NCBI RefSeq assembly: GCF_001244545.1
Contig: NZ_LN852695.1
Span: 467,232-531,231, forward strand
Length of the DNA: 64,000 nt
Origin: Candidatus Stoquefichus sp. SB1
Lineage (GTDB): Bacteria > Bacillota_I > Bacilli_A > Erysipelotrichales > Coprobacillaceae
Direction: 5' to 3'
Part shown: positions 1-64,000 of the stretch, one piece after another
Numbering within the stretch: position 1 is the stretch's first letter
Layout of the letters: every line of letters begins with the position of its first letter
Program-made: the position numbers and the translations under genes
The notes under the pieces: generated by a model
What the model was told of the DNA's origin: nothing
The model's input: the letters and a program-made list of their open reading frames with translations, nothing else
Databases searched by the model: none

Positions 1-1149
1 CTCTCCGTTAGACAGAATGCAAAAAACAAATGTGGTTTGCAGATTGTCTGTAAAAAATCAAGACTCTGTAATAACTGTGAATCTGGTTTATGCAAATACT
101 GCAGCTATGCTAAATGTTCTACTCTCTGCTGTGATTTCCAGGAACTTCCTGAATGCAAAACAATGAAACGTTTCCCATATGTATGCAATGGCTGTGATAA
201 AATCAAGGAATGCCCTTTACCAAAGGTATTCTATAAGGCTTCTACTGCTCAAACTGAATATGAATTTAATGTTTCAGAACACAAAAAAGGTCCTCAATTA
301 AATGCAGTTCAAATGAAGCAGCTTGATAAGATTATCAGTGATGGTGTGAAACGAGGAATAGCCATTGAAGTCATCATAGAAACAAATCATCTTCATATTG
401 CTCCCAGTACTGTCTATCATTACATTGATCTTAACTTATTGGAAGTCAAGAACATCGATCTGAAACGTAAAGTCAGATATCACCAAAGGTATACAATAAA
501 GCCAAAAGCGAAGCCATTAAACTATGATTATTTAAATAATAGACGATTTGATGACTTTACTCAATATCTACTTGAAAATCCTGGAGTAAATATTTGGCAA
601 ATGGATACTTTAATAGGTAAAAAGGGAGAAGGCGAAAATACAGTCTTATCTCTTCTCTATACAAAAACAAATCTTCAGTTGTTTTTCAAACTAAGATCAA
701 ACTGTGCAGATGAAGTGAATAGAGTTTTTGAAAGAATCAAAAAGCATCTGGGAAGTGATCTCTTCAAGGAAATATTTGAATGTCTGCTTACAGATAACGG
801 AAAGGAATTTTCAGATCCGTTATCAATTGAAGCAGATTCTCAGACTGGCGAAACACTTACACATGTTTTTTACTGCAATCCAGGAAGAAGTGACCAGAAA
901 GGAAAATGTGAAAAGAATCATGAACACTTTAGAGAATGCATTCCTCAGGGTATAAGTTTTAATCCATATATGCATTCAGATATCATAAAGATATCAAATC
1001 AGGTAAACAATTATCCCAGAAAAATGTTAGGCTTTCATTCACCATATGAAAGTACAATGTCATTACTCAATAAAAAAGTATTTGAGCTAAATCAGCTTCA
1101 TGAGATACCCGCTCATAAAGTTACACTCAAATACCCTAGAAAAGTTTAA
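1..1149 (+). CDS. IS30-type transposase, 5' end outside the window
   Basis: DDE transposase. The frame is open from base 1, so the N-terminus lies outside the window; the TTG at 37 is only an internal codon. A Cys-rich N-terminal stretch (repeated CxxC-like pairs) is followed by an HTH-like segment and the integrase core. Candidate catalytic acids are in WQMDTLIG, LLTDNGKEF and KCEKNHEHFR, the spacing and context typical of the IS30 family. No inactivating stop is seen within the window. It lies just upstream of a recombinase gene, so this edge of the polysaccharide locus is mobile-element territory. The family call is good; whether the element is intact cannot be judged here. Confidence 0.85.
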   Translation, partial: LSVRQNAKNKCGLQIVCKKSRLCNNCESGLCKYCSYAKCSTLCCDFQELPECKTMKRFPYVCNGCDKIKECPLPKVFYKASTAQTEYEFNVSEHKKGPQLNAVQMKQLDKIISDGVKRGIAIEVIIETNHLHIAPSTVYHYIDLNLLEVKNIDLKRKVRYHQRYTIKPKAKPLNYDYLNNRRFDDFTQYLLENPGVNIWQMDTLIGKKGEGENTVLSLLYTKTNLQLFFKLRSNCADEVNRVFERIKKHLGSDLFKEIFECLLTDNGKEFSDPLSIEADSQTGETLTHVFYCNPGRSDQKGKCEKNHEHFRECIPQGISFNPYMHSDIIKISNQVNNYPRKMLGFHSPYESTMSLLNKKVFELNQLHEIPAHKVTLKYPRKV

Positions 1150-1458
1150 AATCAAGATAAATCCATACCTTATCCAAGAATGAAAAACGGACTTTTCAGA
1201 ACAAATTAAAAAAATTTGAGCTGAAACAGAGTTTTTGTGTACTCATTTTCTTGATTTCACACCCTTATTTTATCACACTTTCAAAATATTTCATCTTCTT
1301 TTAATCATTAAAAAGCAGGAAAAAACGGAAGTTTCGAACTCATCGGACTTTCCGTTCAAATTTGAGCTTACAAAAAAACAAAAATATATTGTTTTCTATG
1401 AGACAACCCTATCTAATTATTAATATCTTCTATTTATTTATAGAAGATAAATTTAATT
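1150..1458. other. Noncoding stretch, probable IS right end plus recombinase upstream region
   Basis: No convincing gene. Two related motifs occur: CGGACTTTTC followed by TTGAGCT near 1188-1224, and CGGACTTTCC followed by TTTGAGCTTA near 1344-1370. They may be part of the transposase element's terminal region, but I cannot define the boundary or a target duplication. A perfect inverted repeat (1424-1449) closes the stretch. Confidence 0.4.
1424..1449. repeat. Perfect 10-bp inverted repeat before the recombinase
   Basis: TATCTTCTAT and ATAGAAGATA flank a 6-base spacer, ending about 30 bases before the probable recombinase start. No T-run follows, so it is not a good terminator. It could be a recombinase binding or core site, an operator, or a 5'-UTR hairpin. 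Confidence 0.5.
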
Positions 1459-1479
1459 ATGAGAAGGAGAAATGAAAAC

Positions 1480-2409
1480 ATGAGTATGAAATATGTATCA
1501 GAAGTCGCAGATGAGTGGTTAGAACTAAAGAGGTTATCAGTTAAATATTCAACATTAGTTAAATATGAGGTAGTTGTTAATAATCATATTAATCCCTATT
1601 TTCAAAATTGTCCTATTGATCAAATGGATGATGAAATGATTTTAAGTTTTTTTAATATGTTATTTAATCAAAATAAATATGCAAATAGCACATTATTAAC
1701 AATTAAATATGTATTAAAATCTATTAATCAATATATACAAATTAAATATGGAACTGAAGGTAATCGGATGGAACTCATAAAAATAGTTAAAAAACCAAAT
1801 CGTGTGACAACTTTAACTAACTATCAAAATAGTCATCTATCCAATTATTGTTTTCATCATTATGAACCCATATCAATAGCTGTTTTAATTGCATTGTATG
1901 GTGGTTTAAGAATAGGGGAAATATGTGCACTAAAGTGGGGAGATATTAATGATGATGAAAGTTATATATCAATTAATAATACTATTGAACGCTTAAAATC
2001 TAAAGAATCTACACAAAAGAAAACATCCTTAATGATTCTTAATCCAAAAACAACAAGTTCTAAAAGAATTGTTCCAATACCACTATTTCTATTAGAATAT
2101 ATTCAAAACTATCGAAAACAGATTATTATTCATAGTCAAGATGACTATATTTTAACAAATAGTCAACGTATCCCTGAACCACGGACAACACAATATCGTT
2201 TTGCCAAATTATGTAGACAATTTGGTTTTTCAATTAAATTTCATTCACTCAGACATAGTTATGCGACTAACTGCGTTATGCAGGAAATAGATACAAAGTC
2301 TTTAAGTGAAATATTAGGACATTCAAATGTTGGGACAACTCTGAATCTCTATGTTCATTCCTCATTAGATTTTAAAAGAAAGCAAGTCGCTAAGATTTCA
2401 AAATACTAA
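1480..2409 (+). CDS. Tyrosine recombinase (phage-integrase family)
   Basis: Site-specific recombinase of about 309 residues. The N-terminal SAM-like core-binding domain is followed by the catalytic domain. The active-site set is visible: Arg in YGGLRIGEICALKW, Lys near SSKRIVPIP, HxxR in FHSLRHSYAT, His in LGHSNVGTT and the nucleophile Tyr in LNLYVHS. An upstream ATG at 1459 is in frame, but AAGGAG at 1464-1469 lies downstream of it and is well spaced for the ATG at 1480, so I use 1480. It sits directly upstream of two LoaP-like genes, a place where a recombinase could invert a promoter or drive cluster exchange. No phage genes are nearby. Function in this locus is inferred. Confidence 0.88.
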   Translation: MSMKYVSEVADEWLELKRLSVKYSTLVKYEVVVNNHINPYFQNCPIDQMDDEMILSFFNMLFNQNKYANSTLLTIKYVLKSINQYIQIKYGTEGNRMELIKIVKKPNRVTTLTNYQNSHLSNYCFHHYEPISIAVLIALYGGLRIGEICALKWGDINDDESYISINNTIERLKSKESTQKKTSLMILNPKTTSSKRIVPIPLFLLEYIQNYRKQIIIHSQDDYILTNSQRIPEPRTTQYRFAKLCRQFGFSIKFHSLRHSYATNCVMQEIDTKSLSEILGHSNVGTTLNLYVHSSLDFKRKQVAKISKY

Positions 2410-2415
2410 TTTTTA

Positions 2416-2436
2416 CGCAGAATATAAAGTTCTGCG
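2416..2436. repeat. Perfect 7-bp inverted repeat between recombinase and loaP-like gene
   Basis: CGCAGAA and TTCTGCG around a 7-base loop. It is followed by AAATAATAAAA rather than a T-run, so termination is unlikely. It may be an mRNA stabiliser, an operator or a recombination site. It lies 33 bases before the likely GTG start of the next gene. Confidence 0.45.
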
Positions 2437-2469
2437 AAATAATAAAACTTTGAAAGGATGAGGTTTAAT

Positions 2470-2973
2470 GTGTTTTGGTATGTAGTTCATGTCAAACTCA
2501 ATCGTGCTTCAAAATTAGTTCATTTTTTTAATAAACAAGAAGCAACTGTAGCCTTTATTCCGAAAAAAGAACAATGGTTTAACATAAAAGGTGTTAAAGA
2601 TTATGTTGTTAGGGATTTGTATCCAGATTATGTGTTTATTAAAAGTCAATTAAATAAGGAAGAGTTTGAAAAACAATTTAATAATTTCTTTAAAACTGTT
2701 GAAGGTTTTGTGGATTTATTGGAATATGATGAAGTTTATTCTTTGAAAAAAGAGGAACAAGCATTTTTTGAGAAATTATTTGGTGAAGGAGATATTATCA
2801 GACATTCTGTTGGTTCTAATGTTAATCATCGATTTAAAGCAAATAGTGGACCATTAAAAGGATTAGAGGATGCTATTGTTAAGGTGAATCGTCATGGGAG
2901 ATTTGCAACTTTGAAGAGTAGTTTGTTTAATGGTAAATTTACTGTTGCAATTGAGGTTGAAAGAAGCCTATGA
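2470..2973 (+). CDS. loaP: NusG-paralog antiterminator (LoaP-like), first copy
   Basis: Specialised NusG paralog expected to bind RNA polymerase and promote processive antitermination of the downstream polysaccharide operon. The N-terminal NGN domain begins FWYVVHVK. The C-terminal KOW region has the LoaP-type SGPLKGLEDAIVKVNRHGRF motif. About 167 aa, the usual LoaP length. An ATG at 2458 abuts the AAAGGA ribosome site and is too close; the GTG at 2470 restores normal spacing and gives the family's usual N-terminus MFWYV. The gene overlaps the next one by 4 bases, so the two are translationally coupled. The family assignment rests on motifs and context; UpxY/RfaH-like is the alternative. Confidence 0.8.
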   Translation: MFWYVVHVKLNRASKLVHFFNKQEATVAFIPKKEQWFNIKGVKDYVVRDLYPDYVFIKSQLNKEEFEKQFNNFFKTVEGFVDLLEYDEVYSLKKEEQAFFEKLFGEGDIIRHSVGSNVNHRFKANSGPLKGLEDAIVKVNRHGRFATLKSSLFNGKFTVAIEVERSL

Positions 2974-3467
2974 ATTGGTATGTTCTCTATACACTTAGCC
3001 AAAAATCAAATAAGATCATTACAAATCTTAATAGAAAAAAGGAATTGATTGCGTTTATACCTGAATATGAAATCTGTCATCGAAAGACAAAAGAAATAAC
3101 AATAAAACCAATGTTTAGCAATTATATTTTTGTAAAGACAGATTTAAATCAAAGTGAATTTAATGATTTATTGTTAAAGATGAAAGATGAAAATGATGGT
3201 TTAATTAAGCAATTAAAGAATTGTGAAACTTCTGCTTTAAGAGAAAGTGAGATAGAATTCTTTCAAATGATTTTAGATGAACAATATATTGTGAGACTTT
3301 CATATGGTTATCAGGAAAATGGAATAACACATGTGACAAAAGGACCATTAAAACCTTTTGAAAAGCATATTGTAAAAGTTGATAAACATAATCAGTGTGC
3401 ATATCTTGATTTATTATTCTTTGATAGAAGAATTATGTTAGGTATTGATATTAAATGCAAGAATTAA
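2970..3467 (+). CDS. loaP: NusG-paralog antiterminator (LoaP-like), second copy
   Basis: Second NusG paralog, 165 aa. The NGN domain starts MNWYVLYTLSQKSNK; the KOW-like C-terminus contains TKGPLKPFEKHIVKVDKHN. It is clearly divergent from the first copy (different central region, Gly-Leu swaps in the KOW loop), so this is not a recent duplication. The ATGA overlap with the upstream stop indicates one transcript. The next 166 bases contain hairpins and a terminator rather than a gene, the layout expected of a LoaP target leader. The two paralogs may act on different targets, or as one complex; the sequence alone cannot say. Confidence 0.8.
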   Translation: MNWYVLYTLSQKSNKIITNLNRKKELIAFIPEYEICHRKTKEITIKPMFSNYIFVKTDLNQSEFNDLLLKMKDENDGLIKQLKNCETSALRESEIEFFQMILDEQYIVRLSYGYQENGITHVTKGPLKPFEKHIVKVDKHNQCAYLDLLFFDRRIMLGIDIKCKN

Positions 3468-3468
3468 G

Positions 3469-3544
3469 TGAAGCGCTTGGTAATCCGCCTTCACAGTAAT
3501 TTGGAACATAGTATGACTTATTTGGGGTAGGGGAAACTATGTCC
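3469..3544 (+). promoter_or_regulatory. Leader RNA with two hairpins, candidate LoaP loading element
   Basis: Hairpin 1 pairs GTGAAG (3469-3474) with CTTCAC (3490-3495). Hairpin 2 pairs GG-A-ACATAGT (3503-3512) with ACTATGTCC (3536-3544) around a 23-base loop rich in G. A second CTTCACAG occurs at 3565-3572 at the edge of the terminator, so GTGAAG could pair alternatively with the terminator arm. LoaP of Bacillus is known to recognise an RNA hairpin in the leader of its target operon; that this element is the target here is inference. Confidence 0.55.
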
Positions 3545-3567
3545 AAAATTATATATAAGTTGTACTT

Positions 3568-3593
3568 CACAGGTGAATAACCTGTGTTTTTTT
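3568..3593 (+). terminator. Intrinsic terminator in the polysaccharide operon leader
   Basis: CACAGGT (3568-3574) pairs with ACCTGTG (3580-3586) and is followed by seven T. It lies after the LoaP-like genes and before the biosynthetic genes, so transcription must read through it to express the operon. This is the expected target of antitermination. Confidence 0.8.
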
Positions 3594-3632
3594 ATGTTCA
3601 AAAATGAAATGATGAAAAGGAGGGGAATCATT

Positions 3633-4232
3633 ATTAAGAAGTTATTAATTATAGGAAGTGGTGGTCATGGCAGATGCTGTCTTGATATCGCTAGAGATAT
3701 GAATATCTATGATCAGATTGCTTTTCTTGATGACAATCATGTTCATGAAACTATTAATGGCTGTGACGTCATTGGAACTGTAGATGAAATGTCTTCATAC
3801 TATCCTGAGTATTCTGATATCTTTATTGCAGTTGGCAATAATAAATTAAGAAAGAAACTATCAATGCAGGCTAAGGAGATAGGCTATTATTGTCCATCGC
3901 TTATCAGTCCTGATAGCTATATTTCAAGATATGCAAATATAAATGAGGGAACTGTTGTCTTTCCTCATTCAGTGATTGAGGCTAATGCTAATATTGGTGA
4001 GGGATGTATCATTTCATCAAATGTAACTATTAATCATGATGCAGTGATTGAGGACTACTGTCTGATTTATTGCAGTACTGTCATAAGACCCAATACACTT
4101 ATTGGTTCTCTGGCAATAATAGGAAACAACTGTACTATTATATCAGGTTCCAAGATAAAGGCATGCAGTGATATAAGGGATGGCTCAGTCATAGAGCCGT
4201 CAGATAAATACAGTTTTGAGGTGGGAGTATGA
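3633..4232 (+). CDS. Sugar O-acetyltransferase, NeuD/PglD/EpsM-like
   Basis: Left-handed beta-helix acyltransferase expected to acetylate a sugar precursor of the polysaccharide. An N-terminal Rossmann-like domain (KKLLIIGSGGHGRCCLDIA) is followed by hexapeptide repeats (ANINEGTVVFPHSVIEANAN and on). The ORF can be opened at GTG 3573, but that codon lies inside the terminator hairpin. The ATGs at 3609/3612 lack a ribosome site. AAAAGGAGGGG at 3615-3625 is correctly placed only for ATT at 3630/3633, which gives the family's normal N-terminus, so a rare ATT start is likely. It overlaps the next gene by 4 bases. Confidence 0.82.
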   Translation: MKKLLIIGSGGHGRCCLDIARDMNIYDQIAFLDDNHVHETINGCDVIGTVDEMSSYYPEYSDIFIAVGNNKLRKKLSMQAKEIGYYCPSLISPDSYISRYANINEGTVVFPHSVIEANANIGEGCIISSNVTINHDAVIEDYCLIYCSTVIRPNTLIGSLAIIGNNCTIISGSKIKACSDIRDGSVIEPSDKYSFEVGV

Positions 4233-4846
4233 TCTATAACAAATATATCAAAAGAATGATAGACTTCATTCTGTCATTAATGGGACTTATCATCTTAAGT
4301 CCTGTTTTTATCATTCTCTGTATCTGGATAAAGATGGATTCAAAAGGACCTGTTCTTTTTAAGCAGAAAAGATTTGGAAAGAATAAATCCTATTTCAATA
4401 TCTATAAGTTCAGAACGATGAGAACTGATACACCAAGTGATATGCCAACACATATGCTTTCTAATCCAGAACAGTATATAACGAAATGTGGAAAGTTCTT
4501 AAGAAAGACATCACTGGATGAGCTGCCACAGATCATCAATATATTAAAAGGAGAGATGTCTATCATAGGGCCAAGACCAGCTTTATGGAATCAGGAAGAC
4601 CTGATAGAGAAAAGAGAGCAGTATCATGCCAATGACATCAGACCAGGACTGACAGGCTGGGCACAGATCAATGGCAGAGATGAACTGGAGATAGAAGTTA
4701 AAGCAAGGTTAGATGGAGACTACGTTAAGCGTATGTCTTTTTTGTTTGACCTGAAATGCTTCCTTGGAACAATTACATCAGTATTGAAATCAGATGGAGT
4801 TGTAGAAGGGGGAACTGGAGAACTTCATAAGGAGGACAGTTTATGA
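4229..4846 (+). CDS. Undecaprenyl-phosphate sugar phosphotransferase (initiating transferase)
   Basis: Short PglC/EpsL-type monotopic phosphoglycosyl transferase of 205 aa that starts repeat-unit assembly by moving a sugar-1-phosphate onto undecaprenyl phosphate at the inner membrane face. A membrane helix at about 10-32 precedes the catalytic domain. Family motifs visible are GPVLFKQKRFG, IYKFRTM, TSLDELPQIINILKGEMS, IIGPRP and RPGLTGWAQINGR. It overlaps both neighbours by 4 bases, so it is in one operon with the acetyltransferase and epimerase. The substrate sugar cannot be read from the sequence; the NeuD/EpsM-like neighbour suggests a di-N-acetylated amino sugar. Confidence 0.92.
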   Translation: MIYNKYIKRMIDFILSLMGLIILSPVFIILCIWIKMDSKGPVLFKQKRFGKNKSYFNIYKFRTMRTDTPSDMPTHMLSNPEQYITKCGKFLRKTSLDELPQIINILKGEMSIIGPRPALWNQEDLIEKREQYHANDIRPGLTGWAQINGRDELEIEVKARLDGDYVKRMSFLFDLKCFLGTITSVLKSDGVVEGGTGELHKEDSL

Positions 4847-5715
4847 AGAGGATACTGATAACCGGAGCAAACAGCTACATAGGAACATCATTTGAGGAAT
4901 ATATGAAAGAATATGATGACTATCAGCTTGAAACGCTGGATATGAAGAATCCAGAATGGAGAAATCATGATTTTTCCATATATGATACAGTCTTTCATGT
5001 TGCAGGGATAGCGCATGCAGATGTTGGACATGTCAGTGAGGAAGTCAGGAAGCTTTATTATAAGGTAAATACTGAACTGACTACTGAAACAGCAATGCAT
5101 GCAAAGAAGTCAGGAGTCAGACAGTTCATCTATATGTCATCTCTCATTGTGTATGGAGAAAGTGCACCCTTAGGAAAGAAGAAGATGATTACAGCTGAGA
5201 CAACACCAGAACCAGCAAATTTCTATGGAGACAGCAAGCTTCAGGCAGATATAAAGCTGCAGGAAATGAATGATGACAATTTCAGGGTCTGCATCTTAAG
5301 ACCGCCAATGATCTATGGACCAGGATGCAAGGGCAATTATCAGATGCTATCAAAAGTTGCGAAGCGATTACCGATATTTCCGGACATCAGAAATGAAAGA
5401 AGCATGCTGTATATAGGGAATCTGTGTTCCTTCATTAAGGAATGCATTGATGAACAAAAACATGGAATATACTTTCCACAGAACAGTGAATACATATCGA
5501 CATCACAGCTGGTCCTTGAAATAGCAAAAGCAAACAACAGAACCATTCATCTGACAAAGGCATTGAATCCAATTGTCTATATAGCATCAAAGATACCAGG
5601 GAAGATAGGTGGAATGTGCAACAAAGCATTTGGAAACATGACTTATGAAAAGGAATGTCCAATTAGCAGATATTCAATGAAACAAGGCATTGAGGAAACG
5701 GAGGTTGGCAAATGA
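4843..5715 (+). CDS. NAD-dependent epimerase/dehydratase (extended SDR)
   Basis: Nucleotide-sugar modifying enzyme of 290 aa. The Rossmann motif is GANSYIG near residue 8-14. The catalytic YxxxK is FYGDSKL (Tyr128, Lys132), with the partner Ser in YMSSLIVYG. It lies between the initiating transferase and the glycosyltransferases with 4-base overlaps on both sides. It most likely makes or edits a UDP-sugar for the repeat unit; epimerase, dehydratase and reductase cannot be separated by eye. Base composition is less AT-rich than the genes after about 6.3 kb, so it belongs with the 5' core of the locus. Confidence 0.87.
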   Translation: MKRILITGANSYIGTSFEEYMKEYDDYQLETLDMKNPEWRNHDFSIYDTVFHVAGIAHADVGHVSEEVRKLYYKVNTELTTETAMHAKKSGVRQFIYMSSLIVYGESAPLGKKKMITAETTPEPANFYGDSKLQADIKLQEMNDDNFRVCILRPPMIYGPGCKGNYQMLSKVAKRLPIFPDIRNERSMLYIGNLCSFIKECIDEQKHGIYFPQNSEYISTSQLVLEIAKANNRTIHLTKALNPIVYIASKIPGKIGGMCNKAFGNMTYEKECPISRYSMKQGIEETEVGK

Positions 5716-6863
5716 AAGATAAAGTATTAATCCTGGCTTCAGTGGCTTCAATGATAGATCAGTTTAATATGTCAAACATAGATATTTTAATTTCTTTAGG
5801 GTATGAGGTTCATGTTGCCTGTAACTTTGAAAAAGGCAGTACATGTTCGCAGGAGAAAATAGTACAGCTAAAGAAAAAACTTGGAGAAATAGAAGTTAAG
5901 TATTATCAGATTGACTTTACCAGATCGGTATTCAATATTTTACAGGATGTTAAAGCATACAGACAGGTAAAAAGAATAATGGTAGAAAATAGCTATAAGT
6001 TTATTCACTGTCATTCACCAATTGGAGGAGTCATTGGGAGACTAGCTTGTAAGAGTACACATACAAGGTGTATCTATACAGCACATGGCTTTCATTTTTA
6101 TAAAGGGGCACCAATAAAGAACTGGATAGTCTTTTATCCAATTGAAAAGTGGCTATCAAAATATACAGATGTTTTAATAACGATTAGCAAGGAGGATTAC
6201 AATCGAGCAAAAAACAAATTCAAGATGAAACAATTAGAATATATACCTGGGGTTGGAGTCGATATTGAAAAGTTTCGATTAACAGATATTGATCGTGAGA
6301 AATATCGAAAACAGCTAGGATTTACAGAAAAAGACTTTTTAATTTTATCAGTAGGAGAACTTAATAAAAATAAAAATCATCAGGTAATTATAAAAGCAAT
6401 TAAATCTTTAAAGAATAGTAATATTAAATATATTATAGCGGGTCAAGGAAATCTAAAGAGTGACTTAATGCATTATATTGAAGTGCATAATTTGAGCAAT
6501 CAAGTTAAACTATTGGGTTTTAGAGAAGATATTCCAGAGTTATGTAAAATAAGTGACGTTTTTGCATTCCCGTCATTAAGGGAGGGACTTGGACTAGCAG
6601 CAATAGAAGCAATGGCTGCTGGATTGCCTTTAATTACTTCTAATATTAATGGGATAAATGATTATTCAAAATTTGGAAAGACAGGTTACTCATATAATGC
6701 AACTGATGTTGAGGGATTTAGTGATGGGATTAAACTATTATTTTTAGATGTGAAGAAGAGAATTATAATGTCTGAATATTGTAAACAAGTTGCTAAAAAA
6801 TATGATATAAAATTGGTAAATATTATAATGGAAAAAATATATTTAGGATTGAAGTACGAATGA
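5712..6863 (+). CDS. Glycosyltransferase family 4 (EpsD-like)
   Basis: GT-B fold transferase of 383 aa adding a sugar to the lipid-linked repeat unit. The N-terminal domain contains FIHCHSPIGGVIGRLA and YTAHGFHFYKGAP, typical of the EpsD branch. The C-terminal GT4 signature is SLREGLGLAAIEAMAAGLP with the E-x7-E pair. It overlaps the epimerase by 4 bases. Composition changes within this gene: the first third resembles the upstream core, while the rest is much more AT-rich, like the downstream genes. A recombination junction inside or near it is possible. Confidence 0.88.
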   Translation: MKDKVLILASVASMIDQFNMSNIDILISLGYEVHVACNFEKGSTCSQEKIVQLKKKLGEIEVKYYQIDFTRSVFNILQDVKAYRQVKRIMVENSYKFIHCHSPIGGVIGRLACKSTHTRCIYTAHGFHFYKGAPIKNWIVFYPIEKWLSKYTDVLITISKEDYNRAKNKFKMKQLEYIPGVGVDIEKFRLTDIDREKYRKQLGFTEKDFLILSVGELNKNKNHQVIIKAIKSLKNSNIKYIIAGQGNLKSDLMHYIEVHNLSNQVKLLGFREDIPELCKISDVFAFPSLREGLGLAAIEAMAAGLPLITSNINGINDYSKFGKTGYSYNATDVEGFSDGIKLLFLDVKKRIIMSEYCKQVAKKYDIKLVNIIMEKIYLGLKYE

Positions 6864-6876
6864 AAGGAGAAAAGTC

Positions 6877-7998
6877 ATGAAAATACTATATTTTATTTAT
6901 GGTTTAAATATTGGTGGGGCAGAAACGTATATATATAATACAATAAGTCGGCTAAATAATAGTAAATATCATATTGATTTTGTATTACAAAACAAAAAAA
7001 ATGATAATCATAACTTAATTAATCTTTGCAAAAAAAACAACTCTAAATTGTATTATGTCAGTCCTTTCACAAAATGGTTTTTTCCTCAATTATTTCAATT
7101 AAACAAGATATTAAAAAATAATGAATATCAAATAATACATATTCATATGAATTCAATGTTAAATATTATACCCATAATAATGGGAAGACTGAATGGTTTG
7201 AAAATAATCATACATAGCCATAGTACACAAAACAACAGTGGACGAATTGTAGGAAAAGCTATTCATTTGTTCAATAGAAAAATGATATTGAATTTTATTA
7301 AAACTGTTAATATAGCTTGTAGCGAAAAAGCTGGAATATGGATGTTTGATAAAAGACCGTTTATTTTAATAGATAATGCTGTTCAAATAGATCAGTTTAT
7401 TTATAGTAAAGATGCTAAAATTAAATTGAAAGAAAAGAATATGATCTATGAGGAGAAAGTAATAGGTCATATAGGAAGATATGTTGATGTTAAAAATCAT
7501 TTTTTTATTATTAAAGTATTCAACGAGTACATAAAGATACATCCAAATACAAAACTGGTATTGATTGGAGAAGGAGAATTAAAAGAGCAAGTTAATGAGT
7601 ATATTTCATATTTAGGAATTGAGAAAAATATAATTGAGCTAAATAATCAATCAAATATAAATGAATATTATTCTTTATTTGATTGTTTTTTATTTCCATC
7701 AAAATTTGAAGGATTTCCTTTTGTGTTAGTTGAGGCACAAATCGCTGGACTACCGATAATAGCATCGACGAATGTAACAAAAAGTGTTGATTTATTTGGG
7801 AAAATTGAATTTGTATCTTTAGAAAATGATATATCAGATTGGGTTAGTAAAATTGATAAATGTTTAAATCAAAATATAAATCGTAATGAAAACAATAAAG
7901 AATTAATGGAAAGTAAATATAACATTGATAATTCTGTAAAAAAAATAGAGAAAATATATATGGGAGAAGATTATGAAGATTTATACTATCACATGTAG
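6877..7998 (+). CDS. Glycosyltransferase family 4 (EpsF-like)
   Basis: Second GT-B retaining transferase, 373 aa. The N-terminal glycine-rich loop is GLNIGGAETYIYN; the C-terminal motif is KFEGFPFVLVEAQIAGLPIIAS, containing the E-x7-E pair. AAAGGAG lies 7 bases before the ATG. It overlaps the pyruvyl-transferase-like gene by 26 bases, so the two are translated from one message. Acceptor and donor sugars are not predictable here. Confidence 0.87.
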   Translation: MKILYFIYGLNIGGAETYIYNTISRLNNSKYHIDFVLQNKKNDNHNLINLCKKNNSKLYYVSPFTKWFFPQLFQLNKILKNNEYQIIHIHMNSMLNIIPIIMGRLNGLKIIIHSHSTQNNSGRIVGKAIHLFNRKMILNFIKTVNIACSEKAGIWMFDKRPFILIDNAVQIDQFIYSKDAKIKLKEKNMIYEEKVIGHIGRYVDVKNHFFIIKVFNEYIKIHPNTKLVLIGEGELKEQVNEYISYLGIEKNIIELNNQSNINEYYSLFDCFLFPSKFEGFPFVLVEAQIAGLPIIASTNVTKSVDLFGKIEFVSLENDISDWVSKIDKCLNQNINRNENNKELMESKYNIDNSVKKIEKIYMGEDYEDLYYHM

Positions 7999-9052
7999 CA
8001 ATGCATATAATTATGGGGCTGTATTACAAGCATATGCATTACAGCAATATTTAATTGGAAATGGCAATGTTGTTGAAATAATTGATTATTATCCCCCTTA
8101 TTTGAGAAAAATTTCAGAAAAATATAGAAAAAATTATTTTTTAAGATTAATAAGAAGTATTTTATATTTTCCTGATTATTTAATGTCAAAAAGAGTCTTT
8201 GAAAAATTTAAACAAGAGTATTTAATAACTACATCTAAATGTTACTCTAAAAATGATATAGACAAGTTAGAAAAGGCAGATCTTTACATTGTCGGTAGCG
8301 ATCAAGTTTGGAATCCAAACATGGAAAATGGACGAGATGAAAACTATTTTTTGAATTTTAATGGTATAAATAAAATGTCATATGCAGCAAGCATAGCTTG
8401 CTATGATTTAATTGACCAATATAAAGCGAACTTTAAAGCTTATCTTAAAGATTATAGTTTAGTAACTGTACGTGAAAGGCAAAATGTTCAAACACTAAAA
8501 AATATAGGAATTGAATCAGAGTATGTTCTTGATCCTGTTTATTTGCTATCAAAAACTGAGTGGAAGAAACTATGTAAAATTGAATACACAGAGAAGTACG
8601 TTCTGGTTTACGCTTTGCATCATATTCAAGAAATATACAATTATGCAAAAGAACTAGCAAAATCTATAGATGCAAAAGTATATGTAATAAATGTTGAAAT
8701 AAAAGAAAAACTTCGTGGAAATGATAAGTTTTTCTGGAATCCTGATGTAAATACATTTCTTTCATTAATTGATAATTGTGAAGCTATTGTTTCAAACAGT
8801 TTTCATGGTATTTCTTTTGGGCTTATTTTTGAAAAACCGGTTCATATTTTTGATACAGAAAAAAATGATTTAAGAATAAAAAACATTGTTGAAATATTTA
8901 ATCTAGAAAACCGTTTAATTGATTTAGAATACCCAAATATACTAGATAATAGTATTCAAGTCGAGGGGCAAAAAATAATAGGAGAAGAAGCAAAACGTTC
9001 AAAGCAAATATTATTAAATGGAATTAATGAGGTATGTAAGAGAAATGAGTAA
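7973..9052 (+). CDS. Polysaccharide pyruvyl transferase family protein
   Basis: Member of the CsaB/WcaK superfamily, 359 aa. Visible motifs are NAYNYGAVLQAYALQQYL at the N-terminus, YIVGSDQVWNPN in the middle and ISNCEA-like/SNSFHGISFGLIFEKP near the C-terminus. Such proteins transfer pyruvate ketals from PEP or act as divergent glycosyltransferases in capsule clusters. An Fe-S/F420-beta-like protein three genes downstream is a frequent partner in gut commensal capsule loci. The GGAG upstream of its ATG is inside the preceding gene. The actual reaction is unproven. Confidence 0.83.
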   Translation: MKIYTITCSNAYNYGAVLQAYALQQYLIGNGNVVEIIDYYPPYLRKISEKYRKNYFLRLIRSILYFPDYLMSKRVFEKFKQEYLITTSKCYSKNDIDKLEKADLYIVGSDQVWNPNMENGRDENYFLNFNGINKMSYAASIACYDLIDQYKANFKAYLKDYSLVTVRERQNVQTLKNIGIESEYVLDPVYLLSKTEWKKLCKIEYTEKYVLVYALHHIQEIYNYAKELAKSIDAKVYVINVEIKEKLRGNDKFFWNPDVNTFLSLIDNCEAIVSNSFHGISFGLIFEKPVHIFDTEKNDLRIKNIVEIFNLENRLIDLEYPNILDNSIQVEGQKIIGEEAKRSKQILLNGINEVCKRNE

Positions 9053-9968
9053 AGTATTGATGCTATGGCCTGATATTACTGAAGATATCCCAAAAATGAT
9101 AGATAAAAACTATCATGAGATAGTCGATATAAAAAATTTATATAACACTAAATATAGTGGGAAGATAAGTAGAACAGTTAGAAAAATTCTATCTGTGATG
9201 AATCTATCAACGTATTTCTTTTTTGATGATTGGGTAAATCGTATGGAAGAATATGATATTATAATAATTCATGCAAATCAAATTAATAGAACTGTTCCTC
9301 GTACTTTGAGAAAAAAAGGGTTTGATCACCGAATTATTTATTGGTATTGGAATCCAGTATGTAACTCAATTTCTCCTAAAAAAATAAGTAGAAAATACTG
9401 TGAATTATGGAGTTTTGATGTTAATGATTGTAAAAAATATGATATGAAATATAATTCAACTTACTACTTTAATTGTTTAAATGCAATTGAAAATGACGTG
9501 ATTTATGATATGTTTTTTATTGGAAGAGATAAAGGAAGATATGAAACAATAAGGTGTTTAGAAAGTGAGATTCAGAGTATGGGGTATAGCACAAATTTTA
9601 TGATAATAAAAGACGCAACAAGTCCATCATTTGGAATGTTTTCCAAATTTTTACCATATAAAGATGTGATAGATTTTGTTAAAAAATCGAAATGTATTGT
9701 CGAATTCAATCAGGAAGGACAAATGGGTCTGTCATTGCGTGTTATGGAAGCTATATTCTATGATAAAAAAATTATAACAAATAATCACAGTATAAAAAAT
9801 GAAGTTTTTTATGATGAAAATAGAATATTTATTATTAATGATTATAATCATAAAGATATAAAAAAATTTATCAATTTAGATTATTGTAAAATAGATGACA
9901 GTATAAAAGAATATTATGACTTTAAAAATTGGATTTCGAGATTTGTGAAGGAGGTTGAAAAATATTAA
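9045..9968 (+). CDS. Probable glycosyltransferase of the polysaccharide locus
   Basis: About 307 aa. I do not recognise a firm family. The segment VIYDMFFIGRDKGRYETI followed by a conserved-looking acidic and hydrophobic pattern, and EFNQEGQMGLSLRVMEAIFYDKKII, resemble the C-terminal half of GT-B enzymes (CgeB/LPS-type). An in-frame ATG at 9018 exists, but MSKVLMLWPDI from 9045 is the more natural N-terminus; 9045 overlaps the upstream stop by 8 bases. Position between a pyruvyl-transferase-like gene and the polymerase supports a role in repeat-unit synthesis. Confidence 0.65.
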   Translation: MSKVLMLWPDITEDIPKMIDKNYHEIVDIKNLYNTKYSGKISRTVRKILSVMNLSTYFFFDDWVNRMEEYDIIIIHANQINRTVPRTLRKKGFDHRIIYWYWNPVCNSISPKKISRKYCELWSFDVNDCKKYDMKYNSTYYFNCLNAIENDVIYDMFFIGRDKGRYETIRCLESEIQSMGYSTNFMIIKDATSPSFGMFSKFLPYKDVIDFVKKSKCIVEFNQEGQMGLSLRVMEAIFYDKKIITNNHSIKNEVFYDENRIFIINDYNHKDIKKFINLDYCKIDDSIKEYYDFKNWISRFVKEVEKY

Positions 9969-11277
9969 TTTATTATTATTACTAATTTCATTATTTATTC
10001 TTTTTCTTATATTTCTTTATGCTACAAATTTTGACTTATTATCACCAGTATCACTGTCATGTGCTTCGTTTATGTTTGTAACTTTTATTGCATTTAGTTA
10101 TAATGGATTTTTCAAAATGGATATTTCTTTTACAACTATAGTATTTATTATTAGTAGTTTAATAGTTTTTTTTATTGGTTTTTTATGTTTTTCACATATA
10201 AAATTAAATGTAAAATTATTTAAAAAACGAAAAAATCAAGTATGTGGACTCAATATATCAATCAATGTATCAACATTTATTTTAATATTATTAATAATAT
10301 CTCTATATTTAAATTATAATAATACTTTACATATAGCTCACCTTGTTAATCCAAAAGCAAATATTTTTAATATGTTAGAATATGCAAGAAATGCAATGAT
10401 TTATATGGATATAAGAAATAGTTTTTTTGTTTCTTTATTAGGATTTATAAGTATTTCAATAGGATATTTATATTCATATGTAATTATAAATAATTACATA
10501 ATTCATTATAATGATGTAAAATTAAAAATTTTATTGCAAATAATTATTGTAATTATATCATTAGTAATTGCTAGTTTGAGTACAGGAAGAACATTTTTAA
10601 TTAAATACATAGTTGTTTGTATTGTAATGTTTATATATTTAAAAAAGATATATTTAAATATTAATAAATATAGTATAGGGGTGTTAATAAAAAATGTAAA
10701 AATGATTATCTGTGCATTACTTGTTTTTTTTGTTTCGTTCCAATTGCTAGGAATTACAACAGGTAAAACTGGAAAGAAGTCAACTGTTGAAATGATATAT
10801 GAATATTCGGGCGCTTCAATTATTGCCTTGGACATTTCTATTAATGAATATAATAATAACTATATAGATGATGGTCGATTCTTTGGTGAAGAATCATTCT
10901 ATGGGTTTTATGGATTTTTAAATGCAATGGGTATAAAAGTTCCAAATACTATATTACATTTGCCATTTGTAACCACTGGCGAGAATCAAAGAACTAATAT
11001 ATATACTGCACTAAGAACATATCTGTATGATTTTGGATATTTTGGTACATATTTAGTACAATTTATTTTAGGATTAATAATAGGTTTTCTATATTCGCTT
11101 TTAAGAAAGAATGCCAATAATCCTGTTTATTTATTATTATATGGGATTATATTATACGGAGTTGCTATGCAAGGTATAGAAGAAATACAATTAAGAAATT
11201 TTATGTCTATTACAAATATTTTTACAGTTTTATTTTTTGTCTTATTGTATAATTTATTAATAAAGAAAAAATCTTGA
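9964..11277 (+). CDS. wzy: Polysaccharide polymerase, Wzy-like integral membrane protein
   Basis: Highly hydrophobic protein of about 437 aa with 10-12 membrane segments and a large loop around residues 280-350. This is the usual build of an O-antigen or capsule polymerase that joins repeat units on the outer face of the membrane. Sequence identity in this family is low, so the call rests on topology and context. A perfect AAGGAGG at 9948-9954 leaves only zero bases to the TTG at 9955 but 9 bases to ATT at 9964. ATT initiation is therefore plausible, as for the acetyltransferase gene. The next ATG is more than 100 bases inside. Confidence 0.75.
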   Translation: MNLLLLLISLFILFLIFLYATNFDLLSPVSLSCASFMFVTFIAFSYNGFFKMDISFTTIVFIISSLIVFFIGFLCFSHIKLNVKLFKKRKNQVCGLNISINVSTFILILLIISLYLNYNNTLHIAHLVNPKANIFNMLEYARNAMIYMDIRNSFFVSLLGFISISIGYLYSYVIINNYIIHYNDVKLKILLQIIIVIISLVIASLSTGRTFLIKYIVVCIVMFIYLKKIYLNINKYSIGVLIKNVKMIICALLVFFVSFQLLGITTGKTGKKSTVEMIYEYSGASIIALDISINEYNNNYIDDGRFFGEESFYGFYGFLNAMGIKVPNTILHLPFVTTGENQRTNIYTALRTYLYDFGYFGTYLVQFILGLIIGFLYSLLRKNANNPVYLLLYGIILYGVAMQGIEEIQLRNFMSITNIFTVLFFVLLYNLLIKKKS

Positions 11278-11313
11278 TTTTTAGTCTATTATTTTATGAA
11301 AGAGGTGAATTAG

Positions 11314-12450
11314 TTGATAAATCCAAGTCAACATAATTGTACAGGTTGTACAGCTTGTATAATGTCTTGTCCAATTAAATGTATACACATGAAACAAGAT
11401 GAGGAAGGATTTTTAGTACCAAAAGTTGATGCTGAAAAATGTGTGAAATGCAATTTATGTGATCAAATATGTCCTGAACTAAACAGAAAAAACGTTATTA
11501 ACATAGGAAAAGTATATGCGTTTAAGAATAATGATTTACATATTAGATTAAATAGTTCATCAGGGGGCGCATTTTTTACAGTCGCTAAATATGTTATTGA
11601 AAAAAATGGGATTGTATGTGGTGCATTATTTGACAATAACTTAAAATTAATACATAAATGTGTGAGTTGCCTAGAAGATGTTAAAAAAATGATGGGGTCC
11701 AAGTATATTCAAAGTTATATTGGTAATGTTTATGAAGAAATAAGAAAAAATTTAGTGGCTAAAAAAATTGTGTTATTTACAGGAACACCATGCCAAGTAG
11801 CAGGACTTAAATCATATTTAAGAAAAGAATATGATAATTTATTGACGATTCAATTGATATGTCATGGAGTACCATCCCCATTATTGTTTGAGAAATATAA
11901 AATTTATTTAAAAAACAAGTATTCTATAAAAGAAATAGAATATTTATCTTTTAGAAAGAATAATAAATTTGTAATTACAGTACAAGGAGATGGTCGAAAA
12001 TTATCGTGGAAAGGTAGTATTGATTTGTATTTGCGACCTTTCATTAAAGGTAAAAACTATAGATATTGTTGTTATTCTTGTCAATATTCAAAAAATCATA
12101 TTGCTGATATAACAATTGGGGATTTTTGGGGAGTAGAAAAATATTATAAACAATTTTGTGATTCGCATGGCATATCTTTCTTAATGCTTAATACAAGCAA
12201 AGGGAAACAAATATTTAATCTTATGGAAAATGTTTCTTTCATTCAATCTAAATATGATATTGCTGCAAAAAACAATAACAATCTTTTAAATCCAACAGTA
12301 CTTAATAAAGATAGATACATATTTTATAAAGATATCAATGATCCAAATTATATAAAGAATCTAAAAAAATTTGTTCCATTAAAAGCTATAGTAGCTTCAA
12401 AATTGCCTAATAGTTTACTGGGATTTTTAAGGATGGAGAAAAATGAATAG
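11314..12450 (+). CDS. Coenzyme F420 hydrogenase/dehydrogenase beta-subunit-like Fe-S protein
   Basis: Protein of 378 aa with two N-terminal 4Fe-4S clusters (CTGCTACIMSCP and CVKCNLCDQICP), then the FrhB N- and C-terminal domains (SSSGGAFFTVAKYVIE, FTGTPCQVAGLKSYLR, DITIGDFWG). Members in capsule clusters of gut Bacillota and Bacteroidota co-occur with pyruvyl-transferase-like proteins and are thought to reduce a sugar or flavin substrate; no F420 biosynthesis is implied. The start is TTG at 11314, with AGAGGTGA 6 bases upstream. It overlaps the flippase gene by 8 bases. Confidence 0.85.
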   Translation: MINPSQHNCTGCTACIMSCPIKCIHMKQDEEGFLVPKVDAEKCVKCNLCDQICPELNRKNVINIGKVYAFKNNDLHIRLNSSSGGAFFTVAKYVIEKNGIVCGALFDNNLKLIHKCVSCLEDVKKMMGSKYIQSYIGNVYEEIRKNLVAKKIVLFTGTPCQVAGLKSYLRKEYDNLLTIQLICHGVPSPLLFEKYKIYLKNKYSIKEIEYLSFRKNNKFVITVQGDGRKLSWKGSIDLYLRPFIKGKNYRYCCYSCQYSKNHIADITIGDFWGVEKYYKQFCDSHGISFLMLNTSKGKQIFNLMENVSFIQSKYDIAAKNNNNLLNPTVLNKDRYIFYKDINDPNYIKNLKKFVPLKAIVASKLPNSLLGFLRMEKNE

Positions 12451-13849
12451 GAAAGATTTGTTTAGTAACTTAATTATTGCTCTTTTAGCTCAAGGTATTT
12501 CCATGATTTTGAGTTTTTTTATTTCATTTATCTTACCTAAAATGTTATCTGTAGAGTTTTTTTCATATTGGCAATTATTTATTTTTTACACTTCCTATGT
12601 AGGTTTTTTTCATTTTGGAATAAATGATGGTGTATATCTAAGATATGGTGGTAAGGAACTATCAGATATGAATACAAATTATATTGGAGGACAGTTTAAG
12701 ATATTATTTGTTATACAGTGTATAATAATTTTAATCAGTATAATACCCTTGCTATTACTTGATATAGATGGAAATAGATTGTTTATAATTGTAATTACAC
12801 TTATTTATATGGTTATTTTTAATTTATCTAATTATCTTGGTTATATATTTCAAGCAGCTAATAAAACTAAATGGTATTCCTACTCTGTTATAACTGATAA
12901 AGTGTTTTTTTTGGTATCAATCATAGTGCTTTTTGTATTAAATGAGTCTCATTATAAAATTTATATAGTATTTTATTTAATAGGCAAAATATTATGCTTG
13001 TTGTTTTGTATGTTGAAATCAAAAGAGTTGATAAATAATAAAATATCAAATTATAGTGGCATAATACAAGAATTGAATGAGACAATGAGGGTAGGTATTA
13101 AAATTACAATTTCATCTATGGCTAGCATGCTAATTTTGGGTATTGGCAGATTTCTAATAGATAATCATTGGGGAATCGAAATATTTGGTAAGATATCCTT
13201 TGCATTATCTTTAACTTCTTTTGCTTTAGCTTTTATAGCACAAGTTAGTATGGTTTTTTTTCCAATACTTAAAAGAATTGACATTAGTACTCAAAAAATT
13301 GTATATGAAACAATGAGAATAATGTGTTTTGCATGCATGCCATTGATTTATATTGTCATTATTCCAGCTAAAGAAGTATTAAATATCTGGCTACCACAAT
13401 ATGCAGATAGTATGTTATATTTATCAATATTATTACCTATATGTGTTTTTGATGCAAAAATGAATATGATTTTTAATACATATTTTAAAGCATTGAGGAA
13501 GGAAAAAATTTTACTTTTTATAAATCTTTTCGTGTTTATTTTAAGTTGTATTTTAAGTTTGGCAGGTGTATATATATTTAATTCATATATGCTTATTCTT
13601 ATTTCAATGGTATTTTGTATTATGGTAAGGAGTTCAGTTTCAGAAATATATTTAGGCAAAGTATTAAATTCACTTGATATTACTATAATGATTTATGAGC
13701 AAATTTTAGCACTTGTGTTTGTAATTATATCTTTGAATTTTAACTCAACTGTTTCCTTTATTGTAGTAATAGCATTATATCTGATTGAGATTGTACTTTT
13801 CAGAAGTACAATTTTTATAACTATTAAAAGATGTTTAAAATTTAAGTAA
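12443..13849 (+). CDS. wzx: Polysaccharide flippase, Wzx-like (MVF/MATE fold)
   Basis: Integral membrane protein of 468 aa with 12-14 hydrophobic helices in the even spacing typical of oligosaccharide flippases. It would move the undecaprenyl-linked repeat unit across the membrane for the Wzy-like polymerase. The N-terminus is NLIIALLAQGISMILSFFIS, a common Wzx opening. It is the last clearly biosynthetic gene of the operon. No Wzz-like chain-length regulator or Wze kinase is visible in the window, so length control is encoded elsewhere or absent. Confidence 0.85.
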   Translation: MNRKDLFSNLIIALLAQGISMILSFFISFILPKMLSVEFFSYWQLFIFYTSYVGFFHFGINDGVYLRYGGKELSDMNTNYIGGQFKILFVIQCIIILISIIPLLLLDIDGNRLFIIVITLIYMVIFNLSNYLGYIFQAANKTKWYSYSVITDKVFFLVSIIVLFVLNESHYKIYIVFYLIGKILCLLFCMLKSKELINNKISNYSGIIQELNETMRVGIKITISSMASMLILGIGRFLIDNHWGIEIFGKISFALSLTSFALAFIAQVSMVFFPILKRIDISTQKIVYETMRIMCFACMPLIYIVIIPAKEVLNIWLPQYADSMLYLSILLPICVFDAKMNMIFNTYFKALRKEKILLFINLFVFILSCILSLAGVYIFNSYMLILISMVFCIMVRSSVSEIYLGKVLNSLDITIMIYEQILALVFVIISLNFNSTVSFIVVIALYLIEIVLFRSTIFITIKRCLKFK

Positions 13850-13884
13850 GGTAAAACATTTTTATAATTACAGGAGGTGAATAC

Positions 13885-14703
13885 ATGTATATCAATACAG
13901 CAACAAAAGAAACAATGGAGAAATCTATATGTGAAGTATTAAATATCAATCATAAAGAATTAGATGATTTACTTGAAGATTGCTATAACAAGACACAGGC
14001 TAATCATCGCATTATGATATTGGATGATCAATATGATTATTTTCAATCCTATGTTAAAGAACATCTTACAAAAGATATAGATCAGATATTGTTTGTTCAT
14101 TTATCAAGAAGAATCAATGGAGATAATGATGATAATGGATATAATTTTGTTGACTTATTAGTAAAAGAAAATAGTTTATCAACATATCTTAAAAGTTATG
14201 GAATCACTTTTAAGTATGATAAATATATAAGAATGTTTATTCATAATAAAGAAGTTAATTTAAATGGTAATGATGAATATGCTTATAAATATTTAAAACA
14301 AAGATTTGGATATACTTTTCAGGATTATAGTTTTACAGGTTTTGCATTTATTGATGGTTTAGAAGATAATGATTATTATGAAATGACTAAAGGTGGACCT
14401 GAATTACTAGGTTATTTTTATCCTTTTGATATGAATGATTGTCTTATTGATGATTTTATAGTTCATAGTACTTTTTATCAATATGTGTATTTAGTTCCTA
14501 TTCAAGATATTTATTTTGATAATTATGATGAATTATCAAATCAAGAGAAACAATATCATATATTGGTTAAAACATTACAACGTTTATATTTTTATAAATA
14601 TGATTCTCTATTTAATGAAAATGATAATGTTGTTATGGGGATAACTAATAACAAGACACTATCTCATCAATACCTTATTGATAAAATTAAAATTGAAGAA
14701 TGA
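13885..14703 (+). CDS. Unknown 272-aa acidic soluble protein
   Basis: I do not recognise a family. The protein is acidic, rich in Asp, Asn and Tyr, without a signal peptide or membrane segment. A distinctive middle part reads FAFIDGLEDNDYYEMTKGG. A strong AGGAGGTG ribosome site precedes the ATG. It is 35 bases after the flippase and closed by a good terminator, so it may be the last gene of the polysaccharide transcript, although its content does not look biosynthetic. An enzyme-like or structural role is open. Confidence 0.6.
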   Translation: MYINTATKETMEKSICEVLNINHKELDDLLEDCYNKTQANHRIMILDDQYDYFQSYVKEHLTKDIDQILFVHLSRRINGDNDDNGYNFVDLLVKENSLSTYLKSYGITFKYDKYIRMFIHNKEVNLNGNDEYAYKYLKQRFGYTFQDYSFTGFAFIDGLEDNDYYEMTKGGPELLGYFYPFDMNDCLIDDFIVHSTFYQYVYLVPIQDIYFDNYDELSNQEKQYHILVKTLQRLYFYKYDSLFNENDNVVMGITNNKTLSHQYLIDKIKIEE

Positions 14704-14705
14704 AC

Positions 14706-14748
14706 AAAAAAGGCGCTAAAATGATTATATTTTTTAGTGCCTTTTTTG
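14706..14748 (+). terminator. Intrinsic terminator ending the polysaccharide transcript
   Basis: AAAAGGCGCTAAAA pairs with TTTTAGTGCCTTTT (one G-T pair) and is followed by a T-run. It begins 3 bases after the stop of the upstream gene and probably ends the whole operon. Confidence 0.85.
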
Positions 14749-14886
14749 TTTGTAAATAGCAGATATTTTGCTACTTAAAATCATTGGATTTTCTTATGTA
14801 TAATATCATCATTAATTTTAATGAATCTAAATTTTCATTATGATTCTTATCCCTATAAATTAGATTGTCTTTATAATTTATTGACA

Positions 14887-15819
14887 TTATATTTTACTGC
14901 CAAATTGTTTAACTAACCTTTCATAAGGTACATTATGATTGACCAACGTTAGTATCTGTATGAATTCTTGTTCATTACATTTATTTAACCACTTCTCAGC
15001 ATCTTCATGATATTTCATCTTAATAAGCGTATTTAGTAAATTAACCATGCCATATCTTTTTCCTATTTCTTCACCTTCTTCTATCCCTTCTCTTTTTCCT
15101 TCTTCTATTCCTTCTTGTCTTGTTTCATTAAGTTCCATCGCATGAAAGAATTCCTTTTCTCTTTCCTCCAGCAATTCTCTAATTAATGCTCCATCTGCTT
15201 TAAACATTTCATAGCTTCTTTCCATATATTGGACCATCCCTTCCTTTTCTTCATATTCAATGTTTTCTACTGTATTGTTTGCCATAAGATAGATGACTGC
15301 TTCAAACTCACTTAATTTCCTTTGTCCTGCTATTTTGTTTATCGCTTTAAGATTCACATAATAGATATGTATCACACAGTCTCTCATCTGCTTTCCATCT
15401 TCATATCTCAATGTTCCATGATTGATGAGATGGATATTATCCTCATTGATGAAGATAACCAGATAGAACTCCTTGAGCTTGCCATAATCCTTTTCTCCAT
15501 CTGCCAGCTGTATCACAATGCTCTTGCATGCATAATACTGAAACCTTTTGCTGAGAAAGGAATTCAATATTGTATTCTGCATCTCCATATCTACCTGATA
15601 GCCATCCTTAGTGATTAAGGTATCCATGATGATTCTCTTGTCAGTCTTGGACAGGGTTGTCAGTTCTGTATTGCTGATTCTTGCATTCGTCATATCCAGA
15701 TGAGTGATATTCTCTATAAGAAACTTTCTGAATCTAAAGGCATCCAGATGCCCACTGCCACAGTAGTACTTAAAAAACAGGTCTTCCTTATAATCAAGTG
15801 CTAATTTATCTGCTTCCAT
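14887..15819 (-). CDS. Rpn family PD-(D/E)XK nuclease / putative transposase
   Basis: Protein of 310 aa. The nuclease domain has the Rpn-type core DTLITKDGYQVDMEMQ (catalytic Asp, then the E-x-Q motif), preceded by FKYYCGSGHLDAFRFRKFL. The C-terminus has the charged EGIEEGKREGIEEG repeat of the family and a helical tail. Rpn proteins are DNA endonucleases once called transposases; several reduce phage growth and are restrained by a short protein made from an internal start. Here an internal ATG at 15237 has AAGGAAGGG just upstream. It is divergent from a second Rpn gene across a 433-base spacer. Confidence 0.85.
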   Translation of the reverse strand: MEADKLALDYKEDLFFKYYCGSGHLDAFRFRKFLIENITHLDMTNARISNTELTTLSKTDKRIIMDTLITKDGYQVDMEMQNTILNSFLSKRFQYYACKSIVIQLADGEKDYGKLKEFYLVIFINEDNIHLINHGTLRYEDGKQMRDCVIHIYYVNLKAINKIAGQRKLSEFEAVIYLMANNTVENIEYEEKEGMVQYMERSYEMFKADGALIRELLEEREKEFFHAMELNETRQEGIEEGKREGIEEGEEIGKRYGMVNLLNTLIKMKYHEDAEKWLNKCNEQEFIQILTLVNHNVPYERLVKQFGSKI

Positions 15820-16060
15820 TATTTACCCTCCTATTATATATATACGCAAAAAAAGGAGGAATTTCTTTTTATAATGGAAACATTTTACAACTTTATTATA
15901 TAATTGCATAAAGCAATTGTCAAATGTGAAATAGTATGTGTGTCTTTAAAAAAAATAATTGAATCATTGCTTAATAAAGTCAATAATATCTGCTTTTTAA
16001 AAAATATGAATATTAAGAATTGATAAAACTATTATGTTAAAATATATTCTTTTGTAGAGG

Positions 16061-16092
16061 TTGTAACAAAAAAATATTTGTTACAATTTTTT
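16061..16092 (+). terminator. Perfect intrinsic terminator with no gene upstream
   Basis: TTGTAACAAA (16061-16070) and TTTGTTACAA (16077-16086), 10 perfect pairs with a 6-base loop, followed by six T. No plus-strand gene precedes it, so it may end a small RNA, or block antisense reading from the divergent gene's promoter region. Confidence 0.65.
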
Positions 16093-16111
16093 ATATAAAT
16101 ATATTTGCTTA

Positions 16112-16140
16112 TTGCATATTTTAATGCTTGATTGTATAAT
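16112..16140 (+). promoter_or_regulatory. Promoter for the second Rpn gene
   Basis: TTGCAT (16112-16117), 17-base spacer, TATAAT (16135-16140). Transcription would start near 16147 and give a leader of about 105 bases with hairpins before the Rpn gene. Confidence 0.65.
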
Positions 16141-16195
16141 AAAGTTAGAAATAATAAATTATTTCTAATAAAAAAAAGAAAAACTAACTTTTTTT
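16141..16195 (+). promoter_or_regulatory. Attenuator-like mutually exclusive hairpins
   Basis: TTAGAAATAA (16145-16154) pairs perfectly with TTATTTCTAA (16159-16168). The overlapping AAAGTTAG (16141-16148) can instead pair with CTAACTTT (16184-16191), which is followed by a T-run and so would act as a terminator. The two structures share bases, the pattern of an attenuator. Low GC makes chance pairing possible. Confidence 0.4.
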
Positions 16196-16252
16196 GTGTA
16201 TATAGAAGTATAAGGTTTTTTATATTTTACGATTATACAAGGAGATGAAGTT

Positions 16253-17176
16253 ATGTTTTATTCTTATTCTGATTTGCCTGATGATTTAATTAAGGCAAAA
16301 GTTACTCATTATTGTTATGATTATTTTTTCCATTATTTGCTGATACAAAGTGATAAAATTCGGCTTGCTCTTTGTCAGTATATGTCTGAGGATTATACGA
16401 TAAAGGAAACCTATATTGAAAATAGTGAATCTTATAAGCCGTATTACTATGGTAAAAAGTTAATTATGGATATAGTTGTCAAGGATGATCAAGACAGATA
16501 TTATAATTTTGAAATGCAGAATTATGATATTCTGGCAGATGATGAATTAAGATTTTCACGTTATATTGACAGATTGTTTGATCGACAAGAAAAAAAGGGT
16601 ATTGGTTATGATGAAATGAAGGATGTATATCAGCTTATTCTCTACACAGGTAAACCAATAAAGAAGTTTAATCATTATCAACACATTATTACAAGAGGAG
16701 ATTTTAATTATAAGGTTGTTTTAGAAAATCAAAAGGCACATACAACATTACTGCAACTAAGAAAGATGAAGGAGGATTTAAATATGGAAATAGGATTAAA
16801 TAAAATTAATCAGTTGGTTTATTTATTTATGAATAATAAACCACACGAAAATAGTGAAATGTGTGAGGAAGTAGAGGAAGCTGTGCAGATTCATAACAAG
16901 TATATGAGAAATGATGAAATTATAAAAGGTTATGAATTAGAAAGAGAAAGAATGGTTATAAAAACGAAAACCAACATAGCCAGAAAAGAAGGCAGAGAGG
17001 AAGGACTTAAAGAAGGCCAAGATAAAGGGAAAAAGAAGAATGTTATAATAATGTTTTACAATTGGTTGAGCTTATATATGGTGTTCAGGATAATTCATGG
17101 ATTGATAATTGCAGTTATGAACAGTTATCAAAAGCATTTCAATTGGTTAAGCAAGGATATACATATGAACAGTTAA
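16253..17176 (+). CDS. Rpn family PD-(D/E)XK protein with frameshifted C-terminus
   Basis: Second Rpn-type gene. The N-terminal nuclease core contains KLIMDIVVKDDQDRYYNFEMQNYD (Asp, then E-x-Q), and the charged coiled tail contains GREEGLKEGQDKG. The last 50 codons as read (NVIIMFYNWLSLYMVF...) do not resemble the family. Reading one frame over from the A5 run at 17030-17034 gives a normal tail ending at TAA 17194-17196. The downstream copy of the same segment has six A at the matching place. So this copy carries a one-base deletion, or is switched by slippage. Ribosome site GGAGATG precedes the ATG. Confidence 0.8.
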   Translation: MFYSYSDLPDDLIKAKVTHYCYDYFFHYLLIQSDKIRLALCQYMSEDYTIKETYIENSESYKPYYYGKKLIMDIVVKDDQDRYYNFEMQNYDILADDELRFSRYIDRLFDRQEKKGIGYDEMKDVYQLILYTGKPIKKFNHYQHIITRGDFNYKVVLENQKAHTTLLQLRKMKEDLNMEIGLNKINQLVYLFMNNKPHENSEMCEEVEEAVQIHNKYMRNDEIIKGYELERERMVIKTKTNIARKEGREEGLKEGQDKGKKKNVIIMFYNWLSLYMVFRIIHGLIIAVMNSYQKHFNWLSKDIHMNS

Positions 17177-17196
17177 AAGCAGAAATGTTAAAATAA
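16934..17196 (+). repeat. First copy of the Rpn tail repeat
   Basis: This segment, beginning GAATTAGAAAGAGAAAGAAT, recurs almost identically from 17251, continuing after the IS element at 18933-19091. The second copy has one extra GLKE-type unit and one more A in the homopolymer. It is a direct duplication of the C-terminal module. Confidence 0.85.
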
Positions 17197-17541
17197 GATT
17201 TAATAAAGGGGTAAATAATGTCAAGATATGATGACTACTTTAGAAATATTGAATTAGAAAGAGAAAGAATGATTATAAAAACGAAAACCAACATAGCCAG
17301 AAAAGAAGGACTTAAAGAAGGCAGAGAGGAAGGACTTAAAGAAGGCCGAGATAAAGGGAAAAAAGAAGAATGTTATTATAATGTACCCCTAAATGTGGAC
17401 ACAATAAGAAGAAGGCATCCTATAAGATGGACGAATAAAAAAGGGACAGATTCCTTAATTGTAGACACAGAAAAAAGGGTATTTTAATTTATTGACAACT
17501 TCCTAAGGTGTTAATATAGTTATGATACCAGAGGAGGAGTT

Positions 17542-17940
17542 ATGAAAAAATATACTAAAAAACAGATTAAAGAATTAAAAGATAATCCATATACTTTTCA
17601 GGTTGATGAAAAAAGAATATTTTTTACTGCCGAGTTCAAGAAAGTATTCTGGCTTAAATATCAGGCTGGTATGAGTCCAAGAATGATTTTTAAAGATCTG
17701 GAATATAATCTTGAATATTTTGGTCAAAAACAAATAGACAGCATTGTGCAAAGAATAAAAAAAGAGGGTATGGCGGGTGAATTTACAGAAGGATATACTC
17801 GTCAAAAAAGAGTGGCTATCAAACAGCCTGAAGCAGAAGCATCACCACAGACAATCAAACAAATTCAGAACGAATTACAATATCTAAGACAGGAAGTAGA
17901 TTTTTTAAAAAAAGTATCCAAACAGAAAGAGGATCCTTAA
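17542..17940 (+). CDS. IS3-family transposase OrfA
   Basis: 132-aa OrfA with an N-terminal helix-turn-helix (FTAEFKKVFWLKYQAGMSPRMI) and a C-terminal coiled coil (LQYLRQEVDFLKKVSK). It binds the IS ends. A strong GAGGAGG ribosome site precedes the ATG. The end of the gene contains an A-rich slippery run that places ribosomes into the OrfB frame. Confidence 0.87.
   Translation: MKKYTKKQIKELKDNPYTFQVDEKRIFFTAEFKKVFWLKYQAGMSPRMIFKDLEYNLEYFGQKQIDSIVQRIKKEGMAGEFTEGYTRQKRVAIKQPEAEASPQTIKQIQNELQYLRQEVDFLKKVSKQKEDP
17907..17914 (+). promoter_or_regulatory. Programmed -1 frameshift site
   Basis: Seven A followed by G, phased A_AAA_AAA_G relative to OrfA. The -1 frame is open from here through the OrfB start at 17985, so a shift produces the OrfAB transposase, as known for IS3 elements. 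Confidence 0.75.
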
Positions 17941-17984
17941 AAATAATAGAAGATACAGGCTATAAATTTGAAATAATTCATGGA

Positions 17985-18890
17985 ATGATAAGCAAAGAAG
18001 AAAATGTATTGACAGTCACAGAACTGTGTAAAATAGCTAAGGTGTCACGATCGGGATACTATCGATGGATTCAGGCAGAAGGAAAAAGAGAGGAACGAGA
18101 GCAGCAGGATCGTGAAGATTTTGAAATCATTTTAGAGGCATATCAGTATCGGGGATACAGTAAAGGTGCAAGAAGCATCTATATGCGACTGCTGCACCTG
18201 AAAGAGCCAGTCATAATGAATGTAAAGAAAATACGAAGATTAATGAAGAAATATAATCTGTACTGTCCAATACGGCAAGCTAATCCATATAGAAGAATGG
18301 CAAAGGCATTAAAAACGAATAATGTAGCAGATAATTTATTAAAGAGGGAGTTTAAGAAATATGGAGCAAGAAAAGTTCTTCTAACAGATATAACATATAT
18401 ACCATATAATGGGGAGAGATGTTACCTTTCAACAATATTAGACGCCTTTACCAAAGAAATACTAGCATATGTGTTAAGTGAAACAATGGAGGTAGATTTT
18501 GTTTTAGAAACAGTAAATAAATTAATAGATAGACATGGAATATCACTAAGTGAAGAAACATTGGTGCATTCAGATCAGGGATGTCATTATACAAGTTATA
18601 GTTTTATTCAGATATTAAGGGATAGAAAATTAAGACAATCAATGTCGAGGAAAGGGAACTGTTGGGATAATGCACCACAGGAAAGTTTTTTTGGACATAT
18701 GAAAGATGAAATAGACATAAGTGAGTGTAGAGAATATAAAGAAGTTAAATCAATTATTGATGACTGGATGGAATATTATAATAATGATAGATATCAATGG
18801 GGATTAGCAAAACTTTCCCCATGTGAATACTATAAGTATATAATGAGTGGTGAATATCCCTTAAAAATAGGGAAAAGTAACAATACATAA
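17985..18890 (+). CDS. IS3-family transposase OrfB (DDE catalytic subunit)
   Basis: 301 aa as read from the ATG, and open in frame back to the slippery site, so the active product is probably OrfAB. The HTH_21 segment (YQYRGYSKGARSIYMRL) is followed by the rve core with DITYIPYNG, HSDQGCHYTS and the glutamate in NAPQESFFGHMK. The C-terminus WMEYYNNDRYQWGLAKLSP is typical of the IS150 group. No internal stop is seen, so the element may still be active. Confidence 0.9.
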   Translation: MISKEENVLTVTELCKIAKVSRSGYYRWIQAEGKREEREQQDREDFEIILEAYQYRGYSKGARSIYMRLLHLKEPVIMNVKKIRRLMKKYNLYCPIRQANPYRRMAKALKTNNVADNLLKREFKKYGARKVLLTDITYIPYNGERCYLSTILDAFTKEILAYVLSETMEVDFVLETVNKLIDRHGISLSEETLVHSDQGCHYTSYSFIQILRDRKLRQSMSRKGNCWDNAPQESFFGHMKDEIDISECREYKEVKSIIDDWMEYYNNDRYQWGLAKLSPCEYYKYIMSGEYPLKIGKSNNT

Positions 18891-19096
18891 ATCCCTTCTT
18901 CTTTACTTAAAAATGTCCTTGACAAAGGGTACAATTTATATTATAATGTCTTGCAATTGATTGAGCTTATATATGGTGTTCAGGATAATTCATGGATTGA
19001 TAATTGTAGTTATGAACAGTTATCAAAAGCATTTGAAATGGTTAAGCAGGGATATACATATGAGCAATTAAAAGCAGAAATGTTAAAATAATAAAG

Positions 19097-19133
19097 AAAG
19101 CAGATTCAATGATAAATGTGAATTTGCTTTTTT
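19097..19133 (+). terminator. Terminator after the Rpn tail gene
   Basis: AAAGCAGATTC pairs with GAATTTGCTTT (one G-T) and runs into TTTTTT. It starts 6 bases after the restored stop at 19091, which supports this tail as having been a real gene end. Confidence 0.75.
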
Positions 19134-19135
19134 GA

Positions 19136-19156
19136 TTTCCTCTTTACAAGAGGAAA
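19136..19156. promoter_or_regulatory. 21-bp palindrome upstream of the PRD regulator
   Basis: TTTCC-N11-GGAAA, with perfect 9-base arms (TTTCCTCTT, AAGAGGAAA). The same pattern with the same spacing recurs at 21203 and 44235. TATAAT at 19200-19205 is the likely -10 of the regulator gene. Candidate operator for that regulator. Confidence 0.55.
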
Positions 19157-19243
19157 ATAATTGTATGAAAATGGAATTTTTTGGGAGGTTAAAGTATTGT
19201 ATAATATGTATGATATCAATCTCAATACAGAAAGGAATATAAT

Positions 19244-21199
19244 ATGGATAAAAAAAGAATTATAAAATTGATTAAGATTCTTAGTCATGAAAAAAGTCCA
19301 ATGAGTGGACCAGAGTTATGTGAGCAATTAGGTATTACAGTCAGAACACTTAGAAATGATATCAAAGAATGTCGTAATGAATTATTACAACATGGTATTG
19401 AGATTGTTTCTAAACATGCAGTGGGGTATGAACTATCAATTATAAATGAAGAACATTATTATCAATATCTAGAAGATATGATGAAAGAAGAATCAGAGAA
19501 TCAAATGCTTATTCCTATTTATCCAGAAGAACGTGTCAATTATTTAATTCGTATGTTTTTAACGCAAAACGATTACATTAGAATAGAAGAGATATGTGAT
19601 ATGATTTTTGTGAGTCGTTCTACTTTAAGTAATGATTTAAAAGAAGTAAGAGAAAAATTAAAATACTTTCATCTGGAATTAGAAACAAAACCAGCTTATG
19701 GCTTAAAGATTATAGGAAGTGAATTTCATAAACGTTCCTGTATTTCACAATACTTTTATCATACAAATGGAAATGATGAAATGTTTTTATCACAAACAAA
19801 GTCAACCAAACAACAAGAAGAGATATCACAAATTCTATATGAGACAATGGTTAATGAACGTTTTAAATTAACAGATATTGGTTTTCAAAATCTCGTTATT
19901 CATATTATGATTGCATTATTACGATTAAAAGAAAAACAACAGCAAACCAATTATGAATATGATAATTATGTAAAAAACAGTAAAGAATATGAGATTGCTA
20001 TTCAATTGTGTAAACAAATTGAACAGCATTTTCATGTTACATTTCCAGATATAGAAATTTATTATATTGCATTACATCTATCTGGTAAAAAAGCAGTTCA
20101 ATACAATTCCAATTCATTATTCATGAATCAGGAATATGAAAGCTTACTTCAACAAATGATTAAAGAAATTAAAGACAATTATCATATAGATTTCTCTGCT
20201 GATATCGATTTACAAACATCATTATCATTACATCTTCAGCCTATGATGAATAGGTTAAAATATGGTATGGTCATTCAAAATCCTTTACTTGAACAAATAA
20301 AAATAGAAAATCCTTTAGCATTTGAAATTAGTGTTCTGACAGCTAATATTATTACACAAAAATATCATGTGGATGTCAGTGAAAATGAAATAGGTTATAT
20401 TGCCTTACATTTTGCTTTAGCAATAGAAAGATATCAAAAACAAGGACCTAAGAAAAATATCATTATTATATGTGCTAGTGGCATGGGAAGCTCACAAATT
20501 TTGCTATATAAAATCAAACAAAAATTCAAAGATAATATCAATAGTATCTATGTTACAGAACTTTATGAATTGCCCAATATAGATCAAAGTTTATATGATT
20601 TTATATTAAGCACTGTTCCCATCCCTTTTCCTACACAGATACCAGCTATCCATGTACAATATTTTTTAGACAATCAAGACATGATTTCATTAAGTGATTT
20701 CTTTAAAAATCAAAAAGAGTTATCTTTTGTTGATAAATATTTTCATGATGAACTCTTTTTTGATCATTTAAAAGGAAAAACAAAAGAAGAATTAATACAC
20801 GAAATGTGTACATATATACATAAAGTAAAAGATATACCTAATCATTTTGAAAAAGAGGTTTTAAGAAGAGAAACCTATTCTGTAACTGAATTCGGTAATA
20901 TGATTGCAATGCCTCATCCAATGCAACCTATTACAGATGAAACATTTGTGGCAGTAGGTATTTTAGATAAAGCAATCAAATGGAAACATCAACATGTAAA
21001 ATACATCTTCTTATTAAGTATTCAAAAAGATTCTCAAGAAGCTTTAGGATTATTGCATGAAACATTATCAACACTTGTTTATGATAAAAAAGCAATGCAT
21101 GAACTAGAAAAAGATTCATCATTAACTCATTTAAAACAAATATTAAAAAAGATTGCAGATGAACAAAAAGAAAATGATATAGATACATTATTTGGTTAA
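19244..21199 (+). CDS. PRD-type transcriptional activator (LicR/MtlR family) with EIIB-like and EIIA domains
   Basis: 651 aa. In order: an HTH_11 domain (1-60), a second HTH of Mga type (about 85-150), two PRD domains (about 175-290 and 295-395), an EIIB-like domain (about 405-490, IIICASGMGSSQILLYKIKQ) and an EIIA domain of mannitol/fructose type (about 500-645, AMPHPMQPITDETFVAVGIL). Phosphorylation of PRD histidines by the PTS would set its activity. It is 82 bases upstream of a PTS transporter and a phospho-beta-glucosidase, its likely targets. Confidence 0.9.
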   Translation: MDKKRIIKLIKILSHEKSPMSGPELCEQLGITVRTLRNDIKECRNELLQHGIEIVSKHAVGYELSIINEEHYYQYLEDMMKEESENQMLIPIYPEERVNYLIRMFLTQNDYIRIEEICDMIFVSRSTLSNDLKEVREKLKYFHLELETKPAYGLKIIGSEFHKRSCISQYFYHTNGNDEMFLSQTKSTKQQEEISQILYETMVNERFKLTDIGFQNLVIHIMIALLRLKEKQQQTNYEYDNYVKNSKEYEIAIQLCKQIEQHFHVTFPDIEIYYIALHLSGKKAVQYNSNSLFMNQEYESLLQQMIKEIKDNYHIDFSADIDLQTSLSLHLQPMMNRLKYGMVIQNPLLEQIKIENPLAFEISVLTANIITQKYHVDVSENEIGYIALHFALAIERYQKQGPKKNIIIICASGMGSSQILLYKIKQKFKDNINSIYVTELYELPNIDQSLYDFILSTVPIPFPTQIPAIHVQYFLDNQDMISLSDFFKNQKELSFVDKYFHDELFFDHLKGKTKEELIHEMCTYIHKVKDIPNHFEKEVLRRETYSVTEFGNMIAMPHPMQPITDETFVAVGILDKAIKWKHQHVKYIFLLSIQKDSQEALGLLHETLSTLVYDKKAMHELEKDSSLTHLKQILKKIADEQKENDIDTLFG

Positions 21200-21202
21200 T
21201 GA

Positions 21203-21260
21203 TTTCCTCTCTAGAAACGGAAATTGATTCGATTTAAGTGCTACGAAAAATAATTATAAT
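21203..21260 (+). promoter_or_regulatory. Palindrome plus promoter of the PTS operon
   Basis: TTTCC-N11-GGAAA at 21203-21223, then TCGATTTAA at 21229 and TATAAT at 21255-21260. The -35 region (ATTTAA) is poor, which suits an activator-dependent promoter. The same order with nearly the same distances is found at 44235-44293. PRD activator binding is inferred. Confidence 0.55.
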
Positions 21261-21281
21261 GAAAGTAGGTAGAGTACAAAG

Positions 21282-24318
<3,037 letters not shown>

Positions 24319-24358
24319 AATATTTTAAAAACTTAAAATAATTTTGACATTAATATTT

Positions 24359-24391
24359 AACCACTATTGTATAAAACGATAGTGGTTTTTA
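24359..24391 (+). terminator. Terminator of the PTS/GH1 operon
   Basis: AACCACTAT pairs with ATAGTGGTT around an 11-base loop and ends in a T-run. Confidence 0.8.
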
Positions 24392-24417
24392 ATTATGAAT
24401 ATTTTTAAGCAAGTTAC

Positions 24418-24445
24418 TTGATAAAATAAAGTTAAGCGTTATAAT
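24418..24445 (+). promoter_or_regulatory. Promoter of the thioredoxin genes
   Basis: TTGATA (24418-24423), 16-base spacer, TATAAT (24440-24445), a good sigma-A-type promoter 31 bases before the start. Confidence 0.7.
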
Positions 24446-24476
24446 GAAATTGTAAATCATAAAGGAGGATAAGTTT

Positions 24477-24785
24477 ATGAGTTTAATAACAGTAACAAAT
24501 AATGATTTAGAAACATTAAAAAACAAAGAAGAAGTTGTTGTAGAGTTTTGGGCACCATGGTGTGGATATTGTAAAAGATTAGCGCCTGTTTTAAAACAAG
24601 TAGCGAAAGATATAGATATCTATCAAGTTAATATAGATGAATTAGAAGCTTTTAGTGATGAATATGGAGTAGAAACAATTCCTACATTACTTGTATTAAG
24701 AAAAGGTGAAGCAAGTGAACCATTGATTGCCCCACAAGCAAAATCAGTAATTAGTGATTGGTTAAAAGAAAATCAAATTTTATAG
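24477..24785 (+). CDS. trxA: Thioredoxin
   Basis: 102-aa thioredoxin fold with active site WAPWCGYCKR (Cys29, Cys32) and the cis-Pro segment VETIPTLLV. The CGYC centre differs from the usual CGPC: Tyr replaces Pro, which shifts the redox potential towards a more oxidising value in other thioredoxins. AAAGGAGG precedes the ATG. It is 12 bases before the reductase, so the two form one unit. Confidence 0.92.
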   Translation: MSLITVTNNDLETLKNKEEVVVEFWAPWCGYCKRLAPVLKQVAKDIDIYQVNIDELEAFSDEYGVETIPTLLVLRKGEASEPLIAPQAKSVISDWLKENQIL

Positions 24786-24797
24786 AAAAGAGGAAAG

Positions 24798-25721
24798 ATG
24801 ATGGAACAATATGATGTGGTCATAATAGGTGGAGGACCAGCAGGATATAGTGCGGCTTTATATAATGCGAGAAATGCAAGATCAGTATTAGTGATTGAAC
24901 AACTTTCAGCTGGTGGTCAAATGGCCACAACTGGAAACATTGAAAACTATCCTGGGTTTGATGAAGGAATAGATGGTTTTGATTTGGCTGAAAAAATGCA
25001 AAATCAAGCTGAACAATTTGGTGCTGAGACAATGTATGAAACTGTTGTGGAATTAAAATTAACAGAAAATCCTAAAAAAGTCATTACAACGGATGGGACA
25101 ATTTTAGCTAAGACAGTTATTCTTGCAACTGGAGCACATCCTCGTGAATTAGGTTTAAGTAATGAAGGTCAATTAAGAGGACGTGGAGTTGCTTATTGTG
25201 CTACTTGTGATGGAATGATGTTTAAAAATAAAGATGTTGTTATTGTTGGCGGTGGAAATAGTGCAATTGCAGATGCTTTATATTTATCTAAAATATGTCA
25301 TAGTGTGACATTAATACATCGTCGTGATGAACTTCGTGCATCTCGTGTTTATGAACAACAATTACAAAAGAGTCAAATTCATTTCATTTGGAATAGTCAA
25401 GTTGTTGAAATATTGGCCAATCAACATGTCACAGGTGTAAAGGTACTTAATAAAGTTAATCAGGAAATCACTGAAATCAATTGTGACGGTGTATTTGTTG
25501 CCATTGGACGTGTTCCAGATACTCAACTTGTCAAAGGACAAATAGAATTAAATAAGAGTGGTTATATTGTTGCAGATGAATCAACACGTACCAATATACC
25601 TGGTGTCTTTGCGATTGGCGATGTTCGTCAAAAAGCTTTAAGACAAGTTGTGACAGCAGTGAGTGATGGAGCTGTTTCATCACATTATATTGAGGAATAT
25701 TTTATGGAACAAGGTGAATAA
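24798..25721 (+). CDS. trxB: Thioredoxin reductase (NADPH)
   Basis: 307 aa flavoprotein. The FAD-binding GGGPAGYSAA lies at the N-terminus; the redox pair is in YCATCDG (Cys134, Cys137). The NADPH-binding fold is VVIVGGGNSAIADA with HRRDELRA, and the C-terminal FAD motif is FAIGDVRQKALRQV. It reduces the thioredoxin encoded just upstream. Length and motifs are standard for the low-molecular-weight bacterial enzyme. Confidence 0.94.
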   Translation: MMEQYDVVIIGGGPAGYSAALYNARNARSVLVIEQLSAGGQMATTGNIENYPGFDEGIDGFDLAEKMQNQAEQFGAETMYETVVELKLTENPKKVITTDGTILAKTVILATGAHPRELGLSNEGQLRGRGVAYCATCDGMMFKNKDVVIVGGGNSAIADALYLSKICHSVTLIHRRDELRASRVYEQQLQKSQIHFIWNSQVVEILANQHVTGVKVLNKVNQEITEINCDGVFVAIGRVPDTQLVKGQIELNKSGYIVADESTRTNIPGVFAIGDVRQKALRQVVTAVSDGAVSSHYIEEYFMEQGE

Positions 25722-25722
25722 T

Positions 25723-25818
25723 TTGGAAATATGCAGGAAAACTGTTAAGATAACAGAAAGTCACATATCGCCATCAGAAAGAGCATCAATCATGCAAGAG
25801 GTATATAAAGATGTTTAG
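25723..25818 (+). CDS. Possible 31-aa ORF coupling trxB to the ABC transporter
   Basis: TTG start with AAGGTG 6 bases upstream; the product begins MEICRKTVKITES and ends at TAG 25816-25818. It overlaps the start of the permease gene by 8 bases. It could couple translation between the two. No homology is recognised and the start codon is weak. Confidence 0.3.
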   Translation: MEICRKTVKITESHISPSERASIMQEVYKDV

Positions 25819-27358
25819 GGAACTTATACAATTTTATAGTGAACGTTCTGATTTCTTTCTCCCTTTAATATTAGAACATTTACAAATATCAATGATAGCA
25901 ATCATTATCGCAACAATTATAGGAATATCTGTAGGTATTTTTATTGCTGAAAACAAAAAAACATCACCAATTATTTTAGGGATTGTGAGTTTTTTATACA
26001 CAATCCCTTCAATTTCAATGTTGGGTTTTCTTATTCCTATAACAGGAATTGGCAATAAGAGTGCTATTATTGCTTTAAGTATTTATGCCTTATTACCGAT
26101 TATCCGTAATACATATACAGGTATTCAGGGGGTTGATAAAGATATTTTAGAAGCTGCAAAAGGAATGGGAAGTACTCGTTTTCAAATTTTATTAAAAATT
26201 AAGCTTCCATTAGCATTTCCGGTTATTTTATCTGGTTTCAAAAATATGACAGTTATGACAATTGCTTTGGCTGGGATTGCTTCATTTATAGGAGCAGGTG
26301 GTTTAGGTGTTGCTATTTATCGAGGAATTACAACAAATAATATCACTATGACTATAGCAGGTAGTTTAGCAGTTGCTATCTTAGCTTTTCTTGCTGATTT
26401 TTTGATTGGTATATTTGAAAGATATATTCAAAATCGTCATCATAGTCAAAAACAAAAGAAACGTGTTGTTACTGCTTTATTGGTAGTTGTCATTGTATTT
26501 TCAGCTAGTCTTTTCTATGTTCCTCATCAAGGGAAAATGGTTCATATTGCGACCAAACCGATGACTGAAGAATTTATTATTGGTGAAATGATGAAGTTAT
26601 TGATAGAAGATAGAACGGATATACAAGTGGAAATGACAAAAGGCGTAGGTGGCGGAACAAGTAATATTCATCCGGCTATGGTTAAAGGTGACTTTGATAT
26701 TTATCCTGAATATACAGGAACTTCATGGAGTTTTGTTTTAAAAGAAACAACTATTTCAGATGAAGAGACTTTATATAAACAATTAGTTAGTCAATATGAA
26801 CAACAATATCAATTAACATGGTTAGGTTTATATGGTTTTAATAATACATATGGTATTGCAGTTACAAAACAATTAGCAGATCGTTATCATTTAAAGACAT
26901 ATTCTGATTTAGCATCTATTTCAAGTCAACTTATCTTTGGAAGTGAGTATGATTTCTATGAAAGAGATGATGGATATAATGCTATGGCTAATGCAAATGA
27001 TTTTCATTTCAAAAAAACAGTTGATTTAGATATTGGTTTAAAATATGATGCTTTAAAGAAAGGTGAAGTTGATGCTATTATAGCTTTTACTACTGATGGA
27101 CAATTAAGTGATTCACAAATTGTCTTATTAGAAGATGATCATCATTATTTTGAAAACTATTATGCTGGAACAGTTATTCGACAGGAAACTTTAGAGAAAT
27201 ATCCAGAATTAAAATCAGTTTTAATGTTGTTGAATAATCAAATAAGTGAACAGGAAATGGCAAAAATGAATTATCAAGTTGAAACAGAAAAGCAAAATGA
27301 AACAGCTGTTGCTAAGGCATTTTTAGTCAAACAAGGGCTATTGGAGGAATCAAAATGA
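25811..27358 (+). CDS. Osmolyte ABC transporter, permease fused to substrate-binding domain (OpuB/OpuC type)
   Basis: 515 aa. The N-terminal permease (about 1-205) has six membrane segments and the EAA-like loop EAAKGMGSTRFQILLKIKLP. A further membrane segment at about 222-240 leads to a periplasmic-type binding domain (about 245-515, KGVGGGTSNIHPAMVKGDFD). Fused permease/binding proteins carry glycine betaine, choline or carnitine. The binding domain's aromatic box cannot be assigned by eye, so the ligand is not certain. It overlaps its ATPase gene by 4 bases. Confidence 0.88.
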   Translation: MFRELIQFYSERSDFFLPLILEHLQISMIAIIIATIIGISVGIFIAENKKTSPIILGIVSFLYTIPSISMLGFLIPITGIGNKSAIIALSIYALLPIIRNTYTGIQGVDKDILEAAKGMGSTRFQILLKIKLPLAFPVILSGFKNMTVMTIALAGIASFIGAGGLGVAIYRGITTNNITMTIAGSLAVAILAFLADFLIGIFERYIQNRHHSQKQKKRVVTALLVVVIVFSASLFYVPHQGKMVHIATKPMTEEFIIGEMMKLLIEDRTDIQVEMTKGVGGGTSNIHPAMVKGDFDIYPEYTGTSWSFVLKETTISDEETLYKQLVSQYEQQYQLTWLGLYGFNNTYGIAVTKQLADRYHLKTYSDLASISSQLIFGSEYDFYERDDGYNAMANANDFHFKKTVDLDIGLKYDALKKGEVDAIIAFTTDGQLSDSQIVLLEDDHHYFENYYAGTVIRQETLEKYPELKSVLMLLNNQISEQEMAKMNYQVETEKQNETAVAKAFLVKQGLLEESK

Positions 27359-28077
27359 GTCAAATACGATTAGAAAATATTGATAAATCCTATGGGAATC
27401 AATCCATTCTCAAAGATTTCTCTATAGAAATAAAAGATGGTGAAATGATTAGTGTAATTGGTGGTAGTGGTAGTGGAAAAACAACGATGTTAAAACTAAT
27501 GAATGGTCTGTTAATACCAGATAGTGGGCATGTTTATATAGATGATGTAGATATCCAAACAATTGATCAAAATGAACTTAGAAGAAATATTGGTTATGTC
27601 ATTCAAAGTATTGGTTTATTCCCACATATGACTATCTATCAAAACATCGCTTATGTTTTAAATCTTCAAAAAACAGATGCTTCTATTATTGAAAAAAGAG
27701 TCAAAGAATTAATCCAGTTAATGAATTTAGATGAAGAACTTTTAACACGTTATCCTGATGAATTATCAGGTGGACAAAAACAGCGTATTGGGATAGCACG
27801 AGCACTCGCAGCATCACCTCAAATATTACTTATGGATGAAGCTTTTGGAGCTGTTGATGAAATTACAAGACATATTCTTCAAGATGAAATCTTACGTATA
27901 CACCAAAAGCTACCTATTACAATTATCTTTGTCACACATAATATTCAAGAAGCACTAAGATTAGGCGAACGTGTTATTGTGATGAAGGATGGTCATATTG
28001 AACAATTCGATACAAGTGAAGAAATTCAAAGAAATCCTCAAACAGATTTTGTTAAACAATTATTATCATATTTATAG
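27355..28077 (+). CDS. Osmolyte ABC transporter ATP-binding protein
   Basis: 240-aa ATPase. Walker A is GGSGSGKTT, the signature LSGGQKQRIGIARAL, Walker B LLMDEAFGAVDE, and the H-loop FVTHN. The C-terminal CBS pair of OpuA/OpuCA-type ATPases is missing, so it is a short form, possibly without ionic-strength sensing by CBS. It partners the permease/binding fusion upstream and completes a two-gene transporter. Confidence 0.9.
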   Translation: MSQIRLENIDKSYGNQSILKDFSIEIKDGEMISVIGGSGSGKTTMLKLMNGLLIPDSGHVYIDDVDIQTIDQNELRRNIGYVIQSIGLFPHMTIYQNIAYVLNLQKTDASIIEKRVKELIQLMNLDEELLTRYPDELSGGQKQRIGIARALAASPQILLMDEAFGAVDEITRHILQDEILRIHQKLPITIIFVTHNIQEALRLGERVIVMKDGHIEQFDTSEEIQRNPQTDFVKQLLSYL

Positions 28078-28078
28078 A

Positions 28079-28107
28079 AACAAAGGCAGAAAATCCTTTG
28101 TTTTTTT
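28079..28107 (+). terminator. Terminator after the ABC transporter operon
   Basis: AACAAAGG pairs with CCTTTGTT, then a run of T. Confidence 0.85.
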
Positions 28108-28264
28108 GATAAATATACAAGTTATTTAATGATTATAGTATAATAAAAGAGAGATAAAGACTTTATAATCATTGAAGTAGGATGATTATCGACTTGATAT
28201 CATAAGTTACAAATTTGAAGTTGTTTGTATTGAAGAATTGATAGTGTGGGGATTGGAGGGGAAA

Positions 28265-28840
28265 ATGAAGAAATTAATAAACGGCATTGGATTGACAGTT
28301 ATTATTATCATACTGGCTTTTTATACTATGGAGAAAATGCCTAAGCATACAGATATTAATTGGTATTCGTCTGTTATAGAAGTTCAATCAAATATAAAAG
28401 AACAATTTTATGATTTTTATCATCCACATTCATACTTTGATAATACGGCTTCAAAGAAAACATTAACTGAAATAAATCAAATAAGATTTTATACGTTATT
28501 GACTGGAGATGATTATACATATGGTTGTCATTTTGATGAGAACAGTGATCAGTTTGGAGTTGTTAATGTAGGCTATGTTGTTTCTAAAAATAAGAATGGT
28601 TATATTTATCCACAAATGCGTGACTATCACTTAATAGATGAAGAATTAAATATTTATTATACGTTTCAAGGAGACAGTGATATAGAATTTGTTTACTGTT
28701 ATGACATGGAACATGCAATAAAAGTAACAGTAGATTATGAAATAAAACAAAATAATGATAGAGAATTCTTAATGAATATAGCCTTAAATATAATGGAAGA
28801 TAGTATTCTCTTAAATAAGAAGAGTGGCTCTATTGTTTAA
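28265..28840 (+). CDS. Unknown membrane-anchored or secreted protein
   Basis: About 191 aa from the ATG at 28265, which has GGAGGGG at proper distance; an earlier GTG-type start at 28238 is weaker. Residues 1-20 form one hydrophobic helix (signal anchor); the rest is soluble, acidic and rich in Tyr and Asn. No lipobox and no recognised domain. TATAAT at 28139-28144 suggests its own promoter and a 120-base leader. Confidence 0.6.
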   Translation: MKKLINGIGLTVIIIILAFYTMEKMPKHTDINWYSSVIEVQSNIKEQFYDFYHPHSYFDNTASKKTLTEINQIRFYTLLTGDDYTYGCHFDENSDQFGVVNVGYVVSKNKNGYIYPQMRDYHLIDEELNIYYTFQGDSDIEFVYCYDMEHAIKVTVDYEIKQNNDREFLMNIALNIMEDSILLNKKSGSIV

Positions 28841-28894
28841 ATTATCTATTGATTTTTTGTCTGTGATCATCTCTCAATGATTGTTGATAATAAT

Positions 28895-28931
28895 AAATCA
28901 CTCTATTTCTCATCTGGAATAGAGTGATTTT
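28895..28931. terminator. Bidirectional hairpin
   Basis: AAATCACTCTATT pairs with AATAGAGTGATTT around a 10-base loop. TTTT follows on the plus strand; TTTATTATTA on the minus strand. It could end both the upstream plus-strand gene and the small minus-strand gene whose stop lies within it. Confidence 0.6.
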
Positions 28932-29019
28932 CATGACGAACTTGACTCAGATATTCGACGGTATCTAAACCAGAGGAATGTTTGAGTATATAGCTAACAA
29001 ATTGTAATATATGCGACAT
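28903..29019 (-). CDS. Small unknown gene, 38 aa
   Basis: ATG at 29019 with AAAGGAGG 7 bases upstream, a strong ribosome site. The product begins MSHILQFVSYILKHSSG and ends at TAG 28903-28905 inside the hairpin. It is hydrophobic-amphipathic at the N-terminus. I do not recognise it; a small regulator or peptide is possible. The excellent ribosome site is the main support. Confidence 0.45.
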   Translation of the reverse strand: MSHILQFVSYILKHSSGLDTVEYLSQVRHENHSIPDEK

Positions 29020-29173
29020 AATAATTCCTCCTTTGTCTGTTATTATAGAGCAATTGATTATGAATTATGCATTTTTTCTCATTAAGAAATTAATATTTAA
29101 ACATACAGACAACATATTCTTTCTAAGGAATTGAATGTTCATGACTTATTCATTAGTTGTCAAAAGATAAAGA

Positions 29174-29632
29174 TTAATCATTTTTATATTCTTTTTGAAT
29201 AAACTGTTTTTGATGAATATTTAATTGTTCAATAATAGGCTTTCCATCTACATAATTCCATCTTTGGATAAAAGTAGGTTCAACGATAAATAATCTTTCA
29301 TTTTTGAGGTGTGAATATGCCTGATAAGATGATAAAAAATATTTTTTAAAGAGATTACAGAAGTTTGGATGATCTAAAGGATGTCCTATTTCTTTACAGA
29401 TACCTTCTATTTGAATGTTATCAAGACATAATCCAACGTTTTCATTGCCCTTAATATCTTGGTATTTACGAAAGGTATTATCTGTTTGAAAATAAAAGAG
29501 ACCATTCATAATAACAAAACTCATTGTTCTAACTGATACTTTATCTTGATAAGATGTGGCTAAAACAATTTTGGCATGATCGCCTATTTGTTGATAAATT
29601 TCAATGTATTTATTTGTATAAAGTGTATTCAT
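29174..29632 (-). CDS. Pyridoxamine 5'-phosphate oxidase-like protein
   Basis: 152 aa with the split-barrel flavin-binding fold: KIVLATSYQDKVSVRTMSF, GLFYFQTDNTFRKYQDI and NENVGLCLDNIQIEG follow the usual strand order. Most small members bind FMN, F420 or haem and are not true PNP oxidases, so no reaction is assigned. It is 11 bases downstream of the regulator gene on the same strand and probably forms a two-gene operon with it. Confidence 0.8.
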   Translation of the reverse strand: MNTLYTNKYIEIYQQIGDHAKIVLATSYQDKVSVRTMSFVIMNGLFYFQTDNTFRKYQDIKGNENVGLCLDNIQIEGICKEIGHPLDHPNFCNLFKKYFLSSYQAYSHLKNERLFIVEPTFIQRWNYVDGKPIIEQLNIHQKQFIQKEYKND

Positions 29633-29643
29633 TTTTTCTCCTT

Positions 29644-30306
29644 TTATTTTATCAAACCACCATGAAACATGGCTTCATATATTTTGTTTGATTGATAATA
29701 AATTTCTTCATATCCATGAAATAAAGAATAGTCACCTATCACTTTTGAAATATAAGTATATTCTCCATTTGTATAAATTTCTGGTCCTCTAAAAGGTCTA
29801 AGTTCATCAACCATTAGCAAAGCTTCTTTAAGAAAATGACTATTAAAATCATCACTCAAAACCTGTCCATAATAATTCATAGACCAACAAACCTGTTCAT
29901 TTTCATAAACAAGTTCTTGACCAGAAAATGAAGAAGCACCAAAGAATGTATCATAATATGTATATTTTCCACTATGGTAAATATAATCATGCGAATCTTT
30001 TCTCGTAGATTGAATTTTATTTTGATGAGATGCATATGTTGCTTTTTTAGCCTCAACAAGAAACTTAATCAATTGATTGGTATTTGTTAATTGTGGAGTA
30101 TCACTAAAACAATCATCATCTTTAATTAAACGATCTATAGTGATTCCAAAAATATGAGATAAGTCAATCATGTATTCTAAACCAGGTGTAATCATGCCAT
30201 TTTCCCATTTTGTAATTGTTTGTCTAGAAACACAAAGTTTCTCTGCTAACTCTTCTTGTGTCAGCATATTCTTTTTTCGATAATAAATTAATTTGTCATG
30301 AAACAT
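29644..30306 (-). CDS. HTH-XRE regulator with C-terminal DUF5680-like domain
   Basis: 220 aa. The N-terminal Xre-type HTH (residues about 6-60) contains LTQEELAEKLCVSRQTITKWE. The C-terminal part (about 80-220: YTYYDTFFGASSFSGQELVY and FRGPEIYTNGEYTYISKV) resembles DUF5680, a likely ligand-sensing domain. The start is ATG 30306, with AAGGAGG 6 bases upstream; an upstream in-frame TTG/ATG is unlikely. It probably controls its own operon with the flavin-fold protein. Confidence 0.82.
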   Translation of the reverse strand: MFHDKLIYYRKKNMLTQEELAEKLCVSRQTITKWENGMITPGLEYMIDLSHIFGITIDRLIKDDDCFSDTPQLTNTNQLIKFLVEAKKATYASHQNKIQSTRKDSHDYIYHSGKYTYYDTFFGASSFSGQELVYENEQVCWSMNYYGQVLSDDFNSHFLKEALLMVDELRPFRGPEIYTNGEYTYISKVIGDYSLFHGYEEIYYQSNKIYEAMFHGGLIK

Positions 30307-30577
30307 AGATGTCCTCCTTACATAGCAATAGTATAACATGATTCATATTAATCACTAGCAAGTATGGTTTACATTTTTGCTACTTTTAATAAGGAAATTA
30401 TTTTATTATTAAAGTTAACTCAATACTTATTATAATTTAAGATAATAAGTATTGATTTTTGCTTAGTCTAAAATGAATATTTGAAAAGAAGTTATTGTTT
30501 TGATATTATTCTTAAAATATTAAGAGTATATTTTCCTTAAAGTAAGAGTTATAATAAAACATTATAGGTGGTGATAA

Positions 30578-32077
30578 ATGATGTACAATAATCGTAAATG
30601 GTTAAAGTCAATAGGAATTATGATAGGTTTATTGATAATTTCATCTCTCATTGGGATGCTATTTAAAAATTTAGGATGGCCTGACACCAATATTATTCTT
30701 ATCTATATATTATCTGTTTTAATGACATCACGTTTAACACAGGGATATATTTATGGAATAGTATGTTCTATTATCGCAACTTTTATGTTTAATTACTTTT
30801 TTACAGCACCATTTTATACATTCTCTGTTTATGATTCAAAATACTTTGTAACATTTGTTGTTATGACTATAACTGCAATTATTACAAGCGCTTCTACAAC
30901 ACGCATACAACACTCGACACAGATTGCTAATGAAAATGCTCATCATATGAAAACACTTTATACTCTAACAAATCGTTTATCTGATACATTAGATGATAAA
31001 GCACTATGTCAGGTTGTTATTGAAATATTTTCAGATGTTTTGAGTTGTCAGGTTGGATGTATTTGTTTTCATGAACAGATAGATCAAAGTATTATTATGT
31101 ATGGTAAAAACAATCAAATCAATGAATCAAAGATTGAAAATATAAGAGAATATCAAGGTTATTTTCAGAATATGGAAACATTATACCTATCTATTGATCA
31201 CAAATATCATTATCCGTTATATGGTATTCATAAAATATTAGGTGTACTCATATTTCCCAAAGAAACGATTGATCAACTTGATGAGAATCAGAAAAAATTA
31301 TTAACATCTATGAATGAAAGTGTTTCTTTAGCTTTGGATCATATCTTTGCTATAAAGGAACAACTGCGTTTAAAAGAGACGACAGTTAAAGAAAGATATC
31401 GTAGTAATTTATTACGTGCTATTTCTCATGATTTAAGAACACCATTGTCAGGTATTATGGGAACATCTGAGATGATTATGGATATGAAACAGCAGGATTG
31501 TGAAACTTTTGAATTGGTTAAAGGCATCTATGAGGAAGCAAGCTGGCTCTATCTACTTGTAGAGAATATTTTGAGTTTGACCAAGGTTCAAGAAGGGCAA
31601 CTTGTTATTCATAAGCAATTAGAAGCATTAGAAGAGGTCATTGGGAGTGCTGTTTATCATGTGACAAAAAATCAAAAGAATCATCATATACAGGTTCATG
31701 TTCCAGAACAAGTCTTGATGGTTCCTATGGATGCACAACTGATACAACAAGTGCTTATTAATCTATTAAATAATGCAATGAAACATACATTAGAAAATCA
31801 GCCGATTTGTATAAATGCTTATCAAAAAAATCAGAATGCATACTTAGAAGTAGAAGATTATGGGAAAGGTTTGAAAACACAAGATCCTGATCAAATTTTT
31901 GAAATGTTTTATACCAATAATACAGTTTTATCTGATGGATCAAAAGGGATTGGTTTAGGATTAACAATCTGTAAAGCCATTATAGAGGCACATGGTGGGA
32001 TTATTGAAGCTAAAAATTGCAAACTGCATCCAGGTGCAAAATTTATTATACGATTACCAATGGAGGAGCCAAAATGA
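30578..32077 (+). CDS. Short KdpD-like histidine kinase (lacks KdpD and Usp domains)
   Basis: 499 aa. It has a four-helix DUF4118 membrane domain (about 10-105), a GAF-like segment (about 120-260) and a kinase core. The phospho-acceptor is in LLRAISHDLRTPLSGIMG, the ATP-binding boxes are NLLNNAMKHT, DYGKGL and GIGLGLTICKAI. It aligns with the C-terminal half of the 893-aa KdpD at 37743 but lacks its N-terminal nucleotide-binding and universal-stress domains. This arrangement suggests a second potassium or turgor sensor without the cytoplasmic input part. Confidence 0.87.
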   Translation: MMYNNRKWLKSIGIMIGLLIISSLIGMLFKNLGWPDTNIILIYILSVLMTSRLTQGYIYGIVCSIIATFMFNYFFTAPFYTFSVYDSKYFVTFVVMTITAIITSASTTRIQHSTQIANENAHHMKTLYTLTNRLSDTLDDKALCQVVIEIFSDVLSCQVGCICFHEQIDQSIIMYGKNNQINESKIENIREYQGYFQNMETLYLSIDHKYHYPLYGIHKILGVLIFPKETIDQLDENQKKLLTSMNESVSLALDHIFAIKEQLRLKETTVKERYRSNLLRAISHDLRTPLSGIMGTSEMIMDMKQQDCETFELVKGIYEEASWLYLLVENILSLTKVQEGQLVIHKQLEALEEVIGSAVYHVTKNQKNHHIQVHVPEQVLMVPMDAQLIQQVLINLLNNAMKHTLENQPICINAYQKNQNAYLEVEDYGKGLKTQDPDQIFEMFYTNNTVLSDGSKGIGLGLTICKAIIEAHGGIIEAKNCKLHPGAKFIIRLPMEEPK

Positions 32078-32769
32078 TACAAAGAATATTAGTTGTAGAA
32101 GATGATGTTCAAATTAGAAAATTCATTTGTTATTGTTTAGAAAATAATGATTATGAGTATCTAACAGCTGCAAATGGACAAGATGCCTTAAGAAAGATTG
32201 CAAATGAGAATATAGATTTAATATTACTAGACTTGGGATTGCCGGATATTGATGGTGTAGATATTATTCGTAAATTAAGAGAATTTTTAGAAATACCTAT
32301 TATTGTTGTATCAGCAAGAGATAAGGATAAAGAAAAAGCGCAAGTTTTGGATTTAGGGGCTGATGATTATTTAACAAAACCCTTTTCAGCAACTGAACTT
32401 ATTGCAAGAATAAAGGTAGCTTTTCGACATTACTATCGTTTTAATCAATCACAGTTACAAACTTTCTATAAAGTCAAAGATTTATCAATTGATCTCAATA
32501 AGCATTTGGTTTATCTTAATAATCAGGAACTTCATGTAACACCAATGGAATATCAATTACTTACATTGTTTTTTCAAAATATTGGAAAAGTTTTAACAAC
32601 GCATACAATCATTGAAGAAATCTATGGGAAAGGTTATGGCAATGATACTCAGGCATTAAGAGCATTGATGGCAGGATTAAGGCGTAAAATCGAGAAAAAT
32701 CCAGCAACACCTGAATATATTATGACAGAAATAGGTGTAGGATATAGACTGAAAGAAGATGGAGAATAA
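32074..32769 (+). CDS. kdpE: KdpE-like response regulator, first copy
   Basis: OmpR-family regulator of 231 aa. The receiver has LVVEDD, the phospho-Asp in LILLDLGLPDIDG and Lys in YLTKPFS; the winged-helix domain ends EIGVGYRLKE. The true start is ATG 32074 overlapping the kinase stop by 4 bases, with GGAGGAG upstream. It is paired with the short kinase and lies directly upstream of kdpFABC. A second KdpE-like regulator is at 40417. Confidence 0.9.
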   Translation: MIQRILVVEDDVQIRKFICYCLENNDYEYLTAANGQDALRKIANENIDLILLDLGLPDIDGVDIIRKLREFLEIPIIVVSARDKDKEKAQVLDLGADDYLTKPFSATELIARIKVAFRHYYRFNQSQLQTFYKVKDLSIDLNKHLVYLNNQELHVTPMEYQLLTLFFQNIGKVLTTHTIIEEIYGKGYGNDTQALRALMAGLRRKIEKNPATPEYIMTEIGVGYRLKEDGE

Positions 32770-32788
32770 AATCTTCATTCTTTTTTTA
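32751..32788 (+). terminator. Terminator overlapping the end of the first kdpE-like gene
   Basis: GAAAGAAGAT pairs with ATCTTCATTC (one mismatch) and ends in seven T. The stop codon lies in the loop. Confidence 0.6.
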
Positions 32789-32800
32789 TATATCGTTTAT

Positions 32801-32826
32801 TGATATTAACACCTTTTTAATATGAT
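32801..32826 (+). promoter_or_regulatory. Candidate KdpE half-site pair, first copy
   Basis: TTAACACC (32806) and TTAATATG (32817) form a direct repeat of 11-base period within TGATATTAACACCTTTTTAA. A near copy lies at 32971. OmpR-family regulators bind such direct repeats; which of the two KdpE proteins binds is unknown. Confidence 0.45.
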
Positions 32827-32849
32827 GAAGAAAGAACTATATATAATTA

Positions 32850-32915
32850 CTGATATCTGTTATTGTTTTTGTAAGTTTGCTTGCTGTTGTGTATTATGTA
32901 TTTAAAGATAAATGA
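32850..32915 (+). other. Possible kdpF-like remnant
   Basis: An open stretch from CTG 32850 to TGA 32913-32915 would read LISVIVFVSLLAVVYYVFKDK-stop (first 20 residues similar in build to KdpF: one helix then a charged end). It lacks ATG/GTG/TTG and a ribosome site. It lies between the two operator copies and may be a decayed duplicate of kdpF. Confidence 0.3.
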
Positions 32916-32944
32916 GATAGAAATCAATCTATCTCATTTTTTCT
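32911..32944 (+). terminator. Terminator between the two kdp operators
   Basis: AATGAGATAGA pairs perfectly with TCTATCTCATT (11 pairs) and is followed by six T. Confidence 0.8.
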
Positions 32945-32970
32945 TTATACAATCTTAATATCTTTGCTTA

Positions 32971-33008
32971 TGATATTAACACCATCTTAAAATCAATCAG
33001 AATATACT
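32971..33008 (+). promoter_or_regulatory. Candidate KdpE site and kdpFABC promoter
   Basis: TGATATTAACACC at 32971 repeats the upstream copy; half-sites TTAACACC (32976) and TTAAAATC (32987) are 11 bases apart. TATACT (33003-33008) is the likely -10. No good -35 is seen, which suits an activator overlapping it. Confidence 0.5.
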
Positions 33009-33040
33009 ATGATTGTCAAAAGAAAAAAGGGGGAATGATT

Positions 33041-33130
33041 ATGACAATCATTATTTCTGCAATCGGTTTGATTGCGATGATTTTGTTATTCTATTATGTT
33101 TATATCCTCATGAAAGGAGATAAAAAATGA
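33041..33130 (+). CDS. kdpF: KdpF, small subunit of the Kdp potassium pump
   Basis: 29 aa, one membrane helix followed by KGDKK; too short for routine gene calling. The ATG at 33041 is 7 bases after AAAAGGGGG; an ATG at 33035 is too close. The stop overlaps the kdpA start by 4 bases (ATGA), and the size equals Escherichia coli KdpF. KdpF stabilises the KdpABC complex. Confidence 0.82.
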   Translation: MTIIISAIGLIAMILLFYYVYILMKGDKK

Positions 33131-34941
33131 TAGGTACAATTATACAGTATGCTATTTATTTAGTTATTCTTGTTATTTTAGCTATTCCGTTAGGAGCATA
33201 TATTAAAAAAGCTATGAATGGTGAAAAGACTTTCTTATCAAGAGTTCTTATACCATGTGAAAAACTTGTTTACAAAGTTATGCATGTCAATGAACATGAA
33301 GAAATGTCATGGAAGAAATATACTGTGAGTGTTTTGATTTTTTCCGCTGTAGGACTCATCTTCTTGTTTGGGTTGCAGATGTTACAAGGTGTACTGATGG
33401 GGAATCCCCAAGGACTTTCAGGGGTTAAATGGGATTTATCATTTAATACAGCAGTTAGCTTTGTAACCAATACAAATTGGCAGGCATATAGTGGTGAATC
33501 TACATTAAGTTATTTGACTCAAGCCATTGGATTGACTGTTCAAAACTTTGTTTCAGCAGCAACAGGAATTGCAGTATTATTTGCGCTTATTCGTGGATTT
33601 ATGAAAGTGAAATCAAAGGGACTTGGAAGTTTCTGGGTTGATTTAACAAGATCAATTATTCATATTCTCATTCCATTAAATTTAGTTATTGCAATTTTAT
33701 TAGTAGCTGGTGGAGTCATTCAAAATTTGAGTCCAGCCCAGTCAGTATCATTAGTTGAACCTATTGCAGTAAACAGCGAAGGTCAAATTATTGAAAATGC
33801 TAAAATTGATGTTGTAGCAAAAACAGTTATGGTTGATGGTCAAAAGATCAGTAGTGCTAAAATTATCACTCAACAATTTGTTCCAATGGGACCAGCTGCT
33901 AGTCAGGTTGCGATTAAACAAACAGGAACAAATGGTGGAGGCTATATGGGTGTCAACTCAGCTCATCCATTAGAGAATCCAAATGCTTTTACAAATTTAT
34001 TAGAAATGATTTCTTTATTGTTGATTCCAGTTGCGCTATGTTTTACTTTTGGAACAATGATCAAAAATAAAAAACAAGGTATTGCAATTTTTTCAGCAAT
34101 GGCCATTTGTTTAGTCATTGCTTTAGGAACAATTGCGGTTAGTGAGCAATATGCAACACCTCAATTGGCTCAGGGTGGCAACGTTGATATTTCAATGGTT
34201 GATCAGTCTGGAGGTAATATGGAAGGAAAAGAATCACGCTTTGGGATAGCGACATCATCAACTTGGGCAGCCTATACAACGGCAGCGTCCAATGGTTCTG
34301 TCAACTCAATGCATGATAGTTATACACCAATTGGTGGGATGGTCACCATGCTACAGATGCAATTAGGTGAAGTTATTTTTGGTGGTGTTGGTTGTGGGTT
34401 ATATGGTATGTTAGCATTTGCTATCTTAACTGTATTTATTGCAGGTCTGATGGTTGGTCGAACACCAGAATTTTTAGGCAAGAAGATTGAACCATATGAA
34501 ATGAAATGGGCTGTTGTTGTTTGTTTAGCAACCCCAGTTGCTATTCTGGTTGGTAGTGGTATTGCTGCCGCATTACCTAGCACTGCTGACAGTTTGAATA
34601 ATGGTGGGGCACATGGATTATCAGAAATGCTTTATGCTTATTCATCTTGTGGTGGAAATAATGGCTCAGCGTTTGCTGGATTTAATGCCAATACAGTTTT
34701 CTTGAATTTATCACTAGGTCTTGTTATGTTATTTGCAAGATTTGTACCAATTGTAGGAATTTTAGCTATTGCTGGAAATTTGGTTGGCAAGAAAAAAATT
34801 GCTGTTACAGCAGGAACACTTTCAACAACAAATGCAATGTTTGTTTTCTTGCTTATCTTTATTGTCTTACTGGTTGGAGCATTGAGTTTCTTCCCAGCGT
34901 TAGCACTTGGACCACTTGCTGAATTCTTCAGTATGTTATAA
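33127..34941 (+). CDS. kdpA: Potassium-transporting ATPase subunit A
   Basis: 604 aa, about 10-12 membrane helices, the K+-selective channel-like subunit of the KdpFABC pump. It contains filter-type segments such as [37 protein letters not shown] and [15 protein letters not shown], each with the conserved Gly-containing selectivity loops. A central extracytosolic loop with a short Gln/Val-rich insertion is somewhat longer than in E. coli KdpA. AAAGGAG precedes the ATG. Confidence 0.95.
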
Positions 34942-34957
34942 AGGGAGGATATTCATT

Positions 34958-37027
34958 ATGAAAAATGAACAAAAAAATAAACTGGCTAATCGTGCAATGG
35001 TCACAAGAGCCATAAAAGATTCGTTTTTAAAACTCAATCCCAAAACGCAATCAGAGAATCCAGTTATGTTACTGGTTTATATATCAGCTATTTTAACAAC
35101 CATGTTATGGGGATTTTCATTAGTCAATATTCAAGATGCAATGTCTGGTTTTACACTTGCTATTGCGATTGTATTATGGTTGACAGTTCTCTTTGCTAAT
35201 TTTGCTGAGGCCATTGCTGAAGGACGAGGAAAAGCTCAGGCTGATTCTTTAAGAGCTGCTAGAAAAGATGTTGAGGCACATAAAATTGATTCTGTTCAAG
35301 AAAAGGATGAGTTTGTTGTTGTGCCATCAACAGCTTTAGTTAAAGGAGATTTGATTATTGTCAAAGCAGGTGAACAAATTCCTGCTGATGGTGATGTTGT
35401 TGATGGAGCGGCATCAGTTGATGAGAGTGCTATTACTGGCGAGTCAGCACCAGTTATTAGAGAGAGCGGTGGAGATCGAAGTGCGGTTACTGGTGGAACA
35501 ACAGTTTTATCAGATTGGATTATAGTTGAAGTCACAAGTGAACCAGGTCATAGTTTCTTAGATCAAATGATAGCCATGGTTGAAGGTGCTGCCAGAAAGA
35601 AAACACCTAACGAGATTGCTTTACAAATCTTCTTAATTGCATTAACAATTATCTTTATTCTTGTAACTGTTTCACTTTATACTTATTCAAGCTTTTCTGC
35701 TACCCAAGCAGGTGTAGAAAATCCAACATCAGTCACAACATTAGTTGCTTTGCTTGTTTGTTTAGCCCCAACAACAATAGGGGCACTGCTATCAGCTATT
35801 GGGATTGCTGGAATGAGTCGTTTAAATCAAGCCAATGTTTTGGCTATGAGTGGACGTGCTATTGAAGCAGCTGGTGATGTTGATATTTTAATGCTTGATA
35901 AGACTGGAACCATTACTTTAGGAAATAGACAAGCTTATGAATTTATTCCAGTCGATGGACACAGTGAACATGAATTAGCTGATGGTGCTCAATTATCTTC
36001 ATTGGCTGATGAAACACCAGAAGGACGTAGTATTGTTGTTTTGGCAAAAGAAAAATTTAATATCCGTGCACGTAGCTTAGAAGATAAGAATATAGAGTTT
36101 ATTCCCTTTAGTGCAAAAACAAGAATGAGTGGTGTTAATTTTGATGGACATGAGATTCGCAAAGGTGCTGCTGATTCTATTAAAGATTATATATTACTCC
36201 ATGGTGGAACATATAGCCATGAATGTGACCAGGCAGTCAAAAGAGTTGCTAATCAAGGTGGAACACCATTAGTTGTTGCAAAAGATCATCAGATTTTAGG
36301 TGTTATTCATTTAAAAGATATTATCAAAAGTGGCGTTCAGGAAAAATTTGCTGATTTGCGTAAAATGGGTATTAAAACGATTATGATTACAGGAGATAAT
36401 CCTTTGACAGCAGCAGCAATTGCAGCTGAAGCTGGAGTTGATGACTTCTTAGCTGAAGCAACACCGGAAGGTAAATTAGAAATGATTCGTGATTTTCAGT
36501 CAAAAGGACATCTTGTTGCGATGACTGGTGATGGAACAAATGATGCTCCAGCACTTGCGCAAGCTGATGTTGCTGTAGCGATGAATAGTGGAACACAAGC
36601 AGCAAAAGAAGCAGGAAATATGGTTGATTTGGATTCTTCTCCTACGAAACTTATTGATATTGTACGTATTGGAAAACAGTTATTAATGACACGAGGAAGT
36701 TTAACAACATTCTCTATTGCAAATGATGTTGCGAAATACTTTGCGATTATACCAGCACTATTTGTAGGGTTATATCCAGGTTTGCAGGCATTAAATATTA
36801 TGTCTTTACATTCACCACAAAGTGCAGTGTTATCAGCAATCATCTATAATGCCTTGATTATTGTTGCCTTAATTCCACTAGCATTAAAAGGTGTAAAATA
36901 TCGTGAAGTCTCAGCAGGGAAACTCTTATCAAGAAACTTACTTATTTATGGATTAGGTGGTATTATAGCACCATTTATCTGTATTAAAGTAATTGATATG
37001 CTTCTCGTGTTCTGTCATCTTGTATAA
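34958..37027 (+). CDS. kdpB: Potassium-transporting P-type ATPase subunit B
   Basis: 689-aa P-type ATPase that drives K+ uptake. The phosphorylated Asp is Asp314 in [10 protein letters not shown]; the TGES-like loop is ITGESAPVI, and the hinge motif is [21 protein letters not shown]. The membrane motif is [11 protein letters not shown]. The start is ATG 34958, with AAGGGAGG 8 bases upstream; the open frame from 34907 runs back into kdpA. Confidence 0.95.
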
Positions 37028-37040
37028 AGGAGTGAAGAAA

Positions 37041-37646
37041 ATGAAAATGTTAAAAAGTATTTTACCAAAAGCTCTTATTATCTTTATTATTTTCACAGTA
37101 GTTTGTGGTGTTTTATACACAGGAGTCGTAACAGGAATTGCACAGGTTTTCTTCCCTGATCAAGCAAATGGAAGTATTATTGAAGTTGATGGTAAAAAGT
37201 ATGGCAGTGTACTCTTGGGGCAACAGTATACTGATAATAAGCATATGTGGGGACGTGTTATGAATATTGATGTTTCGACATATACTGATGAAAGTGGAAA
37301 TCCTATGATGTATGCTAGTCCGTCAAACTTAAGTCCTGCTAGTGAAGAATATGAAGAATTAATTGCTCAGCGTGTTGAGAAGATAAGAAAAGCACATCCA
37401 GATCAAAAAGATACTGCAATACCTGAAGATTTAGTGACTTGTTCAGGAAGTGGACTTGATCCACATATATCTATTGCAGCTGCTCATTATCAGATTGAAC
37501 GTATTGCTAAAGCACAAAATATGAGTCAAGATGAGGTTCAGAAAATTGTTGATCAATGTACAGATGGAAAACTTTTAGGAGTACTAGGTGAAAAAACAGT
37601 CAATGTCTTAAAAGTTAATTTGATGTTAGATGGGATTTTAAAATAA
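37041..37646 (+). CDS. kdpC: Potassium-transporting ATPase subunit C
   Basis: 201 aa with one N-terminal membrane helix (about 10-32) and a cytosol-exterior domain with the conserved SNLSPASEEYEELI and CSGSGLDPHISIAAAHYQIERIA segments. Start ATG 37041, AAGGAGTG upstream. It completes the kdpFABC transcript, which then ends at a hairpin. Confidence 0.93.
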   Translation: MKMLKSILPKALIIFIIFTVVCGVLYTGVVTGIAQVFFPDQANGSIIEVDGKKYGSVLLGQQYTDNKHMWGRVMNIDVSTYTDESGNPMMYASPSNLSPASEEYEELIAQRVEKIRKAHPDQKDTAIPEDLVTCSGSGLDPHISIAAAHYQIERIAKAQNMSQDEVQKIVDQCTDGKLLGVLGEKTVNVLKVNLMLDGILK

Positions 37647-37650
37647 AAGG

Positions 37651-37687
37651 AAAGGAACTGGTTTTGTAAACGAGTTCCTTTTCTTAA
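37651..37687 (+). terminator. Terminator after kdpC
   Basis: AAAGGAACT pairs with AGTTCCTTT around a 13-base loop, followed by TTCTT. The T-run is broken, so some read-through into kdpD is likely. Confidence 0.65.
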
Positions 37688-37742
37688 TCTTTATACTATT
37701 TTAATATTGACCATGCTAAAATAGAAAAGAGGGTGATGAGCA

Positions 37743-40424
37743 ATGGAACGATTACAACCAGAGGAAATTCTTAAAAAAATTCAGAATGATGAAGAAAAAC
37801 AATTACGAGGGCATCTTAAAATATTTTTTGGTTATGCTGCTGGAGTAGGAAAAACCTATGCTATGTTGGAAGCTGCTCAGACAGCTAAAGATAATGGTAT
37901 AGATGTGGTTGTTGGGTATATTGAACCTCATGCTAGAGTAGAAACAATGAATTTAGTTCATGGTTTGGAATGTTTAACGCCTAAACTCATTAAATATAAT
38001 CAAATTCAATTAAAGGAGTTCAATATAGATGAAGCATTAAAAAGAAAACCAGACTTAATTTTGGTAGATGAATTAGCTCATACCAATGCTCAAGGCTCAA
38101 GACATCAAAAAAGGTATCAGGATATACGTGAATTGTTGAATGCTGGTATTGATGTTTATACAACAGTTAATGTTCAGCATATTGAAAGTCTGAATGATAT
38201 GGTAGCTTCTATTACTGGTATAATGGTGAGAGAACGTATTCCGGATTATGTCTTTGATGAAGCTGATCAAGTTGAATTAGTTGATATTGAGCCTAATGAT
38301 TTAATTGAAAGATTAGAAGCAGGAAAAATATATCAGCCTCATCAAGCCCAAAAAGCATTAACAAATTTTTTTAATATAGATAATTTAATAGCTTTAAGAG
38401 AAATTGCTTTAAGACGATGTGCTGATCGTATTAATAAGATGAGCAATTCAATACTGTCAGATAAAACTGGTGATTATTTTACAGGAGAGCATATTCTTGT
38501 TTGTATTTCTTCTTCACCAACCAATGCTAAAGTTATTCGTACTGCAGCTCGTATGGCATCGGCTTTTAAGGCAAGGTTAACAGCACTATATATTGAAACT
38601 TCTGATTATGTGCATATGGATAAACATTGTTTAAAGACACTTAGTGAGAATATGCATTTGGCACAACAATTTGGAGCGAGGGTAGAGGCTATCTGTGGCG
38701 ATGAAATTGCATATCAAATATCTGAGTATGCGAGACTTTGTCATGTATCTAAGATTGTTTTGGGTCGTAGTCAATCGCGAAAAAAATTCTTTTCTAAATC
38801 ATCGCTTGTTGAACAGTTAACTTTGGCTGCACCGAATTTAGATATTTATATTATTCCAGTGAAAACTCAAAATACTTATTTTCCTAAAAAAAGTCCAGAA
38901 AAAACACAATTTATATTAAAAGATTTTATGAGTTGTATAGGGATTATTCTTATTTCAACATTTATAGGTTTCTTATTTAAAGGGTTAGGCTTTAGTGAAG
39001 CCAATACAATTACAATTTATATTTTAGGTGTTTTAATTATATCTATTGTAACAACTCAAAGAATATATAGTATTATCTCTTCATTTATTAGTGTTCTCAT
39101 GTTCAATTTCTTTTTTACTCATCCTTATTTTACATTCTTAGCCTATGATTCAGGTTATCCAGTTACATTTGTGATTATGTTTATAGCTGCCTTTTTAACT
39201 AGTGGTTTAACAGTTCAAATTAAAAAAAATGCGAAGCGTTCTGCTCAAACCGCTTATCGTACTAAAGTTCTATTAGATACCAATCAACTTCTTCAAAAAG
39301 AAAAAACAAAAGAAGGAATTATTAATGTTATCTGTCATCATCTGATTCAACTCTTAAATAGAGATATTGTTTTTTATCCTATTGAAAAAAATGAATTACA
39401 ATCTCCGATTCTTTATTCAGTAAAGCATAATCAAGATATTCAGGACTGTTTAAATGAGAATGAAACTGCTGTTGCAACATGGGTTTATAAAAATAATAAA
39501 CGTGCTGGAGCGACAACACATACATTAGGAAATGCCAAATGCCTTTATTTAGCATTAAGAGTTAATGAATGTGTTTATGGTGTTGTAGGAATAAGAATCA
39601 ATCATGATTCATTAGATTCATTTGAACAAAGTATTGTTTTATCGATTTTAGGAGATGGAGCTTTAGCATTAGAAAGTATTCATGCTATTGAAGAAAAATC
39701 AAAGGCTGATTTGTTAGCAAAAAATGAACAATTACGAGCAAATTTGTTGCGCTCTATTTCACATGATTTAAGAACCCCTTTAACAGCAATTTCAGGGAAT
39801 GCTGGGATATTAATTTCGAATGGTGCAATGCTTAATGAAGATAAAAAGAAGGAAATTTATACAGCGATTTATGATGACTCATTGTGGCTAATTAATCTTG
39901 TTGAGAATCTTCTTTCTGTAACAAGAATTGAAGATGGAACAATGCATCTTCATATGACAACTGAACTCATTGATGAAGTGATTGATGAAGCAATCCAACA
40001 TGTTAGTCGTCAAAAAAAAGAACATCATATTTCAGTTGAACAGGACGATGATTTGATTTTAGTCAAGATAGATGCAAGACTTATGATACAGGTTATTATT
40101 AATTTAGTAGATAATGCTATTAAATATACACCAGCAGGTTCACATATTATTATCCATGTGTATCAACAGAAAAAGCAAGTTTACATTGATGTCAAAGATG
40201 ATGGTGAAGGGATTTCTGATGAAATGAAAGAACATATTTTTGATATGTTTTATACTGGTAATAAAAAGATGGCTGATAGTCGCAGAAGTTTGGGATTGGG
40301 ATTGGCGTTGTGTAAATCTATTGTCAATGCTCATCAAGGGATGATAAAAGTTCTTGATAATCAACCTAAAGGTGCTATATTAAGAGTGATCTTGCCAACA
40401 GAGGAGGTTATTTTACATGATTAA
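37743..40424 (+). CDS. kdpD: Full-length sensor kinase KdpD
   Basis: 893 aa. In order: the KdpD N-terminal domain (about 20-230) with Walker A GYAAGVGKTYAM and VDELAHTN; a universal-stress domain (about 250-370); four membrane helices (about 395-500); a GAF-like domain (about 520-650); and the kinase core with LLRSISHDLRTPLTAISG, NLVDNAIKYT, DDGEGIS and GLGLALCKSI. It senses K+ limitation and phosphorylates KdpE. The overlap with the next gene is 8 bases. Confidence 0.95.
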   Translation: MERLQPEEILKKIQNDEEKQLRGHLKIFFGYAAGVGKTYAMLEAAQTAKDNGIDVVVGYIEPHARVETMNLVHGLECLTPKLIKYNQIQLKEFNIDEALKRKPDLILVDELAHTNAQGSRHQKRYQDIRELLNAGIDVYTTVNVQHIESLNDMVASITGIMVRERIPDYVFDEADQVELVDIEPNDLIERLEAGKIYQPHQAQKALTNFFNIDNLIALREIALRRCADRINKMSNSILSDKTGDYFTGEHILVCISSSPTNAKVIRTAARMASAFKARLTALYIETSDYVHMDKHCLKTLSENMHLAQQFGARVEAICGDEIAYQISEYARLCHVSKIVLGRSQSRKKFFSKSSLVEQLTLAAPNLDIYIIPVKTQNTYFPKKSPEKTQFILKDFMSCIGIILISTFIGFLFKGLGFSEANTITIYILGVLIISIVTTQRIYSIISSFISVLMFNFFFTHPYFTFLAYDSGYPVTFVIMFIAAFLTSGLTVQIKKNAKRSAQTAYRTKVLLDTNQLLQKEKTKEGIINVICHHLIQLLNRDIVFYPIEKNELQSPILYSVKHNQDIQDCLNENETAVATWVYKNNKRAGATTHTLGNAKCLYLALRVNECVYGVVGIRINHDSLDSFEQSIVLSILGDGALALESIHAIEEKSKADLLAKNEQLRANLLRSISHDLRTPLTAISGNAGILISNGAMLNEDKKKEIYTAIYDDSLWLINLVENLLSVTRIEDGTMHLHMTTELIDEVIDEAIQHVSRQKKEHHISVEQDDDLILVKIDARLMIQVIINLVDNAIKYTPAGSHIIIHVYQQKKQVYIDVKDDGEGISDEMKEHIFDMFYTGNKKMADSRRSLGLGLALCKSIVNAHQGMIKVLDNQPKGAILRVILPTEEVILHD

Positions 40425-41121
40425 GAAATCAACAATTTTAATCGTTGAAGATGATGGAGCAGTTCGCAATTTAATTTCTACAACTTTACAAACTCATGAC
40501 TATAAATATATATTAGCGACTAATGGTGAAACTGCTATATTAGAGGCTTCATCACATAATCCTGATATTATTCTTTTGGATTTAGGGTTACCTGATATTG
40601 ATGGTATTGATATTATCAAGAAGGTTCGCAGTTGGTCAAATATGCCTATTATTGTGATTAGTGCAAGAAGTGAGGATACTGATAAAATTGAAGCATTAGA
40701 TGCTGGTGCTGATGATTATTTAACTAAACCTTTTTCAGTGGAGGAATTATTAGCTAGAGTTCGTGTGACTTTAAGACGCTTAAGTTATATAGAGAATCAG
40801 GGAAATAGTAGTTCATCTTTGTTTATCAATGGTGATTTGAAAATTGATTATAGTGCAGGTTGTGCTTATATAAATGATCAAGAACTTCATCTTACACCAA
40901 TTGAGTATAAGCTTTTATGTTTGTTAGCCAAGAATATGGGAAAAGTTTTAACTCATACTTATATTACCCGTGAAATATGGGGAAGTGCGTGGGATAGTGA
41001 TGTCGCTTCACTTCGTGTTTTTATGGCAACTTTGCGAAAAAAGATTGAAAAAACATCTGATGCTCCACAATATATTCAAACGCATGTTGGTGTTGGTTAT
41101 AGAATGTTGAAAGTCGAATAA
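40417..41121 (+). CDS. kdpE: KdpE response regulator, second copy
   Basis: OmpR-family regulator of 234 aa with phospho-Asp in IILLDLGLPDIDGID and a winged-helix domain ending HVGVGYRMLKVE. It is similar to but clearly distinct from the regulator at 32074. It is paired with the full KdpD. The likely targets are kdpFABC and perhaps the following Trk operon, whose promoter has related repeats. Confidence 0.93.
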   Translation: MIKKSTILIVEDDGAVRNLISTTLQTHDYKYILATNGETAILEASSHNPDIILLDLGLPDIDGIDIIKKVRSWSNMPIIVISARSEDTDKIEALDAGADDYLTKPFSVEELLARVRVTLRRLSYIENQGNSSSSLFINGDLKIDYSAGCAYINDQELHLTPIEYKLLCLLAKNMGKVLTHTYITREIWGSAWDSDVASLRVFMATLRKKIEKTSDAPQYIQTHVGVGYRMLKVE

Positions 41122-41133
41122 AATATAGTGGGT

Positions 41134-41178
41134 AAAAAGAGCATAGATAAATGAAAGGGCATAAACATGCTCTTTTTT
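41134..41178 (+). terminator. Terminator after kdpDE
   Basis: AAAAGAGCAT pairs with ATGCTCTTTT around a 22-base loop, ending in a T-run. Confidence 0.7.
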
Positions 41179-41181
41179 GTA

Positions 41182-41247
41182 TTCTCACACAATTCTCACA
41201 GCCATATGGACATTATCACACCATTTTCACAAGTTAAATTTTACAAT
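41182..41247 (+). promoter_or_regulatory. Four-copy half-site array and promoter of the Trk operon
   Basis: TTCTCACA at 41182 and 41193, TTATCACA at 41213 and TTTTCACA at 41224: two pairs, each 11 bases apart. TACAAT (41242-41247) is the -10, so the start codon at 41271 is only about 20 bases downstream. No -35 is visible. The half-site TTnnCACn resembles the kdp half-site TTAACACC. Confidence 0.55.
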
Positions 41248-41270
41248 ATAAGTGTTAAAGGAGGGAGAAT

Positions 41271-41648
41271 ATGAAAACAAAGAAAGGTTTACAAGATTAC
41301 ATTGTTTTAGAACAATCGAGTCAGGAGATAAAAGAACTTTTAAGAAATTCTTCACTGCAATGCGAAAGAAAAGTGACACAGTTATTAACACAGTATCCAG
41401 ATGCACCTCAGCCTCAAAACTTACTTGGAATTATTGCTGAAGTTAAAGGGGATAAAGTTTTAGCAATGAAGCATTATCGTGCAGCTTGGGCACTAGCTCC
41501 AGATTATCGACCTGCTCATGCAAATATTGAGCGTTTGGTTGATATGGAATATCATCGTGAATATTATTTTCATGATCAAGATATTGAAAACATGGAGAAT
41601 AGAAAGAAACAAAGAGATTTTCATATTATAAGGAGAAGATTAGGATGA
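41271..41648 (+). CDS. Tetratricopeptide-repeat-like small protein in the Trk operon
   Basis: 125 aa, soluble, with a TPR-like pair (NLLGIIAEVKGDKVLAMKHY, then AWALAPDYRPAHANIERLV). AAAGGAGGG precedes the ATG. It overlaps the following trkA-like gene by 4 bases, so it is the first gene of the K+ uptake operon. A scaffold or regulatory role for the transporter is possible; I know no assigned function. Confidence 0.75.
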   Translation: MKTKKGLQDYIVLEQSSQEIKELLRNSSLQCERKVTQLLTQYPDAPQPQNLLGIIAEVKGDKVLAMKHYRAAWALAPDYRPAHANIERLVDMEYHREYYFHDQDIENMENRKKQRDFHIIRRRLG

Positions 41649-42091
41649 TGGAATTTTATAAAAAAAGCGTGACATATAGAATAGTAATAATAGGATGTGG
41701 GAGATTAGGTGCCAATTTAGCTGATTGCTTATATGATGAAGGGAAAGAAGTCATTGTTGTTGACAAAGAAGAAACAGCATTTAGAAAATTATCTTCATCA
41801 TATGGAGGTTTAACATTAGTGAGTGATGCAACAGAACTCGATACTTTTGAAGAGTTGAATATTAATAAAAAAACAATTCTTATTGTTGTGACTGATAATG
41901 ATAATACAAATATTATGATTTCACAGATTGCTAGAGAAGTTTATCATATAAAAACAATTATATGTCGTTTATATGATCCACAAAGAGAATGTGTTTATGA
42001 TGAATTTCATATTGAAACCATTTGTCCAACATTTTTATCAGTTCATCGCATTGAACATATTTTAAAAGATAAAGGGGTGCAGGAAGCATGA
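41645..42091 (+). CDS. TrkA-N domain protein, short form
   Basis: 148 aa, a single RCK Rossmann domain with GCGRLGANLADCLYDEG and the acidic ribose-binding IVVDKEE. No RCK-C domain. It binds NAD(H) or adenine nucleotides and gates the TrkH/KtrB channel. It is followed by a second TrkA-like gene with 4-base overlap, so the regulatory ring may be built from two different subunits. Confidence 0.85.
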   Translation: MMEFYKKSVTYRIVIIGCGRLGANLADCLYDEGKEVIVVDKEETAFRKLSSSYGGLTLVSDATELDTFEELNINKKTILIVVTDNDNTNIMISQIAREVYHIKTIICRLYDPQRECVYDEFHIETICPTFLSVHRIEHILKDKGVQEA

Positions 42092-42753
42092 AAAAGAAAG
42101 TTTTATTAGTAGGTGGACTGCATAAAGCCATGTCATTAGCTCAATCATTACTTGAAAAGGGCTATGAAGTGACTGCCATTAACAATCATTATGAAGACTG
42201 CTTAATGTTAGCTAGCATTGAAGATTTAGAAGTTATTCATGGTGATGGAACAAAACCATTTATCTTAGAAGAAGCAGATACTTCAGGAAAAGATATTGTT
42301 ATTGCATTAACACAGAAAGATGATGATAATTTAGTGATTTGTGAATTAAGTAAGAAAAAATTTAAAGTCAAGAAAACAGTTGCTTTAGTTCGTGATCCTC
42401 AAAAAACAGCATTCTTTTATCAAATGGGAATAGATTCCGTTGTTTGTGCCATTAATGCGATTACGGGGATTATTGAACAACAAGCATTTGTAGATGAAAT
42501 GAGCAAAACAATATCAATGGAAGATGGACGTGTCAGTATTATTGAATTGAAAATCAATTCTGAAATGCCATCCGTGAATAAGAAATTATGGGAATTAAAA
42601 ATACCGGCACAAGCGATTATTGGATATATTCTAAGAAATGATCAGGGAATAGTACCACGAGGGGATACCAGAATTTTAACTGGTGATACTTTGATTGTGA
42701 TTTGTGATACATCTGTTCGCGCTCTTGTAACTAGGGAGATGACAGGACAATGA
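42088..42753 (+). CDS. trkA: TrkA family potassium uptake regulator
   Basis: 221 aa with RCK-N (about 1-135) and RCK-C (about 140-220, AIIGYILRNDQGIVPRGDTRILTGDTLIVI) domains. The nucleotide loop reads VGGLHKAMSLAQSLLEKG, where the usual GxGxxG is altered (GGLHKA), so its nucleotide binding may be weak. It overlaps both neighbours by 4 bases, in one operon with the short TrkA-N protein and TrkH. Confidence 0.85.
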   Translation: MKKKVLLVGGLHKAMSLAQSLLEKGYEVTAINNHYEDCLMLASIEDLEVIHGDGTKPFILEEADTSGKDIVIALTQKDDDNLVICELSKKKFKVKKTVALVRDPQKTAFFYQMGIDSVVCAINAITGIIEQQAFVDEMSKTISMEDGRVSIIELKINSEMPSVNKKLWELKIPAQAIIGYILRNDQGIVPRGDTRILTGDTLIVICDTSVRALVTREMTGQ

Positions 42754-44219
42754 AACGTATTTTAAAAAGTAATAATTATTATGGACAATTTCTCATTCTT
42801 ATTGGTATGTTATTGCTTGTTCCTTTAGTAACGATTATCTTTTATCCACAAGATATAAATCAAATCTATGCATTTGTGATTCCTTCTCTTATTGCTATTT
42901 TTCTAGGTCTAGGAATATGTTATGTTCATCCTAGAAGAATGCTCCCAGATAATTGGCGAACTTCTATTCATGAAGGCAGTTTAACAGTTCTTTATGCATG
43001 GTTAATAGGGATTGTTTTAGGCTCAATGCCATTTGTCATTAGCAGACAGTTATCGTTTGTTCAAGCTTTATTTGAAGCAGTGAGTGGATGGACAACAACT
43101 GGTTTATCAGTTGTTGATGTAACAAAGGTTAATCATTTATTTCAGTTTCATCGTTGTTTCATGCAGTTTTGTGGAGGATTGGGTTTTATTATGATGATTC
43201 TTTTCTTTGTACAAGAAAATCAAGCTGCTAATTTATATGATGCTGAAGGCCATCCTGATCGATTGGAACCTAGACTTATTAACACAGTGCGTATGATCTT
43301 TGGGATTTATTCAGTGTCATTAATTATTGGATCTTTTCTTTATTATATATTTGGTATGAATTGGTTTGATAGTATTTTTCATGCAATGTGTTCATTGTCA
43401 ACAGGTGGATTTTCAACTCAAGTAGAAAGCATAGGCGCTTATAAGAGTATTGCTATTGAATGGGTAACGATTCTCTTGATGATTATTGGAACAACAAACT
43501 TTGCTGTTTTGTTATTAATGGTTAAAAGAAAATGGAAACAAGTTATAAAGATTAGCGAATTAAAATTATTTACTGTATTGGTTATCACCTTTACGATAAT
43601 CGTTGCTGTATCACTCAGTTATTCACTTTACATATCAGTGAGTGAAAGTTTAAGAATAGCAGTTTTTAATGTGGTTTCTGCTTTATCAACAACAGGCTAC
43701 GCAACCATGTCATATCAAGATTGGCCAACCCTTGCTGTTTTTGCGTTGATTGTATTAATGTTGATAGGTGGAGGATATGGTTCAACTGCTGGAGGTATGA
43801 AACTCACTCGTGTTTATATTGCTTTTCAAACATTGAAAAAAACATTTCGTCAAAAATTGTCCTCAAAACGAAGTGTGAATAAAATTTATCATTATCGTGC
43901 ACAAGGAAGAACTGAAATTAATGCCTCTCTTATGCAAGATACAGTGAGTTATATTTTGATTTATTTTATTATCTTTTTAATCGGAACAGGTCTCATAACC
44001 TTATTTCTAAATTGCGATTTACAAAGTGCAATGTTCGAGTTTGCCTCTGCCTTAGGAACTGTGGGTTTATCTGTTGGGTTAACTGGGCCCCAAACCCCTG
44101 CTATCATCTTAATTATAGAAATGTGTGGGATGTTACTTGGTAGACTTGAAATATTTGTTGTATTTATTGGTATAAGTGGCATTTTATATAAAATGAAAAG
44201 GCAATTGTTAAGAGAATAG
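42750..44219 (+). CDS. trkH: TrkH/KtrB-type potassium transporter
   Basis: 489 aa, 10 or so membrane helices with four pore loops. Filter segments visible are SGWTTTGLSVVD, SLSTGGFSTQ, SALSTTGYATM and SALGTVGLSVGL, each with the conserved Gly. It moves K+ (probably with Na+ or H+) and is gated by the TrkA-like partners upstream. It ends the four-gene operon. Confidence 0.92.
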   Translation: MKRILKSNNYYGQFLILIGMLLLVPLVTIIFYPQDINQIYAFVIPSLIAIFLGLGICYVHPRRMLPDNWRTSIHEGSLTVLYAWLIGIVLGSMPFVISRQLSFVQALFEAVSGWTTTGLSVVDVTKVNHLFQFHRCFMQFCGGLGFIMMILFFVQENQAANLYDAEGHPDRLEPRLINTVRMIFGIYSVSLIIGSFLYYIFGMNWFDSIFHAMCSLSTGGFSTQVESIGAYKSIAIEWVTILLMIIGTTNFAVLLLMVKRKWKQVIKISELKLFTVLVITFTIIVAVSLSYSLYISVSESLRIAVFNVVSALSTTGYATMSYQDWPTLAVFALIVLMLIGGGYGSTAGGMKLTRVYIAFQTLKKTFRQKLSSKRSVNKIYHYRAQGRTEINASLMQDTVSYILIYFIIFLIGTGLITLFLNCDLQSAMFEFASALGTVGLSVGLTGPQTPAIILIIEMCGMLLGRLEIFVVFIGISGILYKMKRQLLRE

Positions 44220-44234
44220 ATTGTATTTTAGTCG

Positions 44235-44293
44235 TTTCCTCTTTAGAAAAGGAAAAATGCTCGATTTAAATAACGATATAAGAAATCTATAAT
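44235..44293 (+). promoter_or_regulatory. Palindrome plus promoter of the lipoprotein hydrolase gene
   Basis: TTTCC-N11-GGAAA (44235-44255), TCGATTTAA at 44261, TATAAT at 44288-44293. The order, the distance from palindrome to TCGATTTAA (26 bases) and the distance to -10 (26-27) match 21203-21260. A shared activator is likely. Confidence 0.55.
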
Positions 44294-44397
44294 ATAGATA
44301 AATTCATAACAACTTATTGTTTTATATCATTAACTAAATGACAACATGTTGTGATGAATGATCATAATCATTTAAATTGAAAGAGGGAAAGTAAAAG

Positions 44398-45300
44398 ATG
44401 AGGAAATTAAAAGTATTATGTAGTATTTTCGTTATTGCATTATTGTGTGGGTGCCAAAATAACAACACAAAGTCTGATCAAACTTTAGAGTACACGAGTG
44501 AAGATATAACACTTACTTCTCAAAGAAATACAGACATACCAGCAACAGTTGTTGTTCCTAAAGGTGAAGAAAAACATCCCTATGTTGTTTTATTGCATGG
44601 ATTTATAGGTGAGCGTAATGGGTGCAACAATTTTGAACCAACTGCTAATCAACTGGCAGAAAAAGGAATTGCCAGTATTCGTATTGATTTCCCAGGAAAT
44701 GGTGACAGCAAAGAAGCATATACTGCTTATGATTTGACAAATATGACAAATGATATATCTAGTGCTATAGATATTATGCAATCAAAGTATAATGGTGATC
44801 AAAATCATGTTGGTCTTATTGGACATAGTATGGGTGGCAGAATAGTTTCATTATATCTTAATGATAAGATACAAGCAGCTGCTTTATGGGCACCAGCTGC
44901 CAATACTGGATTGAAAGGTTTAGCAGATTTTATGGGAGGTAATGAAGAAGTTAATAAAATGTATAATGAAGCCAAAGAAAAAGGTGCTTCATCATTTAAA
45001 CTTTGGGGAGAACCCTATGTGGATTGCAGTCTAAAATTCTTTGAAGAAAATAAAGCTGCAGATCCATTAAAAAATATTGCTCAATATAATGGAAAACTTA
45101 TGATAGCTGTTGATGATTTTGATGAATATGTGAGTAAAGAAACAACAAATAATGTCATTAATGCGGCTAAGAAAATAGAAGTCTTAAATGTAGCTAATAG
45201 TGATCATGTTTTTGATGCAGCTGATGGTTCAGGGTCACAAAAACCAAGACAACTCCTTGTTGATGAAACAGTACAATTTTTTGTAAACAATTTAAAATAA
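44398..45300 (+). CDS. Alpha/beta-hydrolase lipoprotein
   Basis: 300 aa with a signal peptide ending in the lipobox LLCGC, so it is anchored to the membrane outside the cell. The hydrolase domain has VVLLHGFIGERNG (oxyanion region), the nucleophile elbow GHSMGGR, and a C-terminal SDHVFD that would supply the catalytic His. It resembles esterases/acyl-hydrolases of BAAT/dienelactone type. The substrate is unknown. Its promoter is shared in form with the beta-glucoside PTS operon, so it may deacylate plant-derived sugars. Confidence 0.82.
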   Translation: MRKLKVLCSIFVIALLCGCQNNNTKSDQTLEYTSEDITLTSQRNTDIPATVVVPKGEEKHPYVVLLHGFIGERNGCNNFEPTANQLAEKGIASIRIDFPGNGDSKEAYTAYDLTNMTNDISSAIDIMQSKYNGDQNHVGLIGHSMGGRIVSLYLNDKIQAAALWAPAANTGLKGLADFMGGNEEVNKMYNEAKEKGASSFKLWGEPYVDCSLKFFEENKAADPLKNIAQYNGKLMIAVDDFDEYVSKETTNNVINAAKKIEVLNVANSDHVFDAADGSGSQKPRQLLVDETVQFFVNNLK

Positions 45301-45308
45301 TAAAAGAT

Positions 45309-45349
45309 AGATTTAAATTATTGTTTAACAGTAGTTTAAATCTTTTTTT
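45309..45349 (+). terminator. Terminator after the hydrolase gene
   Basis: AGATTTAAA with TTTAAATCT, extended by weaker pairs, then a T-run. Confidence 0.75.
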
Positions 45350-45393
45350 GTGTTATTATTTAGAAAAAGGTAATAGTGATTTGATATAAATTA

Positions 45394-45410
45394 TGCAAAA
45401 TTATTTTGCA
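45394..45410. promoter_or_regulatory. Perfect 17-bp palindrome upstream of the second GH1 gene
   Basis: TGCAAAA-TTA-TTTTGCA. It lies about 190 bases upstream of the gene. A dimeric repressor or activator site is likely; the binder is unknown. It differs from the TTTCC palindrome. Confidence 0.45.
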
Positions 45411-45488
45411 GTATTTAATCTTTTGTAAAAAATTTAACCATGAGAAAATAAACTTGAGGAATAAATATCCTGACATGATAGATAAGAT

Positions 45489-45547
45489 GAAATAAGCTAT
45501 ATTGATATATCCCCTTTAAATGTTTTTGACTGAATATAGTTTATTTC
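45489..45547 (+). promoter_or_regulatory. Long hairpin in the leader of the second GH1 gene
   Basis: GAAATAAGCTATATT (45489-45503) pairs with AATATAGTTTATTTC (45533-45547), 15 pairs with one G-T, loop of 29 bases. It stands 42 bases before the start codon. No T-run follows, so it is not a simple terminator; an RNA or protein binding site is possible. Confidence 0.45.
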
Positions 45548-45588
45548 ATTGTCCTCAAATAATAAATGATTAAAGAAGGAGATTAAAA

Positions 45589-47016
45589 ATGGAATTGAAA
45601 GAGACGTTTTTGTGGGGTGGGAGTTTATCAGCAAATCAAGTAGAAGGATGCTGGGATAGTGATGGAAAAGGACCAGCAATTATGGATTATATTACATCTG
45701 GTTCATATCAAAAAGCACGAGAGATTACAGATAAAATAGATCAAGATCAATACTATCCATCACATACTGGAATTGATTTTTATCATCGCTATCAAGAAGA
45801 TATCAAGCTTTTTTCTGAATTAGGTTTTAAGGCTTTGCGTATTTCAATTGATTGGTCAAGAATTTTTCCAATGGGTGATGAAGACAAACCTAATTCCAAA
45901 GGATTGGAATATTATCATCGAGTAATAGATACGCTTTTAGCATATCATATTGAACCTATTGTTACTCTATATCATTATGAAATGCCAATCAATATAGTTA
46001 AAAAATATCATTCATGGATGAATCGTCAAACAATTGATCTATATTTACATTTTTGTAAAGCTGTGATGAATTCTTTGAAAGGAAAAGTGAAATATTGGGT
46101 TACTTTTAATGAGATGAATCATATTGACCCACAAACTGAAAATTCAGATCTCTTTACCTATATGATTACAGGAATCAAATATTCAAGTCTGGAAAATCCT
46201 AAACAAATCCTAGCAACTATGAGTTATCATATGATACTCGCAAGTGTTAAAGCTGTTGCATTAGCTCATGAGATTGATGAGAAAAATCAGGTGGGATGTG
46301 TATTTGGACTCACACCAGTCTATCCAAGGAATTGTAATCCTATTAATGTTATGAATGCTTTTAGGGAAATGGAGAAAGATTATTACCAGATTGATGCAAT
46401 GGCAAATGGACAATTTCCAGATTATAAAATAGCCGAGTATCAAAAAACTGGTATTCAACTAGATATTACTGAGTCAGATCGTCAGGCATTTATGATAGGA
46501 AAATTAGATTTTATTGGAATTAATTACTATATGTCAAGTGTTGCTAAATATGAAGGTGATGACAAACAAGAAGAGGCTTTCTTTGGTGGTGTTCAAAATC
46601 CTTATTTAAAGACAAGCGATTGGGGATGGGCAATTGATGGTATAGGATTACGATATATTTTAAACTATACATATCATAAGTATGGAATACCCATTATGAT
46701 TACTGAAAATGGATTAGGGGCTGTTGATGTTAGAGATGCTAATGGAAATATTGAAGATGATTATCGTATCAGTTATCTAGAAGAACATATTCGAGAGATG
46801 AAGAAAGCTATTGTAGAAGATCATGTTGATTGTATTGGCTATTTAACATGGGCACCTATTGATCTTGTGAGTCTGACAACAGGTGAGATGAAAAAAAGAT
46901 ATGGCTTTATTTATGTTGATAAATATGATGATGGAAGTGGTGATTTATCAAGACATAAAAAGAAATCGTTTTATTGGTTTCAAGACATTATAAAAGAGAA
47001 TGCAAAGCAATTATGA
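45589..47016 (+). CDS. 6-phospho-beta-glucosidase (GH1), second paralog
   Basis: 475 aa GH1 enzyme closely related to the one at 22879. The acid/base is in [11 protein letters not shown]; the nucleophile in [22 protein letters not shown] is the N-terminus. AGAAGGAG precedes the ATG. It is followed on the same strand by a PRD regulator and a complete PTS, so it hydrolyses the sugar phosphate that they import. The two paralogs probably serve two related substrates. Confidence 0.92.
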   Translation: MELKETFLWGGSLSANQVEGCWDSDGKGPAIMDYITSGSYQKAREITDKIDQDQYYPSHTGIDFYHRYQEDIKLFSELGFKALRISIDWSRIFPMGDEDKPNSKGLEYYHRVIDTLLAYHIEPIVTLYHYEMPINIVKKYHSWMNRQTIDLYLHFCKAVMNSLKGKVKYWVTFNEMNHIDPQTENSDLFTYMITGIKYSSLENPKQILATMSYHMILASVKAVALAHEIDEKNQVGCVFGLTPVYPRNCNPINVMNAFREMEKDYYQIDAMANGQFPDYKIAEYQKTGIQLDITESDRQAFMIGKLDFIGINYYMSSVAKYEGDDKQEEAFFGGVQNPYLKTSDWGWAIDGIGLRYILNYTYHKYGIPIMITENGLGAVDVRDANGNIEDDYRISYLEEHIREMKKAIVEDHVDCIGYLTWAPIDLVSLTTGEMKKRYGFIYVDKYDDGSGDLSRHKKKSFYWFQDIIKENAKQL

Positions 47017-47109
47017 TGATTAGTATAGTTTTCGACAAATTATTTATGCACTTTTCAAACTGTTATAAGAATAATGCCAATGCTATAATGAATTTGGGAG
47101 ATGGGTAAC

Positions 47110-49014
47110 GTGAATAAAAAAATATTAGATTTGTTTCAATCTCAAGACATTATCACACTAGATGAACTCAAGAATTATCTTGGTTTTTCAGAAAGAAAAG
47201 TGAGAGAATTTTTAAGTGAATTAAGAGATGCAGGAGATAAGAATGGATTTCAAATTGTGACTGTAAGTAAACGTGGTTATTTTTTACAAATAACAGATGA
47301 TACAAAATATCAATCTTATTTACATCAACTCAATGATGATTTCCAGCAATCCATTGCTAAAAAAGAGTATCGTATATCATTAATCTTATTCTTGTTATTA
47401 CAAAATACTGGATTTACTTCAATAAATCAAATCGCTGAAATTCTAGATGTCAGTCGCAGTACAGTGATTAATGATATGAATGATGTCAAAGCACAACTCT
47501 TACACAATCATTTGTGTTTAGAATCTCGTTCTCATTATGGGATTAGGGTGTCTGGAGATGAAAAGGACATACGACAGATGTTGTCTAGCATTAGCAGAAA
47601 GGTCATAGAGGATCAAAATGTTCATTTGGAATTCTTTGAATTTATTGAGAAATTGGATTTTGATTTGGTGACAGATAAATTTATCTCTTTATTAAATGAA
47701 TACAACATTATTATGACTAACAATGCTATTGAATCTATATTGTTTCATCTTAAAATCTTGATTTATCGTATTTTACAGAAGAATTATATCAATGAAATTA
47801 AGATTAATAAGAATCTGATTGATTCTAACATATTTGCGATTACCAAAAAATTACTCTCCTTTATTGAAAATCAATATTCAATTCAAATCACGGATGATGA
47901 AATTGATTTAGTGGCATCACAAATTTTTGGAAAAGCCAGTTCTGAAAAGGTGCCACTCAATCAAAAGATGAAACTGGCAAAATCCATTCGTGAAGCTTTA
48001 ATAAAGGTGGATAGAGATTTTGATACAAATTTTAGTGAAGATACAGTCTTAAAAGAAAGTTTATTATTACATTTGCATCCATTGATTATGCGTGTGACTT
48101 ATGGCTTAACATTAAGTGATTCTTTGGTGAAATCAGTATCTGTACAATATATGAATGCTTTTCTCGTTGCTATGCGATTTATAGATTATCATGAGGAATT
48201 AAAAGAATATCAGTTATCCCGTGATGAGATAGGATATTTGGCATTACATTTTGCAACTCATATTGAAAGAGAAAATCAAGCCAAGATGCAAAGTATTAAA
48301 AAAATTGTTTTTATTGCTGATAGTATGAAGAGTTCAACACTGCTAATTAAAACAAAAATTCAATCTTATTTTCCTTTGGCTAATATTATGGTGATTCCCC
48401 ATATGTCAGTTGCAAAGCATGATATGGAGGAAATAGAATTAATTATTTCAACTGAGCCTGTTCATTTAGAAAAGGGACAAAATAAAGTTGTTGTCATACA
48501 TCAAAATCTTGATGAGAAAGATTTTCATAAGATTAAAAATGAAATTATCTTTTCAGGAGAACAATATAAAAATAATGTCTTAGGATTACAGGATTTGTTT
48601 TATGAAGATTTGTTCTGGGTTGAAAAAAATGGTGATTATCTTGATTTAATTACTAAAATGTGTGACAAGATGGTTGATAAAGGATATGCAAGGCAAGGCT
48701 TTAGAGAATCTGTATTAGAAAGAGAAAAACGTTTTTCTACAATATATGATACAGGTATTGCTTCTCCACATAGTCTTCAACCAATGGGAAATATTGATAG
48801 TGTTGGTGTTATCTTGTTGGAAAAGCCAGCAGTATTTCATGATAAAGAAGTGAAGTGTATATTTGTAATTAATGTCAAAAAAGGGCACTTATTATTGCAT
48901 CAGGAAATTAGTGATTTCTTAATCAAACTGATGAATGATAGCAACAAAATCAAACAATTAGACCTTATAAACACATATCAGAAATTAAGCGTGTTTGTAA
49001 AAGAGTTTTTGTAA
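47110..49014 (+). CDS. PRD-type transcriptional activator (LicR family) with EIIA domain
   Basis: 634 aa from GTG 47110. The ATG at 47101 abuts GGGAG and cannot be served by it; GTG is 9 bases away. It has an N-terminal HTH (1-55), a second HTH (about 90-150), two PRDs (about 180-290 and 300-400), a EIIB-like segment (about 405-490) and an EIIA domain (about 500-630, TGIASPHSLQPMGNIDSVGV). It is paralogous to the regulator at 19244. The EIIB-like segment lacks a clear cysteine (KIVFIADSMKSSTLL). It is 9 bases before the EIIA gene. Confidence 0.88.
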   Translation: MNKKILDLFQSQDIITLDELKNYLGFSERKVREFLSELRDAGDKNGFQIVTVSKRGYFLQITDDTKYQSYLHQLNDDFQQSIAKKEYRISLILFLLLQNTGFTSINQIAEILDVSRSTVINDMNDVKAQLLHNHLCLESRSHYGIRVSGDEKDIRQMLSSISRKVIEDQNVHLEFFEFIEKLDFDLVTDKFISLLNEYNIIMTNNAIESILFHLKILIYRILQKNYINEIKINKNLIDSNIFAITKKLLSFIENQYSIQITDDEIDLVASQIFGKASSEKVPLNQKMKLAKSIREALIKVDRDFDTNFSEDTVLKESLLLHLHPLIMRVTYGLTLSDSLVKSVSVQYMNAFLVAMRFIDYHEELKEYQLSRDEIGYLALHFATHIERENQAKMQSIKKIVFIADSMKSSTLLIKTKIQSYFPLANIMVIPHMSVAKHDMEEIELIISTEPVHLEKGQNKVVVIHQNLDEKDFHKIKNEIIFSGEQYKNNVLGLQDLFYEDLFWVEKNGDYLDLITKMCDKMVDKGYARQGFRESVLEREKRFSTIYDTGIASPHSLQPMGNIDSVGVILLEKPAVFHDKEVKCIFVINVKKGHLLLHQEISDFLIKLMNDSNKIKQLDLINTYQKLSVFVKEFL

Positions 49015-49023
49015 GGAGTACAT

Positions 49024-49347
49024 ATGATGGAAGAAGAAGTTATGACAATTATATTAAATGCTGGGGATGCACGTTCTAAGTGTCTATTGGCTTTAAAGTC
49101 GGCAAGAAAAGGAGAATTTGAAAAAGCAAAGGACTTATTAAAACAAGTGAGTCAATCTATGGTGTTGGCTCATGATGTTCAAACAAAACTCATTCAAAAA
49201 GAAATATCTGGTAAGAAACAGGAAGTGAGTTTATTAATGGTACATGCGCAAGATCACTTGATGACAGCTATGGCTATTAGAGATATGGTAGAGGAAATGG
49301 TCGCTTATGCAGAAGAATTAAATAAGAAAATGGAGGAAAAGTTATGA
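49024..49347 (+). CDS. PTS lactose/cellobiose EIIA component
   Basis: 107 aa, a three-helix EIIA with the conserved LLMVHAQDHLM segment that carries the phospho-His (His74/His78). AAGGAG precedes the ATG. It overlaps EIIB by 4 bases. It supplies phosphate to the EIIB below and perhaps to the EIIB-EIIC fusion in the other cluster, which lacks its own EIIA. Confidence 0.93.
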   Translation: MMEEEVMTIILNAGDARSKCLLALKSARKGEFEKAKDLLKQVSQSMVLAHDVQTKLIQKEISGKKQEVSLLMVHAQDHLMTAMAIRDMVEEMVAYAEELNKKMEEKL

Positions 49348-49640
49348 TTAAGAAAATTTTGTTAGCTTGTTCTGGTGGGTTTTCTACAAGTATGTTAGTG
49401 CAGAGAATGAAAGAGGCAGCCGCCGCTAAGAATTTAGACATCGAAATATTAGCTGTAGGGGAAGATAATATTTTTGAACAGTTAGATTCAGATGTTCTAT
49501 TGTTAGCACCACAAATTGCCCATAAATTAGAAGATTTATCTTCAGATCTAGATATGCCAGTTTTCACAATTGACATGATGGATTATGGAATGATGAATGG
49601 GGAAAAAGTATTAAATGAGGTTTTAGAAAAAGTTGAATAA
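49344..49640 (+). CDS. PTS lactose/cellobiose EIIB component
   Basis: 98 aa. The phospho-cysteine is Cys9 in ILLACSGGFSTSMLV; the family norm CSAGMST is altered to CSGGFST. It passes phosphate to the sugar at EIIC. Close packing with EIIA and EIIC supports one complex. Confidence 0.93.
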   Translation: MIKKILLACSGGFSTSMLVQRMKEAAAAKNLDIEILAVGEDNIFEQLDSDVLLLAPQIAHKLEDLSSDLDMPVFTIDMMDYGMMNGEKVLNEVLEKVE

Positions 49641-49654
49641 GGGAGAGGATAATT

Positions 49655-50938
49655 ATGAAAGGAACGTTTGCACAAAAATTAAGTAAAGCAGTAAGTAAGT
49701 TTTCAGGTAATTTAATTGTTAAAACAATTGCTTCTGGAATGGCAAGACTTTTACCAGTTATCATGATTGGATCAATAGTGACTTTATTGATTAGTTTACC
49801 AATTGATCCATGGCTAGCATTTTTAGAAAGTTCAGGAATTGGTTCAATTATTACAATTGGATCTAAAATGACAAATGATATTATTACAATTTATCTTGTT
49901 GTTTCATTAGCATATGATATGGCGAGATTATTAAAAGTCAATCAACTCAATGCAGTATTGGTTTCAGTTGTGTCATTCTTTATTGTGACACCAATGACTG
50001 ATGCAATGATTGGGGAAAAGGCCGCAAAAGTATTTACAACAACATATTTAGGTTCAAGAGGTATGTTCGTTGGGATTATCGTTGCTTTATTAGCAACATA
50101 TTTGTTCTATTTGTTAGCTGAAAAAGGACCAAAGATTAAAATGCCTTCAAGTGTCCCACCAGCTATTACAGCATCATTTGAATCCTTAATACCAGCTATT
50201 GGTGTAGCAACTATCTTTATTGCTATTGGAGCAGTCTTCTCAATGACATCTTATGGTGATGTGCATTCCGCAGTATATGCCGTTTTACAAGCACCATTGG
50301 AAGGTTTAGGTAATTCAATTTGGGCAATGGTTTTATTAGCATTATTAGGTGAGTTCTTCTGGTTCTTTGGTATTCATGGAAGCAATGTCACAAGTGCTGC
50401 GAATAATACTTTGTTTATGCCAGGAGCCATTGAAAATGCATCTAATGTAGCTGCTGGATTACCAGCTACAAATGCGGTTAATTCTTATTTTTTAGAAGCT
50501 TTTAAAGGACCAAGACATTGTGTTTTATCAGCCATGTTAGCCTTTATGGCAAAATCAAAACAATTAAAGGCAGTAGGTAAAATTGCTGTTGTTCCAGGTT
50601 TGTTTGGAATTAGTGAACCAATGAAGTTTGGGATTCCAATGGTTTTCAATCCAATTATCTTAATTCCAATGTCACTTGCTCCAGTTATTTCATTGTTAAT
50701 TGCTTATTTTGCGATAAAAATAGGATTTATGTCAATTGTGAGTATTGCTGTTCCATGGGTTGCACCTCCACTTATTGGTGGGTTCTTAGCTGCCGGATGG
50801 CAAGGGGCAGTTGTACAATTGATCCAAATGATTGCTATCTTTATTCTCTATTTACCATTCTTCAAAGTGTTAGATAAACGTAAATGTGCTGAAGAAGCAC
50901 TTAATGAATCACAAGCAAAAGAGGAAACTGTTTCATGA
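49655..50938 (+). CDS. PTS cellobiose/lactose EIIC permease
   Basis: 427 aa, about 10 membrane helices. Visible family motifs are SSVPPAITASFESL, FGIHGSNV, GISEPMKFGIPMVFNP and PWVAPPLIGGFL. The usual NEP of the family is replaced by SEP (GISEPMKFG), while the fusion at 21282 has NEP. It overlaps the phosphatase gene by 4 bases. Confidence 0.92.
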   Translation: MKGTFAQKLSKAVSKFSGNLIVKTIASGMARLLPVIMIGSIVTLLISLPIDPWLAFLESSGIGSIITIGSKMTNDIITIYLVVSLAYDMARLLKVNQLNAVLVSVVSFFIVTPMTDAMIGEKAAKVFTTTYLGSRGMFVGIIVALLATYLFYLLAEKGPKIKMPSSVPPAITASFESLIPAIGVATIFIAIGAVFSMTSYGDVHSAVYAVLQAPLEGLGNSIWAMVLLALLGEFFWFFGIHGSNVTSAANNTLFMPGAIENASNVAAGLPATNAVNSYFLEAFKGPRHCVLSAMLAFMAKSKQLKAVGKIAVVPGLFGISEPMKFGIPMVFNPIILIPMSLAPVISLLIAYFAIKIGFMSIVSIAVPWVAPPLIGGFLAAGWQGAVVQLIQMIAIFILYLPFFKVLDKRKCAEEALNESQAKEETVS

Positions 50939-51753
50939 CAAAAATCATTACATTAGAGGGAACATTTAATACTCGTGATATGGGTGGAATCATGAATGAA
51001 GAGGGAAAATATGTACGATATAATCGTATGATTCGTTCTGACGCATTGAATAAAATAACCAATCATGATGTGGAATATCTTGAAGAATTAGGATTAAAAA
51101 CAATTGTTGATTTCAGAGGAAAACAAGAAATTGAGAAAGCACCTGATATCAAAATAGCAGGTGTCAAAGAAATTCATTTATCGCCAAACGCAGAAGTTGC
51201 TAATCTTGCAAGTGGAAATATTGTCGATGATAAAGTGAAAATTGATACACTGATAAAAGAAGCAAGCACAAAAGAAGGCAGAGCAAGATTACAAGCTCGT
51301 ACTGATGAAATGAGTGAACAAATGCGAGAGTTAGTGAATAGTCCATATGCCAATAAGCAATATACTGCTTTTATTAATCTTTTGACTAATGAAGACAATC
51401 TGCCATTATTACATCATTGTAAAGGTGGAAAAGATAGAACTGGTTTTGGCGCTATGATAACATTATTTATCCTAGATGTCAGTTTAGATAAAGTGAAAGA
51501 AGACTATATGCTCACTAAAAAATGTATGTGTGAAAGAAATGAAAAAAGAATGGCTGAGTATCGTCAATATACAGATAATCCGTTTGTATTAGATTATTTA
51601 TCTGGACTTATGCAAACAAAGGAAATCTATTTTGATGCAGCGATTGATGAAATGATCAAATTAGCAGGTACAATACCAAACTATTTAGAAAAGTATTTGG
51701 ATGTAACACCTGAGAAAAAAGCAAAGATTAAACAATTATTTTTAGAAGATTAG
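50935..51753 (+). CDS. Tyrosine/dual-specificity phosphatase in the PTS operon
   Basis: 272 aa of the bacterial Y_phosphatase3 type. The N-terminal EGTFNTRDMGGI and MIRSDAL are standard; the P-loop is HHCKGGKDRTG (Cys162, Arg168). No signal peptide. Fusion or operon with a PTS suggests it acts on phosphorylated intermediates or on a PTS protein, but members of this family also hydrolyse phosphoinositides or phosphosugars. Function is open. Confidence 0.85.
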   Translation: MTKIITLEGTFNTRDMGGIMNEEGKYVRYNRMIRSDALNKITNHDVEYLEELGLKTIVDFRGKQEIEKAPDIKIAGVKEIHLSPNAEVANLASGNIVDDKVKIDTLIKEASTKEGRARLQARTDEMSEQMRELVNSPYANKQYTAFINLLTNEDNLPLLHHCKGGKDRTGFGAMITLFILDVSLDKVKEDYMLTKKCMCERNEKRMAEYRQYTDNPFVLDYLSGLMQTKEIYFDAAIDEMIKLAGTIPNYLEKYLDVTPEKKAKIKQLFLED

Positions 51754-51785
51754 GCTAGAGATTATTTTCTCTAGCTTATTATTTT
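51754..51785 (+). terminator. Terminator of the second PTS operon
   Basis: GCTAGAGA pairs with TCTCTAGC; then TTATTATTTT. It starts at the base after the stop codon of the phosphatase gene. Confidence 0.75.
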
Positions 51786-51808
51786 AATATGTAGAACTCT
51801 TTAATGGA

Positions 51809-51916
51809 TATAATAAAGGAATTGAAATGTTTTCACGAACTCAGATATATGGGAAGAGGAGTATATGAGTGCTGTGCTGATGGCTGTATGAATAAGCATG
51901 TTAACATTCAATTCCT
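51809..51916 (+). ncRNA. Folded leader or small RNA upstream of the membrane-protein gene
   Basis: TATAAT (51809-51814) precedes it. P1 pairs AGGAATTGAAATGTT (51817-51831) with AACATTCAATTCCT (51903-51916), 14 pairs with one bulge. Inside, ACTCA..TATA pairs with TATAT-GAGT (51862-51870). A short TGCT/AGCA stem may close a third arm. A tiny ORF with GAGGAG upstream (ATG 51865 to TGA 51891, MSAVLMAV) sits in the middle. I do not recognise a known riboswitch. The P1 length is the best support. Confidence 0.4.
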
Positions 51917-52023
51917 CTTATACAATATGCAAAAAAAAGCATAATGTGATGAATAATGAAACAATAGAGATGAATTTAAGAAAAACTATGTTATGATAAA
52001 TATAAGAGACAAGGAGGGATATA

Positions 52024-53232
52024 ATGAGTGATTTAGGTTATCCTCAAAAAAATCAATCGTTCAATCCTATTTTAAAGATGTTAACTTATGTACAGGTAGG
52101 ACTTATTTTAACAACAATTCAAATTGATTTTGGTTGGTTAAAATATATAACATCATGTATTGGAATTTTATTTATCTTTTTAGGTTTAAGAATGGTTCAA
52201 GAAGGAAATTATGATCTGAAAATAGCTTATCGATTATCATGGATGAGTATAATTATTCACCTGATTTCACTAATGATCATAGCAACACCATTTTATCAAA
52301 ATGTGAAATCTATTTATGTTTTTGCAACCGCAATTACTTATCTGATGTTTTATTTTGTTTATTTGGGATTGAAACCATTTGTCAATGATAAGGATTTAAT
52401 GAGTCAGTTAATCAAAACATATATTCTGTTACAGGCAAGTCTTATGTTAGGAAATATCTGTCAGAATCAACTTGTTTATCTTTGTCTATTGATTGCTATT
52501 ATATCATTTGGATTTTTAATGTATGTCATTTCAAGTATAAAACAAGAGATTCATGAAAAGATTCCTTTATTTATTAACAAAATCAGTTTACTTCGCATTT
52601 CAATTATTTATATCTTATGTATTGCTATATGTATTCCTTTAAGTTTTATTACAACAACCTCTTTACAATATCAGATAACTCAAAGTTATTATGACGAAGG
52701 TGAAGAAACAGTTAAAAACTTGAAAGAAGAAACATATACATTTGATGATATGAAGTTAAAAATAAGGTATTCAATTACACAAAGAGAAGACAATGATAGT
52801 TTTGAACATAACATACAGTATACTTGGTTACAATTACCAAAGTATACATATATGCTTGATACAATTTGTTATTATCAATATCAAGGTTACATGTTAACGA
52901 ATCAAATAACAAAAAATTATATCTGTGATCATACTGGTAGAAATTATGAATCTCAATTAACGAACAATATTACAAATGATTATTTGCAATCTTATACAAC
53001 ACAAAGTCTTAAAACCTATATCAACCCATTTCATCCTGATGTCAAAGGAACACTTCATTTTTTAGTGAATAGTCAATATCAAGACACGAGTCTTTCTTTT
53101 AGAATTGTTTTTGGATTAAAGAATAACTTTGATTTTCCTTATCAGGAGAAATATAATCAGGGAATTGAATTGAATATGATAGCGAAGGGAACAGAATTAA
53201 AAGAATTGAATATTATAAATGTTTATCAATAA
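52024..53232 (+). CDS. Unknown membrane protein
   Basis: 402 aa. The first 215 residues have six to seven hydrophobic helices; the last 190 residues are soluble, with alternating polar strands, probably outside the cell. AAGGAGGG precedes the ATG. I do not recognise a family. It is separated from its neighbours by a folded leader and the T-box. Confidence 0.6.
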   Translation: MSDLGYPQKNQSFNPILKMLTYVQVGLILTTIQIDFGWLKYITSCIGILFIFLGLRMVQEGNYDLKIAYRLSWMSIIIHLISLMIIATPFYQNVKSIYVFATAITYLMFYFVYLGLKPFVNDKDLMSQLIKTYILLQASLMLGNICQNQLVYLCLLIAIISFGFLMYVISSIKQEIHEKIPLFINKISLLRISIIYILCIAICIPLSFITTTSLQYQITQSYYDEGEETVKNLKEETYTFDDMKLKIRYSITQREDNDSFEHNIQYTWLQLPKYTYMLDTICYYQYQGYMLTNQITKNYICDHTGRNYESQLTNNITNDYLQSYTTQSLKTYINPFHPDVKGTLHFLVNSQYQDTSLSFRIVFGLKNNFDFPYQEKYNQGIELNMIAKGTELKELNIINVYQ

Positions 53233-53296
53233 AATTATGGTTTTAATAAAAAACAATAAAATATTTTGCTTTTTTCAAAAAATGAAAGAAAAAGTA

Positions 53297-53325
53297 TTGA
53301 CAAAAAATAGGTATCACTGTATGAT
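53297..53325 (+). promoter_or_regulatory. Promoter of the arginine operon
   Basis: TTGACA (53297-53302), 17-base spacer, TATGAT (53320-53325), close to the sigma-A consensus. Confidence 0.85.
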
Positions 53326-53331
53326 AAACGC

Positions 53332-53566
53332 AAGTTAAAAATGAAATCGTTGATTGGGAAGAGTAATTTATTGAACGCTTCAAGCGAGGTAACATAGAGT
53401 GGAAGGTTACTAAGTGGAAATGAATGAACCGCGCCCATGAGAGTCCATTGGAACACAAGTATAATGGAACGTCACCTGCGTTAAAGGCAAGAGTGGTTAG
53501 ATTATTCTGACAACGAGAGTGGTACCGCGTATATATACGTCTCTGGATTTTCCAGAGACGTTTTTG
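53332..53566 (+). promoter_or_regulatory. T-box leader of the arginine operon, specifier CGC (Arg)
   Basis: The stem I 5' side contains GGGAAGAGTAA (53357 on), the family's conserved box. The stem I 3' side holds GAACCGCG, where CGC (53430-53432) is the most reasonable specifier, read as arginine; CCG (Pro) is the alternative register. The T-box sequence is GAGTGGTACCGCG (53517-53529). The terminator is CGTCTCTGGA/TCCAGAGACG (53538-53560) followed by a T-run. Uncharged tRNA-Arg would favour the antiterminator and raise transcription of argGHCJBF. Confidence 0.88.
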
Positions 53567-53588
53567 TTTTATAGAAAGGGTGATTGAA

Positions 53589-53618
53589 ATGCGGCGATTA
53601 GGGAGATTAAATTCATAA
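53589..53618 (+). CDS. Possible 9-codon Arg-rich leader ORF
   Basis: ATG 53589 to TAA 53616-53618, product MRRLGRLNS, with AAAGGG 8 bases upstream. Three of nine codons are arginine (CGG, CGA, AGA). It lies after the T-box terminator and before argG. It could couple ribosome stalling on Arg codons to argG translation. It may also be chance. Confidence 0.35.
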
Positions 53619-53661
53619 AAAAACATCAAATAAAATAAATAAGAAAGAGGAGAAAAATATT

Positions 53662-54882
53662 ATGGAAAAGAAACAATATAAAAAAGTCGTATTAGCATAT
53701 TCTGGGGGATTAGATACATCAATTATTATTGCTTGGTTAAAAGAAAATTATGGTTGTGAAGTCATTGCTGTAGCTGGAGATGTTGGTCAAGCTGATGAAT
53801 TAGAAGGATTAGAAGCCAAAGCTTTAGCAACTGGAGCTTCTAAATATTATTGTGCAGATTGTAAAGAAGAATTTGTCAATGATTTTATTTTCCCAGCAGT
53901 GAAAGCAAATGCAATGTATGAAGGAAAATATTTACTTGGAACATCACTAGCAAGACCAATTATTGCTAAAAAGTTAGTAGATATAGCAATTGCTGAAGGT
54001 GCAGATGCGATTTGTCACGGTTGTACAGGAAAAGGAAATGACCAAGTTAGATTTGAACTTACAATCAAAGCTTTTGCACCAGAAATGGATATCATTGCAC
54101 CTTGGAGAACATGGGAATTAAAGAGTAGAGAAGATGAAATCGAATATGCCCAAAAGAGAAATATTCCGCTCAAAATTAATAAAGAAACAAATTATTCAAA
54201 AGATAAAAACTTATGGCATTTATCTCATGAAGGATTAGATTTAGAAGATCCACAAAATGAACCTATGTATGATAAGATTTTAGAAATGGGTGTAACACCA
54301 GAAAAAGCACCTGATACACCAACATATATCACATTAACATTTGAAAAAGGTGAACCAGTTGCATTAAATGGAGAAAAAATGAATGGTGTTGATTTGATTT
54401 TAAAATTAAATGAACTTGGTGGAAAAAATGGTATTGGTATTATTGATATGGTTGAAAATAGATTGGTTGGAATGAAATCAAGAGGAGTTTATGAAACACC
54501 GGGAGGAACAATTCTTTATAAAGCTCATGCTGATTTAGAGGAAATTACATTAGATAAAGAAACTCAACATTTTAAACAACAAGTTTCATTGAAATTAGCT
54601 GATATTTTATATAATGGACAGTGGTATACACCACTTACAAAGGCTTTATTAGCATTTATTGATGAAACACAAAAAACAGTTAATGGTGAAATTAAATTAA
54701 AATTATATAAAGGAAATATTACGAATGCTGGTATGAGTTCTCCTGATACATTATATAGTGAACAAACAGCATCATTTGGAGAAGATGAAGATTATAATCA
54801 AATGGATTCACAAGGATTCATTAATTTATATGGTTTACCAATTAAAGTAAAAGCTTTATTAGATCAAAAAAGAAATAAATAG
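53662..54882 (+). CDS. argG: Argininosuccinate synthase
   Basis: 406 aa. Joins citrulline and aspartate using ATP. The N-terminal ATP loop is [16 protein letters not shown], followed by [13 protein letters not shown] and the ATP-grasp-like core. AGAGGAG precedes the ATG. First gene of argGHCJBF, 12 bases before argH. Confidence 0.97.
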
Positions 54883-54893
54883 GGGTGAAAATT

Positions 54894-56270
54894 ATGGCGT
54901 TATGGGCAGGTAGATTTACAAAAGAAATCAATGAAAATGTGAATGCATTTAATTCATCATTATCATTTGATGCAAGAATGTATAAGCATGATATTATGGG
55001 TAGTAAGGCACATGCTAAGATGTTAGCTCAACAACACATCATTGATGAAGAGAGTTTAAATGAAATCTTAACAGGATTAAATGAAATACTTCATGAAATT
55101 GAAACAGGAGAGTTATTGTTTGATCCTACGGCTGAAGATATTCATATGTTTATTGAAAGTGAACTGACAAAGAAATATCCAGTCAGTGGAAAAAAATTAC
55201 ACACTGCCAGATCAAGAAATGATCAGGTGGCTTTAGATTTACGTTTATATACACGTGATGAAATGAAAGAAATCAAAGATATGCTGATCAATTTAATCAA
55301 TGTGATTATTGAGCAGGCTTCCCAGCATTTAGAGACAATCATGTGTGGATATACCCATTTACAACGTGCACAGCCCATAACATTTGCTCATCATTTGATG
55401 GCTTATGCTGAGATGTTTTATCGTGATATTACAAGAATAGAAGATTGTTATGAAAGAATGAATGTTTCACCACTAGGTTCAGGAGCCCTTGCAACAACAA
55501 CTTATCCAATTGATAGAATGTATGTAGCGACACTTTTAGATATGGATGGTATTACTGATAATTCATTAGATGGTGTCAGTGATAGAGATTATGCAATTGA
55601 ATTTGCTTCTGCTTTGGCAACAATTATGATGCATTTATCAAGATTTAGTGAAGAAATGATTCTATGGTGTTCATGGGAATTTAAATATGTTGAATTAGAT
55701 GATGCTTATGCTACAGGATCAAGTATTATGCCACAAAAGAAAAATCCTGATATTGCTGAACTTGTTAGAGGGAAAAGTGCAAGAGTCATTGGCGATGTTT
55801 CAACATTATTGACAATGATGAAAGGATTACCACTTGCTTATAATAAAGATATGCAAGAAGATAAAGAAGCCCTCTTTGATGCGATTGATACTGTCAAACT
55901 TTGTTTACCAGTTTTTACAGATATGTTAAAAACAATGAAAGTTAACAAAGATAAAATGAGAGAATTTGCAGCTAAAGGTTTCATTAATGCAACGGATTGT
56001 GCTGATTATTTAGTGAAACATGGAAAAGCGTTTAGAGATGCTTATAAGACAACGGGTCAATTGGTTGCTTATTGTATTGAACATGATTTTGTTTTAGAAA
56101 CATTACCATTAGATGTTTATCAACAATTTGATACAACTTTTGAGGAATCTATTTATGATGCAATTTCTTTAGATACATGTGTTATGAATAGAAAGGTTGA
56201 TGGTGGACCATCACCTGTGGCTGTACAAAAATCTATTGAGAAAATGCAAAAGAAGGTGAAGACATTATGA
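54894..56270 (+). CDS. argH: Argininosuccinate lyase
   Basis: 458 aa. Splits argininosuccinate to arginine and fumarate. The signature is GSSIMPQKKNPD; TARSRNDQVALDL and YTHLQRAQPITF are conserved. Start ATG 54894 with AGGGGTG upstream; an earlier in-frame GTG at 54885 is less likely. It overlaps argC by 4 bases. Confidence 0.97.
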   Translation: MALWAGRFTKEINENVNAFNSSLSFDARMYKHDIMGSKAHAKMLAQQHIIDEESLNEILTGLNEILHEIETGELLFDPTAEDIHMFIESELTKKYPVSGKKLHTARSRNDQVALDLRLYTRDEMKEIKDMLINLINVIIEQASQHLETIMCGYTHLQRAQPITFAHHLMAYAEMFYRDITRIEDCYERMNVSPLGSGALATTTYPIDRMYVATLLDMDGITDNSLDGVSDRDYAIEFASALATIMMHLSRFSEEMILWCSWEFKYVELDDAYATGSSIMPQKKNPDIAELVRGKSARVIGDVSTLLTMMKGLPLAYNKDMQEDKEALFDAIDTVKLCLPVFTDMLKTMKVNKDKMREFAAKGFINATDCADYLVKHGKAFRDAYKTTGQLVAYCIEHDFVLETLPLDVYQQFDTTFEESIYDAISLDTCVMNRKVDGGPSPVAVQKSIEKMQKKVKTL

Positions 56271-57301
56271 TTAAAGCAGGAATCATTGGGGTGAGTGGTT
56301 ATGCTGGTGTGGAACTTTTAAGATTATTATTAAATCATGATGAGGTAGAAATTGTTGCGATTGGTGCCAGAAGTTATATTGGAAAGCCAATTTCTGATTT
56401 ATATCCTTCATTTTATGGAATATGTGATATGTTATGTGAATCTGATGAAGATGTTTTAAAGAAAGCTGATATGATTTTTGCATCATTACCACATGGATTA
56501 AGTGAAAAGTATGCTAAGTATTGTGATGAAAATCATAAAAAATTTATTGATTTAGGGGCAGACTTTAGATTAGATGAAGAAAAAGATTATCAACAATGGT
56601 ATAACTTAGATTATCATGAACCAGCACTTCATCAAAAACAAGTTTATGGTTTAAGTGAAGTCAATCGTGAACAGATTAAACAAGCATCACTAATCGGAAA
56701 TCCAGGATGTTATCCAACATCTATTACTTTAGGATTATATCCGTTATTAAAAAATCATTTTCATAAAAATAATGATTTGATTATTGATAGTAAATCAGGA
56801 ACAACAGGAGCGGGTAAAAGTTTAACTGAAGATACCCATTTTCCAAGATGCAATGAATCATTTCATCCTTATAAACTAGCAACCCATCGTCATACACCAG
56901 AAATTGAACAAGAATTATCTAAGATGGCTTGCCAAGATATCCATGTGACATTTATACCACATTTATTACCTGTTAATCGTGGGATTGTTTCTACAATTGT
57001 TGTTCCATTAAAAGAAGAAGTTACTTTTGATATGGTTGTTCAAAAATATCATGATGTTTATGATGATGAATATTTTGTGAGAGTCTTACCTGTTGGTAAA
57101 ACTGCTGATTTGAAATTTGTAAAATATTCTAATTATTGTGATATATCTTTACATTATGATCAAAGAAAACATCAGGTTATTGTTGTTTCTACTATTGATA
57201 ATATGGTCAAAGGTGCAGCTGGACAAGCTATTCAGAATATGAATATTATGTATGGTCTAGAAGAAACGAAAGGATTAAAGATGGTTCCACCATCTTTCTA
57301 A
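56267..57301 (+). CDS. argC: N-acetyl-gamma-glutamyl-phosphate reductase
   Basis: 344 aa. NADPH-dependent reduction of N-acetylglutamyl phosphate. The N-terminal GVSGYAGVELLRLL binds NADP; the catalytic Cys is Cys148 in GNPGCYPTS. SGTTGAGKSL and HRHTPEI are conserved. Third gene of the operon. Confidence 0.96.
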   Translation: MIKAGIIGVSGYAGVELLRLLLNHDEVEIVAIGARSYIGKPISDLYPSFYGICDMLCESDEDVLKKADMIFASLPHGLSEKYAKYCDENHKKFIDLGADFRLDEEKDYQQWYNLDYHEPALHQKQVYGLSEVNREQIKQASLIGNPGCYPTSITLGLYPLLKNHFHKNNDLIIDSKSGTTGAGKSLTEDTHFPRCNESFHPYKLATHRHTPEIEQELSKMACQDIHVTFIPHLLPVNRGIVSTIVVPLKEEVTFDMVVQKYHDVYDDEYFVRVLPVGKTADLKFVKYSNYCDISLHYDQRKHQVIVVSTIDNMVKGAAGQAIQNMNIMYGLEETKGLKMVPPSF

Positions 57302-57312
57302 GGGGAAAGAAT

Positions 57313-58527
57313 ATGAAAGAAATAACTGGTGGTGTATGTGCTCCCTTAGGCTTTAAGGCGACAGGCATACATTGTGGTATTAGAAAGAATAAATCAAAAA
57401 AAGATTTGGCATTGATTGTTAGTGATGTAATGTGTCATGCGGCAAGTACTTATACTTTAAATAAAGTCAAAGGAGCACCGATTGCGGTTACGAAACAGCA
57501 TCTATTAAATGGTGAAGCAAAAGCAATCATATGTAATAGTGGGAATGCCAATACATGTAATCCTAATGGGGAAGAGATTGCTAATGAAGTTTGTGCAATA
57601 TGTGCAAAAGCACTTGATATGAATGAAAATGATATTATAGTAGCATCTACAGGTGTCATTGGACAACCTCTTGATATTCAACCATTCCAGTTGCATATGG
57701 ATGAGCTAGTGGCTGCTTTAAATACGAATGGAAGCAGCGATGCCTGTGAAGGAATAATGACAACTGATACAGTGAAAAAAGAGTATGCTGTTGAATTTGA
57801 ATTAGATGGGAAAACATGTCATATTGGTGCCATTGCTAAAGGTAGTGGAATGATTCATCCAAATATGGCAACAATGTTAGCATTTGTTACAACGGATGTT
57901 GCTATTTCTAAAGAAATGCTTAATGAAGTGATTCATGAAGTTGTTGATGACACATTTAATATGGTAAGTGTAGATGGTGATACATCAACCAATGATATGT
58001 TAAGTGTTATGGCGAATGGATTGGCTTGTAATAATCAAATTATTGATAAAGATGAATCTTATGAAATATTCAAAGAAGCATTAATGTATATTTGTACATG
58101 TTTATCTAAAGGTATAGCCAAAGATGGTGAAGGAGCAACGAAATTGTTAACTTGTCATGTTCATCAGGCTTGTAGCATCAAAGATGCAAAGATTGTAGCT
58201 AAATCAGTGATTACAAGTTCTTTATTCAAAGCGGCTATGTTTGGAAAAGATGCAAATTGGGGACGTATCTTATGTGCTATTGGGTACTGTGGTGCTGATT
58301 ATGATGTAGATAAAATTGCAGTTGCATTAAAAAGCCAGGCTGGAAGCATTTGTGTTTGCCAAAATGGTAGAGGATATCCTTTTGATGAAGATGAAGCATT
58401 AAAGATATTGAGTGAGGATGAAATCGAAATTATCATTGATTTAAATGATGGAACTTATCAAGCAACAGCATGGGGCTGTGACTTAACATATGATTATGTT
58501 AAGATCAATGGAGATTATAGAACTTAG
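57313..58527 (+). CDS. argJ: Bifunctional ornithine acetyltransferase / N-acetylglutamate synthase
   Basis: 404 aa. It recycles the acetyl group from acetylornithine to glutamate. It self-cleaves before Thr187 in KGSGMIHPNMATML (MA|T), giving alpha and beta chains. Because ArgJ makes N-acetylglutamate, no argA is required. AGGGGAAAG precedes the ATG. Confidence 0.96.
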   Translation: MKEITGGVCAPLGFKATGIHCGIRKNKSKKDLALIVSDVMCHAASTYTLNKVKGAPIAVTKQHLLNGEAKAIICNSGNANTCNPNGEEIANEVCAICAKALDMNENDIIVASTGVIGQPLDIQPFQLHMDELVAALNTNGSSDACEGIMTTDTVKKEYAVEFELDGKTCHIGAIAKGSGMIHPNMATMLAFVTTDVAISKEMLNEVIHEVVDDTFNMVSVDGDTSTNDMLSVMANGLACNNQIIDKDESYEIFKEALMYICTCLSKGIAKDGEGATKLLTCHVHQACSIKDAKIVAKSVITSSLFKAAMFGKDANWGRILCAIGYCGADYDVDKIAVALKSQAGSICVCQNGRGYPFDEDEALKILSEDEIEIIIDLNDGTYQATAWGCDLTYDYVKINGDYRT

Positions 58528-58539
58528 AGGGGTTTATAT

Positions 58540-59400
58540 ATGGATAAAAATTCAATTGTAAAGGCTGAGATTTTATCTCAGGCTTTACCTTATATTCAAA
58601 AATATAATAATAAAATTGTTGTGATTAAATATGGCGGAAATGCAATGATTAATGACAAATTAAAGATGAATGTTATAGAGGATGTTGTTTTATTATCTGA
58701 AATTGGTGTAAAAGTCATTCTTGTTCATGGTGGTGGTCCGGAAATTAATGGAACACTCAAGAAAATGAATAAAGAATCACAATTTATCAATGGTTTAAGA
58801 TATACAGATGATGAAACAATCGATGTAGTCCAAATGGTGTTGGCTGGAAAAACCAATAAAGATCTTGTGAAACTGATTATGCAAAAGGGTGGTAATGCAG
58901 TTGGAATTAGTGGTATTGATAATCAACTGATTGTTGCTAAAAAACATGAGTGTGAAGATGATTTAGGATATGTAGGGGATGTTGATAAGATTAATCCTCA
59001 TATCATTTTTGATTTACTAGATAAAGGCTATATTCCAGTCATTGCAAGTGTTGGAACAGATGAAGAAGGTCATACCTATAATATTAATGCAGATACTGCA
59101 GCAGCAGAGATTGCTGGAGCACTTGGAGCAGAGAATATGATTCTTGTCAGTGATATACCTGGTTTATTAGCAGATAAAGATGATGAGAGTTCATTGATTC
59201 CATTTGTTCATGTCTATGAAGTGAATAGTTTAATTGATAAAGGAATTATTAGTGGTGGGATGATTCCTAAAGTTGATTGTTGTGTGAGAGCTATTCGTCA
59301 AAAAGTTAAGAAAGCATTTATTATTGATGGGAGAATTCCTCATTCAATATTAATTGAAATGCTTTCTAAGGATGGTATTGGCACAATGTTCAAAAGATAA
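58540..59400 (+). CDS. argB: N-acetylglutamate kinase
   Basis: 286 aa amino-acid kinase. KYGGNAM and VHGGGPEI bind ATP and substrate; the C-terminal GGMIPKVDCC is conserved. In other bacteria it is inhibited by arginine; the hexamer-forming N-terminal helix (VKAEILSQALPYIQKY) is present, so feedback inhibition is likely here. Confidence 0.96.
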   Translation: MDKNSIVKAEILSQALPYIQKYNNKIVVIKYGGNAMINDKLKMNVIEDVVLLSEIGVKVILVHGGGPEINGTLKKMNKESQFINGLRYTDDETIDVVQMVLAGKTNKDLVKLIMQKGGNAVGISGIDNQLIVAKKHECEDDLGYVGDVDKINPHIIFDLLDKGYIPVIASVGTDEEGHTYNINADTAAAEIAGALGAENMILVSDIPGLLADKDDESSLIPFVHVYEVNSLIDKGIISGGMIPKVDCCVRAIRQKVKKAFIIDGRIPHSILIEMLSKDGIGTMFKR

Positions 59401-59412
59401 GGAGAGCAATAT

Positions 59413-60414
59413 ATGGTTAATTTAAAGAATAGAAGTTTTTTAACACTTAAAGATTATTCTCAGGAAGAAATAAGATATTTATTAGATTTAGCACATCAAT
59501 TAAAGAAAGCAAAAAAAGCTGGAAGAATTGGAAAAACATTAGAAGGAAAAAACATTGTTTTGTTATTTGAAAAAACATCTACGCGTACACGTTGTGCTTT
59601 TGAAGTGGCAGCATTAGACGAAGGTGGACATGTGACTTTTTTAAGCAATTCACAAATGGGTAAGAAAGAATCTATTGAAGATACTGCCAAAGTATTAGGA
59701 AGAATGTATGATGGTATTGAATTTAGAGGATTTAAGCAAGAAACAGTTGAAGATTTAATGAAATATTCAGGTGTTCCCGTTTGGAATGGTTTAACTGATG
59801 TTGATCATCCTACACAAACATTAGCTGATTTTATGACTATTGAAGAACATTTAGATAAGCCACTAAATCAAGTAAAATTTGTATTTACAGGTGATATTAG
59901 AAACAATGTTTGTTATGGTTTAATGTATGGTGCTGCAAAGATGGGAATGCATTTTGTTTGTTTAGGACCAAAAGAATTACAAATTGATCCAGAGGTTTTA
60001 GCTTATTGTCAAAAAGAAGCAGAAAAATCAGGTGGTAAACTTGAAGTTTTAGATAATGTTGATAAAGCAGTTCAAGATGCTGATGTCATCTATACGGATA
60101 TCTGGGTAAGTATGGGAGAAGATGAAAGTTTATATAAACCTAGAGTAGAAATGTTATCTCCTTATAAAGTTACAAAAGCAATGATGAATAAAACAGGTAA
60201 AGAGTCTACTTTATTTATGCATTGTTTACCTTCATATCATGATTTTGAAACAGAAGTTGCATTATCAAAATCTCAACAAGGAATTGATATTAGAGAAGTT
60301 GAAGATGAAGTCTTTAGATCAGAACAATCAGTTGTTTTTGATGAAGCTGAAAATAGAATGCATACAATAAAAGCAGTAATGGTTGCAACTATTGGTGAAA
60401 ATATTGATTTATAA
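59413..60414 (+). CDS. argF: Ornithine carbamoyltransferase
   Basis: 333 aa. The carbamoyl-phosphate site is [13 protein letters not shown]; the ornithine side has MHCLPSYHD, and HPTQTLAD is present. Length and motifs fit the anabolic enzyme. It ends the operon. The acetylornithine aminotransferase gene (argD) is not in this window. Confidence 0.95.
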
Positions 60415-60423
60415 GTAAACTTT

Positions 60424-60450
60424 AAAACAGGATTCTCCTGTTTTTTCTTT
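60424..60450 (+). terminator. Terminator of the arginine operon
   Basis: AAAACAGGA pairs with TCCTGTTTT around TTC, and continues into a T-run. Confidence 0.85.
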
Positions 60451-60530
60451 TCAACTTCAATTGATTAAAATCTATTGATATCTTATAATATATGTAAAAG
60501 ATAGAGCTGTTGAAGTCAAGGGAGAAACCA

Positions 60531-61013
60531 ATGAAAAAAGAAAAATTAGTTTTAAAATGTTCACAAGAAGAATTTTATAATGCAGTCATTCAAGATTTTA
60601 AAAATCAGTATACCAGTATTAAAGAAAAAGAATTAGCAGATGAAAAAATAGTTCCAGGTTTTTCATTTACAAAAAAATTACCTATGAAAAGAAATCAAAC
60701 AAAACTTAATGTTGCTAAATATAGAGTTTTAGAATGTCTTTATCCACAGAAGTTTGTTATGGAATATCTGAGTCAAACATATCATAAAGTGATTTCAGCA
60801 GAGATAAAAGAATATGATAATGAACATGTTGAAGTCTTATTTGGTTCTTTTGATGAAAAATTAAAAGAAGGAATAAAACCAACTCGTCATTTTGGTGAAG
60901 ATGTGATTGTGAGTGCAAAGTTAAAAACAAAAATGAGTATGAAGTCTATGTTAAAGAATTATAGAAAAATACAAGCTGAAGAAGATAACAAAAACGATAT
61001 AAATGAGGGTTAG
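60531..61013 (+). CDS. Unknown protein, DUF3284-like
   Basis: 160 aa from ATG 60531, with GGGAGA upstream; an in-frame TTG at 60510 has no site. Soluble, Lys/Glu rich. The layout (LVLKCSQEEFYNAVIQ, then VPGFSFTKKLPM and VMEYLSQTYHKVISAEI) resembles small SRPBCC-fold DUF3284 proteins often found near PTS genes, but I cannot confirm this. Confidence 0.5.
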   Translation: MKKEKLVLKCSQEEFYNAVIQDFKNQYTSIKEKELADEKIVPGFSFTKKLPMKRNQTKLNVAKYRVLECLYPQKFVMEYLSQTYHKVISAEIKEYDNEHVEVLFGSFDEKLKEGIKPTRHFGEDVIVSAKLKTKMSMKSMLKNYRKIQAEEDNKNDINEG

Positions 61014-61041
61014 ACCTCATTTTTTCGTTAAAAACAGTATA

Positions 61042-61056
61042 TCTACGTAACGTAGA
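61042..61056. promoter_or_regulatory. Palindromic operator upstream of the HTH-membrane protein
   Basis: TCTACGT-A-ACGTAGA, a perfect 7-1-7 palindrome 74 bases before the start codon. Its symmetry and position suit an Xre-type dimer, probably the gene's own product. Confidence 0.55.
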
Positions 61057-61129
61057 AACAATCAACGAGATGTATGTTGTCTTATCAAAGGCAATTTGTA
61101 TAATAACAGTGAAGTAGGAGGAAAAGCGT

Positions 61130-63190
61130 ATGGATAGTGTGAAAATAGGTAAATATATAGCCTATAAGAGAAAACAAAAGGGTATGACACAACAAGAGTT
61201 AGCAGATATCCTTATGATTACAAATAAAGCCATTTCTAAATGGGAAACTGGTGTAGGAGTTCCTGATATTTCAATATTAAAAGATCTTGCGAAGGCATTA
61301 AATGTTACAGTGGATGAATTGTTGGAAGGTGAGGATAATCAGGAACTATCATTGAAAGAAGAAAAACAATATCAAATGTTTCATATTGATAAATCATTAT
61401 ATAAACAATTTATTTATTATCTTTATTATCAAAAGAGAATTCTTGTAATGATAGATATTGTTTTTGGAAGTCTTTTGTTGACAGGTGGTTTTGCAGTTTA
61501 TTCAATGCATCGTTATATTGGAAATCATATGGATATATTAGGATTTGTATTATCTGGTATAGGGCTTATTATTCTTTTATTACCATTCATTTTTATAAAA
61601 ATACAATGTGCATTATTTCATGACATTGATGCCAGATATGTTTATGATCGATACGGTATCTTATATACAGGCAATCATGAAGAAAGTAAATATTTTTATC
61701 AAGATATTTATCAAGTGATTTTGGGAGATTCTTTTGCTGTTTTAAGGGTCGGAAAACAAAAACTTTTTATAGATATGAAAGACTATTTATTGATACAAGA
61801 TTATATACAATGTACTAAGCAGCAAATCGTTTCTAAACATGAAAGATATAAATGGTGGATAGTCCTTGTGATGATTGTTGCTATTGTACAATTGGGGTGT
61901 TTAGAATTAGGATATCAAGAGGTTTTAAAAAGAATTGGTTTTGAATATATTTTTGATGCATTAGAAGTGACATTTGTGATGTCTATGATTGTATTAACAA
62001 TATTAATAGTGCTTATTTGTAAAATAAAATTAAATAGAAAAAATATTATGATCTCATTTATCTCAGGACTAATCCTTATCATAGGTACATTCATAATTGG
62101 AAATACATTCACAAATTATCAAACCATATATTCATTGTCCCCTCGTTTTACATCACAGTTAGTTTTAAAACAAAATAAAGAAACCGGAAAACTACAAGAT
62201 TATCATTATACATTTTTATGCTTTGGAAAAAAATCAAATGAAATGTCAGCAAATAAAGATTTAGATATTGATACTAAGTGGCTGACAGGTGATTGTAATC
62301 TTGTGACTTATCGTGATAATGATGGACAGGAAAAAACATATGTTGCGACTTATGGTGAAAGAGGGAATGGAATTTCTTATTACAATGTTATTGGAAGTAT
62401 GTATGGCAATTGGCAAACATTTAATCGAGGAGATAAAAACTATACAATTGATGTAGAAAATGGTTCAATCATAATTCATGATCAAGAACAAGAAATTGTT
62501 TTTGCACCACAGGAAATTGAACAAAATGGAACCATTGCGATTACTTTATATAAAGGTTCAAAAGCTCAATATGTCATTGTCCTCAATGAAGATTGCACAC
62601 TTGATGAAAATTATCTGATTCAAAAAAATGGACATATTACAATTGTTTCTTTAGATGATAAAACACCTGTAGAATTATTTTGTACAACATATAAAGAAGA
62701 TTCCCAAGTACAAGCAAATATAGATAATGAAATGCGAGAAGAAGCAGTTCGTCTTGTAGAAAAGATGCAGCAAATCATTCAAGAAGATCCAACTTTAGAA
62801 AACTTTGAATCAACACAATCTATTTTTAAATTTAAAACAACATCTCAAGATTACTTTGAAATTGCAAAAGATGCATACATAACAGAACAAAATTTATACA
62901 ATGATGGAAGTTTTAAAGAAGATGGTCAAATTCAAAAAATAACAGTAACGGCAGGAAGTATACAAGATTTCTTTGTTGGATTAGATGTCAGTATATACAT
63001 AGAAAATGTTTCAACTGGAGAATCTGAAACATCAGGATTAATCCCAGATTATCGAATCATGAAAGCAGATGGTGCTTATTTAGCGGCTAGAATTAGTTAT
63101 CGTGTTCCAGGTAACGTTGGATTGGCATCGCTATCGACACCTTTGGTGAAGGATGTCTCTCAAGACAAAGATTATCATTATAAAAAGTAA
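61130..63190 (+). CDS. HTH-XRE domain fused to a membrane protein with an exported domain
   Basis: 686 aa. Residues about 5-62 are an Xre HTH (MTQQELADILMITNKAISKWE). Membrane helices lie at about 100-120, 130-155, 240-260, 285-305 and 310-330. A large soluble region (about 345-686) is probably outside the cell; it contains GERGNGISYYNVIGSM and a C-terminal beta-rich part. This makes a one-component membrane-bound regulator: the outside domain could sense a ligand and the HTH bind DNA. AGGAGG precedes the ATG. I do not recognise the outside domain. Confidence 0.7.
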   Translation: MDSVKIGKYIAYKRKQKGMTQQELADILMITNKAISKWETGVGVPDISILKDLAKALNVTVDELLEGEDNQELSLKEEKQYQMFHIDKSLYKQFIYYLYYQKRILVMIDIVFGSLLLTGGFAVYSMHRYIGNHMDILGFVLSGIGLIILLLPFIFIKIQCALFHDIDARYVYDRYGILYTGNHEESKYFYQDIYQVILGDSFAVLRVGKQKLFIDMKDYLLIQDYIQCTKQQIVSKHERYKWWIVLVMIVAIVQLGCLELGYQEVLKRIGFEYIFDALEVTFVMSMIVLTILIVLICKIKLNRKNIMISFISGLILIIGTFIIGNTFTNYQTIYSLSPRFTSQLVLKQNKETGKLQDYHYTFLCFGKKSNEMSANKDLDIDTKWLTGDCNLVTYRDNDGQEKTYVATYGERGNGISYYNVIGSMYGNWQTFNRGDKNYTIDVENGSIIIHDQEQEIVFAPQEIEQNGTIAITLYKGSKAQYVIVLNEDCTLDENYLIQKNGHITIVSLDDKTPVELFCTTYKEDSQVQANIDNEMREEAVRLVEKMQQIIQEDPTLENFESTQSIFKFKTTSQDYFEIAKDAYITEQNLYNDGSFKEDGQIQKITVTAGSIQDFFVGLDVSIYIENVSTGESETSGLIPDYRIMKADGAYLAARISYRVPGNVGLASLSTPLVKDVSQDKDYHYKK

Positions 63191-63628
63191 AAAAGGAAAT
63201 TATTTTCAATAATTCCACCTAACTTATAGTCAATTAAGATTGTTTCTTGCCTTCTGTTTAAAACTATATCTCATTTTCTCCTATCTATCAGATAACACAT
63301 TGTCTGTAAGCATGATGAGAATCTGTTTTATAGTTCTTTTTTTGCTTCAATAACCAATCCATTTCATTCACTATGACCATGTACTCTTTCTTTGATACTC
63401 ATTATTGAATTATTTAAACAATTCTTCATAATACAATCTGCTATTTTCCTTATTTTCAATACATCCTTTCTTATCATAGAAACTATGTAACTTTTTGTAA
63501 TCATAAAGTTCATGCGTATATTGTTTCTATCCCTGTTGCTTAGTGTCAGAATTGTGAATATTTTTACGCCATATTCCCAAATGTTTTTATTTCATGCAAT
63601 TGTTAGTATTCAAATTATCAAAGTGTCT
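63191..63628. other. Noncoding stretch of about 440 bases
   Basis: No gene I can support. A broken minus-strand reading around 63330-63420 (MSIKERVHGHSE, stop, NGLVIEAKKEL) may be a decayed ORF. A 63-aa plus-strand ORF (63512-63703) overlaps the terminator and has no ribosome site. Confidence 0.4.
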
Positions 63629-63663
63629 AAAAAAACATTCCTGCTTTATAGCGGGAATGTTTT
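63628..63663 (-). terminator. Terminator of the minus-strand SIS gene
   Basis: On the minus strand AAAACATTCCCGC pairs with GCAGGAATGTTTT (one G-T) and is followed by TTTTT. It starts about 6 bases beyond the stop of the SIS-domain gene. Confidence 0.75.
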
Positions 63664-63668
63664 GACTT

Positions 63669-64000
63669 CTATACATAATCTTGTACTGTTGTTTTGCTTT
63701 TGACTGCTTGTGAGAAATCTGTATAGATGCGATGAGTTAAATCAATACCTTTAGATTTAGAAACATACCAAGCAAAGATTTGAAAAGGAATGATTAATAA
63801 ATAAGGAGCTTTGTATTCGTCTAAATCAATATCTAAAGCTAATATATGGTTATCAGTGGCTTGAGAGGCTGTTGACACTGTATAGACATGAGTTGAGTGT
63901 TTAGATTCATAGGCTTTTAATAAGTGTAATTTTTCTAAACATGTACTTTTTGCTTCGACAAAGAAGATGCGATGCTCTGGATTGACTTCCAAATATGGTC
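63669..64000 (-). CDS. SIS-domain protein (FrlB/AgaS-like sugar-phosphate isomerase or deglycase), 5' end outside the window
   Basis: The frame is open to base 64000, so about the last 110 residues are seen. IFFVEAKSTCLEKLHLLKAY, then LDIDLDEYKAPYLLIIPFQIFAWYVSKSKGIDLTHRIYTDF is the C-terminal SIS-domain pattern of fructoselysine-6-phosphate deglycase and glucosamine-phosphate-type isomerases (Pro-rich loop plus LIIPFQ). Which sugar phosphate is bound cannot be told from this part. Confidence 0.75.
   Translation of the reverse strand, partial: PYLEVNPEHRIFFVEAKSTCLEKLHLLKAYESKHSTHVYTVSTASQATDNHILALDIDLDEYKAPYLLIIPFQIFAWYVSKSKGIDLTHRIYTDFSQAVKSKTTVQDYV

Follow-up and report, generated by a model that had tools for sequence, protein, structure and literature searches.

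How might two tandem NusG-type genes, followed by a terminator, control the polysaccharide operon that they head? This question is raised by a locus of Candidatus Stoquefichus sp. SB1 within a 64,000-nucleotide stretch (the window). The reading that we favor, with a probability of roughly 0.7, is that a capsule-like polysaccharide operon is governed here by a phase-variable antitermination cassette of the LoaP type. The genome has a size of 3.59 Mb and is congeneric with Candidatus Stoquefichus massiliensis. The following features constitute the locus.

37..1149, + strand: IS30-family transposase gene within the putative invertible segment (NF033563, 101.8 bits, above cut-off)
1459..2409, + strand: tyrosine recombinase (Phage_integrase PF00589, 88 bits)
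2416..2436, strandless: right recombination site CGCAGAATATAAAGTTCTGCG (five exact copies in the genome, 0 for the reversed control)
2470..2973, + strand: loaP-A (A), a LoaP-like NusG paralog of the A clade with a GTG start (NF033641, 102 bits; 8f5g-like predicted fold)
2970..3467, + strand: loaP-B (B), a LoaP-like NusG paralog of the B clade with an ATG start (NF033641, 97 bits; 8f5g-like predicted fold)
3468..3494, + strand: leader hairpin 1, a covarying stem with the conserved core GG-N4-CC-GC
3497..3551, + strand: leader hairpin 2, with a G-rich loop and GGGGTAGGGG at 3524-3533; the likely terminator itself in type I relatives
3510..3566, + strand: possible alternative helix of type II leaders, 3510-3521 with 3555-3566
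3568..3593, + strand: intrinsic terminator, stem 3568-3586 and U-tract 3587-3593 (T7)
3633..14703, + strand: polysaccharide operon, identified by profile matches of its genes

The initial annotation had placed the 4-base gene overlap, two hairpins, and a terminator ahead of the biosynthetic genes, and all of its coordinates proved correct; the hairpin with a G-rich 23-base loop, the strong terminator, and the position of this terminator-bearing leader ahead of a polysaccharide operon were likewise recovered. That annotation is extended here by the invertible promoter upstream, by the conservation of the leader across the family, and by the terminator role of hairpin 2 in type I relatives. The operon begins with a NeuD/PglD-type acetyltransferase gene and further encodes an initiating sugar transferase, an epimerase, glycosyltransferases, a pyruvyl transferase, and, by a weak match, a flippase-like protein. 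No dense set of terminators was found inside the operon, where the one further forward-strand candidate was not above shuffled sequences, and intra-operon terminators were therefore dropped as evidence of processive antitermination. A strong Shine-Dalgarno sequence, AAGGAGGGG, precedes the first operon gene and is followed by ATT, the expected start lacking ATG, GTG, and TTG (3618-3650). An apparent ATT start is also seen at L080, L081, and L117, where the same gene comes first, and alternative starts have likewise been reported for RfaH targets (PMC12691694). Another RNA element of the window is a T-box leader (RF00230, 130 bits) on the + strand at 53341-53547.

The A and B proteins are 28% identical over 164 amino acids, and their genes share 4 bases (2970-2973). 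Searches against the NusG, LoaP, and UpxY families agreed with the earlier description of tandem LoaP-like paralogs: the best NCBIfam model for both proteins was antiterm_LoaP (NF033641), although their scores of 102 and 97 bits fall under its curated cut-off of 125 bits. Neither protein reached the cut-offs of UpxY (NF033644; 40 and 51 bits vs 100), housekeeping NusG (TIGR00922; 26 and 28 bits vs 135.7), or RfaH (15-26 bits vs 144). The AlphaFold models of A and B (mean pLDDT 86) have the NGN and KOW domains, and their best PDB match is the LoaP-RNA crystal structure 8f5g, with TM scores of 0.76 for B and 0.81 for A. In a tree of 93 proteins, all 34 A genes formed one clade (support 0.986) and all 45 B genes another (support 0.96), the two clades being sisters apart from the single LoaPs and NusG. 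Both proteins thus fall outside housekeeping NusG, the window genome's own copy of which is the outgroup of the tree, and the grouping with housekeeping NusG against which the initial annotation had set its reading does not occur. The tree and the scores under the cut-offs together ruled out membership of A and B in either housekeeping NusG or UpxY.

The window's genome contains 14 NusG-type genes detected with the LoaP and NusG profiles, comprising one housekeeping NusG (C5:887898) and 13 specialized paralogs. The latter include five tandem A-B pairs, a B-only locus, and two further singles. The A-then-B order recurs in Thomasclavelia, Longibaculum, Beduini, Erysipelatoclostridium, and other relatives. 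A recent redundant duplication was rejected as the origin of the pair, because the two genes fall into separate clades that several genera share. When 316 genomes of the order Erysipelotrichales were searched by profile, 36 clear A genes were obtained, with B immediately behind in every case (36/36), and a divergent 37th A (L162) likewise has B behind it, giving 37/37 in total. B without A was found at L061, L070, L082, L165, L166, and other loci; a decayed A remnant lies beside B at L046 and L118, and B with a leader occurs without A, twice next to such a remnant. Every A has a B, but B exists alone, which suggests that A depends on B and not the reverse, and by gene order and phylogeny A-B is a standing two-gene unit.

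The predicted folding of the leader was compared with that of dinucleotide shuffles, none of which was as stable (z = -3.98, 0/200). The hairpin stems covary among the leaders of related genomes, the comparison that the initial annotation had recommended. The stem of hairpin 1 varies freely and its GG-N4-CC-GC core is kept; MAFFT misaligns the internal loop of this hairpin, so arm-permutation counts and an alignment fitted with a covariance model were used instead. With the arms read by eye at 24 loci, the two arms of each hairpin 1 paired at 96.5% of positions, compared to 54 ± 4% with arms permuted among loci (0/2000 permutations). In the covariance model alignment of 26 sequences, which was fitted to the structure and so leans toward it, 94.4% of cells were paired, two-sided changes were present in 12 of 21 pairs, and the covariation score was 0.396, as against 0.177 ± 0.013 for shuffled alignments and ≤0.10 for slid structures. 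Hairpin 2 follows the pattern GAACATAGT...GGGGTAGGGG...ACTATGTTC, and its arms (3497-3512 and 3536-3551) enclose exactly 23 nt. A search of window positions 2400-3700 against Rfam gave no match up to E = 1, by which a known RNA family was ruled out, and the leader sequence and its folds have no UNCG loop, the apices being GG-UAAU-CC and the G-rich loop. Judged from these comparisons, the leader RNA is conserved, covaries, and lies outside the known Rfam families.

Two types of leader can be distinguished. In the type I leaders, which make up most loci, the U-tract lies directly after hairpin 2, suggesting that hairpin 2 is itself the terminator. The type II leaders, those of the window and seven relatives, have a separate terminator (ACAGG...CCTGT-U7) and may form a long alternative helix, the helices being mutually exclusive; their sequence 3′ of the U-tract is able to pair with GAACATA. 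In almost every type II leader, GGAACATA on the 5′ side of the G-rich hairpin (3500-3510 in the window) is able to pair with TATGTTC after the U-tract (3593-3603), which is present in the RNA only after read-through. The initial annotation had suggested that a repeat, CTTCACAG at 3489 and 3565, lets hairpin 1 and the terminator arm exchange partners. This suggestion was not sustained: full 6-nt complementarity exists in the window alone, the other seven type II leaders having just 2-5 nt between the hairpin 1 arm and the terminator, and the match is therefore probably due to chance. The mutually exclusive helices, together with the start of hairpin 1 directly after the B stop codon, where ribosomes finishing B could affect its folding, would fit an attenuator that is read by a metabolite, the ribosome, or another RNA-binding protein, with the paralogs only aiding elongation. 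We regard such an attenuator as very improbable, given that it would have to account for a leader that lacks an Rfam match and is confined to genomes with these LoaPs, even where no B gene precedes the leader.

The distribution of the leader was assessed with two covariance models. The first model, which included no sequence from the window's genome and no type II leader, recovered the window leader at 48 bits. The refined model had matches in 26 of the 316 genomes of the order, all 26 of which have a gene for a LoaP that belongs to the B clade or is closely sister to it. Forty of the 48 leader copies adjoin this gene, and the other eight stand alone. In a sample of 392 Bacillota genomes, leader matches were obtained in the Erysipelotrichales only, plus two weak ones in another family. 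Weak matches of the first model at G003:C2 and G013:C22 were discarded, being in unrelated contexts and missing from the matches of the second model. Two hairpins that resemble each other and share a GGGAGAGGGG apex, also weak matches of the first model, occur in unrelated contexts in two genera (L158:4160-4232 and L159, approximately 3812-3887). Thomasclavelia cocleata has a second leader (L150:2852-2929) 17.5 kb downstream of its first on the same contig, immediately preceding a further sugar transferase gene. Two sister lineages, L168 and L170, have one LoaP ahead of a recognizable G-rich hairpin 2, and hairpin 1 is absent or altered. We infer from these loci that the G-rich terminator hairpin predates the divergence of A and B and that hairpin 1 is associated with B.

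The largest set of leaders apart from LoaP genes was found in genome G022, with six stand-alone copies detected by the refined model and a seventh by the first model (L151-L157). Each is positioned ahead of surface-polysaccharide-type genes, most of them behind a similar tyrosine recombinase, and their loops are near-uniform. G022 encodes one B-like gene (L161), which has no leader beside it, and zero A genes. This is the pattern expected of a trans-acting regulon, and the seven leaders constitute a candidate phase-variable regulon of this kind.

Leader divergence follows B. Leader distance was correlated with B distance when A was controlled for (partial r 0.66-0.67), and the reciprocal value for A given B was 0.07-0.09. 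A natural chimera, L075, combines an A that is 81% identical to that of L065 with a B that is 88% identical to that of L066; the leader of this chimera follows B (similarity 0.71 vs 0.09). The correlation between leader and protein, however, declines gradually along both genes, so it could reflect physical linkage, which weakens the co-variation as functional proof. B has a nearly invariant arginine, R38, aligned opposite an E-R dipeptide of 8f5g, and A lacks it. LoaP of Bacillus velezensis loses its function through either of the mutations E40A and R41A (PMC12691694), and we infer that the dipeptide corresponds to these two residues. The initial annotation had considered a two-part device. 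This idea is partly supported: the pair is a conserved unit, and A is never found without B. Leader type tracks B and not A, by which A looks accessory.

The same observations bear on two other views of A. According to the first, A and B are independent antiterminators, B acting on the leader that separates it from the operon and A on other targets or another element, as their separate clades and the correlation of the leader with B only might indicate. We consider this distinctly improbable, since A always has B beside it, no further conserved leader element was detected, and in the window's genome the covariance model finds LoaP-linked copies only. The main rival for the role of A is that of a cross-locus inhibitor similar to UpxZ, by which the A of an ON locus would block B-dependent antitermination elsewhere and B would be the sole antiterminator. 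Bacteroides upxY-upxZ offers a parallel, two regulatory genes heading each of several phase-variable capsule loci (PMC7315117); the window's genome has five pairs and one B-only locus, and A neither tracks the leader nor has been kept intact at every locus. Yet A, being a NusG paralog in its own right and having the complete LoaP fold, could act on polymerase directly, and several genomes (G003, G012, and G034) have a single pair and hence no second pair to inhibit. We hold this role to be rather unlikely.

Upstream of A, the palindromic pattern CGCAGAA-N7-TTCTGCG is present in exactly five copies in the window's genome, four upstream of A-B pairs and one upstream of the B-only locus, and the reversed control pattern in 0 copies. 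The partner sites are inverted and slightly degenerate, mostly at a distance of 0.17-1.1 kb across loci. For the window locus the inverted left partner lies outside the window at C5:465187, 2.0 kb to the left, so the locus has the inverted site-specific repeats around a promoter that characterize an inverton. Its segment is 4.46 kb long because of the IS30 insertion. Nearly every segment carries a TGnTATAAT-like promoter with a TTGAAA-like -35 element at one end only. At L054 and L077 this promoter is directed toward A, and it is directed away from A at about 15 other loci and at the window locus, where the single promoter of the segment points outward and the assembly is thus in the OFF state. 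In this orientation the recombinase reads toward A with no terminator between them, and some A-B expression from the recombinase promoter is possible. Direct evidence for flipping of such segments is provided by L098 and L101, from two metagenome assemblies, which share 96% identity but have exactly the 1.14 kb between the palindromes, together with the recombinase, in opposite orientations; these two orientations are those of the homologous loci, the species of the window being represented by one genome. Recombinase homologs occupy the corresponding position at many loci, and the tyrosine recombinase 1459..2409 is likely the invertase of the segment. Terminator-like repeats were seen by eye just outside several left sites. 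The region also contains an exact 1666-bp duplication of IS30 and the recombinase start (L067:5396-8377; C5:465396-468377), with an N at its junction (L067:7231); this duplication may be an assembly artefact.

Based on these results, the favored cassette would operate as follows. The recombinase would invert the promoter segment between the two palindromic sites, and in one orientation only the TGnTATAAT promoter would drive loaP-A, loaP-B, and the operon. Polymerases passing B would transcribe hairpin 1 and the G-rich hairpin 2 and stop by default at the intrinsic terminator. With a terminator after B, antitermination is needed, and it would be supplied by B, perhaps with A: by homology with LoaP, B would recognize the nascent leader, load on RNA polymerase, and suppress termination, so that the whole operon is read. 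In the least certain step, A would be an accessory partner that tunes B, whether by binding as a second factor or by modulating cross-talk among the five loci. Two gates in series would prevent background transcription from producing capsule. The inversion step is well supported by the comparison of loci, and the antitermination step is carried over from LoaP by homology. A more specific version, in which B reads hairpin 1, A or both engage the G-rich hairpin or polymerase, and the two-factor NusG device as a whole forms an antitermination complex specific to its locus and gated by inversion, is proposed tentatively, at somewhat under even odds. If true, it would represent a control layer of phase-variable capsules in Bacillota with an origin independent of Bacteroides UpxY/UpxZ, as well as a new class of LoaP RNA target.

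Among known systems, LoaP is the nearest relative. In B. velezensis the leader of the dfn and mln operons combines an intrinsic terminator with a hairpin in the RNA (PMC12691694), and the window locus shares with this system an NGN-KOW NusG paralog, a biosynthetic operon, and a hairpin leader that contains an intrinsic terminator. It differs in having two tandem paralogs instead of one, with sequences below the family cut-off; in having hairpin 1 (GG-N4-CC-GC) and a G-rich hairpin in place of the UNCG tetraloop hairpin; and in its target, a polysaccharide operon behind an invertible promoter. The window pair thus departs from LoaP in both the model cut-off and the UNCG hairpin. The circuit resembles capsule control in Bacteroides, where each genome has several capsule loci with invertible promoters, each locus headed by two regulatory genes, and a NusG-paralog antiterminator (PMC7315117, PMC11892184), but it is built from different parts. 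The phylum and the NusG subfamily are different, both head genes here are NusG paralogs, the recombinase gene is often inside the invertible segment, and the leader follows the regulators, whereas the Bacteroides leader precedes upxY (PMC7819879). In Eggerthella lenta, DNA inversion shifts capsule genes relative to loaP; according to the accessible part of that preprint (PMC13174815), the inversions are megabase-sized, occur at 16-bp repeats, and have no adjacent recombinase, and tandem loaP genes or a small promoter segment are not reported there. RfaH/ops similarly pairs a specialized NusG paralog with surface-polysaccharide operons, but the leader here consists of RNA hairpins and an intrinsic terminator, and the RfaH model scores far under its cut-off. 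No description of the tandem pair or of the leader turned up in the open-access literature searched; most subscription journals were outside this search, and priority is not proven.

In the accessible portion of the literature, one LoaP RNA target class is established, the UNCG hairpin, and the present leader is a candidate for a second, with about 40 natural variants that can be used for mapping recognition. For specificity, nature offers two experiments, the L075 chimera and the G022 genome with its seven leaders, and the tandem pair makes it possible to examine how a single polymerase site is shared by two NusG paralogs. Together, the invertible promoters and the pair would form a Bacillota counterpart of Bacteroides capsule switching, suggesting how gut Erysipelotrichales may vary their surface. 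A different leader class may accompany single loaP genes: those at L049, L053, L057, L062, L071, L076, and L078 have a conserved upstream motif similar to TCGTYGC-N3-5-GTCRCGTT, and in some of them a terminator overlaps or trails the stop codon.
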